64,000 bases of DNA, from positions 1-64,000 of the forward strand of contig JAIMKP010000004.1 of NCBI GenBank assembly GCA_020692355.1, in the 5' to 3' direction. A model generated the notes under the pieces. It worked only from the letters and a program-made list of their open reading frames with translations. It was not told the DNA's origin and did not search any database. Shown one piece after another: positions 1 to 64,000 of the stretch; the stretch's first letter is position 1; the number at the start of each line of letters is the position of its first letter. Origin of the DNA: Desulfosporosinus sp. Its GTDB lineage: Bacteria > Bacillota > Desulfitobacteriia > Desulfitobacteriales > Desulfitobacteriaceae. The position numbers and the translations under genes were made by a program.

Positions 1-54
1 GAGTACGGGGGACCCACTCCCACTTGTAGAAGTGGGAGTCTTACGATTGGATAA
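1..54 (+). repeat. Dispersed palindromic repeat, copy A (3' part only)
   Basis: This is the right-hand part of a repeat that recurs at 14281-14529 and 22250-22368. It keeps the perfect 10-bp hairpin ACTCCCACTT / AAGTGGGAGT with loop GTAG, and the tail ACGATTGGAT. The bases before the hairpin differ from the other copies, so this copy is diverged, but the stem is unchanged. The window edge cuts off the left part. It ends about 20 nt before the rubredoxin start codon. Confidence 0.85.
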
Positions 55-75
55 ACGCTTAAAGGAGGAAGCACT

Positions 76-237
76 ATGCAAAAGTATGTCTGCACCGTCT
101 GCGGATACATTTATGATCCCGAAGCAGGGGATCCGGACGGTGGAATTGCCCCTGGGACGGCCTTTGAAGATATTCCGGACAGCTGGGTCTGTCCAGTGTG
201 TGGGGTTGTAAAGGACTCATTCGAACCTGCCGAGTGA
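76..237 (+). CDS. Rubredoxin
   Basis: This encodes a 53-residue rubredoxin, a small cytoplasmic electron carrier with one iron held by four cysteines. The two CxxCG-type knuckles are visible as [11 protein letters not shown] near the N-terminus and WVCPVCG near residue 40, with the usual spacing and acidic character. AAAGGAGG lies just upstream of the ATG. The gene stands alone, directly behind copy A of the dispersed repeat and convergent with the helicase gene. In anaerobes rubredoxin commonly serves oxygen or superoxide reduction, but no partner enzyme is next to it here. Confidence 0.97.
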
Positions 238-246
238 ATAAGCTTT

Positions 247-2499
247 CTACTGAATTTCAACTACAGCCGCTTCATCCCGATCCAACTTTTCGATGCAGAC
301 TTTAAGCCGGGAGCGTAGGGCTTGATCCTCGATGGCATCACGCATCTGGCGTAGCAGATCGATAGTGCGCCGAAAGACGCTGATGATATCCCCTTCATCT
401 AAGTTGCACAAGTGCTGCACAGCCTCGAAAGAATCGCCTTTGCTCCAAGCAGAGGCGATTCCGGCTACCCGAGGTTCATAGAGAACCGCTTCTTTGCCAC
501 AGACACCTTGAATGTAGTGGATGATGTCATAAACCGGATCAAGATCGATTACGGCATGCTTTTGAAAGTAGTCATTCTTGCGTGCTTCAAAATCAACTCC
601 GGACAATAGAGCATTAAGCCCGTCATCATCCAGGTACTGAAGGATATCCGAGAAGATGAGTTCTGTGACGAAGAGTTCCTGAACGTAAATATGGCTCGCA
701 CAAATTCCACGGGGAAGGAGTTCATCCCCTCGCATATATCCCATTTGGCGCAGCTGTTCTTTTCTACGTTCAAACTCTTTGAGGAATAGATTTTCATCCG
801 GAAGGGCAGACAGGCTTTTCTGAAGTTCCTTGATGCGTTGTTGGTTGCGAAGGTATGCTTTTTCCTGTTCCCGGCAGAGGGATTGGTGTGGCTGGGGACA
901 AGCCTTGGGGGGGTGGGCCACGAGTTTTTCCCAGCTCTTTAACTTACGGGCCATTTCCCGCCCGTAAACCCGATTTTGCTTGCGTGGTCCGAGAGCCTGA
1001 TAAGCCCGGCGCAAGCGCTCCAAGTCTTTGTGTTTGGGATAGTATTTGAGTGGGCAGTGGTAGGAGCCAAGATGTTCACAGATGTGTTCGACCGCTTGGA
1101 GCGCTGCCTCGGCTTCCTCTAATTCAGCCTGAAAATTGAGGGCTTTCAGATGTGCGTGATAAGCCGAGAAACTCTTTTTGAAATAGGTTTCAATTTGTTC
1201 TGCATTCAAGGTCGCGGTTAGATTGAGTACGGTATTGTAAGTTAAGCGGAATTGGCTGGATAGGGGCTCAAGTTGGTTTAACTGGAATTTTTGCGGAGGG
1301 TTTTTCTCCATATAGTTAAAATCCACGAGGGCAAAGGAGTAACCCACTTCATCAATCCCCCGCCTGCCGGCACGCCCAGACATTTGAAAAAACTCATGGT
1401 TGGCCAGCGGACGGAAACTGCGGCCATCAAACTTATGTAAGGAATCAAAGCAAACAGATTTGACCGGGTAATTGATCCCGACACTGAAGGTTTCCGTGCA
1501 GTAAAGGACATGGATTAAGCGGCGTTGGAAGAGTTCTTCCACCAAAACCTTCTGGCCGGGGAGAAGCCCGGCATGATGAAAAGCGATTCCCTTGACAGAA
1601 AGGCGTTTGAGTTGGCGGGTCGAGGCAGACCAATCCTCTTCAGGTCCGAATTGCTCGAAAAAAGCTGCCTCTACCTGTCGCTTTTGGGCGGGTTTTAGGT
1701 AGTTTGCGATACCCGCCAATTCCCGTGCTTTTCCCACGCACTGTTTGCGGCTAAAGACGAAGTAAAGTGCGGGGAGGTAGTTCCGTTGTATGGCTCGGAT
1801 GAGGTCGAGATGGGTGGTGGTTGAAAAAGGTGATTCTTCATCATAACGAATCTCGTGGGATTTTTGGCGATAATAACGCCAGAGCTGGTCATAGGTTGCG
1901 AGCCCGGTATCTTTGGTAAAATAATAGTATTCCAGCGGCACCACCCGTTTGTGTTCTTCAACGAGGGCGAGTTCTTCATGGCGGATGGAAGCGATCCAAT
2001 CCACCAATTCGCGCGCGTTGGCGATGGTCGCACTCAGGCCCAGGATTTTGACATGGGGAGGGGCCAGGATGATTGATTCTTCCCAGACCGTGCCGCGTTC
2101 TTCGTCATTGAGCCAGTGGATCTCGTCGAAAATGACATGGCTGACATTTCCGAGGTTGGCATCCTCCGTGATGACCTGGTTGCGGAAGATTTCCGTGGTC
2201 ATGATGAGGAGAGGGGCAGCAGGATTTAAGACGACGTCCCCAGTAAGAATCCCCACTTTTGAGTCCCCGAACTGGTTGCGAAAATCTTTGTATTTTTGAT
2301 TGCTTAAGGCTTTAATGGGGGCTGTGTAAATCACCCTCTCCCCGGCGTGGATCGCTTTTTCGACAAGGTAGTCAGCGACTAATGTCTTTCCGGTGCCGGT
2401 TGGGGCAGCTACAATCACGGATTTGCCCGCATCGACTGCAGCCAGTGCCTCCTTTTGAAAGGGATCCAATGCATAACCATGGTATATACGTTTGGGCAT
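247..2499 (-). CDS. Ski2/Mtr4-like DEAD/DEAH-box RNA helicase
   Basis: This is a superfamily 2 helicase of about 750 residues. Counting from the ATG at 2499, the visible motifs are Walker A APTGTGKT (32-39), DEIH (125-128), SAT (156-158) and motif VI QMSGRAGRRG (372-381). The last third is long and helical, like the DSHCT region of Ski2/Mtr4 and actinobacterial HelY proteins. A TTG at 2508 is also in frame, but the ATG has better spacing from GGGAAGAG. Such enzymes unwind RNA with ATP; the substrate cannot be read from the sequence. It is convergent with rubredoxin and divergent from the next gene. Confidence 0.9.
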   Translation of the reverse strand: MPKRIYHGYALDPFQKEALAAVDAGKSVIVAAPTGTGKTLVADYLVEKAIHAGERVIYTAPIKALSNQKYKDFRNQFGDSKVGILTGDVVLNPAAPLLIMTTEIFRNQVITEDANLGNVSHVIFDEIHWLNDEERGTVWEESIILAPPHVKILGLSATIANARELVDWIASIRHEELALVEEHKRVVPLEYYYFTKDTGLATYDQLWRYYRQKSHEIRYDEESPFSTTTHLDLIRAIQRNYLPALYFVFSRKQCVGKARELAGIANYLKPAQKRQVEAAFFEQFGPEEDWSASTRQLKRLSVKGIAFHHAGLLPGQKVLVEELFQRRLIHVLYCTETFSVGINYPVKSVCFDSLHKFDGRSFRPLANHEFFQMSGRAGRRGIDEVGYSFALVDFNYMEKNPPQKFQLNQLEPLSSQFRLTYNTVLNLTATLNAEQIETYFKKSFSAYHAHLKALNFQAELEEAEAALQAVEHICEHLGSYHCPLKYYPKHKDLERLRRAYQALGPRKQNRVYGREMARKLKSWEKLVAHPPKACPQPHQSLCREQEKAYLRNQQRIKELQKSLSALPDENLFLKEFERRKEQLRQMGYMRGDELLPRGICASHIYVQELFVTELIFSDILQYLDDDGLNALLSGVDFEARKNDYFQKHAVIDLDPVYDIIHYIQGVCGKEAVLYEPRVAGIASAWSKGDSFEAVQHLCNLDEGDIISVFRRTIDLLRQMRDAIEDQALRSRLKVCIEKLDRDEAAVVEIQ

Positions 2500-2664
2500 A
2501 TGGTTCAACTCTCTTCCCGAGGATCTCCCTCATTTTAGCAAACCACGAGGTAAGGGTCAAATTTCCCCTGCTTCCATCCGTGAATTGTTGGTAGCTTGGT
2601 CTGAACTGGGAAAGCAACCCATATGATTTTAGGAAGCAAGACAAGGCCCAAAGGGGGAATCAGT

Positions 2665-3534
2665 ATGTCTTCTCTGCGTTTGGACATCGAACAAGCCATG
2701 GGGCTTAAGTTTCCTGAGCGTAACGAGGAAGCGCTCGTGCGCTTTGAAGAATCGTTGGAAATACCTCGAGGAGCTGAAGAACTGATGCGCGGGTTTTACC
2801 GGCATCCGGAGCGGGTTAAACAAGGATTCCAAAACCTTCATCTGGAGACGGCGTCCATCTTGGATCTGCTTTTGCCGCGCCGTTCCCGCCTACGCGAATG
2901 GGCGGAAGCGTTGCCGGAACGCCCGCAGGACGCCGAAACCTTCCTCAAAGAAACAGGACAAGAGCTTGGCAAACGGCAAGAACGCCTGGTGCATATCGAA
3001 CGTGAACTTTTAGAAGAATTAGAGGAGAGCCGTGCAGCCGAGATTTTCCCGTTGCCCTTATCTATTTTTGGTACTTTGAACATCAAGGAGCCCGCAGTGA
3101 AGATCTATCTTCGGCCTTTAGGCCGAATCGCAGAGCTAGCGGAACTTAATCCGGAGTCAGTGCGCCAGGCCGTGCGGGTGCATTTTCTCGTGCTCCTGCT
3201 TCTGGTAGCCGGCCAGGATCTGGACGGGCAATCTTATGCTCGTGGTGGGGATGAGTCCGCTCTCCACACCGTTGCCACTGTGTATGCTTGGCGCTATTTG
3301 AAACGCCAGTCGACAGAACTCATACAGTGCTATCAAGAATGGTTAAAGGCTTGGGGTGGACAGAAGCCTACCCAAGGCCTGGTTGGTGATGGAGTGGCGG
3401 AAAAATTAAGAGCCGCCATGATCTTTTGGCGGCGTCGGGGAACGCTGAGTTGGGAGGAAGGTCTGCAACTTGTCGGCCGTTTGCAAGCGAAGGAAGAGGG
3501 ACGGGATACGGAAGTGTATACCGTGCGCCTGTGA
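2665..3534 (+). CDS. Hypothetical helical protein
   Basis: I do not recognise this 289-residue protein. It is rich in Glu, Arg and Leu and mostly helical, with a likely amphipathic or coiled segment around residues 90-125 and one short hydrophobic stretch (VHFLVLLLLVAG) near residue 180. It has no signal peptide and no clear catalytic motif. The ATG at 2665 is preferred over one at 2623 because AAGGGGGAA sits just before it. It is divergent from the helicase and convergent with the Crp-family gene, so it is probably its own transcription unit. Confidence 0.7.
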   Translation: MSSLRLDIEQAMGLKFPERNEEALVRFEESLEIPRGAEELMRGFYRHPERVKQGFQNLHLETASILDLLLPRRSRLREWAEALPERPQDAETFLKETGQELGKRQERLVHIERELLEELEESRAAEIFPLPLSIFGTLNIKEPAVKIYLRPLGRIAELAELNPESVRQAVRVHFLVLLLLVAGQDLDGQSYARGGDESALHTVATVYAWRYLKRQSTELIQCYQEWLKAWGGQKPTQGLVGDGVAEKLRAAMIFWRRRGTLSWEEGLQLVGRLQAKEEGRDTEVYTVRL

Positions 3535-3564
3535 CCCTGCGGATCTGGTATACTTGTTAGGGGC

Positions 3565-4248
3565 TTAGGGCCAGTCGGCTAATTCTTGAGGTTTGATAAT
3601 TTCAATGTGTTCATTGGCCACTCGAATAATCCCTGATTTTTTCCAAGCATTGAGGGAACGATTGACTACTTCTCGGGAAGTTCCAATCATCCCAGCTAAA
3701 TCGCGGTGGGTCAGGCCGCCCGGTACAAAAATCGGCTTTCCGGGGCTCGGAGCAGGCCGGGCCAAGCGCAGCAACAGGGAGGCTAAGATGCCAGCGGTGG
3801 ACTTGCTGGTTAAAATGCGGATGAATTCCTGGGCGAGGCGCAAACGCTTATTCAAGGTGCGGATAATGGCAACGGCTAAGCGGGGATGTTCTTCAAGGAT
3901 GCCTGGAACCACCTCATTTGGAAGCACGAGGAGGGTGCTGTCCTGTAGAACTTCTGCCGTTGCAGGGTAGGCACCCGATTCTAATAGCAAGGTTTCAGCA
4001 AAACTATCATAAGGGCCGTACCAATCTAAAATTTGTTCATCTCCGTCAGGCAGCATTTTACTGAGTTTGATTTGGCCATTCAGTACGAAATAGACTTGGG
4101 ATCCAATTTCCCCTTCGACAAAGAGGATTTGCCCGCGGCGGTAATGGCGCTCCCTTAAATGTGTTAAGAAAGGGAGGACATGTTCTTCTGCCAGAGCGGA
4201 AAATAAGTTAAAATGTAAGAGTTCAGAGGTCGTTAACAACAGATCCAC
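3565..4248 (-). CDS. Crp/Fnr-family transcriptional regulator
   Basis: This 227-residue regulator has an N-terminal cyclic-nucleotide-binding-type beta-roll (about 15-130), a dimerisation helix, and a C-terminal winged helix-turn-helix with the family signature LTHRDLAGMIGTSREVVNR. There is no N-terminal cysteine cluster, so it is not an Fe-S Fnr; the effector is unknown. The frame opens with GTG at 4248, but the AAGGA site almost touches it. A TTG three codons later (4239) is better spaced and may be the true start. It is divergent from the 4268 gene with about 20 bp between them, which suggests shared control. Confidence 0.9.
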   Translation of the reverse strand: MDLLLTTSELLHFNLFSALAEEHVLPFLTHLRERHYRRGQILFVEGEIGSQVYFVLNGQIKLSKMLPDGDEQILDWYGPYDSFAETLLLESGAYPATAEVLQDSTLLVLPNEVVPGILEEHPRLAVAIIRTLNKRLRLAQEFIRILTSKSTAGILASLLLRLARPAPSPGKPIFVPGGLTHRDLAGMIGTSREVVNRSLNAWKKSGIIRVANEHIEIIKPQELADWP

Positions 4249-4267
4249 TTCCTTAGGAGGAGATTGT

Positions 4268-4615
4268 ATGGGTGAAAGTTATTTAGCGGGATCGGAGTAT
4301 CGGGATTCCAGCCGCAAGGAACTTATCTTGCGTGAGGCTTTGGCAAGCCTAAAAGGCCGCCGTTGGCATATTTGTCTAAAAAATGATGAAATTACGGTGC
4401 TGGTTGAGACGGAAATTGAAGTACTAGAGGTTAACCGTCGGGAAAACCGGATTGAAACAGGGCATTTAACCCTTGACGATGTCTATTTTGAACTGGTCAA
4501 CGACGTTGGGCTAAAACTCTTTTTCCCGCTTGTCCAGTTTCGGGAGGCCGAAATCTTCTCGTCGAGCTTAAATATCTGTTTTGATACCTTCTATTGGAGT
4601 TTCTATGCATTATAA
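4268..4615 (+). CDS. Hypothetical protein, divergent from the Crp-family gene
   Basis: This 115-residue protein is not one I recognise. It looks like a small soluble alpha/beta protein with alternating charged and hydrophobic residues (ITVLVETEIEVLEV, DVYFELVNDVGLKLFFPL), with no signal peptide and no membrane helix. AGGAGGAGATTGT lies directly before the ATG. The 20-bp divergent gap with the Crp-family regulator makes it a plausible regulatory target, which is inference only. A small membrane peptide follows after 33 nt on the same strand. Confidence 0.7.
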   Translation: MGESYLAGSEYRDSSRKELILREALASLKGRRWHICLKNDEITVLVETEIEVLEVNRRENRIETGHLTLDDVYFELVNDVGLKLFFPLVQFREAEIFSSSLNICFDTFYWSFYAL

Positions 4616-4648
4616 CATACGTTAGAGTAGAGCATGGGGGTGGGAGAT

Positions 4649-4768
4649 ATGCCGGAACTCAAGGTGGAGCCGATTCGGATTCAGATGGTGATCAATACGC
4701 CTTTTCGGGTATGGTCTGTATTGGTTTTAGCTTTCTTAGCTGTGATCATTGCTATTAATGCTAATTAG
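4649..4768 (+). CDS. Small single-pass membrane protein, 39 aa
   Basis: This is a 39-residue open frame starting with ATG after GGGGGTGGGAG. The N-terminal half is polar (MPELKVEPIRIQ) and the C-terminal half is one hydrophobic helix (VWSVLVLAFLAVIIAINAN). Its final 8 bases overlap the end of the convergent comFB gene. It resembles the 41-residue peptide at 14092 in size and design, but not obviously in sequence. No function can be given. Confidence 0.6.
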   Translation: MPELKVEPIRIQMVINTPFRVWSVLVLAFLAVIIAINAN

Positions 4769-5066
4769 AGGTCTTATTAACGGGGGAATCCAACGGGTGA
4801 GAAGGGGAATTGGCAACGGTTTCTGAGGCCCGGACGAGTTCTGAGATAATTCGAGTTTGACTGGGTAGGGCTCTTGATTCCCATTCGGTAAGGATTTCCC
4901 CCTTTTGGGAGACAGCATAGCGGGGTGGCAGCCGGTTTAAGGCTAAAGCCAAGATGTCCACTTGACAGCGTGCACAAGTGCAGGGTAGGTTAGCGTGGCG
5001 AAGGTAGTCTTGGAGGGCTTCCTGAACGATGGTCTCCGTGATGTTTTTAAGTTCGAACATCAGCAT
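4761..5066 (-). CDS. comFB: ComFB-family late competence protein
   Basis: This 101-residue protein carries the ComFB core, with the cysteines in CTCARCQVDILALALNRLPPRY and a KG turn after it. ComFB proteins are small and zinc-binding by report; their exact role is unclear, and some relatives have been linked to cyclic-dinucleotide sensing. The start at 5066 has GGGAG a few bases upstream. The C-terminal 25 residues are Ser/Pro-rich and probably disordered. There are no other competence genes nearby. It is divergent from the selenoprotein gene that follows. Confidence 0.85.
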   Translation of the reverse strand: MLMFELKNITETIVQEALQDYLRHANLPCTCARCQVDILALALNRLPPRYAVSQKGEILTEWESRALPSQTRIISELVRASETVANSPSHPLDSPVNKTSN

Positions 5067-5172
5067 GCATCTCCCTTTCCAGGTTTAACTAAGTCTACTT
5101 AACTCTATGATAATGATTTCCAGGAAAAAGAACAAGGGCAAGGTTGAAAACATCCGAATTATTGAAATGACC

Positions 5173-5214
5173 TACCCCTAAGGGGTATACAAAGTGAACG
5201 AATTGACGTATAAT
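5173..5214 (+). promoter_or_regulatory. CsoR/CstR-like operator overlapping a promoter
   Basis: The perfect palindrome TACCCCTAAGGGGTA occupies 5173-5187. G/C tracts flanked by TA are typical of operators of the CsoR family, which includes copper (CsoR) and persulfide (CstR) sensors. A TATAAT -10 element lies at 5209-5214, and a -35-like TATACA at 5186-5191 overlaps the operator with a 17-bp spacer. This arrangement suggests repression of the thiol-oxidoreductase gene at 5291. The regulator itself is not in the window. Confidence 0.6.
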
Positions 5215-5290
5215 AAACACATAAATTTTGCCAACATAGGAAAACCTAAAGCAGATTTAAATTTGATTGAAGAAGGAGGTAGGAAGAAAT

Positions 5291-5953
5291 TTGGCGAAGC
5301 TCTTATCTGAAAAGGACACTGTGGCTATCAAGGATTTTTTTGGGCAGAACCTTGTTAACCCGATAACCATGCGTTTGTTCGTTCAAGATTCGTCTCAGCC
5401 GGGTGAATGCATGTATTGTTCTGAGACTCAGCAGATTGTCGAAGAAATCTCAGAGTTGAGTGACAAGATCAGCCTGGACATTCACAAGGTGCCCACCGAC
5501 GCTGGGTTGGTCAAGCAATATGATGTTGAGAGGGTTCCTGCGCTCATTTTAGAGAAGGAATCCGTTGACTCGGGTGTACGTTTTTATGGAATTCCCTCTG
5601 GCTATGAATTCGGCACGCTGATTGAGGACATCGCTGACTTGTCTACGGGAAAAACTAAGCTTACAGAAGAACTGCTCCAGCAAGTAGAGCAAGTGCAGAA
5701 AGACGTGACGATTAAAGTTTTCGTCACACCCACCTGACCGCATTGTCCCCGTGCCGTGCGCACGGCTCATCAATTGGCCATGGTCAATCCGCATATTAAG
5801 GCGGAATGCATTGAAGCCACTGAATTTGGAGAACTCTCACAACAGTACAATGTTTATGGGGTACCTAAATCCGTGATCAATGAGACTGTTCAATTCGAAG
5901 GAGCGGTTCCCGAAGCCGTCTTCGTTCGCAACTTGATGAAAGCGGTTGATTAG
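5291..5953 (+). CDS. Two-domain protein disulfide oxidoreductase, predicted selenoprotein (UGA 5735-5737)
   Basis: This gene encodes a double thioredoxin/glutaredoxin-fold protein of about 220 residues, the size of archaeal-type PDO enzymes. Domain 1 has CMYC at residues 40-43. In domain 2 an in-frame TGA (codon 149) sits exactly where the first catalytic cysteine belongs, giving FVTPT-Sec-PHCPRAV. The same frame then continues for 72 codons with good homology to the second domain (YNVYGVPKSV) to TAG at 5951. A GCCGT/ACGGC hairpin begins 16 nt after the TGA. The TTG at 5291 follows AAGGAGG. It probably reduces disulfides in the cytoplasm. Without recoding it would be a 148-residue truncated protein. 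Confidence 0.88.
5753..5766 (+). promoter_or_regulatory. Candidate bacterial SECIS hairpin
   Basis: GCCGT pairs with ACGGC around loop GCGC. The hairpin begins 16 nt after the in-frame TGA, inside the coding region, where bacterial SelB-binding hairpins lie. The placement fits; the loop has a G but I cannot fold it or score it here. Confidence 0.5.
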
Positions 5954-5959
5954 GTAGTA

Positions 5960-5989
5960 AAGCAGCACCTTCCTGGGAAGGTGCTGCTT
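5960..5989. terminator. Bidirectional terminator
   Basis: A perfect stem AGCAGCACCTTCC / GGAAGGTGCTGCT with a three-base loop sits between the convergent selenoprotein and GH18 genes. Both flanks are A/T-rich, so it could serve either strand. Confidence 0.8.
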
Positions 5990-6002
5990 GTTATTGGGAA
6001 GA

Positions 6003-6986
6003 TCATTTCCCGAGCTTGCTGGAGACATCCTGCCAAAAACGAGGGGTTTCATAGCCTAGCCGCCAGATAGCGATGCCGCGCAAACGGTAGCTTTTCACCA
6101 AACCGAAGCGAATCTTCGCGGCCAATTCATTCTCGAACCAGACGGTATGCCGTTCCCGACCGCGCCAGTAGTAAAAGTAAGGTTCTACGGCTGAATCTGA
6201 CCAAAGAACGCGGGCCCCTGTTTCTCTGACCAAAGCCGGAATATCCCGCATCGGGATCATGCGGGTGGGCTGGGTTGCCCAGTCGTAGCCATAGATTGGG
6301 ATGCCAACGAGGATCTTTCGGCGGGGAATGAGGCTAGTCGCATAATCCAAGGCCTGGGTCATCCAGGGAAGGCCTGCGACTGAACCTGGGCTTCCGCCGG
6401 AATAGTGCTCGTCATAGGTCATAATGGTGACCGCATCACAAAGCCGTCCGATGCTGGCAAAGTCATAGCCAGGGGCTTCCCACTCGGAGCGCTTAGCAGG
6501 GACAGCGAGCGTCAACAGGCGGCCCTCAGCGTGCAGGGTGGCCCGAAGAGATTCGAGCAAGGTGACATAGGGGACGCGATAGGCGGCCTCAACCCTCTCA
6601 AAGTCCAGGTGTACGCCGGCTGCAGCCGGAGGGAGGGACTCTAAGACATTGCGGATAAATCGCCGCTGCAAAGCGGTCGAAGCAAGGATGGAACGCAGAG
6701 GTTGAGGATCAAAAGTCCTTCCGTTGAAGTTATGGTAGAGGATGAGAGGGGAGATGCTGCGGCGCTGTGCGTCTTGCAGGATCGACCCATTTACGTTCCC
6801 GTTGAAAGAGGCATCTTCTTGGATTTGGAAGGCAAAATCGGCAACCGTGTCAATGTGGCTACCGTATTGGCGAATCGATTCTAAGGAGCGGGTGTCTCCG
6901 GGATAATCCTCGGCGCTGTAGCCAAGAACCCATAAGTGTTTGTTGACTAAGGCTTGGGCAGGTAATAGCCAATGGTTTGAATTCAA
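6003..6986 (-). CDS. Glycoside hydrolase family 18, YaaH/spore-germination type
   Basis: This encodes about 327 residues of a GH18 TIM-barrel. The catalytic DxxDxE motif appears as GVHLDFERV, followed by typical GH18 strands (LTLAVPAKRSEW, CDAVTIMTYDEH, KILVGIPIYGYDW). YaaH/YdhD-like members act on spore cortex or wall glycan. The TTG start at 6986 follows a strong AAGGAGGAGGT; an ATG at 7058 would add 24 residues but has no good site. No LysM domain and no clear signal peptide are visible, unlike many relatives. It is a single gene, convergent with the selenoprotein gene. Confidence 0.88.
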   Translation of the reverse strand: MNSNHWLLPAQALVNKHLWVLGYSAEDYPGDTRSLESIRQYGSHIDTVADFAFQIQEDASFNGNVNGSILQDAQRRSISPLILYHNFNGRTFDPQPLRSILASTALQRRFIRNVLESLPPAAAGVHLDFERVEAAYRVPYVTLLESLRATLHAEGRLLTLAVPAKRSEWEAPGYDFASIGRLCDAVTIMTYDEHYSGGSPGSVAGLPWMTQALDYATSLIPRRKILVGIPIYGYDWATQPTRMIPMRDIPALVRETGARVLWSDSAVEPYFYYWRGRERHTVWFENELAAKIRFGLVKSYRLRGIAIWRLGYETPRFWQDVSSKLGK

Positions 6987-7103
6987 ACAGACCTCCTCCT
7001 TATACCTGTGCTTATGATTAGGATATGAATGAAGAAGTGCTAAATTATCAAGCGGCACCTGGTAAGATTATCTAGAAAAGGCTCAAAGAAGTTTAAGTTC
7101 TCG

Positions 7104-7132
7104 TTGCTTTCGTTAGGGTAGTTTGGTATAAT
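7104..7132 (+). promoter_or_regulatory. Sigma-A-type promoter of the zinc-ribbon gene
   Basis: TTGCTT at 7104-7109 and TATAAT at 7127-7132 are separated by 17 bp. A start a few bases later would give a leader of about 115 nt before the ATG at 7256. Confidence 0.7.
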
Positions 7133-7255
7133 AACTATGTGCTTGTTATGACTTGGGACTATTGAAAATTGGAATCCGGTGCCTTATGGGGTGTTCAGGG
7201 AGGAAAATTGAAGTAGCCAAGGGACAAGGAACACCCTATTAAGGAGGAATATTAT

Positions 7256-7555
7256 ATGCCCGAAGACAAAGTGTTAGTGTGCCGTGACTGCGGTCAAGAG
7301 TTCGTCTTCTCAGCGCGTGAGCAAGAGTTCTACGCTGAAAAGGGATTCCAAAACGAACCTGGCCGTTGCCCATCTTGCCGCCAAGCGCGCAAGCAATCTT
7401 CCAACCGGAATTCTGGTGGATATGATCGTGCTCCGCGCCAAATGTATCCTGCCGTCTGTGCAAGTTGTGGTGCTGAGACCGAAGTTCCGTTCCAACCTTC
7501 TGGTGAGAAGCCGGTATATTGCCGCGACTGCTACCAAGCGATGCGCCGTTACTAA
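7256..7555 (+). CDS. Small zinc-ribbon protein
   Basis: This 99-residue protein has two zinc-ribbon units. The first is CRDCGQEF near the N-terminus with CPSCRQ near residue 40, the second CASCGAE with CRDC near the C-terminus. A basic, Gly/Asn/Arg-rich linker lies between them. Proteins of this architecture are common in Bacillota and Chloroflexi, but their function is not established; nucleic-acid or ribosome binding is a guess. AAGGAGG precedes the ATG, and codon use (many CGT, CGC and GAA) looks like that of a highly expressed gene. It has its own promoter and terminator. Confidence 0.85.
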   Translation: MPEDKVLVCRDCGQEFVFSAREQEFYAEKGFQNEPGRCPSCRQARKQSSNRNSGGYDRAPRQMYPAVCASCGAETEVPFQPSGEKPVYCRDCYQAMRRY

Positions 7556-7573
7556 TTCATCAGCGCGAAGCCA

Positions 7574-7606
7574 AACCCCCGTACTAGTGGTACGGGGGTT
7601 TTGTTT
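7574..7606 (+). terminator. Rho-independent terminator
   Basis: AACCCCCGTAC pairs perfectly with GTACGGGGGTT around a five-base loop and is followed by TTGTTTT. It ends the zinc-ribbon transcript. Confidence 0.9.
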
Positions 7607-7750
7607 TGCACTTGGTTTAGCAAGAACCTTAAGTGAGCCAGAGGAAACCACCTGGTAAATGCGCTCCTGAGTTTGCAAGCATTTCGCCAATTTCCGCAAG
7701 GAAGGGTGCGCTTCTATTGACAGGAGAAGAAAAGAATAGTAAGGTATAGA

Positions 7751-7765
7751 TGAGACTTAGTCTCA
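7751..7765 (+). promoter_or_regulatory. Palindromic operator candidate upstream of feoA
   Basis: TGAGACTTAGTCTCA is a perfect 6-3-6 dyad in the leader of the feo operon. Its position suggests binding by a metalloregulator (Fur or DtxR/IdeR class). It matches neither consensus closely enough to decide. Confidence 0.5.
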
Positions 7766-7783
7766 ATATTTTTTTAGGTGAGG

Positions 7784-7800
7784 TTGAGAATGGTTTTCAA
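7784..7800 (+). promoter_or_regulatory. Fur-box-like palindrome before feoA
   Basis: TTGAGAATGGTTTTCAA has near-dyad symmetry and resembles the 7-1-7 Fur box (TGATAATnATTATCA type). It ends just before the AAGGA site of feoA. A binding regulator could block both transcription and the ribosome site. Confidence 0.5.
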
Positions 7801-7817
7801 TAAGGACGGTGAGAGGC

Positions 7818-8048
7818 ATGACCACCTTAATGGATGTAAAGACAGGGCGAAAAGCAGTCGTTGCAGGGATTGAAGGGAGCGGTGCTCTGCGCCGCCGGAT
7901 GTTGGATATGGGGATTGTGCCTGGCGTGGAATTGGAAGTTATGCGCCAAGCCCCATGGGGAGGGCCGATTCAGCTGCGGCTCAGAGGATATTACTTGGCG
8001 ATGCGCCGAAGCGAATGTGCGCAAATCGCAGTTGCGGAAAGGATTTAA
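7818..8048 (+). CDS. feoA: FeoA ferrous iron transport protein A
   Basis: This 76-residue protein is an SH3-like FeoA domain (GSGALRRRMLDMGIVPGVELEVMRQAPWGGPIQLRLRGY region). FeoA is a small cytoplasmic partner of the FeoB iron channel. The ATG at 7818 lies 11 nt after AAGGA; a GTG at 7809 is in frame but too close to that site. It is the first gene of feoA-feoB-feoC, with 45 nt to feoB. Two palindromes upstream suggest iron-dependent control. Confidence 0.93.
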   Translation: MTTLMDVKTGRKAVVAGIEGSGALRRRMLDMGIVPGVELEVMRQAPWGGPIQLRLRGYYLAMRRSECAQIAVAERI

Positions 8049-8093
8049 ACGATAATTTAAAAAAGGAGTTGAGGAAGAAAGGAGGGGCGTTCG

Positions 8094-10181
8094 ATGGACA
8101 AAGTGAGAATTGCCCTCATCGGAAATCCCAATGTGGGCAAAAGTACGGTGTTTAATGCGTTGACTGGGTCTAACCAGCAAACGGGAAACTGGGCTGGTAA
8201 AACTGTGGAACGGCGATCTGGGCTTGCTCACAAGGAAGGCCTGGTTATTGAACTCGTAGACCTGCCGGGAACGTACAGTTTCACGGCTTACTCCCAGGAG
8301 GAAGTCATCACGCGCGATTATATCCTCAGAGATAAGCCGGATGCAGTCTTGGCGATTGTTGATGCTGCCAATATTGAACGCAATCTCTACCTCGTGCTGC
8401 AACTCTTAGAGATGACGTCAAAGGTTGTGATTGGTCTCAATATGCTGGATCTGGCCCGTTCAACAGGAGTTGACATCAAGGCTCATGAGCTTTCGCGGAT
8501 CCTAAGGGTTCCGGTGGTTGAGATTGTGGCAGCCAAAGGGCAAGGTCTTGATAAGCTTCTCCAGGCGGCCGTCAAGGTGGGGCACTCAGATGCTCTTAAA
8601 AGTTTGAGCATACCTTATCCTCCGGAATTGGAAGAAAAAATACAGAGGATGGAAGAAGTCCTGAAGAATACGGGCTTGGCTAAGCGCTATCCGCTACGCT
8701 GGCTGGCCATTAAGCGACTGGAACAGGATCCGGAAATCGGGCAGGAATGGGAGGTGCGAGCGGTTGTCCCGGTGCAAGCCCATGCGGATGCATGTTGTTC
8801 AACAGGGAATGCGGTGAGTTATGATCTGAAGTCTACGGAAGACCTTCCAGGTGATGTGCTACTGAGTGAACTTGCGCAAGCGGGTTGGGGCCAGGAAGAG
8901 ATGGAGATGGCCTTCGCTGATGCTAAATATCAGTACATCAATCAGATTCTACCCGTGTTCAAGAGCCAGGTTCACAGCGGGCTGAACTTGACAGAAAAAT
9001 TGGACCAGTGGGTGCTTTCTCCGATTTGGGGATACCCTATCCTTACAGGGATTGTTTTTCTGGCATTCTGGGTTTCCTTTATTCTCAGTGCCCCGTTAGG
9101 GGATTTGGTTTCGCAAGGAATGTCTGGTCTGGCCGAACTCGTGGTGGGCGTTATGCAGGGACTTAGCATTCCTGAAGTTTGGCAGAGCCTCGTTCGTGAT
9201 GGGATGTTCGCCGGGGTGGGTGCAGTATTGGCCTTCGTGCCGCAAATCGCGATCTTCTTTGTCCTCTATTACTTCTTACAAGACAGTGGTTATTTGGCCC
9301 GCGCAGCTTTCTTGGGGGATCGGTTCATGCAGATGCTGGGTTTGCACGGAAAGTCGTTCTTTTCCCTCATTTCCAGTTACGGCTGCAATGTTCCGGGTAT
9401 TATGGCCACGCGGACTCTGGAAGATCCGAAGGATCGGTTAGTCACAATACTTATCAATCCGCTGATTCCCTGTGTGCCAAGGCTGGGAGTGATGAGTGCC
9501 GTAACTGCCGCCTTTTTTCCGGGAGGTCAGGGTGCGCTGGTGTTGGTTAGCCTCCTCACAATCAGCATCCTGCTTGTCATGTTTTCCGCCCTCTTCTTAC
9601 GGCGGGCGGTAGGGCAGACGGAACGCTCAGCCTTTGTCATGGAATTGCCCCTCTACCATTTGCCAACCTGGCGCAATATCCTACAGCTAGCCTGGGTGAG
9701 AACTTATTCTTTTCTTAAAAGAGCCTGGACGTTCATCTTGGCAGCCTCGGTTATCGTTTGGGTGCTCAGTTCTTTTCCCCAGGGTGTGCCGATGAATGAG
9801 AGCTGGGCCGGAACCATGGGAAGTTGGCTGGAAGGGATCGGACGACCGTTGGGCTTTGACTGGCGGATCATGGTTGCTATTGTTTTTGGCTTTACCGCCA
9901 AAGAAACTACCCTTTCCACGCTTGGGATTCTTTATGGTGTAGCCGCCAATGCGTCTCAATCAATTGCTCGGGCGATGACTACGGCCATGACAGGCTTGGG
10001 AGCCTATACTTTTCTTGTTGTCTATATGCTTTATATCCCCTGTTTGGCCACCGTTGTCACGACCTATAAAGAATCAGGGAGCCTACGCTGGACGGCTTTT
10101 GGCGTGGCCTACAATCTGCTCTTGAGTTTTGCAGTCGGCTGGCTCGTGGTGCAAGGCGGGCATCTCTTAGGCCTACACTAG
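8094..10181 (+). CDS. feoB: FeoB ferrous iron transporter
   Basis: This 695-residue protein has the N-terminal G domain with GNPNVGKS (10-17), DLPG (56-59) and NMLD (116-119). A helical GDI region follows, then a membrane domain from about residue 300 with the two Gate motifs and the conserved CNVPGIMATRT and CVPRLGV segments. It moves Fe2+ across the cytoplasmic membrane, gated by GTP. Length and order are normal for the family. AAAGGAGGGGCGTTCG precedes the ATG. It sits between feoA and a FeoC-like gene. Confidence 0.97.
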   Translation: MDKVRIALIGNPNVGKSTVFNALTGSNQQTGNWAGKTVERRSGLAHKEGLVIELVDLPGTYSFTAYSQEEVITRDYILRDKPDAVLAIVDAANIERNLYLVLQLLEMTSKVVIGLNMLDLARSTGVDIKAHELSRILRVPVVEIVAAKGQGLDKLLQAAVKVGHSDALKSLSIPYPPELEEKIQRMEEVLKNTGLAKRYPLRWLAIKRLEQDPEIGQEWEVRAVVPVQAHADACCSTGNAVSYDLKSTEDLPGDVLLSELAQAGWGQEEMEMAFADAKYQYINQILPVFKSQVHSGLNLTEKLDQWVLSPIWGYPILTGIVFLAFWVSFILSAPLGDLVSQGMSGLAELVVGVMQGLSIPEVWQSLVRDGMFAGVGAVLAFVPQIAIFFVLYYFLQDSGYLARAAFLGDRFMQMLGLHGKSFFSLISSYGCNVPGIMATRTLEDPKDRLVTILINPLIPCVPRLGVMSAVTAAFFPGGQGALVLVSLLTISILLVMFSALFLRRAVGQTERSAFVMELPLYHLPTWRNILQLAWVRTYSFLKRAWTFILAASVIVWVLSSFPQGVPMNESWAGTMGSWLEGIGRPLGFDWRIMVAIVFGFTAKETTLSTLGILYGVAANASQSIARAMTTAMTGLGAYTFLVVYMLYIPCLATVVTTYKESGSLRWTAFGVAYNLLLSFAVGWLVVQGGHLLGLH

Positions 10182-10211
10182 CACGAATTTGGGTGAATCA
10201 AGGAGGGGAGT

Positions 10212-10502
10212 ATGATGCTGACCGAGTTTTTAACGCTGCTCTCGAACCCAGATACACTGTCTCTTACGGAACTGGCGCGCCAAGCAGGGTACACGCCCGA
10301 TGAAGTGGCTGCGGGGCTCGAACAATTGGCGCGCATGGGTTACATTGAGAGGCAGGAGATTGGGCAGGCCTGCGGGGTTTGCAGCGGAGGCAGGCATTGT
10401 GACACCTGTAGCGTTGCCGGGACGGCCGAGCCGTTTCCCTCGTGGCACCTTACGGAGAAAGGGAATCAGTATCTTTCAAAAAGGAAGAGGGCCGAACGTT
10501 AA
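10212..10502 (+). CDS. FeoC-like winged-helix protein with Fe-S-type cysteines
   Basis: This 96-residue protein has an N-terminal winged helix (LTELARQAGYTPDEVAAGLEQL) followed by four clustered cysteines (54, 57, 63, 66). That matches FeoC, where the cysteines bind a redox- and oxygen-sensitive cluster and the protein controls FeoB stability or feo transcription. Two adjacent ATGs (10212 and 10215) follow AAGGAGGGGAGT. It closes the feo operon, 30 nt after feoB. Confidence 0.85.
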   Translation: MMLTEFLTLLSNPDTLSLTELARQAGYTPDEVAAGLEQLARMGYIERQEIGQACGVCSGGRHCDTCSVAGTAEPFPSWHLTEKGNQYLSKRKRAER

Positions 10503-10516
10503 GTTCAGCCCTTTTT
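10488..10516 (+). terminator. Terminator of the feo operon
   Basis: AGGGC-C-GAAC pairs with GTTC-A-GCCCT around a short loop, with TTTTT after it. It overlaps the end of the feoC-like gene. Confidence 0.75.
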
Positions 10517-10639
10517 GGTTTGCGGCGGCAAGACATCTGGGGGGAATTAGGGAAAAGGCATGTTCAGCGATGGGTTTAGCTTTTTGGGTTTAGAGAAAGT
10601 ATACTAGCATTAGGTTTGATGTTAGAAGGAGCGAAGAAC

Positions 10640-11356
10640 ATGAATTTTGCAGGGAAAGATAAGGCGGCCTATGTCAAGGAAACATTCAACGGGATTGCCA
10701 AGCGCTATGATCGGATGAACAGTCTGATGAGTCTGGGAATGGATAAGGGTTGGCGGCGTCAAGTGGTTCAAAGGGTTGGAGCCGCACCTGGGAAGCAGAT
10801 CATCGACGTATGCTGTGGTACAGGGCAGCTCTCGCTGGAGCTGGCCAAAGCAGTTGGTTTGGCTGGGGAGATCGTGGGCCTGGACTTTTCCGATAATATG
10901 TTGGAAGTGGGTCGGGAACAAGTGGAGAAGTCCCCGTTCAGCAAAGTCATTACCTTTATCCAAGGAGATGCGCTGAATCTCCCGTTTGCGGATGATTCGT
11001 TCGATGGGGCCACGGTTGGCTGGGGCCTGCGGAATCTTCCGGATTTAAGTCAAGGGATTCGTGAAATGGCGCGTGTTGTCAGGCCTGGTAGCAAAGTTGT
11101 TTCTCTGGATATGGCCAAACCGACCCTGCCGGTGTTTAAGCAGGGGTATTGGTTTTATTTCGAAAAGCTCATTCCGTTGATGGGAAACCTTTTTGCAGGC
11201 AAGGAAGGTGCCTACCGCTACCTTCACGATTCTGCGGTTCAATTTCCTGCTCAGCAAGAACTGGCGCGCATTTTTAGCGAATGCGGGCTGGTTCACACGC
11301 GTTATAAGAATCTGGCGGGCGGCGTTGTTGCCATTGTAGAGGGGACGAAACTCTAA
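10640..11356 (+). CDS. menG: Demethylmenaquinone methyltransferase
   Basis: This 238-residue enzyme is a UbiE/MenG class I SAM methyltransferase. It carries the N-terminal signature YVKETFNGIAKRYDRMN, the SAM loop IIDVCCGTGQLSLELA and the C-terminal family motif HDSAVQFPAQQELARIF. It adds the ring methyl group in the last step of menaquinone synthesis. The ATG at 10640 follows GAAGGAGCG; an upstream ATG at 10616 lacks a site. mqnA and mqnE elsewhere in the window show that the quinone ring comes from the futalosine route. It stands alone. Confidence 0.95.
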   Translation: MNFAGKDKAAYVKETFNGIAKRYDRMNSLMSLGMDKGWRRQVVQRVGAAPGKQIIDVCCGTGQLSLELAKAVGLAGEIVGLDFSDNMLEVGREQVEKSPFSKVITFIQGDALNLPFADDSFDGATVGWGLRNLPDLSQGIREMARVVRPGSKVVSLDMAKPTLPVFKQGYWFYFEKLIPLMGNLFAGKEGAYRYLHDSAVQFPAQQELARIFSECGLVHTRYKNLAGGVVAIVEGTKL

Positions 11357-11490
11357 AGTGAGTGCGCATGGAACAAAGTTTATCAGAGGATAATAGATTT
11401 GTATTGTGAATCGGGATAACCTAAAAAAAACATGAGATAAAGGCTATTTACCCCCTAGACAGCGAGTGGATCCAGGAGTAGAATCTCTTT

Positions 11491-11523
11491 GTTCTCGACG
11501 AGAAGACTATTGTTGTCGAGAAC
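11491..11523 (+). promoter_or_regulatory. 9-bp perfect inverted repeat in the permease leader
   Basis: GTTCTCGAC (11491-11499) and GTCGAGAAC (11515-11523) are perfect inverted repeats with a 15-base spacer, ending 28 nt before the permease ATG. It could be an RNA hairpin near the ribosome site or a protein operator. It does not match the ydaO c-di-AMP riboswitch seen at 54180. Confidence 0.55.
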
Positions 11524-11551
11524 TGACGAAATAAGGGAAAGAGGCTTTAAC

Positions 11552-13516
11552 ATGGTTACCCACAGCAACAAACTTTTTTGGCTAAAGGCGCGAACGTTCA
11601 TCTTCGGCCATCCCCTGGCGACCGCCAACGCCGAACATGCCAAGGTCGGAGTGTTAGCGGGGATTCCGATCTTTGGCTCGGACATCATCTCTTCTGAGGG
11701 ATATGCTCCGGATGAGATTCTCTATGTTCTGCTCTTGGCCGGTTCTCTGGGGTATGCCTATATCATGCGGGTCTCACTGGTGATAGTCATTCTTTTGGCG
11801 AGTATCTTCATGGTATATCGCAAGGCCATTCAGAAATACCCTCAAGGCGGCGGTTCCTATACGATCGCCAAGGCTTATCTAGGCGAAAACTTTGGGCTCA
11901 TTGCCGGAGCTAGTTTGACCCTTGATTATATCCTTACCGTTGCAGTCAGTGTGAGTTCAGCCATTGAAAACCTTACAGGCATTTTTCCCTGGTTGACACC
12001 GACTCCCCATAAAGTTCTGGCTGACTGTCTGATTGTCTTATTTATGGCTTGGATCAACTTAAGGGGCCTAAAGGAGTCCGCTCGGCTTTTTTCGCTTCCG
12101 GTTTATCTTTATATCCTGACGTTGATCGCGCTGGCAGCAACCGGTTTAGTGGAGATTTTGGTTCATGGGCCGGCGGGGGTTCCCAAGGTAGCAGCACCTA
12201 TGGCTACTGCTTCCGCAACCGGGATGACGTGGTTCATTTTTGCCCGGGCCGTGGCTGGTGGGACGACAGCGCTCACAGGGTTTGAAGCGGTGAGCAATGG
12301 AGTGACGGCTTTTAAAAATCCCGGCCAGAAAAGAGCGATTACAACCTTGGCGACCCTGGCCTTAATTGTCGCGTTTGGGTTAGTAGGTTTGACTTATCTT
12401 GCTGGTATTTATCACGTGGTTCCGAGCGAAGGGAATACCATCCTGAATCAATTAGGACTTATCGTTTTTGGAAAAACTTTTCTCTATTATGTTCTGATGG
12501 GGAGTGCCGCGCTCATTCTCATCATTGCTTCCAATACACCCTTTGCCGGGCTTCCGATCCTACTGAGCCTTATGGCGCGCGATGGCTATGCTCCCCGCTA
12601 TTTTAAGAATCTTGGTGACCGTCTAGTCTATAGTGTAGGGATTTGGACGCTCTTTTTTGTATCGCTGATACTTATTGTGGTGTTTCAGGGAGACACACAC
12701 CTTATGCTTCCTTTGTATGCGATCGGCGTTTTGCTATCGTTTGCCCTTACAGGGTTTGGCCTAGCCCGTCACACGCTGAAAGAGAAGGGCAAGAAATGGA
12801 AGTCGGATGTGGTCATCTTTTTCTTCGGTGGGAGTCTGTCTTTCCTGGTATTTCTCGTCTTCATTATCACCAAGTTTACGCAAGGGGCTTGGATTGTCCT
12901 CGTTGTGATGCCACTCTTATTTCTTATGTTTCGGACAATTTGTTGTGTTTATCGAGGAGAAATTGCTGACATTGAGGTGACACCAGGGATTATGGCCGAG
13001 TTTCATCAGCATATGGTCAAGGTGAAGCGGCGGAGAGCGCATGTTGAGATGTCTGAATACCACAATAAGATTGTGGTTCCGGTGTATGATCTTAATGTGG
13101 TGGTCTTAAAGGCTCTCAAATATGCCTACAGCTTAACGCCGCAGGTTACGGCCGTACATGTTGGCTCTGACCCGGAGCGGATCAACAAACTTTTGCGCCA
13201 TTGGGCCGAGAATCACATGGAGATTCCGCTGGAGATTGTTGATTCTCCCTACCGTGCCACCGTGCACGATTTTCTCGGTTATCTAGACAAAGTGGAGAAA
13301 AATGGACATTACGACACCATCACGGTCGCTATTCCGGAATTGGTGCCGGAGAAAATGTGGCATAACATCTTGCACAATCAGACCGGGCAATTAATGAAAC
13401 TGATGCTCCTGTTGAAGAAGAGTATCCTGGTGACCAGTGTTCCTTATCATCATAACCCAAAACCGGAACATACGGTTGAATTCAAGATTTCTAAACCGGG
13501 GCACGATGCTCATTAA
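11552..13516 (+). CDS. KimA-like APC-superfamily potassium/amino acid permease
   Basis: This 654-residue protein has about 12 membrane helices of the APC fold (for example GSDIISSEGYAPDEI at the N-terminus and GGSYTIAKAYLGENFGLIAGASLTLDYILTVAVS region). A cytoplasmic C-terminal domain of about 150 residues resembles a USP-like fold. This layout matches KimA (YdaO), a proton-coupled K+ importer controlled by c-di-AMP; an amino acid permease remains possible. The ATG at 11552 follows GGGAAAGAGG; the frame opens further upstream at 11489 but across the inverted repeat. It is monocistronic, followed by a CBS protein. Confidence 0.8.
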   Translation: MVTHSNKLFWLKARTFIFGHPLATANAEHAKVGVLAGIPIFGSDIISSEGYAPDEILYVLLLAGSLGYAYIMRVSLVIVILLASIFMVYRKAIQKYPQGGGSYTIAKAYLGENFGLIAGASLTLDYILTVAVSVSSAIENLTGIFPWLTPTPHKVLADCLIVLFMAWINLRGLKESARLFSLPVYLYILTLIALAATGLVEILVHGPAGVPKVAAPMATASATGMTWFIFARAVAGGTTALTGFEAVSNGVTAFKNPGQKRAITTLATLALIVAFGLVGLTYLAGIYHVVPSEGNTILNQLGLIVFGKTFLYYVLMGSAALILIIASNTPFAGLPILLSLMARDGYAPRYFKNLGDRLVYSVGIWTLFFVSLILIVVFQGDTHLMLPLYAIGVLLSFALTGFGLARHTLKEKGKKWKSDVVIFFFGGSLSFLVFLVFIITKFTQGAWIVLVVMPLLFLMFRTICCVYRGEIADIEVTPGIMAEFHQHMVKVKRRRAHVEMSEYHNKIVVPVYDLNVVVLKALKYAYSLTPQVTAVHVGSDPERINKLLRHWAENHMEIPLEIVDSPYRATVHDFLGYLDKVEKNGHYDTITVAIPELVPEKMWHNILHNQTGQLMKLMLLLKKSILVTSVPYHHNPKPEHTVEFKISKPGHDAH

Positions 13517-13621
13517 AGCAAATTCCCTTCTGGAAATTTGTTCATGAAGAATCGAGTACATCTTTTTCGGGTTGGGAGAGAAACTAAACTTGAAAATTGT
13601 CTCTGAAGGAGGATTTCGCAG

Positions 13622-14044
13622 ATGAAGGTTAGAGATGTGATGTCTGATCAGGTGGAATGGGCTAATCCCAGCAGCTCGATCATGGATGTGGCCAAGATGA
13701 TGGAACAGTTTGATGTTGGTTCTGTGCCTGTCTGTGAAAATAAGAAACTGAAAGGCATTGTCACCGACCGGGATATTGTTCTGCGCGGCGTTGCCAAGGG
13801 AGCCAATTGGGCAAGTCTTCAGGCTAGCCAGATCATGAGTACGACGTTGGTTACCGTGACCCCGGATACGGATGCCCATGAGGCTTCAGATCTTATGTCC
13901 AAACATCAGATCCGTCGTCTGCCGGTCGTTGACAAAGGTGAGCTTGTGGGTATGTTGGCCTTGGGAGATTTAGCGATTGAGCGGATCCATGTGGATGAAG
14001 CGGGCGAGGCTTTAAGCGATATTTCTCGGGGAATTCAGCATTGA
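13622..14044 (+). CDS. Two-CBS-domain protein
   Basis: This 140-residue protein is a Bateman module of two CBS domains (VRDVMSDQVEWANPSSSI and ASQIMSTTLVTVTPDTDA mark the domain starts, each ending in the G(I/M)xxxxDL or DRD turn). Such modules bind adenine nucleotides and regulate partners. AAGGAGG precedes the ATG. It may be transcribed with the small membrane peptide at 14092. The partner is unknown; proximity to the KimA-like permease is suggestive only. Confidence 0.9.
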   Translation: MKVRDVMSDQVEWANPSSSIMDVAKMMEQFDVGSVPVCENKKLKGIVTDRDIVLRGVAKGANWASLQASQIMSTTLVTVTPDTDAHEASDLMSKHQIRRLPVVDKGELVGMLALGDLAIERIHVDEAGEALSDISRGIQH

Positions 14045-14091
14045 GGAGGCAAACGATCGTTTCAGGAGGAAGATTGACTGGGGGTGAGCAT

Positions 14092-14217
14092 ATGGCTGAT
14101 GTGCGGGATCGCATTGATTTAGGGACATGGGGGGCTTTTCGAACCGGATGGTGGGTGCTCCATGTGGTTGCCATCTTGATGGTTGGGTATATCGGATATT
14201 GGCTGGCAAAAATGTAG
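14092..14217 (+). CDS. Small membrane protein, 41 aa
   Basis: This 41-residue frame starts with ATG after GGGGGTGAG and encodes a polar N-terminus (MADVRDRIDLGTWGAF) and one hydrophobic helix (GWWVLHVVAILMVGYIGYWLAKM). An in-frame TTG at 14074, four bases after AGGAGG, would make it 47 residues and is a real alternative. A strong terminator follows directly. Its place after the CBS gene suggests cotranscription. Function is unknown. Confidence 0.65.
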   Translation: MADVRDRIDLGTWGAFRTGWWVLHVVAILMVGYIGYWLAKM

Positions 14218-14221
14218 AAGA

Positions 14222-14253
14222 GAAAAAGCGTTGCTTTTAGCAACGCTTTTTTC
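14222..14253 (+). terminator. Rho-independent terminator
   Basis: AAAAGCGTTGC pairs with GCAACGCTTTT around TTTTA, followed by a T-rich run. It begins a few bases after the stop of the 41-residue peptide. Confidence 0.92.
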
Positions 14254-14280
14254 TTTTATTTATGATAAAATATGGGCGAA

Positions 14281-14529
14281 GTGAACTCGTTTAACTAAAG
14301 TTGAACATCGAGACTTCGGTGACGAAAGTGTCCAGTGGACACTTTCGCCGAAAGCGCTTAGCCTTTAACGAACGCTATCGCGCTGAAGGGTGGAGTCTAC
14401 CCCCGTCGCCGCTAAGTGTTTCTATTGGGAAAGGCGGCTCGGCGATACTCTCCACTGGAGACTATCGTCACCGAAGCAAAGTACGAGGTACCACTCCCAC
14501 TTGTAGAAGTGGGAGTCTCACGATTGGAT
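14281..14529 (+). repeat. Dispersed palindromic repeat, copy B (long form, 249 nt)
   Basis: The ends match copy C at 22250: a 5' hairpin (here GTTTAAC / GTTGAAC, loop TAAA), then CATCGAGACTTCGGTG, and a 3' hairpin ACTCCCACTT / AAGTGGGAGT with tail CACGATTGGATCAA. The middle arm is expanded. The outer stem CTTCGGTGACGA / TCGTCACCGAAG encloses a 10-bp hairpin GAAAGTGTCC / GGACACTTTC, a near-mirror hairpin on the other side (TCTCC / GGAGA), a long-range pair CGCTTAGC / GCTAAGTG, and the same GGAGTCTACC apical loop as copy C. It ends 16 nt before the thioesterase ATG. No open frame is evident inside. Confidence 0.88.
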
Positions 14530-14545
14530 CAAAGGGGGGAGAGAT

Positions 14546-14944
14546 ATGAAACACTTGCAGGTTGGGGCGAGAGGGGAGCGGTCCGTCACCGTGAACGTTG
14601 AAAATACGGCTAAGACAATGGGGAGCGGGCTCCTGGATGTCTTTGCAACCCCAGCGTTGGTTGCACTATTGGAAGGGGCTGCAGTGAAGGCTCTGGAACC
14701 ATTTGAAGTATCAAGTGTCGGGGTAGCCTTAGATATCCAGCATTTAGCGGCAACCCCGTTGGGGATGAAGGTGCGCGCTGTGGCCGAGCTGGTGGAGATC
14801 GAGCGGAGACGGCTCGTGTTTCGGGTGCAAGCCTATGATGAGGTCGAATTGATTGGACAAGGGCGGCACGAGCGATTCCTCATTGATGATGCGTTATTCC
14901 TGAGTAAAGTGAATGCGAAGAAAACCCTGCAGGAGAGGCCATAG
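14546..14944 (+). CDS. FlK-like hotdog-fold thioesterase
   Basis: This 132-residue protein looks like a thioesterase of the FlK/PaaI-like hotdog superfamily. Signs are the N-terminal VTVNVENTAKTMGSG, the long helix FATPALVALLEGAAVKAL and VGVALDIQHLAATPLGMKVRAVAEL. The substrate acyl-CoA is unknown. A GGGGGGAGAG site precedes the ATG. Its stop codon overlaps the GTG start of yigZ by one base, so the two are translationally coupled. Copy B of the repeat lies directly upstream. Confidence 0.85.
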   Translation: MKHLQVGARGERSVTVNVENTAKTMGSGLLDVFATPALVALLEGAAVKALEPFEVSSVGVALDIQHLAATPLGMKVRAVAELVEIERRRLVFRVQAYDEVELIGQGRHERFLIDDALFLSKVNAKKTLQERP

Positions 14945-15582
14945 TGGAAGGATACTTAACACTTCGTGAACGAGCGGTTTGGGAGCAGGTAATTGAAAAA
15001 TCCCGGTTCATTGGGGTAGCCTATCCTGTCAAGACGCTTGAGAATGTACAAGCTGGACTTGAGGAAGTGAGGGCCGTTTATCCGGGGGCGCGCCATTATG
15101 TATATGCTTATCGGCTAGCTGAAGGTAAACTCGAGAAATCCTCGGATGATGGAGAACCACAAGGGACGGGCGGGCGACCCGTTCTCGATCTGCTTTCGCA
15201 TCGGCAGGTGTGGAATGTGCTCATCGTAGTTGTCCGCTATTTTGGCGGGATTTTATTGGGGACAGGTGGACTCACCCGTGCGTATGGCGGGACCGCTCGG
15301 CAGCTTCTGGATCAAGCTCGGTTGACCCATTTGACGCTCTATGTGCTGTTGACGCTTAAAGTACCATACCCTTGGTATGAACGTCTAAAGTACCAGTTTC
15401 AGTTTAAGCCTTGGTTCATTGAACAAGAAGATTTTGGCGAGGTTATCGAAGTCAAAATTACAGTACCGCAGGATCAAGAACGTGAATTCGGCATTTGGCT
15501 GGAAGAATTCACTCGGCTGAAGGTCACCTACCTGGCTGAAGGCGTTGTCTGGCAGGCCGCTCCTGCAGAACGGCGAATGTAG
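14944..15582 (+). CDS. yigZ: YigZ/IMPACT-family protein
   Basis: This 212-residue protein has the UPF0029 (IMPACT N) signature: KSRFIGVAYPV, ARHYVYAYRL, SSDDGEPQGTGGRPVLDLL and RYFGGILLGTGGLTRAYGG. A smaller C-terminal domain of ferredoxin-like type follows (DUF1949). The family is broadly conserved and may act on RNA or translation; the exact reaction is not known. Its GTG start overlaps the thioesterase stop. Confidence 0.92.
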   Translation: MEGYLTLRERAVWEQVIEKSRFIGVAYPVKTLENVQAGLEEVRAVYPGARHYVYAYRLAEGKLEKSSDDGEPQGTGGRPVLDLLSHRQVWNVLIVVVRYFGGILLGTGGLTRAYGGTARQLLDQARLTHLTLYVLLTLKVPYPWYERLKYQFQFKPWFIEQEDFGEVIEVKITVPQDQEREFGIWLEEFTRLKVTYLAEGVVWQAAPAERRM

Positions 15583-15592
15583 TCGGCTTCGA

Positions 15593-16651
15593 CTATTTCA
15601 ATATGCTTTGATTGCGTCCCATTCGTTTGGCTTGATACAAAGCAGCATCGGCGCGTGTGATGATGGAGGAGGGGTTATCCGCAGGATGCCAAACCGTGGC
15701 CCCAACGCTCACGGTAATGGACACTTCTTCCTTTGTTTCAGGGTTGGCAATCCGAGTTTGTTCTACAACATTGCGGATTTTTTCGCTTATTAAATGGACG
15801 ACCTTTTCTGAGGCACCTGGAATCAAGAGGACAAATTCTTCCCCGCCATAACGCGCAAGCAAGTCTTCTTCACGCAGGTTTTGGCTGAGGGCCTGAACAA
15901 CCGTTTTCAGGACGAGATCCCCAAATTGATGGCCGTATTTATCGTTAAAGAGCTTGAAATAGTCGACATCAATAATGAGAAGCCCAAATGAGCTTTGGTA
16001 TTTCTTCCTTTGGCCGAGGGAGACATATTCCCTTAAACGCTTTTGGAAATAGCGATGATTGTACACTCCGGTTAGGCCGTCGGTAATGGATTCGCGTTGA
16101 ACGAGATCGTATAAGGCCGCATTTTCTAACGCAGAGGCGGCATGTCCGGCCACGGTTTCCAAGAATTCCAGTTGTGCGTTAGATATTTCGGACTGTCGGA
16201 TCGCGTGCACATTCATCAAGCCTATCTTATGCTGAGCATTTTCCAGTGGCAGGCTACACACCCAACCCCAATCTTGGCTGGGAGCGTGAGGCGCTTCATA
16301 AAAAATGGTTCCTTGGGCAAGAATCTTATGAGCTGTGGTGAAATCGAAGCCTACGGGTAGTCTGGGGTTGATAGTTGATGAATCAAAAACGCCGACAACC
16401 TCGAAAGTCTGCGTATTTTCTTGATAGAGGAGGACACTGGCTTTATCGATAGCGATGAGTGAGACCATCGCGCTGATGATGTTGGAGGCAATAACCTGTT
16501 TATTTAAAGAGGCGTTTAAAGCTTTTGCAATGTCGAGAAGGACATGCGTATAGAGAGCCCCTTCCTGAAGCTGGGCCTCTAATTCTTGAATTCGGGTATG
16601 CAGTTGGGCTATCGTATCGGGTTCAGAGCGTGAATGTGTGGCGGACATCAT
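15593..16651 (-). CDS. GAF-GGDEF diguanylate cyclase
   Basis: This protein of about 352 residues has a short coiled-coil (IAQLHTRIQELEAQLQEG), a GAF sensor domain (about 40-185) and a C-terminal GGDEF domain with the active signature RYGGEEF and upstream LTGVYNHRYFQKRL and DVDYFKLFND. It should make c-di-GMP. There is no membrane segment, so the signal is cytoplasmic. Two ATGs (16651, 16648) follow AGGAGGAG; upstream ATG 16678 lacks a site. It is convergent with yigZ; an HD-GYP protein lies 4 kb away. Confidence 0.92.
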   Translation of the reverse strand: MMSATHSRSEPDTIAQLHTRIQELEAQLQEGALYTHVLLDIAKALNASLNKQVIASNIISAMVSLIAIDKASVLLYQENTQTFEVVGVFDSSTINPRLPVGFDFTTAHKILAQGTIFYEAPHAPSQDWGWVCSLPLENAQHKIGLMNVHAIRQSEISNAQLEFLETVAGHAASALENAALYDLVQRESITDGLTGVYNHRYFQKRLREYVSLGQRKKYQSSFGLLIIDVDYFKLFNDKYGHQFGDLVLKTVVQALSQNLREEDLLARYGGEEFVLLIPGASEKVVHLISEKIRNVVEQTRIANPETKEEVSITVSVGATVWHPADNPSSIITRADAALYQAKRMGRNQSILK

Positions 16652-16854
16652 CGACTCCTCCTGCAAAAGCACTGACATTATCTTAATCTATTCGCCTTGT
16701 ATTCTAATAATCCTTTACCACACGTAATCTGCGGAGAATTTTTTAGGCTTTTTCTGCCCTAAGAAGGGATCTTAATGTTCATTTGTAGAAGGAGAAAAGG
16801 AGAGCCCTGTCGAATACCTCGTAGAATATGATGTTTTCCGGGGAGTGAGGCCGG

Positions 16855-17484
16855 ATTCTTGCTTATTATGTTGCAGCGATTTTGGGGAGTTTTCCATTCA
16901 TTGCGGTGCTGGCATTTCGGTCACAACGGTTCGGGTTAACCCCTAAGAAAGGGCTTGTGCTGGGCGTGCTTCTTTGTCTTGACAGCATGTTACTCCCGTG
17001 GGCCCTAAAAAGGCAGTGGGCTTTGGCGTGGTTCGTTCTCAGCATCCTTGGCATCCTGGCCAGTGCAACTTGGCTTTCACGCGAAGAAGCGGTCCAGGCC
17101 GACAAATTGGCTCCATCAGACGGAGCCGATGGGGTGAGTGCCGATGGGGTGAGTGCCGATGGGGTGAGTGCCGATGGGGTGAGTGCCGATGGGGTGAGTG
17201 TCAATGGCGCTGAGGTGCGCATCAAAGGCCTGGAAGAACTGCTTGATTCAGGTTTTGCAGCGAAACAAGCGGGCCAGTTTGCGTTAGCTGCCCAATGCTT
17301 CGAGGAAGCCCTAAAGCTGAGCCCTGAACCTGACTTAGTCATTTCCTTGCTGGCAGACATCTATTGGCTTTGGAAGGCCGTGCGCGGTGAAGAAATGGCA
17401 CGGGTTCAGTTGCAGGTTTTATGGGATCAACACAAGGGAATGCCCGGCGGGGCGGAGAACTTTATTTCATATTTAGGGGGATAA
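16855..17484 (+). CDS. Hypothetical membrane protein with ADGVS repeats and a TPR-like C-terminus
   Basis: This protein has two N-terminal membrane helices (AYYVAAILGSFPFIAVLAF and a WALAWFVLSILGILAS segment), then five ADGVS pentapeptides from 15-bp DNA repeats, then a TPR-like helical region (DSGFAAKQAGQFALAAQCFEEALKLSP). The start is uncertain. The first canonical start is TTG at 16882, which would cut into the first helix. An ATT at 16855 follows GGGGAGTGAGG and would keep the helix whole (209 versus 200 residues). It is 3 nt from the PRC-barrel gene, so they form an operon. Function is unknown. Confidence 0.65.
   Translation: MLAYYVAAILGSFPFIAVLAFRSQRFGLTPKKGLVLGVLLCLDSMLLPWALKRQWALAWFVLSILGILASATWLSREEAVQADKLAPSDGADGVSADGVSADGVSADGVSADGVSVNGAEVRIKGLEELLDSGFAAKQAGQFALAAQCFEEALKLSPEPDLVISLLADIYWLWKAVRGEEMARVQLQVLWDQHKGMPGGAENFISYLGG
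17125..17199 (+). repeat. Five perfect 15-bp tandem repeats
   Basis: GCCGATGGGGTGAGT is repeated five times without a change, followed by one degenerate unit (17200-17214). It encodes ADGVS units between the membrane helices and the TPR-like region. Copy number can change by slippage without breaking the frame. Confidence 0.97.
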
Positions 17485-17487
17485 GGC

Positions 17488-18264
17488 ATGAAGACGACAA
17501 AGGATATTTTGGGGCTTCGGATTATCAGTATTGCGGATGGAACACAGGTAGGGCATGTTAAAGATTTGCTGGTAAATGCCCAAGGGGGATTGTTGGAGTT
17601 TGTCATCGTGGATCAGCCGAGCGACTATTTTGGAGCGAGGGTGATTGCCTTTGCCGACATTTTGGGGATTGGGGAATTTGCTTTGACTATTCCGCATCCT
17701 CAAGTGATCCAGGCGGTGGCTCAGAATCCTGTGGCTCAGGAACTTCTCAAGCAGGATGTTCGGGTCATTGAAACCAAAGTCTTGACCAAGAAAGGGCAAC
17801 TCATTGGTGAAGTAGAAGAAGTTCAGATCGATGAAACATCTGGAAAAATTGCCAGCTGCATTTACAAAAACTCAGGGGGTGAGATGCTGGAAGTTCCGGG
17901 TGAGCAAGTGATTACCTTTGGCAAGGAGTTGTTAATTGTAGAGAGTCAGCCGGAGAAAATTAATCCGGTTGGGGTCTCTCTGTCTGTTGAGCAAAATGAA
18001 GCCGACGGTAACCCCGCTCCATCCCCTGTACCGCAAACGGGAGGAGGGGAGGAAGCTTCTGCGTTTAACGGGAGCGAAACCGATTTTAACCTGTTTGAAC
18101 AACGGCAACTGCAGTATTTTATCGGTAAAGCCTCGGAAAAGGATATCGTCTTGGATGATGGGGGAATTCTTCCTGCTGGTGTGCCGATTACAGAAGCGAC
18201 CATCCAGAAAATCAAGAAACGCAATACCTTAATGGAAATCACTTCGCATTTGCAAAAACACTAA
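17488..18264 (+). CDS. PRC-barrel domain protein
   Basis: This 258-residue protein has two PRC-barrel domains. The first is residues 1-80 (DILGLRIISIADGTQVGHVKDLLVN), the second about 85-160 (VIETKVLTKKGQLIGEVEEVQIDETSGKI). A Pro/Gly-rich linker and a C-terminal helix follow. PRC barrels occur in RimM, photosynthetic reaction-centre H subunits and sporulation YlmC/YmxH proteins; the role here is unknown. The ribosome site overlaps the stop of the preceding gene, so the two are coupled. Confidence 0.87.
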   Translation: MKTTKDILGLRIISIADGTQVGHVKDLLVNAQGGLLEFVIVDQPSDYFGARVIAFADILGIGEFALTIPHPQVIQAVAQNPVAQELLKQDVRVIETKVLTKKGQLIGEVEEVQIDETSGKIASCIYKNSGGEMLEVPGEQVITFGKELLIVESQPEKINPVGVSLSVEQNEADGNPAPSPVPQTGGGEEASAFNGSETDFNLFEQRQLQYFIGKASEKDIVLDDGGILPAGVPITEATIQKIKKRNTLMEITSHLQKH

Positions 18265-18296
18265 AAATGCGAACTCTTACGGAAGTATAGTGAACC

Positions 18297-19418
18297 ATGA
18301 AAAGAAAAGCCATCGTATTAGTGTCTGTTCTCTTCGTTCAATTGTTGGCTGCGACAACCTTAGGAACCTCTGCGACCTATGCACTGGAAAATGGCAAGGC
18401 ACCACAGGGGCTAAGGGCTTTGGGTGTCGATTTGGCAGAATTAACGCGAGATGAGGCCTGGAATAAGATTGAAAGTCAGCTTCCTGATGCGCTTGAATTT
18501 GGTGGTCAAAGATTCCCGCTCAGTCTTGACCAAACAAAACGAGTTTGGCATGAGTGGCTTGACTTAGTCTATCAACAGAATTCCGCCTCTTGGCTGAAAG
18601 ATGCTTTGGCTTTGATTGAACGGTTGGGAAAGAACTCGGCTGCAGCACCGCCGCGGTTAAGCAAAGCAGAAGTGCTGCCACAACTGGATAAAATCAAGGC
18701 GGCTATTGATCGGCCACCTGTTCCTGCACACATCGCCTACATTGGGGGCCAGTTTGTGCGCCAAAAAGGCCAAGCAGGCCTAGCCATGGACCGGGATAGC
18801 ACCTGGGAGGCCCTGCTGAATGGACATTGGGCATCGGCGGTTATGGTGAAGCCGCTTCTTCCGAGTCCGAGTGATGCGGATTTGGACAAGGTGAAGGATA
18901 CGTTGGGAGATTATACAACCTTTTTTGATCCTCGGGATCAAGGCCGTACGACTAATGTTCGTTTGGCGGCAAAAGCCTTAGACGGTCAACTCTTAGCACC
19001 AGGGAGCGTGCTTTCATTTAACAATGTGGTCGGAGAGCGGACAAAACTTACGGGTTATGTGCCAGCTTATGTGTTCGTAGAACAGGAAGTGGTCAAAGCG
19101 GATGGTGGTGGGGTGTGCCAAGATTCCAGCACCCTCTATCAAGCGGTAAGACAAGCCCATTTGGAGATTACAGAACGGCATTCGCACTCGCTGCCGGTTG
19201 CTTATGTTCCTAAAGGTCAAGATGCAACGGTTTCCTACGGGCTTTTGGACTTCGGTTTTCGTAATAACACGCAGGGATATCTCTTGATCAGTGCCCACAG
19301 TGGCGAAAACTGGGTACGGATTCGTGTGTTTGGGATAGCGGATGAGGTCCACCCGGCGCTAACCGAGCCAGGCGGGTTTTCTGAACATCCCAAAGCCTGG
19401 GAGAGTGAACCGAAGTAA
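18297..19418 (+). CDS. VanW-family envelope protein
   Basis: This 373-residue protein starts with a signal peptide (KRKAIVLVSVLFVQLLAATTLG) and ends with a VanW domain (about 215-350; NVRLAAKALDGQLLAPGSVLSFN, GYVPAYVF, GGGVCQDSSTLYQAV). VanW proteins are exported and linked to the cell wall; the biochemical role is not established. The ATG is weakly supported by CGGAAG. It lies 32 nt after the PRC gene and probably shares its transcript. A terminator follows. Confidence 0.88.
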   Translation: MKRKAIVLVSVLFVQLLAATTLGTSATYALENGKAPQGLRALGVDLAELTRDEAWNKIESQLPDALEFGGQRFPLSLDQTKRVWHEWLDLVYQQNSASWLKDALALIERLGKNSAAAPPRLSKAEVLPQLDKIKAAIDRPPVPAHIAYIGGQFVRQKGQAGLAMDRDSTWEALLNGHWASAVMVKPLLPSPSDADLDKVKDTLGDYTTFFDPRDQGRTTNVRLAAKALDGQLLAPGSVLSFNNVVGERTKLTGYVPAYVFVEQEVVKADGGGVCQDSSTLYQAVRQAHLEITERHSHSLPVAYVPKGQDATVSYGLLDFGFRNNTQGYLLISAHSGENWVRIRVFGIADEVHPALTEPGGFSEHPKAWESEPK

Positions 19419-19441
19419 AGAAACTACTAGTGGATTAAAAA

Positions 19442-19464
19442 CCCTGGTTACTGCCAGGGCTTTT
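19442..19464 (+). terminator. Terminator after the VanW gene
   Basis: CCCTGG pairs with CCAGGG around TTACTG and is followed by CTTTT. It lies between convergent genes. Confidence 0.7.
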
Positions 19465-19512
19465 CCATTTAAGGGTTCTACGACTGGGCCGGGTTTTAGC
19501 GTTGAGCAAAAG

Positions 19513-20265
19513 CTAAAAGGCCTGCCAAGCCATTTTTATGGCCACAAGCAAAGACATAACAATAAAAATGGGTTTGACAAGCTGAGCCCCGTTCTTAATG
19601 GCAAGTTGTGTCCCGAAGCGGGAACCGAGGATCATAAAGATGGCCATGGGAATACCATAAAGATAAAGGATCTTATGATTCCAGGCAAAAAGGATTAAGG
19701 AAGCAAAGTTGCTCGTGAAGTTGAGAATCTTGGAATTGGCCGAAGCCGAAACAAAGTCAAAACCATAGAGAGTAATGAAAGCGAAAATAAGGAATGAGCC
19801 TGTACCCGGTCCAAAAAAGCCGTCATAAAAGCCTAAGACGAAGGCAAAGAGAATCCCTAAGCTCGTGGTTATGGGGCGAAGCCCGTGGAAGCGGTCTTCG
19901 AGACCGAGGCCTTTGTGCAGGGCCGTGTAGACTCCCACGAACAAAATCAGGAATAGGACAATTTTGTTGAGAAAATCCGGGCTGACTTGGAGCACAGTCC
20001 AAACCCCCAAGAAGGCGCCGACAAAGGTAAAAGGGACCTGCCATTTAACTAAGGGAAAGTGGACTTTGCCCGAACGGGCAAAGGTAAGGGAACTATTGAA
20101 CGAAGCAGTTGTGGCCGCGAATTTATTCGTCCCTAAGGCGAGATGGGGTGGAATTCCCACGAGCAAAAGGGCTGGAAGGCTGATCAACCCACCTCCCCCG
20201 GCAATGGCATCGACAGCTGCTGCGAGAAAACTTAAGGTGCATAAAATGGTAAGACTAACGAGCAT
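19513..20265 (-). CDS. TSUP-family (TauE/SafE) anion permease
   Basis: This 250-residue protein has about eight membrane helices and the TSUP signatures AAAVDAIAGGGGLISLPALLLVG at the N-terminus and GFYDGFFGPGTGSFL in the second half. TSUP proteins export or import sulfite, sulfoacetate or similar organosulfur anions; the substrate cannot be fixed here. AAGGAG precedes the ATG. It is a single gene, convergent with the VanW gene. Confidence 0.93.
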   Translation of the reverse strand: MLVSLTILCTLSFLAAAVDAIAGGGGLISLPALLLVGIPPHLALGTNKFAATTASFNSSLTFARSGKVHFPLVKWQVPFTFVGAFLGVWTVLQVSPDFLNKIVLFLILFVGVYTALHKGLGLEDRFHGLRPITTSLGILFAFVLGFYDGFFGPGTGSFLIFAFITLYGFDFVSASANSKILNFTSNFASLILFAWNHKILYLYGIPMAIFMILGSRFGTQLAIKNGAQLVKPIFIVMSLLVAIKMAWQAF

Positions 20266-20408
20266 GATGGTACTCCTTATTTTGAAACTTAAGCCTCTTT
20301 AGTATATACCTTTCGCTAGGAGCCGTCACCTCATTTGCTGGTTCGGTTCTAAGGCCGACAGTCGTGGTTTTGGATAAAAGCGAGAAAGCGAGTGCAGGAG
20401 GCAGGAAG

Positions 20409-20438
20409 TTGACGGGTTTTAGCGAAACCTTGTAAAGT
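20409..20438 (+). promoter_or_regulatory. Putative promoter of the HD-GYP gene
   Basis: TTGACG (20409-20414) and TAAAGT (20433-20438) are 18 bp apart, about 30 nt before the GTG start. Confidence 0.45.
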
Positions 20439-20469
20439 ACTTTGACAGCAGCGAGAGAGGGGAAACCAA

Positions 20470-21546
20470 GTGCGGCAAGTGCGCGTTGATTCATTAAAGA
20501 TGGGGGATATCCTGGGCAAGACCATTTATTCTAGCAAAGGCAGGGTGCTGCTGGGTAAAGGGGTGATGCTAACTCCTATTTTTATTCGAAAGTTAAAAGA
20601 TATGGGAATCTCGATCGTATATATCGAAGACGACCGTTTTGATGATGTAATCGTGGAAGATGTTATTAGCGAAGAACGGCGCAGGGAAGCACTGGAACTG
20701 ATTGAAAAAAGTACACAGGCTGTGCGTTTTGGTAAAGATTTTGACGGGTTTGCTTTAAAGGAACTCATCCATAAGATCGTTGAAGAGATTTTTTTTAAGA
20801 AAGATGTACTGGTGAATATGATGGATATGCGCAGCAAGGATAATGCCTTGTTTGCCCATGCTGTCAATGTGTGCGTACTGGCGACCGTGTTAGGCAAAGC
20901 CATGTTCATGGATCAGGAGAAGTTGGAATTGTTGGCGATAGGGGCTTTGATGCATGATGTGGGGATGGTGCAGCTTGACCCGGAATTAGTCAATAAAGTT
21001 GAGGGACACACCCCGGAAGAACTGGAGGTTTTGAAGAGCCATACGATTTTGGGTTTTGAGGCCTTGCGTAAGAAAAAGGAGTTTAACCTTCTGGTTGCCC
21101 ATATTGCGTTTCAGCACCATGAGAATATGAATGGGACGGGTTATCCGCGGCAGTTGAAGGAAGAGGAAATCCTGCCTTTGGCTCAAATGGTCGCTATCGT
21201 GGATCTCTATGATAAGTTGACCTCTGATCATAGCGGTTTTAAACGGGCCATGCCGCATGAAGCGTGTGAGATTTTGATGGGTTTGGTAGAAAAGGTTTTT
21301 CCCTTGGAGCCAGTGCGCCTTTTCTTAAGAAATATTGCGGCCTATCCCACAGGTATGACGGTGCGTTTAAACACTGGAGAAATTGGAGTGGTGGTCGATC
21401 AGAATCGCAGCATGCCGACGCGACCGATTATCCGCGTGTTTGACGAGGGAGAGAACCGGGTGGATCGAGGAGGCGGGTTGGGGAATATGAAAGAATATAA
21501 CCTAGTTGAGCAGCGAACCATCTTTATTACCGAAGTGTTAGGTTGA
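20470..21546 (+). CDS. HD-GYP domain c-di-GMP phosphodiesterase-like protein
   Basis: This 358-residue protein has an N-terminal region of about 120 residues of the type found before many HD-GYP domains (SKGRVLLGKGVMLTPIFIRKLKDMGI). The HD-GYP domain follows, with ALMHDVGMVQ, AFQHHENMNGTGYP and a downstream VDLYDKLTSD. Metal-binding His and Asp residues are present, so it may degrade c-di-GMP. The GYP triad itself reads GTGYP, as expected. The GTG start follows GAGAGGGGAAA. The last bases overlap the end of convergent nth. Confidence 0.93.
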   Translation: MRQVRVDSLKMGDILGKTIYSSKGRVLLGKGVMLTPIFIRKLKDMGISIVYIEDDRFDDVIVEDVISEERRREALELIEKSTQAVRFGKDFDGFALKELIHKIVEEIFFKKDVLVNMMDMRSKDNALFAHAVNVCVLATVLGKAMFMDQEKLELLAIGALMHDVGMVQLDPELVNKVEGHTPEELEVLKSHTILGFEALRKKKEFNLLVAHIAFQHHENMNGTGYPRQLKEEEILPLAQMVAIVDLYDKLTSDHSGFKRAMPHEACEILMGLVEKVFPLEPVRLFLRNIAAYPTGMTVRLNTGEIGVVVDQNRSMPTRPIIRVFDEGENRVDRGGGLGNMKEYNLVEQRTIFITEVLG

Positions 21547-22194
21547 GGACGAGAGTGTCTTGAAATAATGACAATGGGGCTTTAATGGGCACTCAGGGCA
21601 GGCCGGCTTGCGGGCTTTACACAAGCGACGACCATGCCAGATCAAGAGATGATGGGCCTGACTCCATTCGTTGCGGGCGATCAGTGTTTGCAGGGATCCT
21701 TCGACTTCATGGACTTTGGAGGAGTGAGCCAAGCCGATGCGGTTAGCGACGCGAAAGACATGGGTGTCGACGGCAATGGCAGGGATGCCGAAAGCATTGC
21801 TGGCAACGACATTTGCGGTCTTTCGTCCGACTCCAGGCAGGGACATAAGGGTTTCAATGTCTTGGGGCACCGTGCTGCCGTATTCATCTTGCAACACGCG
21901 GCAGGTAGCAAGAATGTTTTTAGCCTTGTTCCGAAAGAGTCCTAAGGATTTTATGGCCTCTTCTAGGTCTGTGATCCCCAGGCTGAGACAGTTTTCCGGA
22001 GAGGAGCAACGCCGAAAGAGGTTTTCTGTGACGGTGTTCACTTTTTGATCCGTCGTTTGGGCGCTAAGCATCGTAGCCACGAGGAGTTCAAACGGCGTCC
22101 GAAAATTTAGTTCACAATGGGCATCGGGATAGAGTGTGCTGAGTTCGGCCAAGATTTCAGCGGCTTCGCTGGGGTTGACAAGGATTTCAGACAT
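21538..22194 (-). CDS. nth: Endonuclease III
   Basis: This 218-residue DNA glycosylase/AP lyase of base excision repair has the helix-hairpin-helix LPGVGRKTANVV with catalytic Lys, the downstream catalytic Asp in VDTHVFRVANR, and the C-terminal 4Fe-4S motif (C-x6-C-x2-C-x5-C; CKARKPACPECPLKPHC). It removes oxidised pyrimidines. GAAGGAGG precedes the ATG. It is a single gene whose 3' end overlaps the HD-GYP gene by 9 bases on the opposite strand. Confidence 0.97.
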   Translation of the reverse strand: MSEILVNPSEAAEILAELSTLYPDAHCELNFRTPFELLVATMLSAQTTDQKVNTVTENLFRRCSSPENCLSLGITDLEEAIKSLGLFRNKAKNILATCRVLQDEYGSTVPQDIETLMSLPGVGRKTANVVASNAFGIPAIAVDTHVFRVANRIGLAHSSKVHEVEGSLQTLIARNEWSQAHHLLIWHGRRLCKARKPACPECPLKPHCHYFKTLSSST

Positions 22195-22249
22195 AGACAG
22201 CCTCCTTCAACGGCGTTTTTCCCGTAGGGACATTATGCGGAGAATCCGA

Positions 22250-22368
22250 GTGAACTCGTTCAACTAAAGTTGAACATCGAGACTTCGGTGGGGGAGTCTA
22301 CCCCCACCGAAGCAAAGTACGAGGTACCACTCCCACTTGTAGAAGTGGGAGTCTCACGATTGGATCAA
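22250..22368 (+). repeat. Dispersed palindromic repeat, copy C (short form, 119 nt)
   Basis: Three perfect hairpins stand in a row. Hairpin 1 is GTTCAAC / GTTGAAC with loop TAAA. Hairpin 2 is CTTCGGTGGGGG / CCCCCACCGAAG with loop AGTCTA. Hairpin 3 is ACTCCCACTT / AAGTGGGAGT with loop GTAG. The start (GTGAACTCG) and the end (CACGATTGGATCAA) match copy B. It lies between nth and the FAH-family gene, about 85 nt before the latter's ATG. Confidence 0.9.
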
Positions 22369-22451
22369 GGGGCAGGATTTTGCGGAAAAAGAGAGAATAG
22401 GAGTATCGTTGGAGTTATAAACTAAGCCGACATGAGAAAGGAGTAACACGT

Positions 22452-23210
22452 ATGAACTATGTGCGTTTTCGCGATGGCGAAAATGTGAAGTATGGTATTT
22501 TAGAAGGTCAGGTGATCCGGGTGCTTGCCGGAGATTTTTTGAACCCCGCCAACGGGCTGACTGGAGAGACCGTTGAGTTAAATCGTGTCAAGCTGCTTGC
22601 ACCGGTTCAACCGAGCAAGGTTGTCTGCATTGGGGTTAACTATGCTGACCATGCGAAAGAGATGAAGCACGATTTGCCCGAAGATCCGATTATCTTCATT
22701 AAACCTTCCACAACCGTTCTCGATCCGGAAGGGGAGGTTGAGTATCCGGCGATGAGCCAGCGCGTGGATTTTGAAGGAGAGTTAGCGGTTGTCATCGGGA
22801 AAACCTTAAAGAACACCAGCGAAGCAGAAGCTATAACAGGGGTTTTTGGTTATACCTGTGCCAATGATGTGACAGCCCGCGATTTGCAGAGAAAAGATGG
22901 ACAATGGACACGTGGTAAAGGGTTTGATACCTTCTGTCCCTTAGGTCCTTGGGTTGTCAGCGATTTTGACCCGACGGCTGTGGCTATCGAAACTCGCCTG
23001 AATGGGCAAGTCAAACAAAAGTCCAATACGCGCAATTTTATCAATCCAATACCGCGGCTTTTAAGTTATATTTCTCAGGTCATGACGCTTAATCCTGGAG
23101 ATGTGGTTCTCACCGGCACGCCAGAAGGGGTCGGCCCCATGCAGCGTGGGGATGAAGTTGTGGTCAAAATTGCCGGGATTGGCGAACTTCACAATACCAT
23201 TAAGCGCTAA
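22452..23210 (+). CDS. Fumarylacetoacetate hydrolase family protein
   Basis: This 252-residue protein has a short N-terminal domain and an FAH domain from about residue 55. Signs are VCIGVNYADHAKEM, PIIFIKPSTTVLDPEGEVEYP, VDFEGELAVVIG with the metal-binding acidic residues, DVTARDLQ, and LTGTPEGVGPM. Members act as acylpyruvases, oxaloacetate tautomerases or decarboxylases, or aromatic-pathway hydrolases; this one cannot be assigned. GAAAGGAG precedes the ATG. mqnA follows after 15 nt, so they are probably cotranscribed. Confidence 0.93.
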   Translation: MNYVRFRDGENVKYGILEGQVIRVLAGDFLNPANGLTGETVELNRVKLLAPVQPSKVVCIGVNYADHAKEMKHDLPEDPIIFIKPSTTVLDPEGEVEYPAMSQRVDFEGELAVVIGKTLKNTSEAEAITGVFGYTCANDVTARDLQRKDGQWTRGKGFDTFCPLGPWVVSDFDPTAVAIETRLNGQVKQKSNTRNFINPIPRLLSYISQVMTLNPGDVVLTGTPEGVGPMQRGDEVVVKIAGIGELHNTIKR

Positions 23211-23225
23211 ACGCACGGGGGAAAT

Positions 23226-24047
23226 ATGATTCGCATTGGACACAACCCGAACACGAATATGTTGCCCATGTTTTTTTATCTTCCTTGTCAACACCCACTG
23301 CTTCGTTGGGTGACCGCTGAGCCGACAGGGCACAATGCCATGCTCGCAGACGGCCGGATTGACATGGCCCCCATCAGTAGCTACGCCTACGGTTGCCACT
23401 CTGAGGAATACGCCATCCTGCCTGGGTTGTCAGTTTCAACCAAGGGAAAAGTCGGTTCCATCTTGCTCTTTAGCAAGGTGCCCCTCGCCCAACTTGATGG
23501 CAGGAAGGTCGCCTTGACCTCAAACTCAGCCACTTCTGTCCATTTAACCCAGATCATACTCGAACGGTTTTATGAAGTAAAGCCGGTGTACGAGACGATG
23601 AGCGGTGGATTGGCTGAAATGCTTGCCAAAGCTGACGCGGCTCTCTTAATTGCCGACATGGCGCTCAAGGAAGCGATGGCAAAACCCGATTGCCTGATCT
23701 ATGATTTGGGTGAGGAATGGCTGAGACAGACTGGGTTTTCCATGACCTATGCTGTTTGGGCCTATCCCAAGGATCTCATATTGAAACTCCCTCAGGAAGT
23801 GCTTCGAGTACAAGCATTACTCATGGAAGCAAAGGGACAGGCCTTGCAGAATCTTGACGGCATCGTGGAAGCCTGTATAGGGATGCTTGGTGGCGAAGCT
23901 GATTTTTGGCGAGATTATTTTGCTGGGTTTCGCTACAACCTTGATGAGGAACTGATGGCTGGTTTGGAGCACTACTATGCTTTGTGCTATGAACAAGGAT
24001 TCTTTTCCAAACGGCCCCGTTTAAATATATGGCCGCCAGTAAAATAA
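23226..24047 (+). CDS. mqnA: Chorismate dehydratase, futalosine menaquinone pathway
   Basis: This 273-residue protein is a MqnA-type periplasmic-binding-protein fold enzyme, with IRIGHNPNTNMLPMF at the N-terminus, HNAMLADGRIDMAPISSYAY, and SNSATSVHLTQIIL in the middle. MqnA converts chorismate to 3-enolpyruvylbenzoate, the first step of the futalosine route. CGGGGG sits just before the ATG. Its last 19 bases overlap the GIY-YIG gene. MqnE is encoded at 60423. Confidence 0.92.
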   Translation: MIRIGHNPNTNMLPMFFYLPCQHPLLRWVTAEPTGHNAMLADGRIDMAPISSYAYGCHSEEYAILPGLSVSTKGKVGSILLFSKVPLAQLDGRKVALTSNSATSVHLTQIILERFYEVKPVYETMSGGLAEMLAKADAALLIADMALKEAMAKPDCLIYDLGEEWLRQTGFSMTYAVWAYPKDLILKLPQEVLRVQALLMEAKGQALQNLDGIVEACIGMLGGEADFWRDYFAGFRYNLDEELMAGLEHYYALCYEQGFFSKRPRLNIWPPVK

Positions 24048-24550
24048 GGGGATATTGGGTCTATTTGGCACGTTGCCGGGATGAAAGCCTCTACTCAGGC
24101 TCCACAACCGATGTCGCACGGCGGATGAAAGAGCATAATACCGGTGCAGGTGCGAAATATACGGCATCTCGCTTACCTGTGCATTTGGTGGCAGCTTGGG
24201 AAGTGAGTTCATGGAGCGAAGCGCTGCGTCTAGAAGCGTTTCTGAAGAAACGGGTGCATCAGGTGAAAGAACAGTTGGCAGCTTGTCCGGGGAAACTTGC
24301 GCCTCTGGTTGCCCAAGCAGGGCTGGAGCTTCTGATTTTGAAATGTTGGGAGGATAAAGAAATGCCAATCGTACAAATTGAGATGTTCGAAGGTCGCACC
24401 TTGGAACAAAAGCAGAAGATGGTGGAAAAGGTTACGGAAGCCATCGTGGAAACCGTCGGAGCCAAACCAGAACAGGTTTCAATCATCATCAGGGAGATGG
24501 CTCGGGAGAATTATTCCCGTGGCGGCCAGCTGGAAAGCGAGAAAAAGTAG
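24029..24550 (+). CDS. GIY-YIG nuclease-like protein fused in frame to a tautomerase
   Basis: This 173-residue frame begins with a UPF0213-type GIY-YIG domain (GYWVYLARCRDESLYSGST at 8-26, then AKYTASRLPVHLV). The usual family length is about 90 residues. No stop codon follows; the frame runs straight into a 4-oxalocrotonate tautomerase unit whose Met is codon 112. The GIY-YIG part would act on nucleic acid, though its target is unknown. The start overlaps mqnA by 19 nt. Whether the full fusion is made, or mainly two products, is open. Confidence 0.75.
   Translation: MAASKIRGYWVYLARCRDESLYSGSTTDVARRMKEHNTGAGAKYTASRLPVHLVAAWEVSSWSEALRLEAFLKKRVHQVKEQLAACPGKLAPLVAQAGLELLILKCWEDKEMPIVQIEMFEGRTLEQKQKMVEKVTEAIVETVGAKPEQVSIIIREMARENYSRGGQLESEKK
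24362..24550 (+). CDS. 4-oxalocrotonate tautomerase-like protein (nested, own start)
   Basis: This 62-residue product starts at an internal ATG preceded by GGGAGG with 8-nt spacing. The first residues are MPIVQIEMFEGRTLEQK. The family needs Pro1 as the free N-terminal general base after Met removal, so only a product from this internal start could be an active tautomerase. The C-terminal strand VSIIIREMARENYSRGG is typical. It is nested in the same frame as the GIY-YIG gene. Confidence 0.85.
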   Translation: MPIVQIEMFEGRTLEQKQKMVEKVTEAIVETVGAKPEQVSIIIREMARENYSRGGQLESEKK

Positions 24551-24558
24551 TTTTACGC

Positions 24559-25950
24559 TCAGACGGAGTAGATGCTGTCGCCGATAAATTCTCTTAGAAT
24601 GGAATTGTGCGGTACCTTGGTCGGAACGAGCGGGGAAAAGAAGGATAGAAGGCGTAAGAGCCGTTTAACGGTTTCTGAGTGAGCGCTCTCTGGCGGGATG
24701 TTGACGAGCAGGGGTTCGGCATAAGGCCGCAGAGCATTTAATTCATAAAGAAGGCTTGAATTAAACATGACATCTGCTTCTTCTTGATAGGGGAAAATAT
24801 AGTTGTTTTCTCCTGGGCGGACACTGGCCCACTGGGCTAGTGTCCGCCCAGGATTAATCCCTCGAAATTGGTCATCCCGCACAAGCCGCCGGATAAGCCG
24901 AACTTCCGTGGTGGGGATGCGGTTGACGGAGTCAATGTTCAGTTGGAAAAGCGCACTGACATAAATCTTATAGAGCTGGTTTCGTTCTAGGGAAGGAACG
25001 AGGCGAGGGTTAAGCCCGTGGATTCCTTCGATCACGAGTATCTCGTCGGTCTCCAGGGCTAGCGTCTTGCCCTGAGCGCAACGCCACCCGTTAACGAAAT
25101 CGAAAACCGGGGTTTCGACTTCACCGCCCTTGATGAGGGTGCTGAGATGTTGATCCAATAGCGTTAGATCAAGCGCCTCTAAAGCTTCAAAATTGGGCTC
25201 TCCCGTGGCGTCACGGGGGGTATCTTCGCGACTTAAGAAATAATTGTCCAAAGACAGGGCGACCGGTCGTAGGCCGTTAACGCGGAGCTGGGTGGCAAGG
25301 CGCTGAGCGAAGGTGGTTTTGCCAGAAGAAGAAGGCCCAGAAATAAGAATGACCCGAATATGCCGCCTTTGTTCAAGAATGCGGTCTGCGATTAGTGAAA
25401 TCTTCTTTTCGTGCAGGGCTTCAGCCAGATAGATGATTTCCTGAGAGCGTTGATCAGTGATGATGCGGTTGATGTCTCCGACTTGATCCAGATTCAGGTT
25501 CTCAACCCAGCGTCGAGATTCGGAAAAGGTGGCAGAGAGTTTTTCAGGCAGTACAAAAGTGGGAGCATTTTCCTCATCGGTCGGGTTGGGAAACCAAAGG
25601 ATGAATCCGGGGGGATAGTGGATGAGACGAAAATCTCTGAGCTGCCCCGAATATTGCAACGCAGGGTAAAGGGTACGGATGTCCTGGCCATTCACATGGC
25701 AATGATAAAAACCATCTGCTTCAGGCAGACAGCTGATCGGGTGATTGGCCTTGACCCAGTCACGGAGTCTTTGTTCGATGAGGGCTACTTCACGCGCAGA
25801 AAGTAGGGAATCTTCCAGTTCACAGTATACTCCATCAAGAATAGAATAGGCGATCTTCAGGCGCTCATGGGTAAAAAGATCTTGAACCGTTATAATCAGG
25901 CCTAGGGTTGTGGTTTGCCGGTATTGACGCACGGTATTTTCTGACAACAA
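24559..25950 (-). CDS. Uridine-kinase-like nucleoside kinase with N-terminal extra domain
   Basis: This 463-residue protein has an N-terminal half like the TGS/threonyl-tRNA-synthetase SAD region, with HYPPGFILWFPNP in its latter part. A P-loop kinase domain follows from about residue 215 (ISGPSSSGKTTFAQRLATQL, SLDNYFLSREDTP, ILVIEGIHGLNP, RLVRDDQFRG). This is the known Udk-like fusion of clostridia. It should phosphorylate a nucleoside, but the substrate is unproven. The TTG at 25950 follows GGAGG with good spacing. It is a single gene between the tautomerase and thrC. Confidence 0.9.
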   Translation of the reverse strand: MLSENTVRQYRQTTTLGLIITVQDLFTHERLKIAYSILDGVYCELEDSLLSAREVALIEQRLRDWVKANHPISCLPEADGFYHCHVNGQDIRTLYPALQYSGQLRDFRLIHYPPGFILWFPNPTDEENAPTFVLPEKLSATFSESRRWVENLNLDQVGDINRIITDQRSQEIIYLAEALHEKKISLIADRILEQRRHIRVILISGPSSSGKTTFAQRLATQLRVNGLRPVALSLDNYFLSREDTPRDATGEPNFEALEALDLTLLDQHLSTLIKGGEVETPVFDFVNGWRCAQGKTLALETDEILVIEGIHGLNPRLVPSLERNQLYKIYVSALFQLNIDSVNRIPTTEVRLIRRLVRDDQFRGINPGRTLAQWASVRPGENNYIFPYQEEADVMFNSSLLYELNALRPYAEPLLVNIPPESAHSETVKRLLRLLSFFSPLVPTKVPHNSILREFIGDSIYSV

Positions 25951-26079
25951 GCGATCCGCCTCCGATTTCAGTGATATTTACAACGGGTTCACTGCTTTCG
26001 ACGCAGAATCTATGCGAAAAAAGGATTATTAAAGATTGGCGAAGAATAATAAGGAAAATTGGTTTTAGGAGTGAACAGA

Positions 26080-27549
26080 GTGTACGAAAGCACAAGGGGA
26101 AATGCCTCAGGTTACACGGGAAAACAGGCTATCGCACTGGGGATGGTACCGGGCGGCGGGTTGTTTGTGCCCATGAAGATTCCTCATTTAAATTGGGAAG
26201 ACCTGAGGGGAAGCGATTATCCGAAGCTAGCCCGTCGGCTGATAGGGCTTTTTCTACCAGATTTTAAACCCGCAGTGCTCGATGAGGCGGCAGGAGTCTA
26301 TCACATAGGGGTATTTGATCAGGTCAATCCCGCTCCCCTGAAAGAAGTCGGTGCGTACGGCGTTTTAGAACTTTGGCATGGTCCGACGGCCGCCTTCAAG
26401 GACATGGCACTGCAAGTCCTGCCCCATCTGCTGACGGCAAGCCTGAGCGAGGAGCCTGGCAAAGAGGTGCTCATCTTAACGGCGACTTCGGGTGACACAG
26501 GAAAGGCCGCCCTCGAAGGCTTTCGCAATGTTCCTGGAACCCAAATGGTTGTCTTTTATCCTCATGGAGGGGTCAGCCCGGTGCAGGAGCGACAAATGAC
26601 GACAACGGACGGGATGAATACCTATGTTGCCGCCGTTGAAGGGAATTTTGATGAGTGTCAGAGTGCAGTGAAACGCATCTTCGCTTCCGAACGCATGCAA
26701 CAACGGCTGCAAAAGAAACATATGGCCTTTTCCTCGGCAAACTCAATCAACTGGGGCAGGCTGCTTCCGCAAATTGCCTATTATTATTGGGCCTATCTTC
26801 AGGCTGTCGAACAAGGCAGGGTAAAACCCGGGGAGGCCTTAAATATTGCTGTGCCAACCGGGAATTTTGGCAATATCCTTGCCGGGTATTATGCCAAACA
26901 AATGGGCTTGCCCATTGCCCGCCTCATCTGTGCCTCGAATAAGAACAAGGTCTTGAGCGATTTCTTTAGCACGGGGGTTTATGACAGCAAGCGGCCCTTT
27001 TACTTGACGATCTCCCCCTCGATGGATATTCTCATCTCCAGCAATTTTGAACGCTTTCTCTACGAAATGTCAGGGCGGGATGCCGAGAAAATCCGGGCCT
27101 GGTATGACGATTTGGCGAATAAGGGTTCCTTCCAGGTTGATGCCCAGACCCTCGTCCGCAGCCAGGAAACGATTTATGCAGGCTGGGCTGATGAGGGTCA
27201 GGTTCTCAGCGAAATTCGTCAGAACTTTGTTGAGTACCGCTATGTTTTCGATCCGCATACGGCCGTAGCAGCCAAAGTTTGTGAGGATTACCGCCGGGTA
27301 ACAGGTGATACCCGATTTACGGTCATTCTGGCAACCGCCAGCCCTTTTAAATTCGCCGGCAATGTCTATCGGGGGATTAAAGGGGAAGCACCGCAGGGAG
27401 AGTGGGAAGCTCTGGAACAATTAAGTGCGTTGACAGGCTGGGAAATCCCTGAGGGCCTGCAGGGGCTTCAGGCTAGGCCCGAACGGCCTGCGGCCCTTTG
27501 CCGACCGGACGAGATGGAAGCTTTACTAGAGAAACTCTTTAGCTTTTAG
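26080..27549 (+). CDS. thrC: Threonine synthase
   Basis: This 489-residue PLP enzyme converts O-phosphohomoserine to threonine. Visible are the N-terminal YESTRGNASGYTGKQAI, the PLP lysine in HGPTAAFKDMALQ (K107) and the phosphate-binding TATSGDTGKAAL. The length and order fit the long class of threonine synthases. The GTG at 26080 follows AGGAG; upstream in-frame starts lack a site. It is a single gene, convergent with pheA. Confidence 0.95.
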   Translation: MYESTRGNASGYTGKQAIALGMVPGGGLFVPMKIPHLNWEDLRGSDYPKLARRLIGLFLPDFKPAVLDEAAGVYHIGVFDQVNPAPLKEVGAYGVLELWHGPTAAFKDMALQVLPHLLTASLSEEPGKEVLILTATSGDTGKAALEGFRNVPGTQMVVFYPHGGVSPVQERQMTTTDGMNTYVAAVEGNFDECQSAVKRIFASERMQQRLQKKHMAFSSANSINWGRLLPQIAYYYWAYLQAVEQGRVKPGEALNIAVPTGNFGNILAGYYAKQMGLPIARLICASNKNKVLSDFFSTGVYDSKRPFYLTISPSMDILISSNFERFLYEMSGRDAEKIRAWYDDLANKGSFQVDAQTLVRSQETIYAGWADEGQVLSEIRQNFVEYRYVFDPHTAVAAKVCEDYRRVTGDTRFTVILATASPFKFAGNVYRGIKGEAPQGEWEALEQLSALTGWEIPEGLQGLQARPERPAALCRPDEMEALLEKLFSF

Positions 27550-27577
27550 ACCTAGCCTTCCACGCTGTTTTCTATTT

Positions 27578-28432
27578 TCAAAAAACATGTTCATCAGGGT
27601 AGGCTTTAGGATAAGACCCAAGCAGCTTCGCAAAGACTGACTTCTCCCTCAGAGCCCAGAGAACTTCCTGAATCGGAGGGGAGAAAACGTATCCGTCCAC
27701 ATCAATAAAAAACACATACTCTCCTAACTTCTGCTTTGAGGGGCGGGATTCAATACGGGTCATGTTGATTTGGCGGACGGCTAGCTCGTGTAGGATGTTA
27801 TAAAGGGATCCGGGGGAGTTTTCTGCGGTCACAAGGAAAGAAGTCTTGTCATCGCCGCTCATATCGTTGAGCTGAGGTCCAACCAAAATAAAGCGAGTGG
27901 CATTGAGAAGTTCGTCTTGGATGCGCTCACGCAAAAGGTGCAGATGGTAGAGCTGGGCTGCCCGGCGTGGCCCAATCGCAGCCCAGGGCTCACGCACCGC
28001 TGAAATTTTGCGGGCGGCCTCAGCCGTGCTGAGGCAGGGAATCTGTTCAGCATGCGAGAGCTGGGCCTCCAAGAATTCACGGCACTGCCCTAAGGCTTGT
28101 TCGTGAGAATAGATACGCTGAATTTCATCTAATGGGATCGGTTCAGGTGTTAAGAGACACTGGTCGATGGGATGGATGAACTCTTCAAAAATGTATAGGT
28201 GTTGTGTCTGTCCTAAGGTATCCATGGTTACTCCAACTTGGCCTTCTGTGGAGTTTTCCAGCGGAACAAAGGCCCAGTCGATTTCATTCCGATCACAGGC
28301 CAGAAGCAGGCGCGGAATGGTAGGGAACGCCTGAAGGTCGGAGGAATTCAGGTCGGGATTGTTGTTGAGAAAATATTGCAGGGCTTCTTCGGAAAAGCTT
28401 CCTTTGGGGCCGAGATAACCAATGCTAGTCAC
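27578..28432 (-). CDS. pheA: Prephenate dehydratase
   Basis: This 284-residue enzyme makes phenylpyruvate from prephenate for phenylalanine synthesis. The catalytic domain starts GYLGPKGSFSEEAL and contains FVPLENSTEGQVGVTMD and the catalytic NATRFILVG. A C-terminal ACT domain (TSFLVTAENSPGSLYNIL, then ESRPSK) gives phenylalanine feedback control. The GTG start follows GGAGGG. No chorismate mutase domain is fused. Confidence 0.96.
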   Translation of the reverse strand: MTSIGYLGPKGSFSEEALQYFLNNNPDLNSSDLQAFPTIPRLLLACDRNEIDWAFVPLENSTEGQVGVTMDTLGQTQHLYIFEEFIHPIDQCLLTPEPIPLDEIQRIYSHEQALGQCREFLEAQLSHAEQIPCLSTAEAARKISAVREPWAAIGPRRAAQLYHLHLLRERIQDELLNATRFILVGPQLNDMSGDDKTSFLVTAENSPGSLYNILHELAVRQINMTRIESRPSKQKLGEYVFFIDVDGYVFSPPIQEVLWALREKSVFAKLLGSYPKAYPDEHVF

Positions 28433-28577
28433 TAGGCACTCCCTCCTTCGTCAATGTTGAAATCATTATAGCCTAGCCCCTCTGTTACTACAACCGCTCA
28501 CCGGATTTTTAACGGAACTTTTGTCCCGTCAGAAGGTGATAAATCTGTAGGGGATAAGGGTGGTGAAAATTTCAGAC

Positions 28578-28698
28578 TTGCAAGGAGGGAAAAAATTTAG
28601 TAAAATATTGTTTGGAAGGTTGGGGAACCTTCCTGGGAGATAGGTGGACGAGGTGGCAGAGACAGGCAGTGGAACGTACGCTGCCTGTCTCACTTTTT
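28578..28698 (+). ncRNA. Candidate small RNA or attenuated leader with own promoter
   Basis: TTGCAA (28578-28583) and TAAAAT (28601-28606) with a 17-bp spacer predict a start at about 28612. A perfect 8-bp hairpin GGAAGGTT / AACCTTCC (28614-28633) would then form at the very 5' end. A perfect 10-bp hairpin AGACAGGCAG / CTGCCTGTCT (28660-28690) is followed by CACTTTTTG, like a terminator. The product would be about 85 nt. I do not recognise the family. Confidence 0.5.
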
Positions 28699-28754
28699 GT
28701 GAAACGCTGTTGAAGCTGGCACTGGTTCGTTTTAAGAAAATTTGGAAAAGTATA

Positions 28755-28783
28755 TTTACAACGTAGGTTTACCTTCGTATACT
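28755..28783 (+). promoter_or_regulatory. Promoter and inverted-repeat operator of the IclR gene
   Basis: TTTACA (28755-28760) and TATACT (28778-28783) have a 17-bp spacer. An inverted repeat AAGTATA (28748-28754) / TATACTT (28778-28784) brackets the promoter and could be an autoregulatory site for the IclR protein. Confidence 0.55.
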
Positions 28784-28841
28784 TAAACTAGGGTCAACGT
28801 CTAAACTGTGGGCCCAGGCTCTTGGCCGAGGAGGTTAAGAC

Positions 28842-29684
28842 ATGGCAGAGCGCTCATCCGATCAAGCGGTACAATCTATTGAAAGAGCATTGCTGATTTT
28901 AGAAATGCTGGGTCAAAACCCGCAAGGAATCGGGGTAACTGAACTGGGGCAAAATGTGGGCTTGCACAAGAGCACCGTGCATCGGTTGTTGAGCACATTA
29001 ATGGCCGTTGGGTACGTGGAACAGGACAAAGATACGGAACGCTACCGATCAGGTATTAAGATTTTGGGTTTAGGCCTGGAAGTGCTTAACAACTTGGATT
29101 TTCGCAAAGAAGCCTTGCCGTATATGAAAGAATTGGTTGAGATCTCCCGGGAAACGGTGCAACTCACGGTCTTGGATTATGGTGAGGTTGTGATTGTCGA
29201 GAGAGATCACTCCCCAGAGACGATCATTGTCAATATGGGCCTACGAGCAGATGTGCATTGTACGGCTGAGGGGAAAGTGCTTCTCGCCTATTTGCCCCGG
29301 GATGAGATTGTACGGATTCTGACAAAGCGTCCAATGATTCAGTATACCGTGAATACCATGACGGACGTGAACAACCTCTTGGTGCACTTGGAGAAAGTGA
29401 ATAGTCAGGGGTATGCCATTAATGCCGAAGAATTGGCTGAAGGACTCCGATCGATTGCGGCTCCGGTTTTTGATCACACAGGGCGGGTTATCGCAGCACT
29501 GAGCATTTCGGGGCCAACCTCGCGTTTGACGCTGGAACGTATGGCACGCTTGGTCACCGTACTGAAGGAGGCTTGTAGTTCCGTCTCCGGTCGTTTAGGA
29601 TATCGCTCAAAGCTGAGTGCCGATCAGAGTGGCATGACTGGAAATCAGATGGAGGGAGGTGCAGGGGGAGTTGAAGGAGTTTAA
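28842..29684 (+). CDS. IclR-family transcriptional regulator
   Basis: This 280-residue regulator has an N-terminal winged helix (IERALLILEMLGQNPQGIGVTELGQNVGLHKSTVHRLL region) and a C-terminal IclR effector domain of GAF-like fold, from about residue 85, with HCTAEGKVLLAYLP and GYAINAEELAEGLRSIAAPVFD. The tail of about 25 residues is Gly-rich. GAGGAGG precedes the ATG. Its 3' end overlaps the acyl-CoA synthetase gene by 26 nt, so it probably controls the acetate block and is made with it. Confidence 0.93.
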   Translation: MAERSSDQAVQSIERALLILEMLGQNPQGIGVTELGQNVGLHKSTVHRLLSTLMAVGYVEQDKDTERYRSGIKILGLGLEVLNNLDFRKEALPYMKELVEISRETVQLTVLDYGEVVIVERDHSPETIIVNMGLRADVHCTAEGKVLLAYLPRDEIVRILTKRPMIQYTVNTMTDVNNLLVHLEKVNSQGYAINAEELAEGLRSIAAPVFDHTGRVIAALSISGPTSRLTLERMARLVTVLKEACSSVSGRLGYRSKLSADQSGMTGNQMEGGAGGVEGV

Positions 29685-31416
29685 GAATATCCAAACAGGG
29701 CAGAAGAACCTCACCGATTATGAACAAGCTTATGCTACTTTTCAGTGGGCCGACGTGGAAGCAGAGCTTAAGTTAAATACTCAAGCGGGATTTAATCTTG
29801 CTTATGAGGCTGTTGATCGCCAAGCGGTCGGTCGGCGCAAAAATAAACCGGCCTTTCGTTTCTTGGACGGGGAGAAGACAGAAAGCTTAACTTACCATGA
29901 ACTTAAGCGTTTGACAAATCGTTTTGCCAATGTGCTCAAAGATAAGGGGATCGACAAGGGAGAACGCATCGCCCTTTTCCTACCTGCGGTTAAAGAGTTC
30001 TATATCGCTTTTTTGGGTGCCATTAAATTAGGCGCAATCGTTGTGCCTCTCTCTCCGGCGCTGATGCCTGATGCGATCACCGAAATGCTGAGCGACAGTG
30101 AAGCCTCCTTGATCGTTACCACTACGGCCTTGATGAGTCGTATCGTCATCGAGCAGCTGCCGGCACTGCACACGTTGCTTGTCATCGAGAATGAGGACGC
30201 TGGCGGGCCTGTGTCTGAGTTCGCAGCCAGAGAGTCCGATGTAGCGTTATCCTATGAGTGGGCTATGACCGGGGCAAAAGAAACGTTTAAAGCCCTGGAT
30301 GTGTCCCCGGAAGATCCCATGATGCTGCTCTACACCTCTGGTTCCACGGGAAGGCCCAAGGGGGTGATTCATGTCCACGGGGGAATTACCCATTATTATC
30401 AGACGGGCAAATGGGTCTTGGATCTTCATGAGCAGGACATTTACTGGTGCACCTCGGAACCCAGCTGGGTGCCGGGGATATCCTATGGGATCTGGGCTCC
30501 GCTTTTGCATGGGGTCACCAGCGTGATTTACACAAGGCAGTTTTTGCCGGAACAGTGGTATGGAATCTTGGCCAACCAGCATGTGACGGTGTGGTATACG
30601 ACGCCGACTGCATTGAGACGGCTGATGAATTTTGGCCCGGACAATCCCATGGGCCGCTTTAACCTCAGTGGCCTACGGCATATTCTTACCGTCGGAGAGC
30701 CGTTGAATCCGATGGTCATTCGCTGGAGCAGCATGGCGTTCGGCCTTAAAGTCTATGATACCTGGTGGATGACCGAGACTGGGGGGCAGATCCTCTGCAA
30801 TTTCCGTTGTCTGCCGATTAAGCCGGGTTCAATGGGTCGGCCGATCCCGGGAGTTTATGTTTCGATCTTGGATGATCAGGGACGAGAACTTCCTGCGCTT
30901 GAAGTTGGACAACTGGCGATTCGGGCAGGGTGGCCGGCTATGATGCGTGGAATCTGGAAAGACACAGAAAAGTTTCGGAGATATTTCCGCATGCCCTCTT
31001 GGTACTTAACAGGGGATCTGGCGTACCGGGATGCGGATGGATATTTCTGGTTTCAAGGACGAGTCGATGACATGATTAAGAAAGCTGGGGAACGTTTGGG
31101 CCCATTTGAAGTGGAAAACAAGCTAATTGAACATCCAGCCGTCTTAGAGGTCGGTGTCATTGGCAAGCCAGACCCGCTCTGGGGCGAGATCATTAAGGCT
31201 TTCATCGTCCTGCGTCCGGGTAATGTATGGTCAGTCCAGCTTGAATCCGAGCTTAAAGAGTTTGTCGAACAGCGTTTGGGACGGCATTTCGTCCCGCAGG
31301 AAATTGAAATCCGACATTCCCTCCCACGCACCAAAAGCGGTAAGATCATGCGGAGGGTGCTCAAAGCGATGGAATTGGGACTACCCTTTGGAGACCTCTC
31401 AACAATGGATGACTAA
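29659..31416 (+). CDS. AMP-forming acyl-CoA synthetase (acetyl-CoA synthetase-like)
   Basis: This 585-residue enzyme is an ANL-superfamily ligase with the P-loop YTSGSTGRPKGV, the DTWWMTETG motif, the hinge region TGDLAYRDADGYFWFQGRVDD, and the C-terminal lysine motif TKSGKIMRR. It is closest in style to short AcsA of Bacillus and likely activates acetate or another small acid. The GTG at 29659 lies close to GGAGG; TTG 29671 is an alternative start. The C-terminal lysine is the type of site AcuA acetylates. It overlaps the IclR gene and is followed by a hairpin terminator. Confidence 0.9.
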   Translation: MQGELKEFKNIQTGQKNLTDYEQAYATFQWADVEAELKLNTQAGFNLAYEAVDRQAVGRRKNKPAFRFLDGEKTESLTYHELKRLTNRFANVLKDKGIDKGERIALFLPAVKEFYIAFLGAIKLGAIVVPLSPALMPDAITEMLSDSEASLIVTTTALMSRIVIEQLPALHTLLVIENEDAGGPVSEFAARESDVALSYEWAMTGAKETFKALDVSPEDPMMLLYTSGSTGRPKGVIHVHGGITHYYQTGKWVLDLHEQDIYWCTSEPSWVPGISYGIWAPLLHGVTSVIYTRQFLPEQWYGILANQHVTVWYTTPTALRRLMNFGPDNPMGRFNLSGLRHILTVGEPLNPMVIRWSSMAFGLKVYDTWWMTETGGQILCNFRCLPIKPGSMGRPIPGVYVSILDDQGRELPALEVGQLAIRAGWPAMMRGIWKDTEKFRRYFRMPSWYLTGDLAYRDADGYFWFQGRVDDMIKKAGERLGPFEVENKLIEHPAVLEVGVIGKPDPLWGEIIKAFIVLRPGNVWSVQLESELKEFVEQRLGRHFVPQEIEIRHSLPRTKSGKIMRRVLKAMELGLPFGDLSTMDD

Positions 31417-31440
31417 GCACTGAATAATAAGGGTAAAAGC

Positions 31441-31473
31441 GTAAAAGCGTGAAACGATGTTTCACGCTTTTAC
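31441..31473 (+). terminator. Perfect 15-bp hairpin, probable terminator
   Basis: GTAAAAGCGTGAAAC pairs perfectly with GTTTCACGCTTTTAC around GAT. The U-tract is weak (ATGTCTTTT), so it may terminate imperfectly or protect a 3' end. Confidence 0.7.
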
Positions 31474-31680
31474 ATGTCTTTTGACCGTTCGACAGAGAAT
31501 TCAACCAGTTAAAGGGTATAATCCGACCGTTTACAAGGAAAAACGTAACTTTCGTAATATTCTATGCTATTATTTTATAAACACAGTTCCACGATATGAA
31601 ACAAGAGAAACAGTGTGGACTTTGAGCAGAGGGGTTTAGAAGGGTCTCAAAGAACAAAAAACCAAATGGAGGAGTAGAAG

Positions 31681-33624
31681 ATGACAGAAGAGCGTTTTGA
31701 AGCCTTGCTCCAGGAAAACCGATTGTTCCAGCCGCCCGAATCGTTTCAAGCTCAGGCAAATGTGCAGAGTTCGGAGATCTATGACATGGCTCGGGCAGAC
31801 CGCCTCGGGTTCTGGGCCAAACAATCCGAGCGCATTACCTGGTTTGAACCATGGACTCAAGTTCTTGATTGGCAGCCTCCTTTTGCCCAATGGTTCGTTG
31901 GTGGAAAGCTGAATGCCGCTTACAACTGTTTGGATCGGCATGTGGAAGGCTGGCGCCGGAACAAAGCAGCCATTATTTTCGAAGGTGAACCTGGAGACAG
32001 CCGCGTCCTAACCTATCAGGATCTTCATCGGGAAGTATCACAATTTGCCAATGTATTAAAATCTCTGGGCGTGCACAAAGGAGATAGGGTCACCATTTAT
32101 CTCCCTATGATCCCAGAAGCGGCCATTGCCATGCTAGCCTGTGCTCGCATCGGGGCTCCCCATAGCGTCGTTTTTGGAGGATTCAGTGCCGAATCCTTGC
32201 GCGATCGGATTAATGATGCGGAGGCTAAGGTACTTATTACCTCGGACGGAAGCTTCCGACGGGGCAGTGTTGTTCAGCTTAAGGCAAATGCAGATACGGC
32301 TTTGAAGGGTGCCAACAGTGTTGAACATGTTGTAGTGGTCAAACGGACAGGAATAGAAGTCGCGATGACAGCAGGCCGGGATGTCTGGTATCATGAAGTC
32401 ATGCAAGATGTCTCAAGCGTTTGTCCGGCTGAACCGATGGATGCGGAAGATATGCTCTATATCCTGTATACGAGCGGTACAACGGGCAAGCCCAAAGGTG
32501 TAGTTCATACCACGGGTGGATACATGGTGGGTGTTGCCTCAACTCACCAGATGATCTTCGATATCAAAGAAGAAGATGTCTATTGGTGTACCGCCGATGT
32601 CGGCTGGGTTACCGGACATAGCTACATCGTGTATGGACCCTTGGCTAATGGTTCGACCGTGGTCATGTACGAAGGCAGCCCAGATTACCCTGCTAAAGAT
32701 CGGTTCTGGCAAGTGATTGAAAAGTATAAAGTAAGCATTCTCTACACAGCGCCTACCGCCATTCGGACGTTCATGAAGTGGGGACCCAAATATCCGCAAA
32801 GCCGGGACCTTTCCAGCCTAAGGCTGTTGGGAACAGTTGGGGAGCCGATCAATCCTGAAGCCTGGATGTGGTATTACAAATATATCGGTGCAGAACGCTG
32901 TCCGATTGTGGATACCTGGTGGCAAACGGAGACAGGGATGATCATGATGACGCCTTTGCCGGGTGTTACCCCACTTAAACCAGGATCCTGTACGGTGCCT
33001 TTTCCCGGTGTTGAGGTAGAAATTTTAGATAGAGCCGGACAGCCTGTGCCCAAAGGCAGCGGAGGTTACCTCACCGTGAGCCAGCCGTGGCCGGCCATGT
33101 TGCGTACGGTCTATCGAGATCCGGATCGTTATGCTAACACTTACTTTAGTAATTGGCCAGGGATTTATTTCACAGGCGACGGAGCAAAGTGGGATGAGGA
33201 AGGGTACTTTTGGGTACTGGGTCGGGTGGATGATGTGATCAACGTATCGGGCCACCGCATCGGTACGATGGAAGTCGAGAGTGCCTTGGTCGATCACCCA
33301 ATGGTGGCTGAAGCGGCGTGTATCGGCAAGAACCATGAAGTCAAAGGCCAGGCGGTTGCGGCCTTTGTGACGTTGAAAGAGGGTGTGGAGGTAAGGGACG
33401 ACCTCATCGACGAGCTTAAAGCGCATGTGGCTAAGAAAATCGGAGCACTTGCCCGTCCGGACGACATCTTCTTCACGGCTGAACTGCCCAAGACACGCAG
33501 TGGCAAGATCATGCGTCGTTTGCTTCGCGATATCGCCGAGGGACGGGCGCTGGGCGATACGACGACCTTGGCCGATGCTTCAGTCGTTAATTCCCTAAAA
33601 GAACGGTATAAGGAAGAGGGCTGA
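31681..33624 (+). CDS. acs: Acetyl-CoA synthetase
   Basis: This 647-residue AMP-forming acetate:CoA ligase has the normal length and motifs: [27 protein letters not shown]-like [24 protein letters not shown], the hinge [16 protein letters not shown], and the C-terminal [13 protein letters not shown] whose lysine is the classic acetylation site. It makes acetyl-CoA from acetate in the cytoplasm. TGGAGGAG precedes the ATG. The 260-nt upstream region is AT-rich and probably carries its own promoter. The acetate permease pair follows 218 nt later. Confidence 0.97.
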
Positions 33625-33740
33625 TTAAGAATGCTCGTGGGAGTGTGGAGGATGCGGCCCGTTGTGATTCGTGTCTTCCCACCCTTTCGCTCTTTTCCGA
33701 TGGGATCAAGAAAAGCTGATTCATTCCCTCAATATGCGGA

Positions 33741-33762
33741 ATATTCAATTAAGATTGAATAT
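33741..33762 (+). promoter_or_regulatory. 9-bp hairpin in the permease leader
   Basis: ATATTCAAT pairs with ATTGAATAT around TAAG, followed by AGAGATAACGACGAG. Its design (TTCAA-TAAr-TTGAA then AGAGA) recalls hairpin 1 of the dispersed repeat, but the rest of that repeat is absent. It lies about 80 nt before the DUF485 gene. Confidence 0.4.
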
Positions 33763-33842
33763 AGAGATAACGACGAGAGGGGGGCAGCAGAGGAGCTACG
33801 ATAGGGAGTTGAGAGAGGAAAATCAAAGGAAGGGGTGTATTT

Positions 33843-34151
33843 ATGAGATGGGACAAAATTGCCCAGAGCGAAGAGTTTAAGCACTTGGTTAAGATTAAGG
33901 CCTGGTTCATGACCATTGCGATCATCTTTTCTACCGTGTACTATTTTGCCCTTCCACTCAGTGTCGGCTACTTAAAGCCGTTCATGATCCAAAAAGTGAC
34001 AGGTTCCATTAACATTGCCTATTGGTTTGCGCTTTCGCAGTTTTTTATGGCCTGGATCATCGCGGGGATTTATGCTTGGGTGGCTAACCACAGCTTTGAC
34101 CCGATCGCCGACAAAATCCGAAGAGAAAATGCGGGGGGGTTAGAAAGATGA
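33843..34151 (+). CDS. DUF485 membrane protein, ActP partner
   Basis: This 102-residue protein has two membrane helices ([20 protein letters not shown] and [23 protein letters not shown]) with a short charged tail ([10 protein letters not shown]), as in DUF485 proteins (YjcH of E. coli). They are encoded beside acetate permeases. AAGGAAGGGG precedes the ATG. It overlaps actP by four bases (ATGA), which indicates coupled synthesis. Confidence 0.92.
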
Positions 34152-35674
34152 ACTTTATGGGTATCGGCATGTTCATCGTCATTGTGGCTATTACCCTGAT
34201 GATCACTTACTGGGCCTCCCACCATAACAAGACCACGACCGAATTTTATGCAGCAGGACGGAGCATCAGCGGGATTCAAAATGGGTTTGCCATTGCAGGG
34301 GACTACATGAGTGCGGCGTCGTTCCTTGGCATTGCTGGCCTTATTGCCTTAAACGGCTATGATGGGTTTATGTATTCCGTGGGCTGGCTCGTCGCCTACA
34401 TCGTGGTGCTGATTCTCGTGGCGGAACCGATGCGCAACAGTGGCCGCTACACGATGGCCGATGTGCTCGCATACCGCTTGAGCCCGGTTCCGGTGCGGAC
34501 AGCGGCGGCGGCGAGTACTCTGGTTATAAGCACCTTCTATATGTTGGCTCAGATGGTAGGGGCCGGAACCCTCATTAAAATGCTCTTAGGTATTCCTTAT
34601 GAAGGTTCAATTATCTTCATTGGCATCATGATGATTCTCTATGTGACCTTCGGTGGGATGCTCGGGACGACCTGGGTGCAAATCATCAAAGCAGGGTTAC
34701 TCATGTTTGGGGCTATTTTCTTGACCTTCTGGGTTTTGGGGAAATTTCACTTCAATCTCGTGTCATTCTTCGACGCGATTACCGGCAAATTAGGCCAATC
34801 CTTCCTCGAACCCGGCAAGCTTTATAAGAATCCGATTGAACTCGTGTCCCTCGGCATGGCTCTGGTTCTGGGAACAGCGGGGATGCCCCACATCCTGATG
34901 CGGTTCTATACCGTTCCGACGGCCAAAGCGGCCCGCACTTCCGTGCTTTGGGCGATGGGGCTCATCGGTAGCTTCTACATTATGACCACCTTCTTAGGAT
35001 TCGGCGCGGCCTACTTCGTTGGCGGTGACGCCATCAAAGCAGTTGACAAAGGTGGGAACATGGCCGCCCCCCTCTTGGCGCAAACCTTGGGTGGTGGCAA
35101 AGGATCCTTGGGCGGGGAATTTCTGTTAGCCTTTATCAGTGCGGTTGCCTTTGCAACGATTCTCGCCGTGGTAGCAGGCTTAACGCTGGCAGCTTCCAGT
35201 GCCTTTGCTCACGATTTCTATGTCAACGTCCTCAAAAAGGGCAAGGCTGATGAAGTGACTCAAGTGCGAGTCGCCAAGCGTACTGGCGTTGTCGTTGGAG
35301 TTATAGCCATTGCGCTGGGGATTTTAGCAAAGGGACAAAATGTGGCGTATCTGGTGGCATTGGCTTTTGCCGTCGCCTCCAGCGCCAACATTCCGGTCAT
35401 TCTCTTCGCCATCTTCTGGAAACGCTTTAACACCGGCGGAGCAGTGGCCGGGATTATCGTGGGCTTGGTATCTTCGGTCGGGCTCATGATGATTGGGCCG
35501 CAGGTTATGGGGAAAGCTGCGCTCTTCCCGCTCGGTAATCCTGGCATTGTGAGCATCCCTTTAGGTTTCTTAGCGGCTTATCTTGGCACGATCCTGACAA
35601 CCGAGAAGACAGTACACTCCGATAAGTTTGACGAACTCTATGTTCGGGCGAATACGGGGCTTGGAGCAGAGTAA
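34148..35674 (+). CDS. actP: Cation/acetate symporter
   Basis: This 508-residue sodium:solute symporter has about 13 membrane helices and the family signatures [60 protein letters not shown] and [23 protein letters not shown]. It imports acetate and related short monocarboxylates with a cation. The position after DUF485 and between acs and the DUF294 gene supports the acetate assignment. A terminator follows. Confidence 0.94.
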
Positions 35675-35696
35675 AAGAAGAGTTGAGGTTGAGGAG

Positions 35697-35725
35697 CCCC
35701 ACCCATCCGGTGGGGTTTCTTTTTT
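35697..35725 (+). terminator. Terminator after actP
   Basis: CCCCACC pairs with GGTGGGG around CATCC, followed by TTTCTTTTTT. Confidence 0.9.
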
Positions 35726-35787
35726 CAGATGAGGAGTCAGCCCGTGAACGCGCCAATAGATAGCTAAATGGAGGGGAGAATTCCTTG

Positions 35788-37683
35788 ATGAAGGCATTAA
35801 ACGATATCCAACCGTTCAACAACCTCTCAGAATCCCTGGTTCAGGAACTGGAAGGAAGGATCGTTAAAAAGGCTTATCCCAAGGGTTCCTTTGTCTTTCG
35901 GCAGGGCGAGCCCTCTCAGGGTTACCTGTTTATTGTAGCCGAAGGGTTGGCGGAAATCATCCTGAATAATGAAAAGGGGCTGGATAATGCGGTCGGGCTC
36001 CGGCATCCCGGCGAATTTTTTGGGGAAACAGTTCTCCTAACGGGAAAAAGCTATCCGGCCTCTGTCCGCGCGGCAGAACCGCTCGTCTGCTACCTAGTCG
36101 AACATCGGCTATTTGAACAGCTGCTTCAGGCCCATCAAGCCTTTAGTAGTTATTTCAGCCATATTCTCACGGATCGGTTGCGCGGGTTGTATCAGGAGAT
36201 GGTTTGGGAAGACAATTATGATGCGGCCAAACTGAGCACGGAACCGTTTAAACAACGTGTCTCCGACATCATGTCAACTCCAGTGGTGACCTGTCTCAAG
36301 GATACTCCGATACGCACGCTAGCCCGCCGTTTTACCCAAGAAAAGATCAGTTCGGTCGTGGTTGTGGATGACACCGGTAAGATTTTGGGTTTGGTGAGCG
36401 AACGGGATCTCATTGGCAAAGTTCTGGCTCTCGACAGCAACCCGGCTCTCGTTCAAGCTCAGGATATTATGGAAAAGTCGCCTGCCCTCCTGTCACCTGA
36501 TGCTTTTTTCCATCAGGCCTTGCTCACGATGATAAAACGCCAGGGGAAATATATTATCGTGGCTGAACAGGGACGACCGCTCGGGATTGTGACGATTGGC
36601 GATTTGACCCGGGCCCGGATCACGAGCAGCATCGCCTTGGTGAAAAGTATCGATTCGGCTAAAAGTACGGAAGAACTCGCTGAAGCAGCGAAATTGATGC
36701 AAAAAATCTTAGTGACGATGGTTAAAGACAAAGCACCGGCCAAGGAGATTTCCGAGGTTGTCGCTGAACTCCATGACAGCTTGACGCGCAGGTTGTTAAT
36801 CCTTGCCGAAGAAAAGTTCTATCATGAGGGATGGGGTGGAGCTCCAGTCGAGTATTGTTGGTTGACCTTGGGCAGCGGTGGGCGCAAAGAACAGACTCTC
36901 TCCTCAGATCAAGATAATGCCATTATTTATGCTGAACCGAAACCAGAAGAGGAGGCGAAGACCAAGGCCTACTTCGCCGCCTTGGCGGAGTTTGTCGTCA
37001 ATGGCCTGGAGCAATGTGGCTTTGTCAAGTGCCCCGGAAATACGATGGCAACCAATCCAGCTTGGTGTCAATCCCTGACAGGATGGAAGTCGCAGGTGCA
37101 TCAGTGGACCTATTCCCCGAATCCTGATTCAACCCGGCAATTCAGCATCTTCCTGGATTTTCGTTCGGTTTACGGACTAGATACCTTGGCTGAATCGTTG
37201 CGGGATTTTACGTTCCGCCTTTTTCGTATAGCCCCTACGATCTTGCATCATCTCGCTCAAGATGACTTGTCACACCGGGTTCCCTTAAACCTATTTAAGC
37301 AGGTCATCCTCGAAAAAAGCAGCCAACACAAAGATGAAGTCGATTTAAAGAAAGCGGCTTGCATCCACGTCGTCGATTGTGTCCGCTTGTTCGCTCTGCG
37401 GGAAGGAATTGCGGAAACCAATACCTTGGGGCGTCTCAATAAACTAGTTCAACTGGAGCTTTTTTCTACCGATGAGGCGGAGTATTTTGAGGCCGCGATT
37501 CAATCTCTGATGATGTTCCGGATTCATGAGAACCTGCGCAAATTGAGCCTGGGCCAGGTTCCGGACAATTATGTGAATCCGAATACGTTGAGCAAGCGGC
37601 AGCGTTCGGTACTCAGAGAAAGCTTTATCGCGGTCGATCGATTACAGAGTTTGACAGGCACGAGCTTTAACGTTGAGGGGTAG
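35788..37683 (+). CDS. cNMP-binding/CBS/DUF294 putative nucleotidyltransferase
   Basis: This 631-residue protein has a cyclic-nucleotide-binding domain (about 1-130), two CBS domains (about 155-275), and a DUF294 nucleotidyltransferase-like domain with GSGGRKEQTLSSDQDNA near residue 370. A DUF294 C-terminal helical domain follows. The nucleotidyltransferase part resembles GlnD/protein-PII uridylyltransferase folds. In many bacteria this gene lies with acetate permease and a DnaQ-like gene and is thought to be regulatory. ATG 35788 follows GGAGGGGAG with 9-nt spacing; TTG 35785 is just before it. Confidence 0.9.
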   Translation: MKALNDIQPFNNLSESLVQELEGRIVKKAYPKGSFVFRQGEPSQGYLFIVAEGLAEIILNNEKGLDNAVGLRHPGEFFGETVLLTGKSYPASVRAAEPLVCYLVEHRLFEQLLQAHQAFSSYFSHILTDRLRGLYQEMVWEDNYDAAKLSTEPFKQRVSDIMSTPVVTCLKDTPIRTLARRFTQEKISSVVVVDDTGKILGLVSERDLIGKVLALDSNPALVQAQDIMEKSPALLSPDAFFHQALLTMIKRQGKYIIVAEQGRPLGIVTIGDLTRARITSSIALVKSIDSAKSTEELAEAAKLMQKILVTMVKDKAPAKEISEVVAELHDSLTRRLLILAEEKFYHEGWGGAPVEYCWLTLGSGGRKEQTLSSDQDNAIIYAEPKPEEEAKTKAYFAALAEFVVNGLEQCGFVKCPGNTMATNPAWCQSLTGWKSQVHQWTYSPNPDSTRQFSIFLDFRSVYGLDTLAESLRDFTFRLFRIAPTILHHLAQDDLSHRVPLNLFKQVILEKSSQHKDEVDLKKAACIHVVDCVRLFALREGIAETNTLGRLNKLVQLELFSTDEAEYFEAAIQSLMMFRIHENLRKLSLGQVPDNYVNPNTLSKRQRSVLRESFIAVDRLQSLTGTSFNVEG

Positions 37684-37700
37684 CTATAGGGGGAAGGAAC

Positions 37701-38396
37701 ATGATCTCACTCTTGACCATGGCGAAAAGAACGGTTGGTTCGGAGAGTTCGCCGGAGGAAGAACGTTTTTGTCAAAAAGCAATCAAGTTGAATCGGCGGA
37801 TTTGGCCCGATGTTCCACTGAAGAGCGGACGTTTTGTCGTGTTTGACACAGAAACGACCGGTCTTCAATGCCACAAAGGGGATGAGATGATCGCCTTGGG
37901 TGCGATCGTGATTGAAAATGGGGAACTTACGGGGGAAAGGTTTTCTCAACTCATTAATCCTTGTCGTGAGATCCCGGCGTTAGCGACGGAAATTACCGGA
38001 ATCACCTCGGATATGGTCGCTGAAGCTCCCAATTTTTTCACGGTCGTAGAACAATTTCTAGAGTTCTCCCAACCCGGTTTTTTAGTTGCGCATAATGGCG
38101 CCTTCGATCTGGCCTTTATGAGTCAAAAGCTCAGGAAGTCCTGTGGCTGCAAGTTTCGGCCGGCCTTGTTGGATACTTACATCCTTTCACATTTGCTAGC
38201 GCCGATGCGCCGGAGTCATTCTTTGGATGCCTTGGCCACATCCTATAACCTCACCTTGGAAGGACGGCATACCGCCCTGGGGGATTCCTTGATCACAGGG
38301 AAGCTTTTTCTCAGGATGGTTGATGATCTGCTGGCTAAGGGGATTTACTCAACCGGGCATTTGTTTGAATATCTGCAGTTTCGTCGTTTGCTCTAG
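37701..38396 (+). CDS. DnaQ-like 3'-5' exonuclease
   Basis: This 231-residue protein is a DEDDh exonuclease. Exo I is FVVFDTETTGL, Exo II VAHNGAFDLAFM, and Exo III is the HTALGDSLITGKLF histidine-aspartate motif. It is not fused to a polymerase. Such proteins sit beside the DUF294 gene in acetate-permease clusters in many bacteria, where their role is not defined. GGGGGAAGG precedes the ATG, 17 nt after the DUF294 stop. Confidence 0.92.
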   Translation: MISLLTMAKRTVGSESSPEEERFCQKAIKLNRRIWPDVPLKSGRFVVFDTETTGLQCHKGDEMIALGAIVIENGELTGERFSQLINPCREIPALATEITGITSDMVAEAPNFFTVVEQFLEFSQPGFLVAHNGAFDLAFMSQKLRKSCGCKFRPALLDTYILSHLLAPMRRSHSLDALATSYNLTLEGRHTALGDSLITGKLFLRMVDDLLAKGIYSTGHLFEYLQFRRLL

Positions 38397-38513
38397 CACT
38401 ACGAACGAGATGGACTAGGATGAATTTTTCCTGTAAAATGATAATCATGAGAGTTTGATCGAGGTATCGCCAAGCTGCGGTACCTTTCCCTTTGACCCAA
38501 AAGGGGGGAAGCC

Positions 38514-39461
38514 GTGCTTCAGTACATAGACATTCAAAACTTAGCGAATCGGGCGACTTGGGATGAGGGAAGGTATTATCAAAAGCATCGGCAAGAAAGC
38601 ATGTCGAGCCTGCGTCAGGCCGTTCATCTCGTGGGCAGACCAGAGCAGTTCCTCGTCGTCGGGGTTGGAAATGCCAACGATTTAGATTTGCCTGAGTTAG
38701 TGGGTATGGCACCCAAAGTCTGGCTGGCAGATATTGATCGAGCTTCAGTCGAACGGGCGTTAACCAGGCAGGGATTACAGAAGAGTAGCCAAGAAGGCGA
38801 GCATGAGGCTGTGCGGCAGGATTTTCAGGAGCGTTTACGAGTTTGGATCGGGGATGCAGGTGGAAGTGCTCAGGAGATTGATGATTTTTTGCGGGCCGTA
38901 TCACCGCAGTTAAGCCTGCAACAGATGGAGCGGCTAACCGTTTTGACAGAGGCTTTGCGGCGTTTGGCTAAAAGAGCCGAGGATTACCGGCTTGACGCAG
39001 ATGAAGCCCAGGTGCCGGAACCAGGCTTGCCCAGCACGGGTTTCGATTTAGTCGTGAGTCAGTGTGTCCTATCCCAGATTCTTTGGCCTGTGACCCAGGC
39101 AGTTTGGGAAACCGCAGGCATACCTTGGCAGGAAGGACAGGCCAAGCTGGTTCGGGGTGCTCAGGAATCGCTTTATCCAGAACTTGCTCGGGCGCTGCAT
39201 AGCCTTGCTCTAGGGCATCTTGCGTGGGTGGAGAAGCGGCTTCGGCCTGGGGGAATGCTGGTGATCAATACGGATGTGTCTTGGCAAGGTGTTCCATTGT
39301 ACGGCACGGATGTGGAAGCGGCGCTCGCCAACATGCCGCCAAGCCAGGGCCGAAAATGGGCGGCCCTGCAGCTGAGCGGCCCAAAGGAATGGGAATGGCA
39401 TCTTGACGAGGCCACGCGAGCTTTGGTCCGATCTTATCGTATTAAAAAAGCTTCTCTGTGA
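38514..39461 (+). CDS. SAM-methyltransferase-like hypothetical protein
   Basis: This 315-residue protein has a Rossmann-like start (FLVVGVGNANDLDLPELVGMAPKVWLADID) that resembles motif I and acidic loop 2 of class I methyltransferases. A later FDLVVSQCVLSQIL strand and LRPGGMLVINTDVSW strand fit motifs IV to VI. A helical insertion occupies about 90-170. The substrate is unknown. The GTG start follows AAAAGGGGGGAAG. It is followed by the CYTH gene after 56 nt. Confidence 0.72.
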   Translation: MLQYIDIQNLANRATWDEGRYYQKHRQESMSSLRQAVHLVGRPEQFLVVGVGNANDLDLPELVGMAPKVWLADIDRASVERALTRQGLQKSSQEGEHEAVRQDFQERLRVWIGDAGGSAQEIDDFLRAVSPQLSLQQMERLTVLTEALRRLAKRAEDYRLDADEAQVPEPGLPSTGFDLVVSQCVLSQILWPVTQAVWETAGIPWQEGQAKLVRGAQESLYPELARALHSLALGHLAWVEKRLRPGGMLVINTDVSWQGVPLYGTDVEAALANMPPSQGRKWAALQLSGPKEWEWHLDEATRALVRSYRIKKASL

Positions 39462-39517
39462 CTATTCTGCTGTCGCGCCGATTGACAGGTGGCTAAAAGG
39501 AGGGTAAAGCAGGGGCT

Positions 39518-40045
39518 ATGGGTATAGAGATCGAACGGAAATTTCTCGTTTTAATCGACAAACTCCCCCCTCTCAAAGGAGGAGAACGTTTGATTCAGGG
39601 ATACTTACGGGAAGAATCCCCCCAGATCCGTTTCCGGATCATCGGGGACAGCGTCATTATAACCATAAAATCGCCGCTCGGGCATGGCACCCGTTTCGAA
39701 TTCGAGGCGGAGAAAGGTTCGGTGTCAGCGCAAGAACAGGCATCCTTGAAGGAACTAGCCCTTTATCCGGTGCTTGAGAAGGTTCGTCATCGTATTCCCT
39801 ATGCAGGGTTGGTTTGGGAAGTGGATGTTTATCAAGGGGCAAATCTCGGTTTGATGACCGTGGATGTTGAGCTTCCAGCCCTCGATTATCCCTTGGTTTT
39901 TCCGCCTTGGGTTGATGCTCAGGCGGAAGTGACTCAGGATCCGCGCTATTTCAATACCCACTTGGCCCAGTATCCTTATTCGACATGGGCCGAAGGACCA
40001 TCTTCATACGGAGGATTTGGTAATTTTCCCTCTGAGTGTGTATAA
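39518..40045 (+). CDS. CYTH-domain triphosphate tunnel metalloenzyme
   Basis: This 175-residue protein begins with the CYTH signature IEIERKFLV, followed by beta strands carrying paired charged residues (IRFRIIG, ITIKSP, FEFEAEKG, VWEVDVYQG, TVDVELP). Family members hydrolyse inorganic triphosphate or act on other triphosphates, and a few are class IV adenylate cyclases; hydrolase is more likely here. AAAAGGAGGG precedes the ATG at some distance. Its end overlaps the leader of pepF. Confidence 0.88.
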   Translation: MGIEIERKFLVLIDKLPPLKGGERLIQGYLREESPQIRFRIIGDSVIITIKSPLGHGTRFEFEAEKGSVSAQEQASLKELALYPVLEKVRHRIPYAGLVWEVDVYQGANLGLMTVDVELPALDYPLVFPPWVDAQAEVTQDPRYFNTHLAQYPYSTWAEGPSSYGGFGNFPSECV

Positions 40046-40076
40046 TAATTGGGATCACGTTCTAGGAGGGAAAGCG

Positions 40077-41876
40077 GTGGAAACCCAAAAGCTAAAAGGA
40101 AGGGCAGATATCCCTGCCGAGTTTAAATGGCATTTAGAAGACATTTTTCCCAAAAACGATGCTTGGGAAGCGGAATTCAAAGCGATTGAACAGAAGATTC
40201 CAGAAGGCGAAACATTTCAGGGACGTTTAGGGGAGAGCGCGGACAGCTTATATGCCTGTCTCAAGTGGATGGACGATATGGGCCTGCGTTTGGAACAAAT
40301 CTACGCTTATGCACGGATGCGGCGGGATGAAGACAACAGGGAGTCTCTTTACCAAGGGATGACCGATCGGGCAGGCGCTCTCGCTGTCAAGGTGGGAAGT
40401 GCTACGGCGTTTGTCATACCGGAACTCTTAGCTGTGCCAGAGACAAAGTTTGCCGAAATCCGCCAAGACCCGCGCTTGGAGCTCTATGACCATGCTTTTG
40501 AGGATATCTTACGCAAACGGGATCACGTTTTAAACCCTGCGGAAGAAAAGTTGATGGCAGAGATCGGAGAATTGGCAGAGGCTCCGAGTACGATCTTTAC
40601 CATGGCGAACAATGCCGATCTGAAATTCCCTCTAATCCATGATGAAAAGGGCCATGAAATCGAACTAACGAAAGGAAACTATATTCAGTTCATGGAGAGT
40701 GCTGAGCGACAGGTTCGCCGTGAAGCCTTTGAGGGGCTCTACCACACGTATCAAAAGCAAGCGAATACATGGGGGGCGATGCTGAACGCCAGCATCAAAG
40801 GGGATGTTTTTAACGCTAAGGTGAGGCATTATGATTCTGCACTAGAAGCGTCTTTGCATGATGAGCGGGTGCCGCTGGGGGTATACGATGCCTTAATCAC
40901 GACTGTGCATGAATTTTTGCCGGAGATGTATCGTTATGTTCAGCTGCGCAAAAAAGCACTCGGACTGAATGACCTCCATCTGTATGATCTTTATGTCCCC
41001 ATTGTTCCAGAGACCCAAATGAAAATTCCCTATGCTGAGGCCAAAGAGATGGTCTTAGAAGGGCTAAAGCCCTTGGGCTCAGAATATCTCAAAGTGCTTA
41101 AAGAAGGCTTGGAAACCGGTTGGGTTGATGTCTATGAGAATGAGGGTAAGACGAGCGGAGCGTATTCCTGGGGAACCTACGGAACACACCCGTATGTGCT
41201 CTTAAATCATCAGGATACCTTGGATTCCATGTTTACCCTCGCTCATGAGATGGGTCATTCCCTACACACCTACTTTTCAAATCAGAATCAGCCGCATATC
41301 TATGCCGGCTATAAGATTTTCGTCGCCGAGGTGGCTTCGACCTTGAATGAGGCGTTGGTGATGGAGCATTTGCTCAAGACTACTACGGATAAGAAGATCC
41401 TGGCCTACCTGGTCAATCATTATCTGGAACAATTTCGTGGAACCGTATTTCGCCAGACCATGTTTGCTGAGTTCGAGAAGCAGACTCATGCCCTAGTGGA
41501 ACAAGGGGAAGCGCTGACAGCGGAACGCCTTTCCACGCTGTATCGCGAACTCAATGCCCTCTATTATGGGCAAGAGGTTGTGCTCGATGCGGAGATTGCT
41601 TGGGAATGGGCTAGAATTCCGCATTTCTACAATGCTTTTTATGTTTATAAATACGCCACTGGATTTTCGGCCGCGACTGCCCTGGCGCATGGAATTCTGG
41701 AGCAAGGAGAACCTGCTGTAAAGCGCTATTTGAATTTCCTCTCCAGCGGCGGCTCAGATTATCCGATTGAGCTTCTGCGGGGAGCAGGCGTAGATATGGA
41801 GACTCCGGTTCCGGTTCGGGAGGCCTTGACCATTTTTTCCGGATTGGTGACTCGGCTGGAAGAGCTTTTGACTTAA
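40077..41876 (+). CDS. pepF: Oligoendopeptidase F
   Basis: This 599-residue M3 metallopeptidase has the zinc site HEMGH at 390-394 in LAHEMGHSLHTYF, with the downstream Glu in FVAEVASTLNEALV. It cleaves short peptides in the cytoplasm. The GTG at 40077 follows AGGAGGGAAAGCG; an ATG 20 codons upstream lacks a site and would overlap CYTH. The length is normal for the family. A terminator follows. Confidence 0.96.
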   Translation: METQKLKGRADIPAEFKWHLEDIFPKNDAWEAEFKAIEQKIPEGETFQGRLGESADSLYACLKWMDDMGLRLEQIYAYARMRRDEDNRESLYQGMTDRAGALAVKVGSATAFVIPELLAVPETKFAEIRQDPRLELYDHAFEDILRKRDHVLNPAEEKLMAEIGELAEAPSTIFTMANNADLKFPLIHDEKGHEIELTKGNYIQFMESAERQVRREAFEGLYHTYQKQANTWGAMLNASIKGDVFNAKVRHYDSALEASLHDERVPLGVYDALITTVHEFLPEMYRYVQLRKKALGLNDLHLYDLYVPIVPETQMKIPYAEAKEMVLEGLKPLGSEYLKVLKEGLETGWVDVYENEGKTSGAYSWGTYGTHPYVLLNHQDTLDSMFTLAHEMGHSLHTYFSNQNQPHIYAGYKIFVAEVASTLNEALVMEHLLKTTTDKKILAYLVNHYLEQFRGTVFRQTMFAEFEKQTHALVEQGEALTAERLSTLYRELNALYYGQEVVLDAEIAWEWARIPHFYNAFYVYKYATGFSAATALAHGILEQGEPAVKRYLNFLSSGGSDYPIELLRGAGVDMETPVPVREALTIFSGLVTRLEELLT

Positions 41877-41889
41877 TCGATGGCAACAG

Positions 41890-41929
41890 AAAATCCTCAC
41901 ACCTGACGATTGTGGGGTGAGGATTTTTT
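41890..41929. terminator. Bidirectional terminator after pepF
   Basis: AAAATCCTCAC pairs with GTGAGGATTTT with an interrupted inner stem, followed by TTTTT. It lies between convergent genes. Confidence 0.85.
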
Positions 41930-41935
41930 AGCGTT

Positions 41936-44080
41936 CTAGGGTTTGACTAGGCTTTGAAAGCGAGAATCCTTTTGCACCGGCGCAAAGTCTTGTTCAGTGC
42001 GCGCGACTTCTTTAACAACAGGGTCCAACGCAATGGCTTGCTGTAGATACTCAAGAACCTTTTCGACATTTCCCTGACGACCATAGATGCTGGCAATTCC
42101 ATAGTAACTCCAGGGATCCTTGGCATCAAGATGGATGGCATCCAAGTAGGCCTTAATCCCAGCATCCCAGCGTCCCGCTAATTCATTAGCTAGGCCGAGA
42201 TTGAAGTGGGCGTAAGCAAAGGAGGGATTGAGCTGAATGGCTTGCTCGATCAGGGCGATTCCTTCAGCATAGCGGCCTTGAAACGCGTAAGTGGCACCTT
42301 TGCCGTTTAGGGCTTGATAGCAGGCAGGATCAAGTGCCAAGGCTTGGTTGAAACGAGACAGCGCTGCAGGGTAATCACGAGCGTAGTACTGTTTTAGTCC
42401 TTGGTCAGAGAGGGAAAGAGCCTGTGCTGTATCTGTGGTGCTGGGAGCCGGCCCTGTCGGATTCAGTGGAGAGGGGGCTGGGGAGACGGTTGCTGCAGGC
42501 GGAGGGGCAGAAACCGTAGGGTTTGGGAAAGTAGCGGTTGAAGCGGAGGAGGAACTCGGGAGATTAGTTTCTTCGGAGTGAGAAGAGACGGTTTGGAGCA
42601 ACGTCTGCCATATCATCTGATCGGTGAGGAATTCTACGGGTGCTTTGTCATCCGTGAGGATGAGGCCTTCCTGATTAGAGGCTGGTTTTAGGTTTTCGCG
42701 GTAAGCCTGGTAAAAGGGGGATAACTCCAAGGGAATTTTGTCCTCGGCTTGAGTCAGGTTTATGGGTTGCGAAGCGGCTAAGAGCACGTAATTGAGGCTG
42801 CCGGGGACGGGGAGAATATAGGTGTAGGGAAAGACCGTGGCCAGGGTATGCTGAAAAGACTGGAGCAGCCGGGACGAAGGGGAGATGGCATTGATGTTTA
42901 GGGCCAAGATACCTCCGGGGGTCAGATGGGTTTTAACATCTTGGTAAAACTCCTGAGTGGAGAGGTGGAAGGGGATATAAATTTGCTGTGTGTAGGCATC
43001 GACCACAATGAGGTCTGCCTGATCCGAGCGCGTATGGAGAAAGGTCCGTGCGTCTGCATTCACGACCGGACCTTCGGAGCCCGTGAGACCAAAATATTTC
43101 TGTCCCAGGGGGATGACATCGGGATCGATTTCTACTCCGGTGAGCGTTAGGTCAGGGATGGTTGGACGCACCCAGTGCTCAAAGAGTCCTAGCATCGTTC
43201 CACCGGCTGAGCCGAGAATCCAAGCTTTTGGGTTTGGCTCCTTACGTAAGAACGGGAGGACGAGGTAGTAATCATAATAATCCTGCGGGGCGAGGCCGTG
43301 ATGCGGGCGGGCAATAGACTGGATTCCGCCGCCTTCATTGTAAACGAGTGCGGTGCTTTGATCCGCTTGTTTGATGACTTGAACATATTGGTAAGGGGTT
43401 TCCTTTTCCCAGAGGACTTGGGCTCCTTTGACACTCTGAGGAGCAAACCAGAGCAAGAGAAGGGGTAATAAGGCCAGTACCACAGCCCACCAGCGCTTCA
43501 ACCCCCAGGCCGAAAGGGCCATGATGATAAAAGCCGAGAGGAAGAGGGTGGCCCGGGTGCCAATGGTCGGAATCAGCCAGAAGGAAGGGGCAAACGTTCC
43601 GAGGAGGCTGCCAAGGGTAGAAAAAGCGTAAAGCCGTCCGGCAATTTTCCCGGCATCAGCGGCAGACGGAGTGCTCAAACGGATGGCATAAGGGCTAACC
43701 ATAGCTAACAGAAAGATGGGCGGTGAAAATACGAGCAGGGTTCCTGCAAACGCGAGCAGGACAGTGCGCACCGGGGTAGCCAAAATTCCTCCGGTGAGGA
43801 AGTGAAAAAGCCATTGTGAAACAAACGGGATGGCCGTGAGAATGATCCCAGCACTGAGTGAAAGCGTGAAGAGGATTCGCGGCTCAGGCCGTTTGTCCGC
43901 TAAACGCCCCCCTACAAAATATCCCGCCGACATGGCGAGCAGGATAATCCCGATGATGTTGGCCCAAACCATCAGGGATGTGCCAAAATACGGGGCAATG
44001 AGGCGCGAAGCAGCCATTTCAATGCCCATGACTGCAGCTCCGGTGAGAAACACATACAAATAAAGAAATCGGGGCGACAA
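41936..44080 (-). CDS. Fused membrane/spermidine-synthase-like/TPR protein
   Basis: This 714-residue protein combines three parts. About 1-225 is seven or eight membrane helices (YLYVFLTGAAVMGIEMAASRLIAPYFGTS region). About 235-470 is a spermidine-synthase-like Rossmann domain (ILGSAGGTMLGLF, TGVEIDPDVIPLG, VNADARTFL, LIVVDAYTQQ). A Pro/Ser/Thr-rich linker then leads to TPR repeats in the last 170 residues. The synthase domain is of the type fused to transporters, often without shown polyamine activity. The TTG start follows AGGAGG. Function is unknown. Confidence 0.85.
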   Translation of the reverse strand: MSPRFLYLYVFLTGAAVMGIEMAASRLIAPYFGTSLMVWANIIGIILLAMSAGYFVGGRLADKRPEPRILFTLSLSAGIILTAIPFVSQWLFHFLTGGILATPVRTVLLAFAGTLLVFSPPIFLLAMVSPYAIRLSTPSAADAGKIAGRLYAFSTLGSLLGTFAPSFWLIPTIGTRATLFLSAFIIMALSAWGLKRWWAVVLALLPLLLLWFAPQSVKGAQVLWEKETPYQYVQVIKQADQSTALVYNEGGGIQSIARPHHGLAPQDYYDYYLVLPFLRKEPNPKAWILGSAGGTMLGLFEHWVRPTIPDLTLTGVEIDPDVIPLGQKYFGLTGSEGPVVNADARTFLHTRSDQADLIVVDAYTQQIYIPFHLSTQEFYQDVKTHLTPGGILALNINAISPSSRLLQSFQHTLATVFPYTYILPVPGSLNYVLLAASQPINLTQAEDKIPLELSPFYQAYRENLKPASNQEGLILTDDKAPVEFLTDQMIWQTLLQTVSSHSEETNLPSSSSASTATFPNPTVSAPPPAATVSPAPSPLNPTGPAPSTTDTAQALSLSDQGLKQYYARDYPAALSRFNQALALDPACYQALNGKGATYAFQGRYAEGIALIEQAIQLNPSFAYAHFNLGLANELAGRWDAGIKAYLDAIHLDAKDPWSYYGIASIYGRQGNVEKVLEYLQQAIALDPVVKEVARTEQDFAPVQKDSRFQSLVKP

Positions 44081-44418
44081 CGTAATTCCTCCTGTTCTTA
44101 AACCTGTAATTCATTCCTAACGACTTATCGTTTAAATCCTTCAATTAGTGTACCATACGGAACAAGGCATGCATAGAACAAAGAGGATTTCCACACCCTG
44201 TAAGATAGGAAGGATAATCTTACTTGGCATATCAGAAAGTATAAGTCTGTGGGTGCATAAGTGCAACTAGGCGGCCGCCTTCGCCGAGGGCTTGGCGCCA
44301 GCCAAGTTTTCTTTATGCTTGACAAATCTTTCTCTATAGTCGTAGTATTGAATCAGTGATTTACCCCTGGAGGGTAGAATAGATCGCTGTGCCTGGATAG
44401 GAAAGGGAGGGGAATATC
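44081..44418. other. Intergenic region with mrp promoter
   Basis: This 338-nt divergent gap has no supported gene. TTGACA (44319-44324) and TAGTAT (44343-44348) with an 18-bp spacer form a plausible promoter for mrp. A GC-rich block with the 6-bp hairpin CTTGGC / GCCAAG (44291-44306) lies just upstream. Confidence 0.6.
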
Positions 44419-45291
44419 GTGAGTGATTCATGTAACAGTTGTTCGGCATCCGGAACCTGTTCTGGAGAGAGCTGTTCGACGACACCAGAGCTGACCGAAG
44501 CTCAAAAAGTAAGCCATATTGCCAAAGTCATCGCAGTGATGAGTGGCAAGGGCGGGGTTGGCAAATCCTCAGTCACCGGCATGTTGGCGGTTTCTTTAAA
44601 ACGATTGGGATATAAAGTTGGAATTCTGGACGCGGATATTACCGGGCCGAGCATTCCCAAGATTTTTGGCGTGACAGAAAAGGCCACCGTCAATCCGACG
44701 GGCGTGATGCCGCCGCTGAGTTCGGGTGGCATCAAGATCATGTCCTTGAACCTCATGCTGGAGAACGAAGATGACCCGGTTATCTGGCGCGGTTCAATCA
44801 TTACCCAGCTTATCAACCAATTCTGGACGGATGTCGTGTGGGGCGAACTGGATTATCTTCTTATTGATATGCCTCCAGGTACCGGGGACGTGCCGATTAC
44901 GGTTTTTCAGTCCCTGCCGGTGGATGGGATTGTGGTCGTGAGCAGCCCGCAGCAGTTGGCAAATATGGTGGTGCGCAAGGCGATTAAAATGGCCAAGAAA
45001 TATGATTTGAGTTTCTACGGTCTGATCGAAAATATGACGTATGTTGAATGCCCAGACTGCCGTCACCGAATCCAGATCTTTGGTAAGCCGCAGGGGCGCG
45101 CGGAAGCACAGCGCAGCGAGATTCCTTACCTCGGGGAGCTTCCGATTGATCCGGATCTGGCTTCCCTGTCTGATGCAGGTAAGATTGAAGATTATCAGTC
45201 TGTCGCTTTTACCGAGATCGGGGAACAGTTGACGGAAGAGATGAAGAAAAGTTCGGCATTGAACCCGTCTAAACTGAATCTCAAACTCTAA
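44419..45291 (+). CDS. mrp: Mrp/NBP35-family Fe-S carrier ATPase
   Basis: This 290-residue P-loop protein has the deviant Walker A GKGGVGKS (43-50), ILDADITGPSIPK, and LLIDMPPGTGD. A CxxC pair follows in VECPDCRHRI. A Cys-rich N-terminus (C5, C8, C14, C19) resembles the Nbp35 cluster site. Mrp/ApbC proteins carry Fe-S clusters to target enzymes. The GTG start follows GGGAGGGG. The HesB-like selenoprotein 4.4 kb downstream belongs to the same kind of process. Confidence 0.95.
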   Translation: MSDSCNSCSASGTCSGESCSTTPELTEAQKVSHIAKVIAVMSGKGGVGKSSVTGMLAVSLKRLGYKVGILDADITGPSIPKIFGVTEKATVNPTGVMPPLSSGGIKIMSLNLMLENEDDPVIWRGSIITQLINQFWTDVVWGELDYLLIDMPPGTGDVPITVFQSLPVDGIVVVSSPQQLANMVVRKAIKMAKKYDLSFYGLIENMTYVECPDCRHRIQIFGKPQGRAEAQRSEIPYLGELPIDPDLASLSDAGKIEDYQSVAFTEIGEQLTEEMKKSSALNPSKLNLKL

Positions 45292-45399
45292 ACTTACCCC
45301 AACATCAGGAGGAATTCTCGGACGAAGGGCGAATCATTTACTGAGATTATCGATGAGACGCTATAGTTCCAAGGAAAACATGAAGGAGGTGGTCGGTTT

Positions 45400-46662
45400 A
45401 TGCCGGGTTCACAAGAGAGAGCGACTATTCGGGATATTACCTTGGCACCCCAGGGGCAAAAGAAGATCGATTGGGTTGCCCATCATATGCCGGTATTGAA
45501 CCAACTGCGCCGTGAGTTTGAGGAGAAATTGCCGTTTGTCGGGAAGAAAGTAACAATTTGCCTGCACTTGGAAGCCAAGACGGCATATCTCGCAAAAACC
45601 ATCCAGGCCGGAGGCGCGGAAGTGACCGTAGTGGCCAGCAATCCGCTCTCGACCCAGGATGATGTGGTCGCAGCCTTGGTTCAAGGGGGAATCCGGGCTC
45701 ATGCCTGGCATGGGGCGACCGCTGAGGAATACCATAAACATCTACAGTTAGCCCTTGATTTTGAACCGGATTATCTGATTGATGATGGTGGGGATCTCGT
45801 TTCCACGATCCATCGTGAGCGCCGGGAATTGCTCGCCAAAGTAAAAGGAGGGGCCGAAGAGACCACAACCGGAATTTTAAGGCTGCGGGCGATGGATCGG
45901 GATGATGAGTTGGGTTTTCCCATGATCGCTGTTAATGATGCGGATTGCAAGTATCTCTTCGACAATCGTTATGGGACAGGGCAGTCCGTTTGGGACGGAA
46001 TTATGCGGACGACGAACCTAGTTGTGGCTGGTAAAACGGTGGTCGTGGCCGGGTACGGTTGGTGCGGCAAAGGGGTGGCGATGCGGGCCAAAGGGTTGGG
46101 GGCACGGGTTATCGTGACCGAGATCAATCCGATTAAGGCTAATGAAGCTTGGATGGACGGCTTCGAAGTCAGCCCAATGCTCGATGCAGCCCGAAAAGGG
46201 GATGTCTTTGTCACGGTTACCGGAAATAAAGATGTTATTACAGCAGAGCACTTTCCGGTCATGAAACCAGGAGCGATTCTCTGCAATGCCGGGCATTTCG
46301 ATGTTGAAGTCAATGGGGTTGAACTAGCACGGCTAGCTGTAACCCGGCGTGAGGTCAGGCCCAATATAGAAGAATTCGTACTCGCAGATGGACGACAAAT
46401 TTACCTTTTAGCGGAAGGACGATTAGTAAATCTGGCTGCAGGAGACGGCCATCCGGCTGAAGTGATGGACATGACGTTTGCTCTGCAGGCGCTTTCTCTG
46501 CGCTATCTCGTAGAACACACCGGTGATCTGGGAAACCATGTTTACAGTGTTCCCACTGAAATTGACCGGCGGGTAGCTAAATTGCGCTTAGCCTCCCTGG
46601 GGTTGAGCATCGATAGCTTGAGTGAAGATCAAGAGAAATACCTTGCAGCTTGGCACGCGTAA
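45400..46662 (+). CDS. ahcY: Adenosylhomocysteinase
   Basis: This 420-residue NAD-dependent enzyme splits S-adenosylhomocysteine into adenosine and homocysteine. It has the NAD-binding GYGWCGKG near 218-225, DDGGDL, and the conserved NAGHFDVEV and GDGHPAEVMDMTFALQ. The length fits short bacterial forms. AAGGAGG precedes the ATG. The 108-nt leader does not look like a SAH or SAM riboswitch. A terminator follows. Confidence 0.97.
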   Translation: MPGSQERATIRDITLAPQGQKKIDWVAHHMPVLNQLRREFEEKLPFVGKKVTICLHLEAKTAYLAKTIQAGGAEVTVVASNPLSTQDDVVAALVQGGIRAHAWHGATAEEYHKHLQLALDFEPDYLIDDGGDLVSTIHRERRELLAKVKGGAEETTTGILRLRAMDRDDELGFPMIAVNDADCKYLFDNRYGTGQSVWDGIMRTTNLVVAGKTVVVAGYGWCGKGVAMRAKGLGARVIVTEINPIKANEAWMDGFEVSPMLDAARKGDVFVTVTGNKDVITAEHFPVMKPGAILCNAGHFDVEVNGVELARLAVTRREVRPNIEEFVLADGRQIYLLAEGRLVNLAAGDGHPAEVMDMTFALQALSLRYLVEHTGDLGNHVYSVPTEIDRRVAKLRLASLGLSIDSLSEDQEKYLAAWHA

Positions 46663-46676
46663 CCGATAAACCGCTT

Positions 46677-46702
46677 GGCACTTTGACATAAGTGCCTTTT
46701 TT
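46677..46702 (+). terminator. Terminator of ahcY
   Basis: GGCACTT pairs with AAGTGCC, followed by TTTTTT. Confidence 0.88.
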
Positions 46703-46794
46703 GTATAAATTTTTCTTTATGTTTTGACTGTTATAGTATACAATTAAATTAGTTATAGGTATTAGAAGCAGTTTGAGCATGGGAGGACGGAGAG

Positions 46795-47697
46795 ATGGAA
46801 GCGTTTGTTGTGACACCATTGACCAAACCAGCTATTGTAGGAGGAAGCAAGGATACCCGCTTAGCCGTTGAAGCGTGCCGGAAGGCCGCTCGGGAGACCA
46901 GCCCAATTCTATTTCAAGGTGAGGTTGGTTCCGGGAAGTACCTGATGGCGACCTATCTCCATCGTGAGAGCCCACGCTCTGGTAAATCCTTCTTGTTGGT
47001 CGACTGCAGTCAGCCGGAGGAAATCAAATCATTTCTCAATCCTCGTAAACTGGAAGACAAATTTCAGCTGTTTCGGGGCGGTGCGGTCTATTTCCGCGAA
47101 GTAGCCTCTTTGGGGCTCGAAGACCAATCTCGATTACACCAAGCCTGCCTTACGGCTGAAGCATTGGATATGCGCGTTTGCTTAAGCTCATCCCAAAATG
47201 TACATGTTTTAATGTATGAAAAGGCTTTTAATAGTGAACTTTATCGTTATGCCTCCCAATGCGAGATATATATTTCAGCCTTGAGGCAGCGGCGTGAGGA
47301 TATCATGGAACTGACGCGCTATTATATCCAAAAACTGAATCTAAGGTTGCGGAAATCCATTCAAGGGATTACGCCTCAGGCTGAAGAAGTCTTCATGACC
47401 TATCGCTGGCCTGGTAATGTGGAAGAATTACAGAATGTCCTAACCCGGGCTATGGTTTTGGCGCATGAGCCGTTTATCGGACAACGCCATCTGGCAGAAT
47501 CAATTGGCCAGATGGGGGATAATTTGATGCAAACTCCGGATGTCATGCCTCTAGACCGGATGGAGGAAATCCTCTTGCGGACGGCATTGAATCGCTATGG
47601 CACTTCTCTAGAAGGTAAGAAGCGGGCAGCCCGAGCGCTGAATATCTCGTTGGCGACGTTGTATAATAAGGTTAAACGCTATAACTTAAATGAGTGA
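46795..47697 (+). CDS. Degenerate NtrC-type AAA+ regulator
   Basis: This 300-residue protein looks like the central AAA+ domain plus Fis-type helix-turn-helix of sigma-54 activators. It has FQGEVGSGKYLMATYLH in place of the usual Walker A, FRGGAVYFREV in place of the Walker B region, the YRWPGNVEELQNVL motif, and a C-terminal KKRAARALNISLATLYNKVKRYNL. The GAFTGA loop that contacts sigma-54 is missing, and the Walker B acidic pair is absent. It probably binds DNA without activating sigma-54. GGAGGACGGAGAG precedes the ATG. It lies just before acuA. Confidence 0.85.
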   Translation: MEAFVVTPLTKPAIVGGSKDTRLAVEACRKAARETSPILFQGEVGSGKYLMATYLHRESPRSGKSFLLVDCSQPEEIKSFLNPRKLEDKFQLFRGGAVYFREVASLGLEDQSRLHQACLTAEALDMRVCLSSSQNVHVLMYEKAFNSELYRYASQCEIYISALRQRREDIMELTRYYIQKLNLRLRKSIQGITPQAEEVFMTYRWPGNVEELQNVLTRAMVLAHEPFIGQRHLAESIGQMGDNLMQTPDVMPLDRMEEILLRTALNRYGTSLEGKKRAARALNISLATLYNKVKRYNLNE

Positions 47698-47800
47698 ATC
47701 GCCTGAATCGGTGGAAAATAGGTTCTCAAGCGCGTGCTGCAGGAATTAATGTCTGGATGTTGAATTAATTAAAGTGAGGTGTTTTAAAGGGGGAGCGCTT

Positions 47801-48436
47801 GTGCGGGAAGGTTATGAACGTTATTGCCAAACTGTACAGACTCCTGAAGGAGTGGTTCAGGTTAAAGGACCTGCTTCCCTGGAAACACTGAGCAATTTGA
47901 CCATGGATTCAGGTCTGAGGGCCTTTAGACCGCCTAATCGCCAAAAAGAAGCATTGATGGAAATTTGCCAGCTCGAGTTTGGCAGTGTGGTCATCGCCGT
48001 AAGAAATGGAGAACTTCTCGGATATGTTACCTTCCATCCGCCGGATAGTTTTGAACGCTGGTCCCAGGGGCCGAAGGAAGTTCTAGAATTAGGAGCCATT
48101 GAGGTGGCACCCACGGTTCGAGGGACGGGAATCGCCCGGCGCTTGCTGGAAGTGGCTTTCGCTAATCCGGAAATGGAGAACTTTTTGGTTTTGGCAACAG
48201 AGTATTATTGGCATTGGGATCTCGAAGGTAAAGGACTGCATATCTGGGAGTATCGGGAGTTGATGCGCCAGCTTATGGCGCATGTTGGTATGGTTGTCAA
48301 AGATACAGATGAAGAGGAGATCGCCTCTCACCCAGCCAACATGCTGACGGTTCGATATGGTAAACATGTCTCTCAGGAGGCTGTGCTAGCTTTTGAAGCT
48401 CTTCTATTCGAGCGACCGGATTCCTTTCGAGGATAG
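47801..48436 (+). CDS. acuA: Protein acetyltransferase AcuA
   Basis: This 211-residue GNAT protein matches AcuA in length and sequence style. It shows the acetyl-CoA loop VAPTVRGTGIARRLL, then EYYWHWDLEGKGLHIWEYR and SHPANMLTVRYG. In Bacillus, AcuA acetylates the catalytic lysine of acetyl-CoA synthetase and switches it off. Two candidate targets, both ending in SGKIMRR, are encoded at 29659 and 31681. The GTG at 47801 follows AAAGGGGGAG; the frame opens earlier, at 47774. It is preceded by the degenerate NtrC-like gene. Confidence 0.85.
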   Translation: MREGYERYCQTVQTPEGVVQVKGPASLETLSNLTMDSGLRAFRPPNRQKEALMEICQLEFGSVVIAVRNGELLGYVTFHPPDSFERWSQGPKEVLELGAIEVAPTVRGTGIARRLLEVAFANPEMENFLVLATEYYWHWDLEGKGLHIWEYRELMRQLMAHVGMVVKDTDEEEIASHPANMLTVRYGKHVSQEAVLAFEALLFERPDSFRG

Positions 48437-48507
48437 GGAGGAATGGCTGAATCCAGGGTTTTTTGGCAAGAATACTTTCTAGAACGACCTAGAGAGGATG
48501 AGCCGGA

Positions 48508-48747
48508 ATGCGTTGGCTATGGCGGATTGCTGTCTTATTGTTGCTCTTGACTTTGATCAGAGGGATTGTGGTTCCAAAGCCGCAGGCCTTTATTGCCTGG
48601 CCTGAGCAAAATGCCTGGGTACAGAAGTTGAAATGGGATGTTCGGCGTTGGCAGGAGGGACTCCAAGACTTGCCCGCCAGCATTGAAGTGGAAATACGCA
48701 GGCTTTGGCAGGACTACCAGCTTCGTGGAGATGGAAGGGAAGTCTAG
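48508..48747 (+). CDS. Small hypothetical membrane-anchored protein
   Basis: This 79-residue protein has an N-terminal hydrophobic helix (WRIAVLLLLLTLIRGIVV) and an amphipathic C-terminal region rich in Trp and charged residues. It could be membrane-anchored with the rest outside. AGAGG lies 11 nt before the ATG. It follows acuA by 71 nt. I do not recognise the family. Confidence 0.65.
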   Translation: MRWLWRIAVLLLLLTLIRGIVVPKPQAFIAWPEQNAWVQKLKWDVRRWQEGLQDLPASIEVEIRRLWQDYQLRGDGREV

Positions 48748-48850
48748 TTCCTCTGCGTGAATTGACAGGAACAGCCTGAACGAAGTATGATAAATATGGC
48801 CCCTCTGGGGGCGGCGCAAGAGTAGACGAAAAGGAGTGTTTGGAAAGAAC

Positions 48851-49156
48851 ATGGTGGGGATTACGGAAATCGCGGCCCAAAAGGTAAAGGAAGTTATCGC
48901 CAGCCAAAATAAAGGTGACCTTTACCTGCGCCTGTATGTGGCTGGATTTGGCTGAGGCGGGCCGAATTTCGGCATGACTCTGGATGAGTCAAAGACGGAG
49001 AATGATGTGTTGGACGAATACTATGGCGTTTCCATCATTACGGATAGCAAGCTTTCCTCTTATCTCGAGGGGGTAATGGTGGATTATGTTGAGTCCCGTT
49101 ATGGTGGTGGGTTTGAAATTCGTAACCCGAATGCCGGGGACGGATGCAGCTGCTAA
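48851..49156 (+). CDS. HesB/IscA-like selenoprotein (UGA 48953-48955)
   Basis: This gene encodes a 101-residue IscA/HesB-fold protein if the in-frame TGA at codon 35 is read as selenocysteine: YVAGFG-Sec-GGPNFGMTLDE. The frame then continues without a break to GDGCSC (C99, C101) and TAA. E. coli IscA uses Cys35, Cys99 and Cys101, so the Sec falls exactly on a cluster ligand. HesB-like selenoproteins are a known group. A hairpin GCCGA / TCGGC (48961-48973) follows the TGA. Its role is probably Fe-S assembly or a related redox job. Without recoding only 34 residues would be made. Confidence 0.88.
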
Positions 49157-49174
49157 CACGAACTGTGTACAACA

Positions 49175-49200
49175 AAAAGGAGCCCAAATAGGCTCCTTTT
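49175..49200. terminator. Bidirectional terminator
   Basis: AAAAGGAGCC pairs with GGCTCCTTTT around six bases. It lies between the HesB-like and asparaginase genes, which are convergent. Confidence 0.9.
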
Positions 49201-49218
49201 AGTGTACTTTCATATTTT

Positions 49219-50205
49219 CTATGCTTCGAGGCCGCCATGCTCCAACCAGGCTTTAAGGGTGGGCTTGGGAGTGTCCAGACCCAGGGTTAAAGCCAGGAAA
49301 AGACGGGTCTTCTCTGATGATAAATCCCCACTGAACCAAGCTCCGGCTCTTTCTAAGTCTGCGCCGCCTCCGGGATAGCCATAGAGGGGAGCAGTACGTC
49401 CAAAAGGGCAGCGTGAGGTGATGACAATAGGAATTCCCTGAACTGACACGGCTTTTGCAATGGTAGATACCAGATCAGGGGGGAGATTGCCGCGCCCAAA
49501 CGCCTCGATCACCAGGGCTTCTGCCCCCTGGCCCAGGAGATACTCCACAAAGGCGGGATTCATGCCTGTGTAGGCTTTGACGATTGGAACATTGGCGAGC
49601 CGTTCCGGCAAGGGGATGCGGATGGCGGGCAAACTTCTGCGCAACCAGAATACCTCATCCCCGTCGACATAACCTACTATTCCTGCGGCACCGGAAGAAA
49701 AGGCATCTGGCTGGCTGGTATGCAGTTTTCGCACTTCGCGTGCGGCATGGATTTGGGAATGCAGGCTCACGAGGACACCTCTTCCCCTTACTCCTGGCGA
49801 TTTCACGATACGCATGGCATTGTGCAGATTGCGAGGGCCGTCTGAATCTGTTTCAGAGGCATCCCTTTGAGCAGCCGTAAGAACGACAGGGATGGCAGTT
49901 GGTACGGTTAGGCTGAGAAAAAAGGCGGTCTCTTCAAGGGTATCGGTTCCATGGGTAACAACCACCCCTTCAAACTGGCCTTGTCCAAGGACTTCTTTGA
50001 GGATCTGGCTTAATTGGAGCATGCGGTCGGGTGTCATGTTTGAGCTGGCCTGATTGGAGAAATGGATGACTTCCCATTCTCCTTGGTGGGAAGGAGGCAG
50101 GACTCCGAGCAGCTCTGTACCCTCAAGCGCAGGTACAGCCTTCCCTGCAGCATTCTTTTTCATGGCAATGGTTCCGCCAGTGGTGATCAGGGCATATTTA
50201 ACCAT
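49219..50205 (-). CDS. L-asparaginase (type I-like)
   Basis: This 328-residue enzyme has the first catalytic threonine in LITTGGTIAM and the second in VVVTHGTDTLEETAFFL, plus the Ser/Gln-type binding loop and the C-terminal domain typical of the AnsA/AnsB family. It has no signal peptide, so it is cytoplasmic. It hydrolyses asparagine to aspartate and ammonia. GGGAAGTG precedes the ATG. It is a single gene. Confidence 0.93.
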   Translation of the reverse strand: MVKYALITTGGTIAMKKNAAGKAVPALEGTELLGVLPPSHQGEWEVIHFSNQASSNMTPDRMLQLSQILKEVLGQGQFEGVVVTHGTDTLEETAFFLSLTVPTAIPVVLTAAQRDASETDSDGPRNLHNAMRIVKSPGVRGRGVLVSLHSQIHAAREVRKLHTSQPDAFSSGAAGIVGYVDGDEVFWLRRSLPAIRIPLPERLANVPIVKAYTGMNPAFVEYLLGQGAEALVIEAFGRGNLPPDLVSTIAKAVSVQGIPIVITSRCPFGRTAPLYGYPGGGADLERAGAWFSGDLSSEKTRLFLALTLGLDTPKPTLKAWLEHGGLEA

Positions 50206-50393
50206 CTATTTCACTTCCCTAAAAAAGATTTGCCGTATCCGTAAAACGCTCCGTTTGGTATAAATTATACATCTTTTTGCGAACGTTGTCTTGGCAGTTA
50301 GTTGTACACTTGGTGCAGTGGAAACGGTTGCCTTAAAAGCCAAGCTGTGCTAGGCTATAACTATTGTTTGACAAAGGGTAGGGAGGATTACGT

Positions 50394-50693
50394 ATGGACA
50401 ACAACAAGTATGAAGAACAGGGCCATAGAGGAATTGTCACGGTGTTAGGCCGCGATCAAATCGGAATTATTTCCTGGGTCAGCACACGGCTTGCAGAGTA
50501 TTCCATCAATATTTTGGATATCAGCCAGACTATTGTTCAGGGTTTTTTTACCATGATGATGGTTATTGACCTGACCAAGTCGACTGTGGGTGTGTCCGAG
50601 TTGGCGAAGATCCTGGGGGAAGAGGGAAAAGCACGCGGACTTCAAGTGAATGTCCAACATGAAGATGTCTTTACATTTATGCATCGGATTTAG
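50394..50693 (+). CDS. ACT-domain protein (UPF0237)
   Basis: This 99-residue protein is a stand-alone ACT domain of the UPF0237 type (RGIVTVLGRDQIGIISWVSTRLAEYSINILDISQTI region, with EDVFTFMHRI at the end). ACT domains bind small ligands, often amino acids. GGGAGG precedes the ATG. The gene lies 12 nt before the DUF711 gene, and this pairing is common in Bacillota. Confidence 0.92.
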   Translation: MDNNKYEEQGHRGIVTVLGRDQIGIISWVSTRLAEYSINILDISQTIVQGFFTMMMVIDLTKSTVGVSELAKILGEEGKARGLQVNVQHEDVFTFMHRI

Positions 50694-50705
50694 GAGGTTA
50701 AAACG

Positions 50706-52073
50706 ATGACCATCGCTTTTGCACCCAAGGAAATCTTGCAGACCATTGAAATGATTCGCAATGAAAATTTGGATATTCGCACGATTACCATGGGGATTAG
50801 TTTGCTTGATTGTGCCGGGGATGACATTAAGGTCGTAGAACAGAAGGTCTATGACAAGGTCGCCCGTAAAGCCGGACACTTGGTTGAAGTCGGGGAACAA
50901 CTCGCAACTCGTTACGGAATCCCGATCGTGAATAAGCGGGTTTCGGTGACCCCAGTAGCACTAATCGGCTCTGGGTTTAATCCCGAAGAAATGGTTCGGG
51001 TCGCTAAAGCGTTGGATCGGGCCGCAGATACCGTTGGGGTCAACTTCTTAGGCGGGTTTTCGGCACTGGTGCAAAAGGGCTTTACCCAAGGGGATGAGGC
51101 CCTGATCGAAGCGATTCCGCAAGCCTTGGCAGAAACTAAGTACGTTTGTTCATCGGTAAATATCGGTTCGACCAAAGCCGGCATCAACATGGATGCGGTG
51201 TTGAAGATGGGGCATGTTATTCTGGATAGTGCCCGCCGCACCGCCGATCGCGATGGGCTGGCAGCCGCAAAACTGGTGGTTTTCTGTAACGCGCCAGAGG
51301 ACAACCCCTTCATGGCCGGGGCCTTTCATGGCCCCGGGGAACCCGAATGCGTAATCAATGTGGGGGTTAGCGGTCCTGGAGTCGTGGCTTATGTGGTTAA
51401 AGAGAGTCCTGAGGTAGATTTGGGAGAATTGGCCAATCTGATCAAACGGACAGCATTCAAGATCACGCGCATGGGAGAACTAATCGGTCGGGCTGCGTCC
51501 AAGGAACTGAATGTTCCGTTTGGAATTGTAGATTTATCCTTGGCACCGACGCCTGCGATCGGAGACAGCGTGGCGGAGATCTTGGAGAACATGGGATTGG
51601 AACGCTGTGGTGCCCATGGAACGACGGCAGCCCTAGCGTTACTAAACGATGCGGTGAAAAAGGGGGGTGCCATGGCTTCCTCACATGTCGGGGGGCTAAG
51701 CGGGGCATTTATCCCAGTTTCCGAAGATTCAGGGATGGTTCGGGCGGTAGAGGATGGAGCGTTGACGTTAGATAAGTTGGAAGCGATGACCTGTGTGTGT
51801 TCAGTGGGCTTGGATATGATTGCCATTCCAGGAGATGTCACGCCTGAAACCATCGCGGCGATCATTGCTGATGAAGCAGCGATCGGTATGATCAACAAAA
51901 AAACAACGGCGGTGCGCCTAATTCCGGCCATCGGGAAAAAAGCAGGTGAACGGGTGGAATTTGGCGGCCTTCTGGGAGGCGCGCCGGTAATGTCCATCAA
52001 TCCATTTTCGGCCAAGCAGTTTGTCCATCGAGGGGGTCGGATTCCTGCGCCGATCACAAGTCTGTCAAATTAG
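50706..52073 (+). CDS. PFL-family protein (DUF711/UPF0210)
   Basis: This 455-residue protein belongs to UPF0210, with the fold of glycyl-radical enzymes but no glycyl-radical motif. Conserved stretches include [43 protein letters not shown] and [17 protein letters not shown] [22 protein letters not shown]. Its reaction is unknown. TAGGAGG precedes the ATG. It is cotranscribed with the ACT gene, which may sense its ligand. Confidence 0.92.
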
Positions 52074-52167
52074 ATTTTATCTTTGACTGTATAGGTGTTA
52101 ATTGATTTTGTTGTGATGGATATTCTGTTTTTGATACGATGCTCATCAAGAGACGGTCTTTGAACTT

Positions 52168-52196
52168 TTGCCAAAGACAATGAATTAAGGTAAAAT
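52168..52196 (+). promoter_or_regulatory. Sigma-A-type promoter of the large RNA
   Basis: TTGCCA (52168-52173) and TAAAAT (52191-52196) have a 17-bp spacer. The start should be near 52203. Confidence 0.75.
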
Positions 52197-52202
52197 ACAA
52201 AC

Positions 52203-52830
52203 ATAAGATATTAACAAAGCTTATTTAACGAAGCTTGGGTTATGGAGCGTTATTCTAGTGCACCAATTGATATTCGAAGGCGGGCCTAATAATCCGCCGA
52301 GGGCATACCGATGAAGTTCCTGGTGGTGGCTTTCGACGCCCAGTCGAGGGTTGCTGCTGGGAGTTAAGGATGAGGGGGATCCGCAATGGCATGCGGGCGA
52401 TACCCTTATCCGTGGAGGCCTAAGTGCGTGGCCTGATAAGGTTACGGCTTAGGGCATGAACCTGCATTAGGAAGGAACTTAGTGCAGTGTAGCCTGCCTT
52501 GAGGTGGAAAAGTTGGGAAGGCGAAAGGGGTCTGAGCGGTGTTGGCCGATACAGTTCAGCCTGCCGGAAATTCTTTTCTGCAAAAGAGGCTAGAATGTCA
52601 AGATGTGTGAAGGAAACTTCTAGAGCGTCAAGCATCGGGGATTGAAGTGCGGACTAAGTGGCGATCAAGTTCTGAGATGTGGCGACACCTCAGGCTGGGG
52701 GAAAGGGGAAACCGCCTGGCAGGAAACTGTCGGAGCCCAGTGGGAAAACCTACTTGACCTATGCCGCAATATTGACTTGGTGCATCCTAAGACCCAAAAA
52801 AACACCTCTTTATTAAAGAGGTGTTTTTTT
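52203..52830 (+). ncRNA. ole: Large structured RNA, probable OLE RNA
   Basis: This stretch of about 628 nt has no convincing open frame, its own promoter and a strong terminator. Many local helices are visible: GGCGG / CCGCC, CCCAG / CTGGG, a 9-bp GGATGAGGG / CCCTTATCC stem enclosing CCGCA / TGCGG, CTGCATTA / TAGTGCAG, and GGCAG-GAAA-CTGTC. Length, helix density and host type fit OLE RNA (about 600 nt, anaerobic and extremophilic Bacillota). I assign it from memory of the family and not from an alignment. OLE works at the membrane with OapA, but no oapA gene lies in this window. Confidence 0.72.
52796..52830 (+). terminator. Terminator of the large RNA
   Basis: AAAAACACCTCTTT pairs with AAAGAGGTGTTTTT around ATT, with a run of seven T. 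Confidence 0.95.
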
Positions 52831-52989
52831 AACTCAGGGGTTTACGAGCATAGTTCTCGCAGGCAAACCCTCCAATCCCTGCCAACGATTATTAGCATCT
52901 TGAAGAAAAAGGGTTACCATTTTGTGATGATCAGTGAGCTGCTTCAAAAAGAAGTCAAAGTTTTGCGCCCTGAAGAGCCCCTGAAGTAG
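52831..52989 (+). pseudogene. Remnant of a polysaccharide deacetylase gene (3' end)
   Basis: The last 40 or so codons read SRRQTLQSLPTIISILKKKGYHFVMISELLQ, which is the C-terminal end of a NodB-fold deacetylase (the helix and strand after the final His motif). The NodB core is absent; its place is taken by the RNA gene and terminator. No start with a ribosome site is present, so it looks like a dead fragment. An intact NodB gene lies 170 nt away on the other strand. Confidence 0.65.
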
Positions 52990-53056
52990 CCTAGCATGAA
53001 GGAAGGAAAAGGAAAAAAAGTGTCAGCCACAAAGGCTGACAAATAAAGAAGAGTGA

Positions 53057-53164
53057 GAGAAACAAGTCGGGTTTAAAGACATTCTAACACCTCTTACCTC
53101 AATTGTCGAGAAAGAAGCGAAACTGTCGAAGGATACTTTTGAGGAAATCAAAGCTGCGCCTTAA
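53057..53164 (+). pseudogene. Possible gene fragment without start
   Basis: A frame ending VGFKDILTPLTSIVEKEAK and LSKDTFEEIKAAP runs to TAA but opens right after a stop codon and has no start codon. Its composition looks coding-like. It may be another remnant or chance. I do not recognise it. Confidence 0.25.
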
Positions 53165-54018
53165 TTTAGGAGTTTTGCAAAGCCGTTGAGCGAAAGGCCA
53201 CCAGGAACCCGGATACGCTTTAAGGTTAAGGGACTGACGGATGCGGTGACCCTTCCGGGTTCTGTAGTAAATGCTAGAGTATACCCTGTTTGGGTTAACA
53301 TCGCTAGGGTTGCAGTATTATAGCGCCCTGAAGGATAGCAAAACGCGAACACCGAAATCCCAAGTTCTTTTTCAATCGCGGCTTTGGAGTCAACCAGCTC
53401 TTGTTTGAGCCGTATGGGGGATAGGGTTGTCAGATCGTAGTGATGTATCGTATGGCTACCAATGCTGTTGCCCTGTTGGGCTAAATCCTTTAGGTTGTCC
53501 CAGGTCATCATTCCCGAGCCTACGGCATCTGTCACAACGAAAAAGGTGCCTGTGAATCCAAACTGACGCATGATGGGCCAAGCGGTTTGATAATTATCCG
53601 CATAGCCATCATCAAAGGTAAGCAGAATTGGTTGGGTTGGTAGTGCCGTGTTCTGGGGATTCTGGATAAGGTTGTGGAGGACATCTAAGGAGAGGGTCTG
53701 GTAGCCGTGCTGATGCAGGTATTGCATTTCCTGAGCAAATTGTTGCGGGGGTACACCTAAGGAATTTCCGGGCAAGGACTCAATCGCATGGTACATTAAT
53801 ACGGGAATTCCTCCAGCCGGAAAACCAAAAGTTGTATTGGCTACACGCATGGAATGGGCGGGAAGGTTGAATTCTTCTTTCAAGGTAGACTCTGCTGTCG
53901 GTTTTTCAGCGGAAGGTGAGTGCATTCGTGCATTGACAATGATAACGGCAACCGAGCCTAGGACCAAGAGAAACAGGAATAGCACCAATACCAACAAATG
54001 TCGACGGTTGCTTTTCAT
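53161..54018 (-). CDS. Membrane-anchored polysaccharide deacetylase
   Basis: This 285-residue protein has an N-terminal membrane anchor (LLVLVLFLFLLVLGSVAVIIV) and an NodB domain from about 85: GIPVLMYHAI, LLTFDDGYADNY with the metal and catalytic Asp pair, IGSHTIHHYDL with the two His, and CYPSGRYN. It should remove acetyl groups from wall glycan or another extracellular polysaccharide. AAAGGGG precedes the ATG. It is a single gene. Confidence 0.94.
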   Translation of the reverse strand: MKSNRRHLLVLVLFLFLLVLGSVAVIIVNARMHSPSAEKPTAESTLKEEFNLPAHSMRVANTTFGFPAGGIPVLMYHAIESLPGNSLGVPPQQFAQEMQYLHQHGYQTLSLDVLHNLIQNPQNTALPTQPILLTFDDGYADNYQTAWPIMRQFGFTGTFFVVTDAVGSGMMTWDNLKDLAQQGNSIGSHTIHHYDLTTLSPIRLKQELVDSKAAIEKELGISVFAFCYPSGRYNTATLAMLTQTGYTLAFTTEPGRVTASVSPLTLKRIRVPGGLSLNGFAKLLN

Positions 54019-54179
54019 GGTTAGACCCCTTTGTGAAGTTCGTTTTTTAGCACCGATTTAGTGTAACATAACCGGGTGATCCTGTATATCCTGAAAAAAT
54101 CAATTATTTTCCTGCAGGGACAAGCAGGAATCTTGAACTTGCTGGCGAATTAAATAATAAACTATCAAATAAATATTAA

Positions 54180-54296
54180 TTGCTGAATCTGAGTTTAAAC
54201 TCAGAACGGGGGACTCTCATTTTTGGGGTGAATCACGCTGGTGCGTGTAGGGCTTACACCTTGTTGCCCAAACCCGTCAACTAACCTCGTAAGCAA
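54180..54296 (+). ncRNA. Cyclic di-AMP riboswitch (ydaO/yuaA type)
   Basis: The stretch contains the conserved landmarks ACGGGGGACTC, TTGGGGTGAATC, GTAGGGCTTAC, AACCCGTCA and CTAACCTCGTAAGC in the right order. Outer pairing TTGCT / AGCAA closes it. The ribosome site AAAGGTGG lies just after it, before the NlpC/P60 start. In this class c-di-AMP usually turns the downstream gene off. Wall hydrolases are a classic target. Confidence 0.95.
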
Positions 54297-54313
54297 AGAA
54301 AGGTGGCAATTTC

Positions 54314-55054
54314 ATGGGGTTTTCTACCAAAACGTGGCTGGGCAGTGTGACGCTGTCTGGTTTGCTCTTAGTTGGGAGCATGCCGTTGGTGACAGTAGCA
54401 TCTCAGCCAGCCCCTGTGTCCGCACAGCGTCTTCAAACTACTCAGATATCGACCGGAACATATGCAAAAGTTGTCCACAAAGATTTAAAGTGGGTGTCAC
54501 AGGACGTACTGGCTAAATCCGTTGCTACAGAACCGCAGAAAGAAGCGGTTGTTGTGGCGGTCGCACCTGCGACGAGTCAATCCAAGCCCGCAGCACAGAA
54601 ACCGGAGGCGGAAAAGAAGAAAGCGGTTCCCCCGCGTCCGGTGCAAGTGGCTCAAGTACCGAGCCAGCAGGCTTCTCGTGGCAGTTCAAGTTCGGACGGA
54701 GTGGATCTTGTGAGTCGGGCACTCAGCCTGCAGGGTGTGCCTTATGTGTTTGGGGGTTCAAGCAGAAACGGTTTTGACTGCTCAGGATTTACCCAGTATG
54801 TGTTTAAGGGCAATGGTATTGCTCTTCCGCGCACTTCCTATTCTCAGTTCGGGGTCGGAAGTTCGGTGAGCAAGAATCAGCTGCAGCCAGGCGATCTGGT
54901 GTTTTTCACCACCTATTCCAAGGGAGCATCCCATGTGGGTATCTACGTTGGGGGTGGAAATTTTGTGCATGCCTCCGATAATGGTGTGAGAACCACCAGC
55001 CTATCAGAGAGTTATTATGCCAACCGCTATCTTGGAGCTCGCCGGATTCGTTAG
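54314..55054 (+). CDS. Secreted NlpC/P60 peptidoglycan endopeptidase
   Basis: This 246-residue protein has a signal peptide (ending near SAQ about residue 36), a Lys/Pro/Ala-rich linker and a C-terminal NlpC/P60 domain from about 135. The catalytic Cys is in NGFDCSGFTQYVF, the His in ASHVGIYVGGGNFVHAS. It cleaves peptide stems of peptidoglycan outside the cell. It is under the c-di-AMP riboswitch directly upstream. A terminator follows. Confidence 0.95.
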   Translation: MGFSTKTWLGSVTLSGLLLVGSMPLVTVASQPAPVSAQRLQTTQISTGTYAKVVHKDLKWVSQDVLAKSVATEPQKEAVVVAVAPATSQSKPAAQKPEAEKKKAVPPRPVQVAQVPSQQASRGSSSSDGVDLVSRALSLQGVPYVFGGSSRNGFDCSGFTQYVFKGNGIALPRTSYSQFGVGSSVSKNQLQPGDLVFFTTYSKGASHVGIYVGGGNFVHASDNGVRTTSLSESYYANRYLGARRIR

Positions 55055-55086
55055 GATCCTTATCTGAATGTAATGGACGCACGAAG

Positions 55087-55131
55087 TAAGTGTCAGTTGC
55101 CGTTCGGCTACTGACACTTATTTTATATTTT
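55087..55131 (+). terminator. Terminator of the NlpC/P60 gene
   Basis: TAAGTGTCAG pairs with CTGACACTTA; the inner AGT-GCCG / CGGC-ACT pairing extends the stem with a T-T mismatch. TTTTATATTTT follows. Confidence 0.88.
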
Positions 55132-55173
55132 AAAGAGTAATTCCATCAGACAGTAAGAACCGTCCCCTTTGTC

Positions 55174-55602
55174 TCACTTCGAACGCTCGATCGTGACTAT
55201 TTTTTCCTTCGTGTCTGGACGAGGTTTTTGAGTACTCTGACGTTCAGGGGCTGGAGCAGCCTCTTCGAAGAGACGGCTTGTTCCCACAAAGCGGGCCCCC
55301 TGATCAACACTAAACTGCTGCGTACAAATATTCCCGAAGAGACGGGCACTTGAACTGAGTTTAAGAGTATCGCTCGTTTGAATGTTGCCGTGCACCTCGC
55401 CGGAGATACTTACGGTTTTTGCCTCAATGTCAGCCTTGACAAAAGCACCCTGCCCCACCACGATATCTCCGGTCGCTTGGAGCAGCCCTTCCAGCTTGCC
55501 GTCGATGCGCGCGTTTCCATTAATGTGTACGGTACCTTCAATCTGGCATTCGGCGGCGATGAACGTCACATCACCGGAAGTTTTGGAGTTTTTGCCCAAC
55601 AT
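55174..55602 (-). CDS. Bactofilin
   Basis: This protein of about 142 residues is a beta-helical bactofilin (VTFIAAECQIEGTVHINGNARIDGKLEG region, ATGDIVVGQGAFVKADIEAKTVSISGEVHGNI region) with a charged tail. Bactofilins form filaments at the membrane and guide wall synthesis. The ATG at 55602 lies 10 nt after AAGGAG inside the end of the M23 gene; another ATG at 55626 is in frame. It overlaps the M23 stop region and is coupled to it. Confidence 0.93.
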   Translation of the reverse strand: MLGKNSKTSGDVTFIAAECQIEGTVHINGNARIDGKLEGLLQATGDIVVGQGAFVKADIEAKTVSISGEVHGNIQTSDTLKLSSSARLFGNICTQQFSVDQGARFVGTSRLFEEAAPAPERQSTQKPRPDTKEKIVTIERSK

Positions 55603-55606
55603 GTCA

Positions 55607-56491
55607 TCACGGCTCCTTTTTTCCATTCATCCATTGACTGGGATCGACAGATTCCCCATTGAAAATCACTCCGTAGTGAAGGTGGGAGCCCGTGCTGCGT
55701 CCCGAGCTTCCACTTAAGGCGATGAGTTGCCCCTTTTTTACGCTGTCTCCCTTGGCGACGAGAAGTTTAGAATTATGACCGTAGAACGTGATCATAGCAT
55801 ACCCGTGGTCAATCTCAACCTTACGTCCGTAAATCCCATCCCAGCCGGAAAAGGTGACAACCCCGTCAGCAGTAGCATGCACTTCGCTTCCGTAAGCGCA
55901 AGCTATGTCAAGTCCATTGTGAAACTCGCTGGATCGACCGCCGAATGGGTTATGGCGGTAGCCAAACGGAGAGGCGATTTCGCCTTGCAAGGGCGGAATA
56001 CTGGGGGTATGGGCGCGCCTTTCTGCAAGTTTCTGGGCTTCGGCGTCATAGGTTTGAAACAGTAACAGATGCTTTTTGAACAAGTCGAGGTTCGTTTCGG
56101 GGTTTGACGAAGCAGAGGCGCGGGACTGGCCCCTGCTGGGAGCGGAAAGCGGGGCCGGGGGCGGGAGTTTTAGGGTTGAAGAAATACTGGCTTCGAGCTT
56201 GCTGATGTCGTCCAAATTCTGACTGATTTCCCGGTTTTGGGCTTTCAGAAGTAGGATCTCCTGTTCTTTTGCCGCTAAATTCGCTTTGAGTGTATCGACT
56301 GCGGCGAACTCGGCCTGGTGGGTTTTTATGTATGAGGCAAAGTAGATGTTCCCGATCACGATACTTAGTAACAGGAGCCCGAAGGCCAGGACACCTGCCA
56401 AGACCCAACGGAAACTCTTCTTTGAGAGTTGCAACTGCCGCGTGGAGCCGCTCTCGGGTGGGAGAATGAGCAATGTGTAATTATCTTTCAC
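55607..56491 (-). CDS. M23-family membrane-anchored metallopeptidase
   Basis: This protein of about 294 residues has an N-terminal membrane helix (VLAGVLAFGLLLLSIVIGNIYF), a coiled-coil (about 55-100) and a C-terminal M23 domain (GEIASPFGYRHNPFGG, FHNGLDIACAYG, HSTGSHLHYGV-like GRSTGSHLHYGV). It should cut peptidoglycan or, without activity, scaffold it. The start could be GTG 56491 (six nt from GGGGAG) or ATG 56497. It is paired with bactofilin, a common association. Confidence 0.93.
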   Translation of the reverse strand: MKDNYTLLILPPESGSTRQLQLSKKSFRWVLAGVLAFGLLLLSIVIGNIYFASYIKTHQAEFAAVDTLKANLAAKEQEILLLKAQNREISQNLDDISKLEASISSTLKLPPPAPLSAPSRGQSRASASSNPETNLDLFKKHLLLFQTYDAEAQKLAERRAHTPSIPPLQGEIASPFGYRHNPFGGRSSEFHNGLDIACAYGSEVHATADGVVTFSGWDGIYGRKVEIDHGYAMITFYGHNSKLLVAKGDSVKKGQLIALSGSSGRSTGSHLHYGVIFNGESVDPSQWMNGKKEP

Positions 56492-56647
56492 TGACATCTC
56501 CCCTGTCTCATGTGCTACGGATAGGGAAAGACACAAAGTTTAACTTTGTGTCTTTCCCAGCTGTCAATAAGGCCCTAATTAAAATAAGCATAGCGGTTTT
56601 GGCGGAAGCTGTCAATCCTGGATTTCGATCATTTCGATCATAGGGAT

Positions 56648-56806
56648 TCACAGGAACCAACGGGATTCAATATAGTGAGGACACTCGCCACCTTGTTTAA
56701 CGGGAAAGAGCTGCTGGTTCTGAACATAGAGGTCGGAACGGTGACAGTGGTGTGTCCGCTTCAAGTAGCACTTGCGACAAATGTCGACCCGGTAATTAAG
56801 AAACAT
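56648..56806 (-). CDS. Small cysteine-rich protein
   Basis: This 52-residue frame follows uvrC on the same strand. It has CRKC, HHCH and a late Cys in GGECPHY, which suggests metal binding. The ATG at 56806 follows GGGGGAG; an ATG at 56860 gives 70 residues. I do not recognise the family; it could be a real small protein, coupled to uvrC. Confidence 0.55.
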   Translation of the reverse strand: MFLNYRVDICRKCYLKRTHHCHRSDLYVQNQQLFPVKQGGECPHYIESRWFL

Positions 56807-56863
56807 AAACTCCCCCACTTTAAATTTGTTCCCTTTTCCCCTTCTCCATCTTTCCATCATTCT

Positions 56864-58654
56864 CTAGTCTTCCCAATTTGGCTCTGGGTTAGAAGCAGGG
56901 GTTGCTTCTACCTGAAAGTATTTAAGTACAGCTGTAGCTGCGTTTTGAGGCAGCCCGGCGGCCAAAAATTCAGTTAAACTCGCGTTGCGAATCTCTTCGA
57001 TAGAGTTGAAATGGCGGAGAAGAAGTTGCCTGCGTTTAATCCCGACACCTGGGATCCCATCCAAAGCAGAGAGGGCCATGCTTTTCGCTCGCTGCTGGCG
57101 GTGAAACGTGATAGCAAAGCGATGGACTTCATCTTGAATTCGTTCGAGAAGATGGAAGGCAGGGGAGCTTTTGGGCAAAGGCAAGGTATGACCCGATGAA
57201 TTCAGGAGACCGGCAGTGCGATGGCGCTCATCTTTGACCATTCCAGCCACCGGTAAGGCCAGAGAGAGGCTGTTTAAGCCCTCCAAAGCAGCTCGGATCT
57301 GCCCTTTGCCGCCGTCAACTAATATGAGATTTGGCAGAGGGTTGCCTTCGGCGAGCAGGCGACGGTAACGGCGTTCGATTACCTGACGCATGGCAGCTGT
57401 ATCATCCACATGAGGTGCCTGAATCCTAAATTTGCGATACCCCGTCCGATTCGGTTTGCCGTTCAGAAACTGTACCATGCCGGCCACTGGATGCGTGCCG
57501 GCTGTGTTGGAAATATCGAAAGCCTCAATGCGGCTGGCTTCTGGGATTGCCAGAACCTGGGCCAGATAGTCCACTGCTTCTTGTACCTGGTTCAGGCGGT
57601 GGGTTTCCAGAGCGACTTCATCGTGGAGGATGGTTTTGGCGTTGGTTGAAGCCAGATCAACCAGGTCCCGCCGTTGTCCGCGCTTAGGTATGGCTACTGG
57701 GAAAAGGCGTTCCAGAGCTGAGATATCACAGGACGGAAGCAGGATTTCCTGGGGCAAGAGCAGATGCTCTGTGTAGAACTGGACGACAAAGGAAATAAAG
57801 CTCTCTTCCGGATCAGCGTAATAAGGAAAAACAAAGCTATCCCGTGCCAGTAATTTACCCTGGCGCAAGTAGAAGATTTGAATGCATATCTGGTCAGTTG
57901 TGGTGGCGTACCCCAAAACATCCCGGTCTACAAAATCGGTCAGGGTCATATTTTGTTTTTCAGAAAGGTGTTTGAGGTCGGCTATCAGATCACGGTACTC
58001 TTGGGCCCGCTCGAACTGTAAAGCCTCAGCGGCTGCGAGCATCTTTTCTTCAAGATGTTGAATAATCTTTTCCTGCCCGCCTTTGAGGAATTTCGTGACT
58101 TCCTTGCGCATCGCTTCATAGGCTTCAGGGCCTATGTCTTCCTGGCACGGGCCGAGGCATTGGCCGAGGTGAAAATAGAGGCAGGGCCGGTGTGGCAGCT
58201 GACGACACTTGCGAAACGGAAAGAGGCGGTTCAAGAGGCGGGCTGCTTCACGAGCAGCGGTTGCATTGGGATAAGGGCCAAAGTACTTGCCCCTGCCGTT
58301 TTTGACCTGGCGAGTGACCAAGATCCGAGGATGCGTTTCTTCGGTTAGCAGCAAATAGGGATAGGACTTATCATCCCGAAGCAGGATATTGTATTTTGGA
58401 TTGCGCTCTTTAATGAGGTTGCACTCCAATACCAAGGCTTCAACTTCGGAATCCGTAATGATTATTTCTAAGTCGGCAATCTCCCCGATCATTTTTTGGG
58501 TCTTGCCATCGTGCAATCCGGTGAAATAAGAACGTACCCGATTTTTTAGGATTTTAGCTTTGCCTATATAAATAATTTGGCCTGAGGCATTCTTCATGAG
58601 ATAAACCCCAGGCTTATCGGGCAGCAGGCTCAGTTTCTGCCGTAGCGTATCCAT
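56864..58654 (-). CDS. uvrC: Excinuclease ABC subunit C
   Basis: This protein of about 596 residues is UvrC. The GIY-YIG nuclease at the N-terminus is GVYLMKNASGQIIYIGKA. A UVR motif lies near 200. The C-terminal nuclease domain has EAFDISNTAGTHPVAGMVQF and LILVDGGKGQ, and tandem HhH motifs follow (LDGIPGVGIKRRQLLLRHF). It makes both incisions in nucleotide excision repair. The start is uncertain among ATG 58654, TTG 58657 and ATG 58660. uvrA and uvrB are not nearby. Confidence 0.96.
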   Translation of the reverse strand: MDTLRQKLSLLPDKPGVYLMKNASGQIIYIGKAKILKNRVRSYFTGLHDGKTQKMIGEIADLEIIITDSEVEALVLECNLIKERNPKYNILLRDDKSYPYLLLTEETHPRILVTRQVKNGRGKYFGPYPNATAAREAARLLNRLFPFRKCRQLPHRPCLYFHLGQCLGPCQEDIGPEAYEAMRKEVTKFLKGGQEKIIQHLEEKMLAAAEALQFERAQEYRDLIADLKHLSEKQNMTLTDFVDRDVLGYATTTDQICIQIFYLRQGKLLARDSFVFPYYADPEESFISFVVQFYTEHLLLPQEILLPSCDISALERLFPVAIPKRGQRRDLVDLASTNAKTILHDEVALETHRLNQVQEAVDYLAQVLAIPEASRIEAFDISNTAGTHPVAGMVQFLNGKPNRTGYRKFRIQAPHVDDTAAMRQVIERRYRRLLAEGNPLPNLILVDGGKGQIRAALEGLNSLSLALPVAGMVKDERHRTAGLLNSSGHTLPLPKSSPAFHLLERIQDEVHRFAITFHRQQRAKSMALSALDGIPGVGIKRRQLLLRHFNSIEEIRNASLTEFLAAGLPQNAATAVLKYFQVEATPASNPEPNWED

Positions 58655-58776
58655 CAACATGCACCTCATTATCATTTTAGAGGACCATGCGGTTCGATGC
58701 AAGTTAAAAAGAACATATCTCTATGAGGTAAAACGTATATTGGGTTAAGGGAATATTTGGCCGAGGAGGGAACGTG

Positions 58777-59328
58777 ATGCCTAATCCATGGGGCCGTCCG
58801 CCCCGTAATGATATGTGGCAAGATTTGCAGACGCTGGCCGTCTGGGTTTTAATCATAGGAGTGGTTGGGTATCTGCTCTTTCCCAATTTCTTTAGGGATG
58901 TCGTCACCCGGCTCACAAACCCGGACGCTGCACAGACGGCGACGCTCGGGGAGGTTAAGCTACCTAATGTTTCAGGGCAGACGAATTCGAATGTGGGTTC
59001 AGGGCTCGACACCAGTCTCAATGCCGGTTCTTCATTCCTTACCGGCCAAGATTACAATGTGGCGGGCACATTATATAACAGCAAACCGGAAATCACGAGC
59101 GGGTATTGGGTCATTTATGTGGCTGATGCCAAGTTCGAGCAGTTTGCCTTGGCGAGCGACACTTACGCTTTTCTCGGTCGTATGATTGAGAGCGACCAAA
59201 AAGCAGTGCCCAAAGAAAAAATCATACTGGCAGCGAACGGGCAGATTCGCCAATACGAAGTAAGCGATGAAATTTATGCAATTATCATCAACATGGCGAC
59301 CATTAATGCCCGAACCCACAGTTCGTGA
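58777..59328 (+). CDS. Hypothetical membrane-anchored protein
   Basis: This protein of about 183 residues has one N-terminal membrane helix (LAVWVLIIGVVGYLLFP) and an extracellular or periplasm-facing region with a Ser/Asn/Gly-rich linker and a compact alpha/beta end (YWVIYVADAKFEQFALASDTYAF). A GTG at 58774 is just before ATG 58777; GGAGGGAAC precedes both. It is divergent from uvrC. Function is unknown. Confidence 0.75.
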   Translation: MPNPWGRPPRNDMWQDLQTLAVWVLIIGVVGYLLFPNFFRDVVTRLTNPDAAQTATLGEVKLPNVSGQTNSNVGSGLDTSLNAGSSFLTGQDYNVAGTLYNSKPEITSGYWVIYVADAKFEQFALASDTYAFLGRMIESDQKAVPKEKIILAANGQIRQYEVSDEIYAIIINMATINARTHSS

Positions 59329-59352
59329 TTGTTTTGGCGTTCACTGAGTTCC

Positions 59353-59796
59353 TTAGCGGAAAAGGAGTTTGGCCCCGGCGGCAAAGAGGGCCAGTCCAAG
59401 AAACTGCCAGTAGCTCCAGGGAAGGCGTGTGATACCGAACCAGCCAAAATGGTCGATGACCACGGCTGCGCCGACCTGCCCGATAATAATCGCGGTCGTG
59501 GCGTTCGCTACCCCAATCTGAGGAATGCTAAGAGCGACCAGACCGATTATGATCACACTTAGGACTCCGCCTAAGTACAGATACCAGGGAATGGAAAGCC
59601 AATCGACCTGGAACAAAGGAGCGCCGACGAAGAGGACCGCAGTCAGTGCGATGACGGTTCCTATGATGTGAACCACGAGGATCGCCGAGAGTAACGCGCT
59701 TTTCTGCGCCAGCACGGAATTTAAGCTACCTTGAATCGCCATGATGATCCCAGACACGGCTGCAACGATAAAAGGCAAAGAAAGAAGTTTAATCAA
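59353..59796 (-). CDS. DMT-family YdcZ-like transporter
   Basis: This 147-residue protein has five membrane helices and the DUF606 (YdcZ) style motif AIQGSLNSVLAQKS near the N-terminus and IPQIGVANATTAIIIGQVGAAVVIDHFGWFG region. Proteins of this half-size type act as dimers; the substrate is unknown. The TTG start follows GAGGAGGAG. It is a single gene, convergent with the hypothetical protein. Confidence 0.88.
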   Translation of the reverse strand: MIKLLSLPFIVAAVSGIIMAIQGSLNSVLAQKSALLSAILVVHIIGTVIALTAVLFVGAPLFQVDWLSIPWYLYLGGVLSVIIIGLVALSIPQIGVANATTAIIIGQVGAAVVIDHFGWFGITRLPWSYWQFLGLALFAAGAKLLFR

Positions 59797-59936
59797 TCAA
59801 GCTCCTCCTCGTTTCTAGATACGTTGATTTTTTAACAGTTGGTCAGGATACCCAAGTCCGACAAGATGTATCAGTATCGGCATCGTTCTGTAAGGGGAAA
59901 ATGAGAGTGTCAACATTTTTGAAGTGAGGTGGCGTC

Positions 59937-60311
59937 GTGGATATTGACTACAATCTTGTACAAAGAGCCCAGATGCTACTGACCTTAGATCACCCCTTAA
60001 CCCAAGTGAAAGAGATCCTTCTGAGGGAAGGGTATCCAGCAGAGCAAGTTGATGAGCTGATTGACGCCACGGAAGAAGCATTGAATTACCTTGTGCCGCC
60101 CGAGTATGATAACAATAAAATCGGTATCGATATTATCCACCGCGGGGAAAAGATACAAGGGCGCAAGCCATCAGTTGATATTCTCATTGACAAGCGAAGC
60201 GGGAAGCTTGATCTAATGACACCTTATCAACAGGAAACATGGAGAGTGGCAAATGAGGTTCGCAAAGCCATTAAGAGGCAGAGACAGATGACGAAAAAAT
60301 ATCTTCATTAA
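59937..60311 (+). CDS. Hypothetical soluble protein
   Basis: This 124-residue protein has an N-terminal helical half (YNLVQRAQMLLTLDHPLTQVKEILLREGYP), then a beta-rich part (IGIDIIHRGEKIQGRKPSVDILID) and a basic tail. No family is recognised. The GTG follows GAGGTGGCGTC. It ends at its own terminator, before mqnE. Confidence 0.7.
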   Translation: MDIDYNLVQRAQMLLTLDHPLTQVKEILLREGYPAEQVDELIDATEEALNYLVPPEYDNNKIGIDIIHRGEKIQGRKPSVDILIDKRSGKLDLMTPYQQETWRVANEVRKAIKRQRQMTKKYLH

Positions 60312-60314
60312 AGT

Positions 60315-60343
60315 AACAGGGGGCGTTTGTCCCTTGTTTTTTT
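60315..60343 (+). terminator. Terminator before mqnE
   Basis: AACA-GGG pairs with CCC-TTGTT around a short loop, followed by TTTTTTT. Confidence 0.8.
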
Positions 60344-60422
60344 GATCAGTCTTAGTGTTTCTCCCGTTCTCGAAATTATGTTATAATCAGACCAGAAAAA
60401 ACCGTGGAAGGAAGTCCTGAAT

Positions 60423-61511
60423 GTGGAACCGTTGATGACAGGTCTTGAGGAGATAAAAGAAAAGCTCGTAGCCCATGAACGCTTAAACCTTACGGATGGA
60501 TTACATATTTTGAAAAGCAATAATTATTTAGCTTTAGGGTACTTAGCTAGCAGCAGACGGCAAGAAGCGAGCGGAGAGTATGTGTATTTCAATAACAATG
60601 CCCACATCAATTATAGCAATGTCTGCAAAGTTCGCTGTGGATTCTGCGCTTTCGGTAAAGACTTAGACCAAAAAGGCTCTTATACCATGTCTATCGAAGC
60701 GATCATCGCCAAAGCAGAGGCCTATGGGAAACAAGGAGTGACCGAGATCCACATTGTTGGCGGGATCCACCCGGAACTTCCGTTTTCCTATTATCTGGAT
60801 ATGCTCAAGGGAATCAAAGCCAGCGTTCCCCAAGTGAGTTTAAAAGCTTTCACTGCCGCAGAATATGATTATTTTGCGCGCATGGAGGGGGTTTCTGTCG
60901 AGACGATTCTAAAAACCCTTCAGGAAGTTGGTCTCAGTTTTATTCCTGGGGGTGGGGCGGAGAATTTCAGTCCGCGTGTCCGGGATGTAATTTGCCCTGG
61001 CAAATTATCTGGAGCACGCTGGTTGGAAATTCATCGGACAGCCCATAAAATGGGAATCCCGTCCAATGCCAATATGCTTTTTGGGATTATTGAAACAGAC
61101 GAGGAACTCATCGATCACCTTCTGGCCTTGCGAGAATTGCAGGATCAGACAGGGGGCTTCTATGCCTTGATTCCCACAGCGTTTCATCCCCAGCATACCC
61201 AGTTTGAGCATCTGCCTCAGGCCAGCGCCTTGCGCACGCTTAAAGTCATAGCAGCCGCCCGTCTGTTGCTGGACAATTTTAAATACATTAAGGCCTATTG
61301 GGTTTCCTCCAGCCCTCAAGTTGCGCAAATGGCTTTGATGTTTGGTGCCAATGATTTGGATGGGGTTGTCCGCGAAGAAAAGATCTATCATATGGCGGGG
61401 GCGGGCAGTCCGCAAATGCAGACCAAGGAAGAATTGGTCCGACTCATCCAAGAATCGGGATTAACACCAGTGGAGCGGGATACCTATTATAATATTTTAA
61501 AAAAATATTAA
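60423..61511 (+). CDS. mqnE: Aminofutalosine synthase
   Basis: This 362-residue radical-SAM enzyme has the CxxxCxxC cluster motif (C68, C72, C75 in NVCKVRCGFC), then EIHIVGGIHPELPFSYYLDML and FIPGGGAENFSPRVRD, which match MqnE better than MqnC. It joins 3-enolpyruvylbenzoate and SAM to give aminofutalosine, the step after MqnA. AAGGAAG is 8 nt before the GTG. Downstream of it lies the molybdopterin oxidoreductase. Confidence 0.92.
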   Translation: MEPLMTGLEEIKEKLVAHERLNLTDGLHILKSNNYLALGYLASSRRQEASGEYVYFNNNAHINYSNVCKVRCGFCAFGKDLDQKGSYTMSIEAIIAKAEAYGKQGVTEIHIVGGIHPELPFSYYLDMLKGIKASVPQVSLKAFTAAEYDYFARMEGVSVETILKTLQEVGLSFIPGGGAENFSPRVRDVICPGKLSGARWLEIHRTAHKMGIPSNANMLFGIIETDEELIDHLLALRELQDQTGGFYALIPTAFHPQHTQFEHLPQASALRTLKVIAAARLLLDNFKYIKAYWVSSSPQVAQMALMFGANDLDGVVREEKIYHMAGAGSPQMQTKEELVRLIQESGLTPVERDTYYNILKKY

Positions 61512-61554
61512 TCCGATCAAAGGATTAGATGAGGAGCAGAAAGAGGGGGATTAT

Positions 61555-63588
61555 GTGGAGATTCGTTATTCCGTTTGCCCGCATGATTGTCCGGATGCCT
61601 GTGCCTGGAAAGTCGAGTTGGAAGCTGGAAAAGTGGTTCGAGTCAGTGGAGATGAGGCCCACCCGGTTACTCAAGGAATCATTTGCGCGAAGGCCAGGTA
61701 TTATCCGGAGCGGATTTATGGACCACGCAGGGTGCTTTATCCCATGCGGCGCACAGGGCCTAAAGGGAGCGGAAAGTTCGAGCGGATCGGCTGGGATGAG
61801 GCCCTGAGTGAGATTCAAGCCCGTTGGCAGAAGCTGATTGAGACCTACGGCCCGGAAGCCATTCTTCCCTATTCCTACGCTGGAACCGAGGGGGTCATCA
61901 ATAAAGCAGGGATGGATCGGCGCTTTTTCCATCGCTTGGGTGCGACCCAGTTGGAGCGGACGATTTGTTCAGCAGCGGGCAGCCTGGGGTACAAGCTGGC
62001 CTATGGTGAGCTGCGGGGATTTGATCCGTTGGACGGCGTTGAAGCCAAGCTCATCATCTTCTGGGGAATCAATGCCTTGGAAACGAATTTGCATCAAGCG
62101 CTTTTGGCGGATAAGGCTCGTAAAAAGGGAGCAAAGATCATTGTCATTGATGTCCACCGTAATAAAACTGCACGCTGGGCAGATGATTTTTATCTGATAT
62201 TACCGGGTTCCGATGGGGCGTTAGCCTTAGGCATTGCCTACATTCTGCTGCGGGAGCAGTGGATCGACAGGGATTGGTTAGAAAGAAATGTTGTTGGTCT
62301 TCAGGCGTTTGTGGCCGAAACGAAAAACTATCCGCCTGAGAAAGTCGCCCGTTTGACAGGGCTTACCATCGAGCAGATTGAAGCACTGGCGCGTGTCTAT
62401 GCGCTCTCAAAGCCAAGCTTCATTCGGATCGGTAACGGTCTCCAGCACCATGACAATGGAGGGATGAATACCTGGGCGATTTCTCTGCTGCCTGCCCTTA
62501 CGGGTGCCTGGCGAGAAGTTGGGGGAGGTGCCTTGAAGTTTAATTCCGGTTATTTCCCTCTTAATCGCGACGCTCTGGAACGGCCGGATTTACTCCAGGG
62601 TTCCCCGCGCCAAGTTAATATGATTCAATTAGGAAGGACACTAACAGAGCTTACCCCTCCTGTCCGTTCCCTTTATGTTTACAACAGTAATCCGGCAGCC
62701 GTGGCACCAGAGCAACAATTGGTATTACAAGGGCTTCAGCGGGAAGATTTATTTACTGTGGTTCATGAACAGGTTTGGACGGATACCGCCCGTTGGGCCG
62801 ATTTGGTTTTGCCGACTACAACCAGTCTGGAACACGCGGATCTCTATGTCAGTTACTGGCATACTATTTTACAATGGGCAGAGCCTGTGATTCCACCCCT
62901 TGGGGAGAGCCGGTCCAATATCCGTGTTTTTAGGGAACTGGCAAAACGTATGGGTTTTTCGGATCCGTGTTTTCAAGATACGACAGAAGATATGGCCAGG
63001 CAGGCTTTGGCTACCCCTTATTGGCAGGCACAAGGAATAACCTTAGAGCGTTTGCGTGAGGAACGTTTTATTCCACTCCAAGTAGCCAAAAGGCCGTTTG
63101 CGGTAGGGAAGTTTGCTACGCCCAGCGGCAAAATAGAGTTCAAAAGTGAACGGGCTACACAATTAGGTTTGACAGCCCTTCCCAGTCATCGACCGTTGCA
63201 AGAAGGCCCCGAGACTTCAAGCCCGGAATTGCCGTTTACCTTGATTAGTCCGCCCAATCACTTCTTCCTGAATTCAACCTTTGCTGACATCCCGGCTTTA
63301 ACAACAAAGGCAGGAGTGCCAACCGTAGAGATCCATCCTGAGGATGCCGCAAGGCTTGGGATTGTTCAGGGAGATCGCGTGCGTGTCGCAAACTCCAGAG
63401 GCCAGGTTTGTTTGAGGGCAGTGGTCGATGAATCGGTTCTCCCGGGCGTTTTAGTCGCTCCGGGGGTGTGGTGGTCAGAATTCTATGACGAAGGTTTGGG
63501 GATTAATGCCTTGACGTCGGCTCGTATTGGGGATATCGGGCAAGGAGCTGTCTTTTTTTCTAATCTTGTTACAGTGAGTAAGGCTTAA
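61555..63588 (+). CDS. Molybdopterin oxidoreductase with 4Fe-4S site
   Basis: This 677-residue member of the DMSO-reductase superfamily starts with CPHDCPDAC and a later Cys (8, 12, 16, 44; C-x3-C-x3-C-x27-C), then the molybdopterin domain and a C-terminal dinucleotide-binding domain (VEIHPEDAARLGIVQGDRVRVAN). Cys138 in ERTICSAAG is a likely Mo or W ligand. There is no Tat signal, so it is cytoplasmic. The natural substrate is unknown. The GTG start follows GAGGGGG. It is 43 nt after mqnE. Confidence 0.9.
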   Translation: MEIRYSVCPHDCPDACAWKVELEAGKVVRVSGDEAHPVTQGIICAKARYYPERIYGPRRVLYPMRRTGPKGSGKFERIGWDEALSEIQARWQKLIETYGPEAILPYSYAGTEGVINKAGMDRRFFHRLGATQLERTICSAAGSLGYKLAYGELRGFDPLDGVEAKLIIFWGINALETNLHQALLADKARKKGAKIIVIDVHRNKTARWADDFYLILPGSDGALALGIAYILLREQWIDRDWLERNVVGLQAFVAETKNYPPEKVARLTGLTIEQIEALARVYALSKPSFIRIGNGLQHHDNGGMNTWAISLLPALTGAWREVGGGALKFNSGYFPLNRDALERPDLLQGSPRQVNMIQLGRTLTELTPPVRSLYVYNSNPAAVAPEQQLVLQGLQREDLFTVVHEQVWTDTARWADLVLPTTTSLEHADLYVSYWHTILQWAEPVIPPLGESRSNIRVFRELAKRMGFSDPCFQDTTEDMARQALATPYWQAQGITLERLREERFIPLQVAKRPFAVGKFATPSGKIEFKSERATQLGLTALPSHRPLQEGPETSSPELPFTLISPPNHFFLNSTFADIPALTTKAGVPTVEIHPEDAARLGIVQGDRVRVANSRGQVCLRAVVDESVLPGVLVAPGVWWSEFYDEGLGINALTSARIGDIGQGAVFFSNLVTVSKA

Positions 63589-63634
63589 GTCGGTTCGTTT
63601 TTGAGGTTGTATTCTAAGAAACTTGGGGTAGTAT

Positions 63635-64000
63635 ATGGGTGAAGGTGGAACAATAGTTCGTGAAGAAGTCGGCGCAGGTCAGGGAAAATTCCCGGCTTTA
63701 AGCCATGCTCCCTTTCGCTGGTTCTGGGGGGCTCAAATCATTTCGCTCATTGGAACCTGGACGCAAAATGTTGGGCAGGCCTGGCTGGTTCTGCAGCTAA
63801 CCAATTCTCCGTTTCTCCTGGGTTTGGTCAGCGCTCTGCAGTTTCTGCCGATGCTTCTTTTTTCTCTGCATGCGGGGGTTTGGATCGACCGCCTGCCGAA
63901 ACGGCGGATCTTACTGATGACGCAGACCACGTTGATGATCCTCGCTTTTGCGTTAACGATTTTAGTGGCCAGCGGGCAGCTGCGTTATTGGATGTTGTTG
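63635..64000 (+). CDS. MFS transporter (partial, 5' end)
   Basis: The first 122 codons of an MFS_3/EntS-like transporter are present, with FRWFWGAQIISLIGTWTQNVGQAWLVLQLTNSPFLLGLVSALQFLPMLLF region and AGVWIDRLPKRRILL, the helix 2-3 loop. GGGG precedes the ATG. The window ends inside the gene. The substrate is unknown. Confidence 0.9.
   Translation, partial: MGEGGTIVREEVGAGQGKFPALSHAPFRWFWGAQIISLIGTWTQNVGQAWLVLQLTNSPFLLGLVSALQFLPMLLFSLHAGVWIDRLPKRRILLMTQTTLMILAFALTILVASGQLRYWMLL

Follow-up and report, generated by a model that had tools for sequence, protein, structure and literature searches.

The window analysed here, a stretch of 64,000 nucleotides from Desulfosporosinus sp. (contig JAIMKP010000004.1, positions 1 to 64,000), carries a gene predicted with very high confidence from sequence comparison to encode a selenocysteine (Sec)-containing disulfide oxidoreductase of the PDO type, whose in-frame UGA would be read as Sec via SelB under the direction of a downstream hairpin. 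The gene and its principal elements are:

5291 to 5953, plus strand: PDO selenoprotein gene with a TTG start and a TAG stop, 220 aa, predicted Sec at residue 149
5275 to 5280, plus strand: Shine-Dalgarno-like AGGAGG, read from the sequence
5408 to 5419, plus strand: first active site, C40-M-Y-C43, in the first thioredoxin fold, placed by alignments
5735 to 5737, plus strand: TGA, the predicted Sec codon with which the second active site U149-P-H-C152 opens and where a TGA or Cys codon stands in 111/111 homologues of the tree set

The frame that opens with TTG at 5291 and closes with TAG at 5953 has the TGA at 5735-5737 as its sole interruption, with 148 codons on the 5' side and 71 sense codons on the 3' side before the TAG at 5951-5953. 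An earlier sequence-only reading of this DNA had counted 72 matching codons and a proper stop after the TGA; the stop is as described, and the figure of 72 includes it. The TTG start occupies the same position in L004, L007, L008 and L009, and AGGAGG-type sites also lie 5' of the aligned PDO starts in relatives.

The window protein matches the NCBIfam model TIGR02187 (PDO_seleno_TRX) with 265.1 bits against a curated cut-off of 185, covering profile positions 2-209 of 209, and Pfam Thioredoxin_3 matches it in two stretches. Alignment of the joined protein with PDO-family enzymes, which the earlier reading had proposed as a check, is near full-length and runs through the TGA, with a phmmer E of about 1e-51 for the PDOs of P. 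horikoshii and P. furiosus. The AlphaFold2 model (input: the window and locus sequences) has a mean pLDDT of 96.7, and its top PDB match is the P. furiosus PDO 1A8L (TM 0.93, rmsd 1.7). Sequence, model and PDB match all describe two fused thioredoxin folds with the motifs CMYC and UPHC, and where PDOs, the solved 1A8L and 1J08 among them, have the first Cys of their second CPxC site, the alignment places the TGA. The proposals that the TGA sits at the first catalytic Cys, and that the protein is a two-domain disulfide oxidoreductase with one CxxC and one UxxC site, are thereby borne out in both the PDO assignment and the second-site Sec. The archaeal and bacterial Cys-type PDOs (1A8L, 1J08, 2AYT, 2HLS) share the two fused thioredoxin folds and align over the full length (TM 0.89-0.93), but the second site of the Pyrococcus enzymes is CPYC where that of the window protein is Sec-PHC. 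The AhpF N-terminal domain (1ZYN, 5H29, 1HYU) is also composed of two tandem thioredoxin folds (TM 0.75-0.87), of which AhpF retains only the second site. Unlike the window protein, AhpF has a flavin module, the C-terminal flavin reductase; the window protein ends after the second fold and scores as an AhpF with only 86.9 bits against a cut-off of 502.9.

The whole Sec machinery, the absence of which had been named as a reason to reject the Sec reading, is present in the genome. selA scores 556 bits and selB 343 bits, the tRNA-Sec gene (selC) has the anticodon TCA, and there are two selD genes with the active sites UGCKIGP and UACKIGP, each U being a TGA:

G000:C40:27531-28460, own genome: selD gene (L026) with a Sec codon at its active site
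G000:C46:1483-2400, own genome: selD gene (L027) with a Sec codon at its active site

A selA match occurs in 19 of the 20 other genomes with a TGA-form PDO (17 over the cut-off and 2 fragments), and selA is over the cut-off in 7 of the 13 genomes with a Cys-form PDO. In G009, a TGA-form genome that is 90% complete, a selA match was not found and selB is present.

The consensus for bacterial SECIS (bSECIS) elements is a hairpin that follows closely on the UGA and has a G early in its apical loop. The window has a hairpin of this type, both in its position 3' of the UGA and in the G near the start of its apical loop:

5749 to 5765, plus strand: bSECIS-type hairpin, stem CCGTGC 5749-5754 and GCACGG 5760-5765, loop 5755-5759 (CGUGC), UGA-loop spacing 17 nt

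This putative SECIS element is supported by frozen synonymous codons, a compensatory pair and a contrast between Sec and Cys members of the family. From codon +4 to codon +11 past the TGA, 93% of same-residue pairs use the identical synonymous codon, compared with 38-56% elsewhere outside +1 to +3, where synonymous sites are near saturation. The fourth pair of the stem is compensatory across the Sec members, being U-A, G-C or C-G. The CCGTGC/GCACGG register is favoured by folding as well as by comparison, and its pairing reaches 77% in all 26 Sec members against 50% in the 85 Cys members; it rises to 93% in the 17 Sec members that use this register, but since these were picked after inspection 77% is the unselected figure. 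Pairing drops when the 3' arm is slid, and a hairpin scan gives a mean score of 16.6 in the 26 Sec members versus 8.3 in the 85 Cys members. Tested on its own against synonymous recoding the window's hairpin is marginal (p 0.076), and the free energy of its region is unexceptional (z 0.02). The sequence-only reading had pointed to a GCCGT/ACGGC hairpin, which does exist at 5753-5757/5762-5766 and begins at the 16th nucleotide after the TGA, but a second register overlaps it and is the better supported of the two. Its pairing hardly differs between the Sec members (76%) and the Cys members (72%), and it is therefore not supported as the SECIS stem of the family. This register, shifted by three nucleotides, is the one used by three Sec members that all belong to another genus (GGCTGC-AGTT-GCAGCC).

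Taken with the sequence comparisons, the UGA at 5735-5737 almost certainly encodes Sec in the second active site. Under standard gene calling the ORF ends at 5737, as it should if the TGA simply ended translation, whether as a normal stop or through a nonsense mutation, and left a truncated one-domain protein and a decaying remainder, but conservation makes this very improbable. In 61 genomes of the window's family and order, sampled for close copies, there are 8 full-length PDO copies including that of the window, with exactly one TGA each and in the same column (8/8). All 8 run on for 71 codons past it and end in TAA or TAG, so that close homologues stopping at the TGA, which had been put forward as counter-evidence, number 0/8 in the family and order. 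The same TGA is also kept in Sec members of distant families, and among the more distant homologues, drawn from across the phylum and from named genomes, the column holds either TGA or a Cys codon. When six close homologues are compared pair by pair, codons 12-71 past the TGA show a pS of 0.55-0.98 with a pN of only 0.02-0.14, which argues that the read-through part, closed by a proper stop, is under strong protein-level selection.

The remaining explanations are less probable still. There is an ORF that opens with GTG at 5756, from which the second domain could initiate independently to give two separate half-proteins, but this GTG sits in the hairpin loop and lacks a Shine-Dalgarno sequence 5' of it, the second fold would then lack its first strand and its catalytic site, and the Cys homologues are single chains; there is hardly any probability left for it. 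Since the frame would be open under any reassignment of TGA, near-cognate decoding or a reassigned code could also place another amino acid such as Trp at this position. This too is extremely unlikely, as all Cys homologues have their catalytic Cys at this position, the genome has a complete Sec system and the hairpin 3' of the UGA is frozen.

The homologue tree comprises 111 rows, 26 with Sec and 85 with Cys, and as drawn has nine Sec/Cys changes, at least three of which are forced by well-supported branches. The window's gene falls in an all-Sec clade of ten (SH-aLRT 98) and also in an all-Sec UPHC clade of six (SH-aLRT 100). Elsewhere in the tree, two genomes both labelled Tepidibacillus decaturensis (L074 and L076) differ in that one has a Sec PDO (UPYC) and the other two tandem Cys PDO genes (CPHC); either Sec and Cys were switched recently or one of the bins carries the wrong label.

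It is proposed that SelB and Sec-tRNA-Sec would decode the UGA at 5735-5737 as Sec, directed by the hairpin directly 3' of it as the comparative evidence suggests. The product would be two fused thioredoxin folds with an N-terminal Cys-Met-Tyr-Cys site and a C-terminal Sec-Pro-His-Cys site, in which Sec149 would act as the attacking nucleophile and Cys152 would resolve it by way of a selenenylsulfide. The PDO of Sulfolobus is reduced by NADPH and thioredoxin reductase and in turn reduces the Bcp peroxiredoxins; mutagenesis of this Cys-type PDO showed that thiol-transferase activity depends fundamentally on the C-terminal site, while isomerase activity requires both sites (PMC7465337). Sec would thus occupy the site that is expected to carry the transferase chemistry. 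We infer the redox partners of the window PDO from this archaeal biochemistry: recharging from NADPH by a thioredoxin reductase is probable, and the electrons probably pass onward to peroxiredoxins or protein disulfides. Two thioredoxin reductases score over the cut-off in the genome. One of them, on contig C85, has a fused N-terminal thioredoxin domain (CAPC; L159:1480-2760, minus strand) and is a candidate reductase for the PDO.

It is plausible that the CxxC and UxxC sites differ in reactivity, as the sequence-only reading had suggested; a literature search on the reactivity of the PfPDO sites yielded nothing useful. A relay built into the chain, with the N-terminal CxxC reducing the selenenylsulfide of the UxxC site and the Cys/Sec asymmetry providing two separate redox steps in one enzyme, is a rather unlikely elaboration. 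The N-terminal CxxC is lost and the C-terminal site alone kept in 4/26 Sec members (L062, L063, L065, L066) and 5/85 Cys members (L057, L064, L097, L098, L136), a loss that on these sequences is not clearly tied to Sec. Such a relay would therefore be dispensable in places, and this makes it testable by comparison.

A selenoprotein termed "homolog of AhpF, amino-terminal domain" was reported in a 2006 survey of bacterial selenoproteins from Carboxydothermus hydrogenoformans and Symbiobacterium thermophilum (PMC1794560). TIGR02187 with the motif UxxC appears in a 2022 review (PMC9312934) and again in one of 2026, which still lists it as "predicted with high confidence" (PMC13188914). The representative of this known family (ABB15282.1) shares both the TIGR02187 model and the UxxC motif with the window protein, and as the family has been recognised since 2006 the window gene is an ordinary further member of it. 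It differs in coming from a new species, in the His that replaces Tyr inside the motif (UPHC, common to the window's family and order), and in having a frozen CCGTGC/GCACGG hairpin of its own. What it adds is a clean, well-conserved Sec-PDO clade in one Bacillota order with comparative support for the SECIS hairpin, and it shows the point at which a standard gene caller would break a PDO gene in two or cut it short. The members of the clade, together with matched Cys homologues, would lend themselves to testing directly what an enzyme with two sites gains from Sec.

The PDO gene appears to stand alone, flanked by a divergent ComFB gene upstream and a convergent GH18 gene downstream, from which it is separated by a hairpin:

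5960 to 5989, no strand assigned: hairpin in the gap between the converging genes PDO and GH18, an exact 12-bp palindrome beyond chance expectation

The palindrome is probably a two-way terminator, although a terminator consensus scan did not list it. In the window's family a gene set of helicase, an unnamed gene, Crp, ComFB, PDO and GH18 is kept together. A redox partner was sought in this neighbourhood, but the family-conserved genes (Crp, ComFB, GH18) name none and the more distant Sec-PDO genes have other neighbours, so that no partner could be named. Two genes conserved near the PDO gene in the window's family, at 2659-3531 and 4268-4615 of the window (both plus strand), have no match in Pfam or NCBIfam. 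In another genome (G107), the stretch 3738-8244 of L155 has a Sec-PDO gene next to what by eye are apparent rubrerythrin, FAD oxidoreductase and carbon monoxide dehydrogenase genes.
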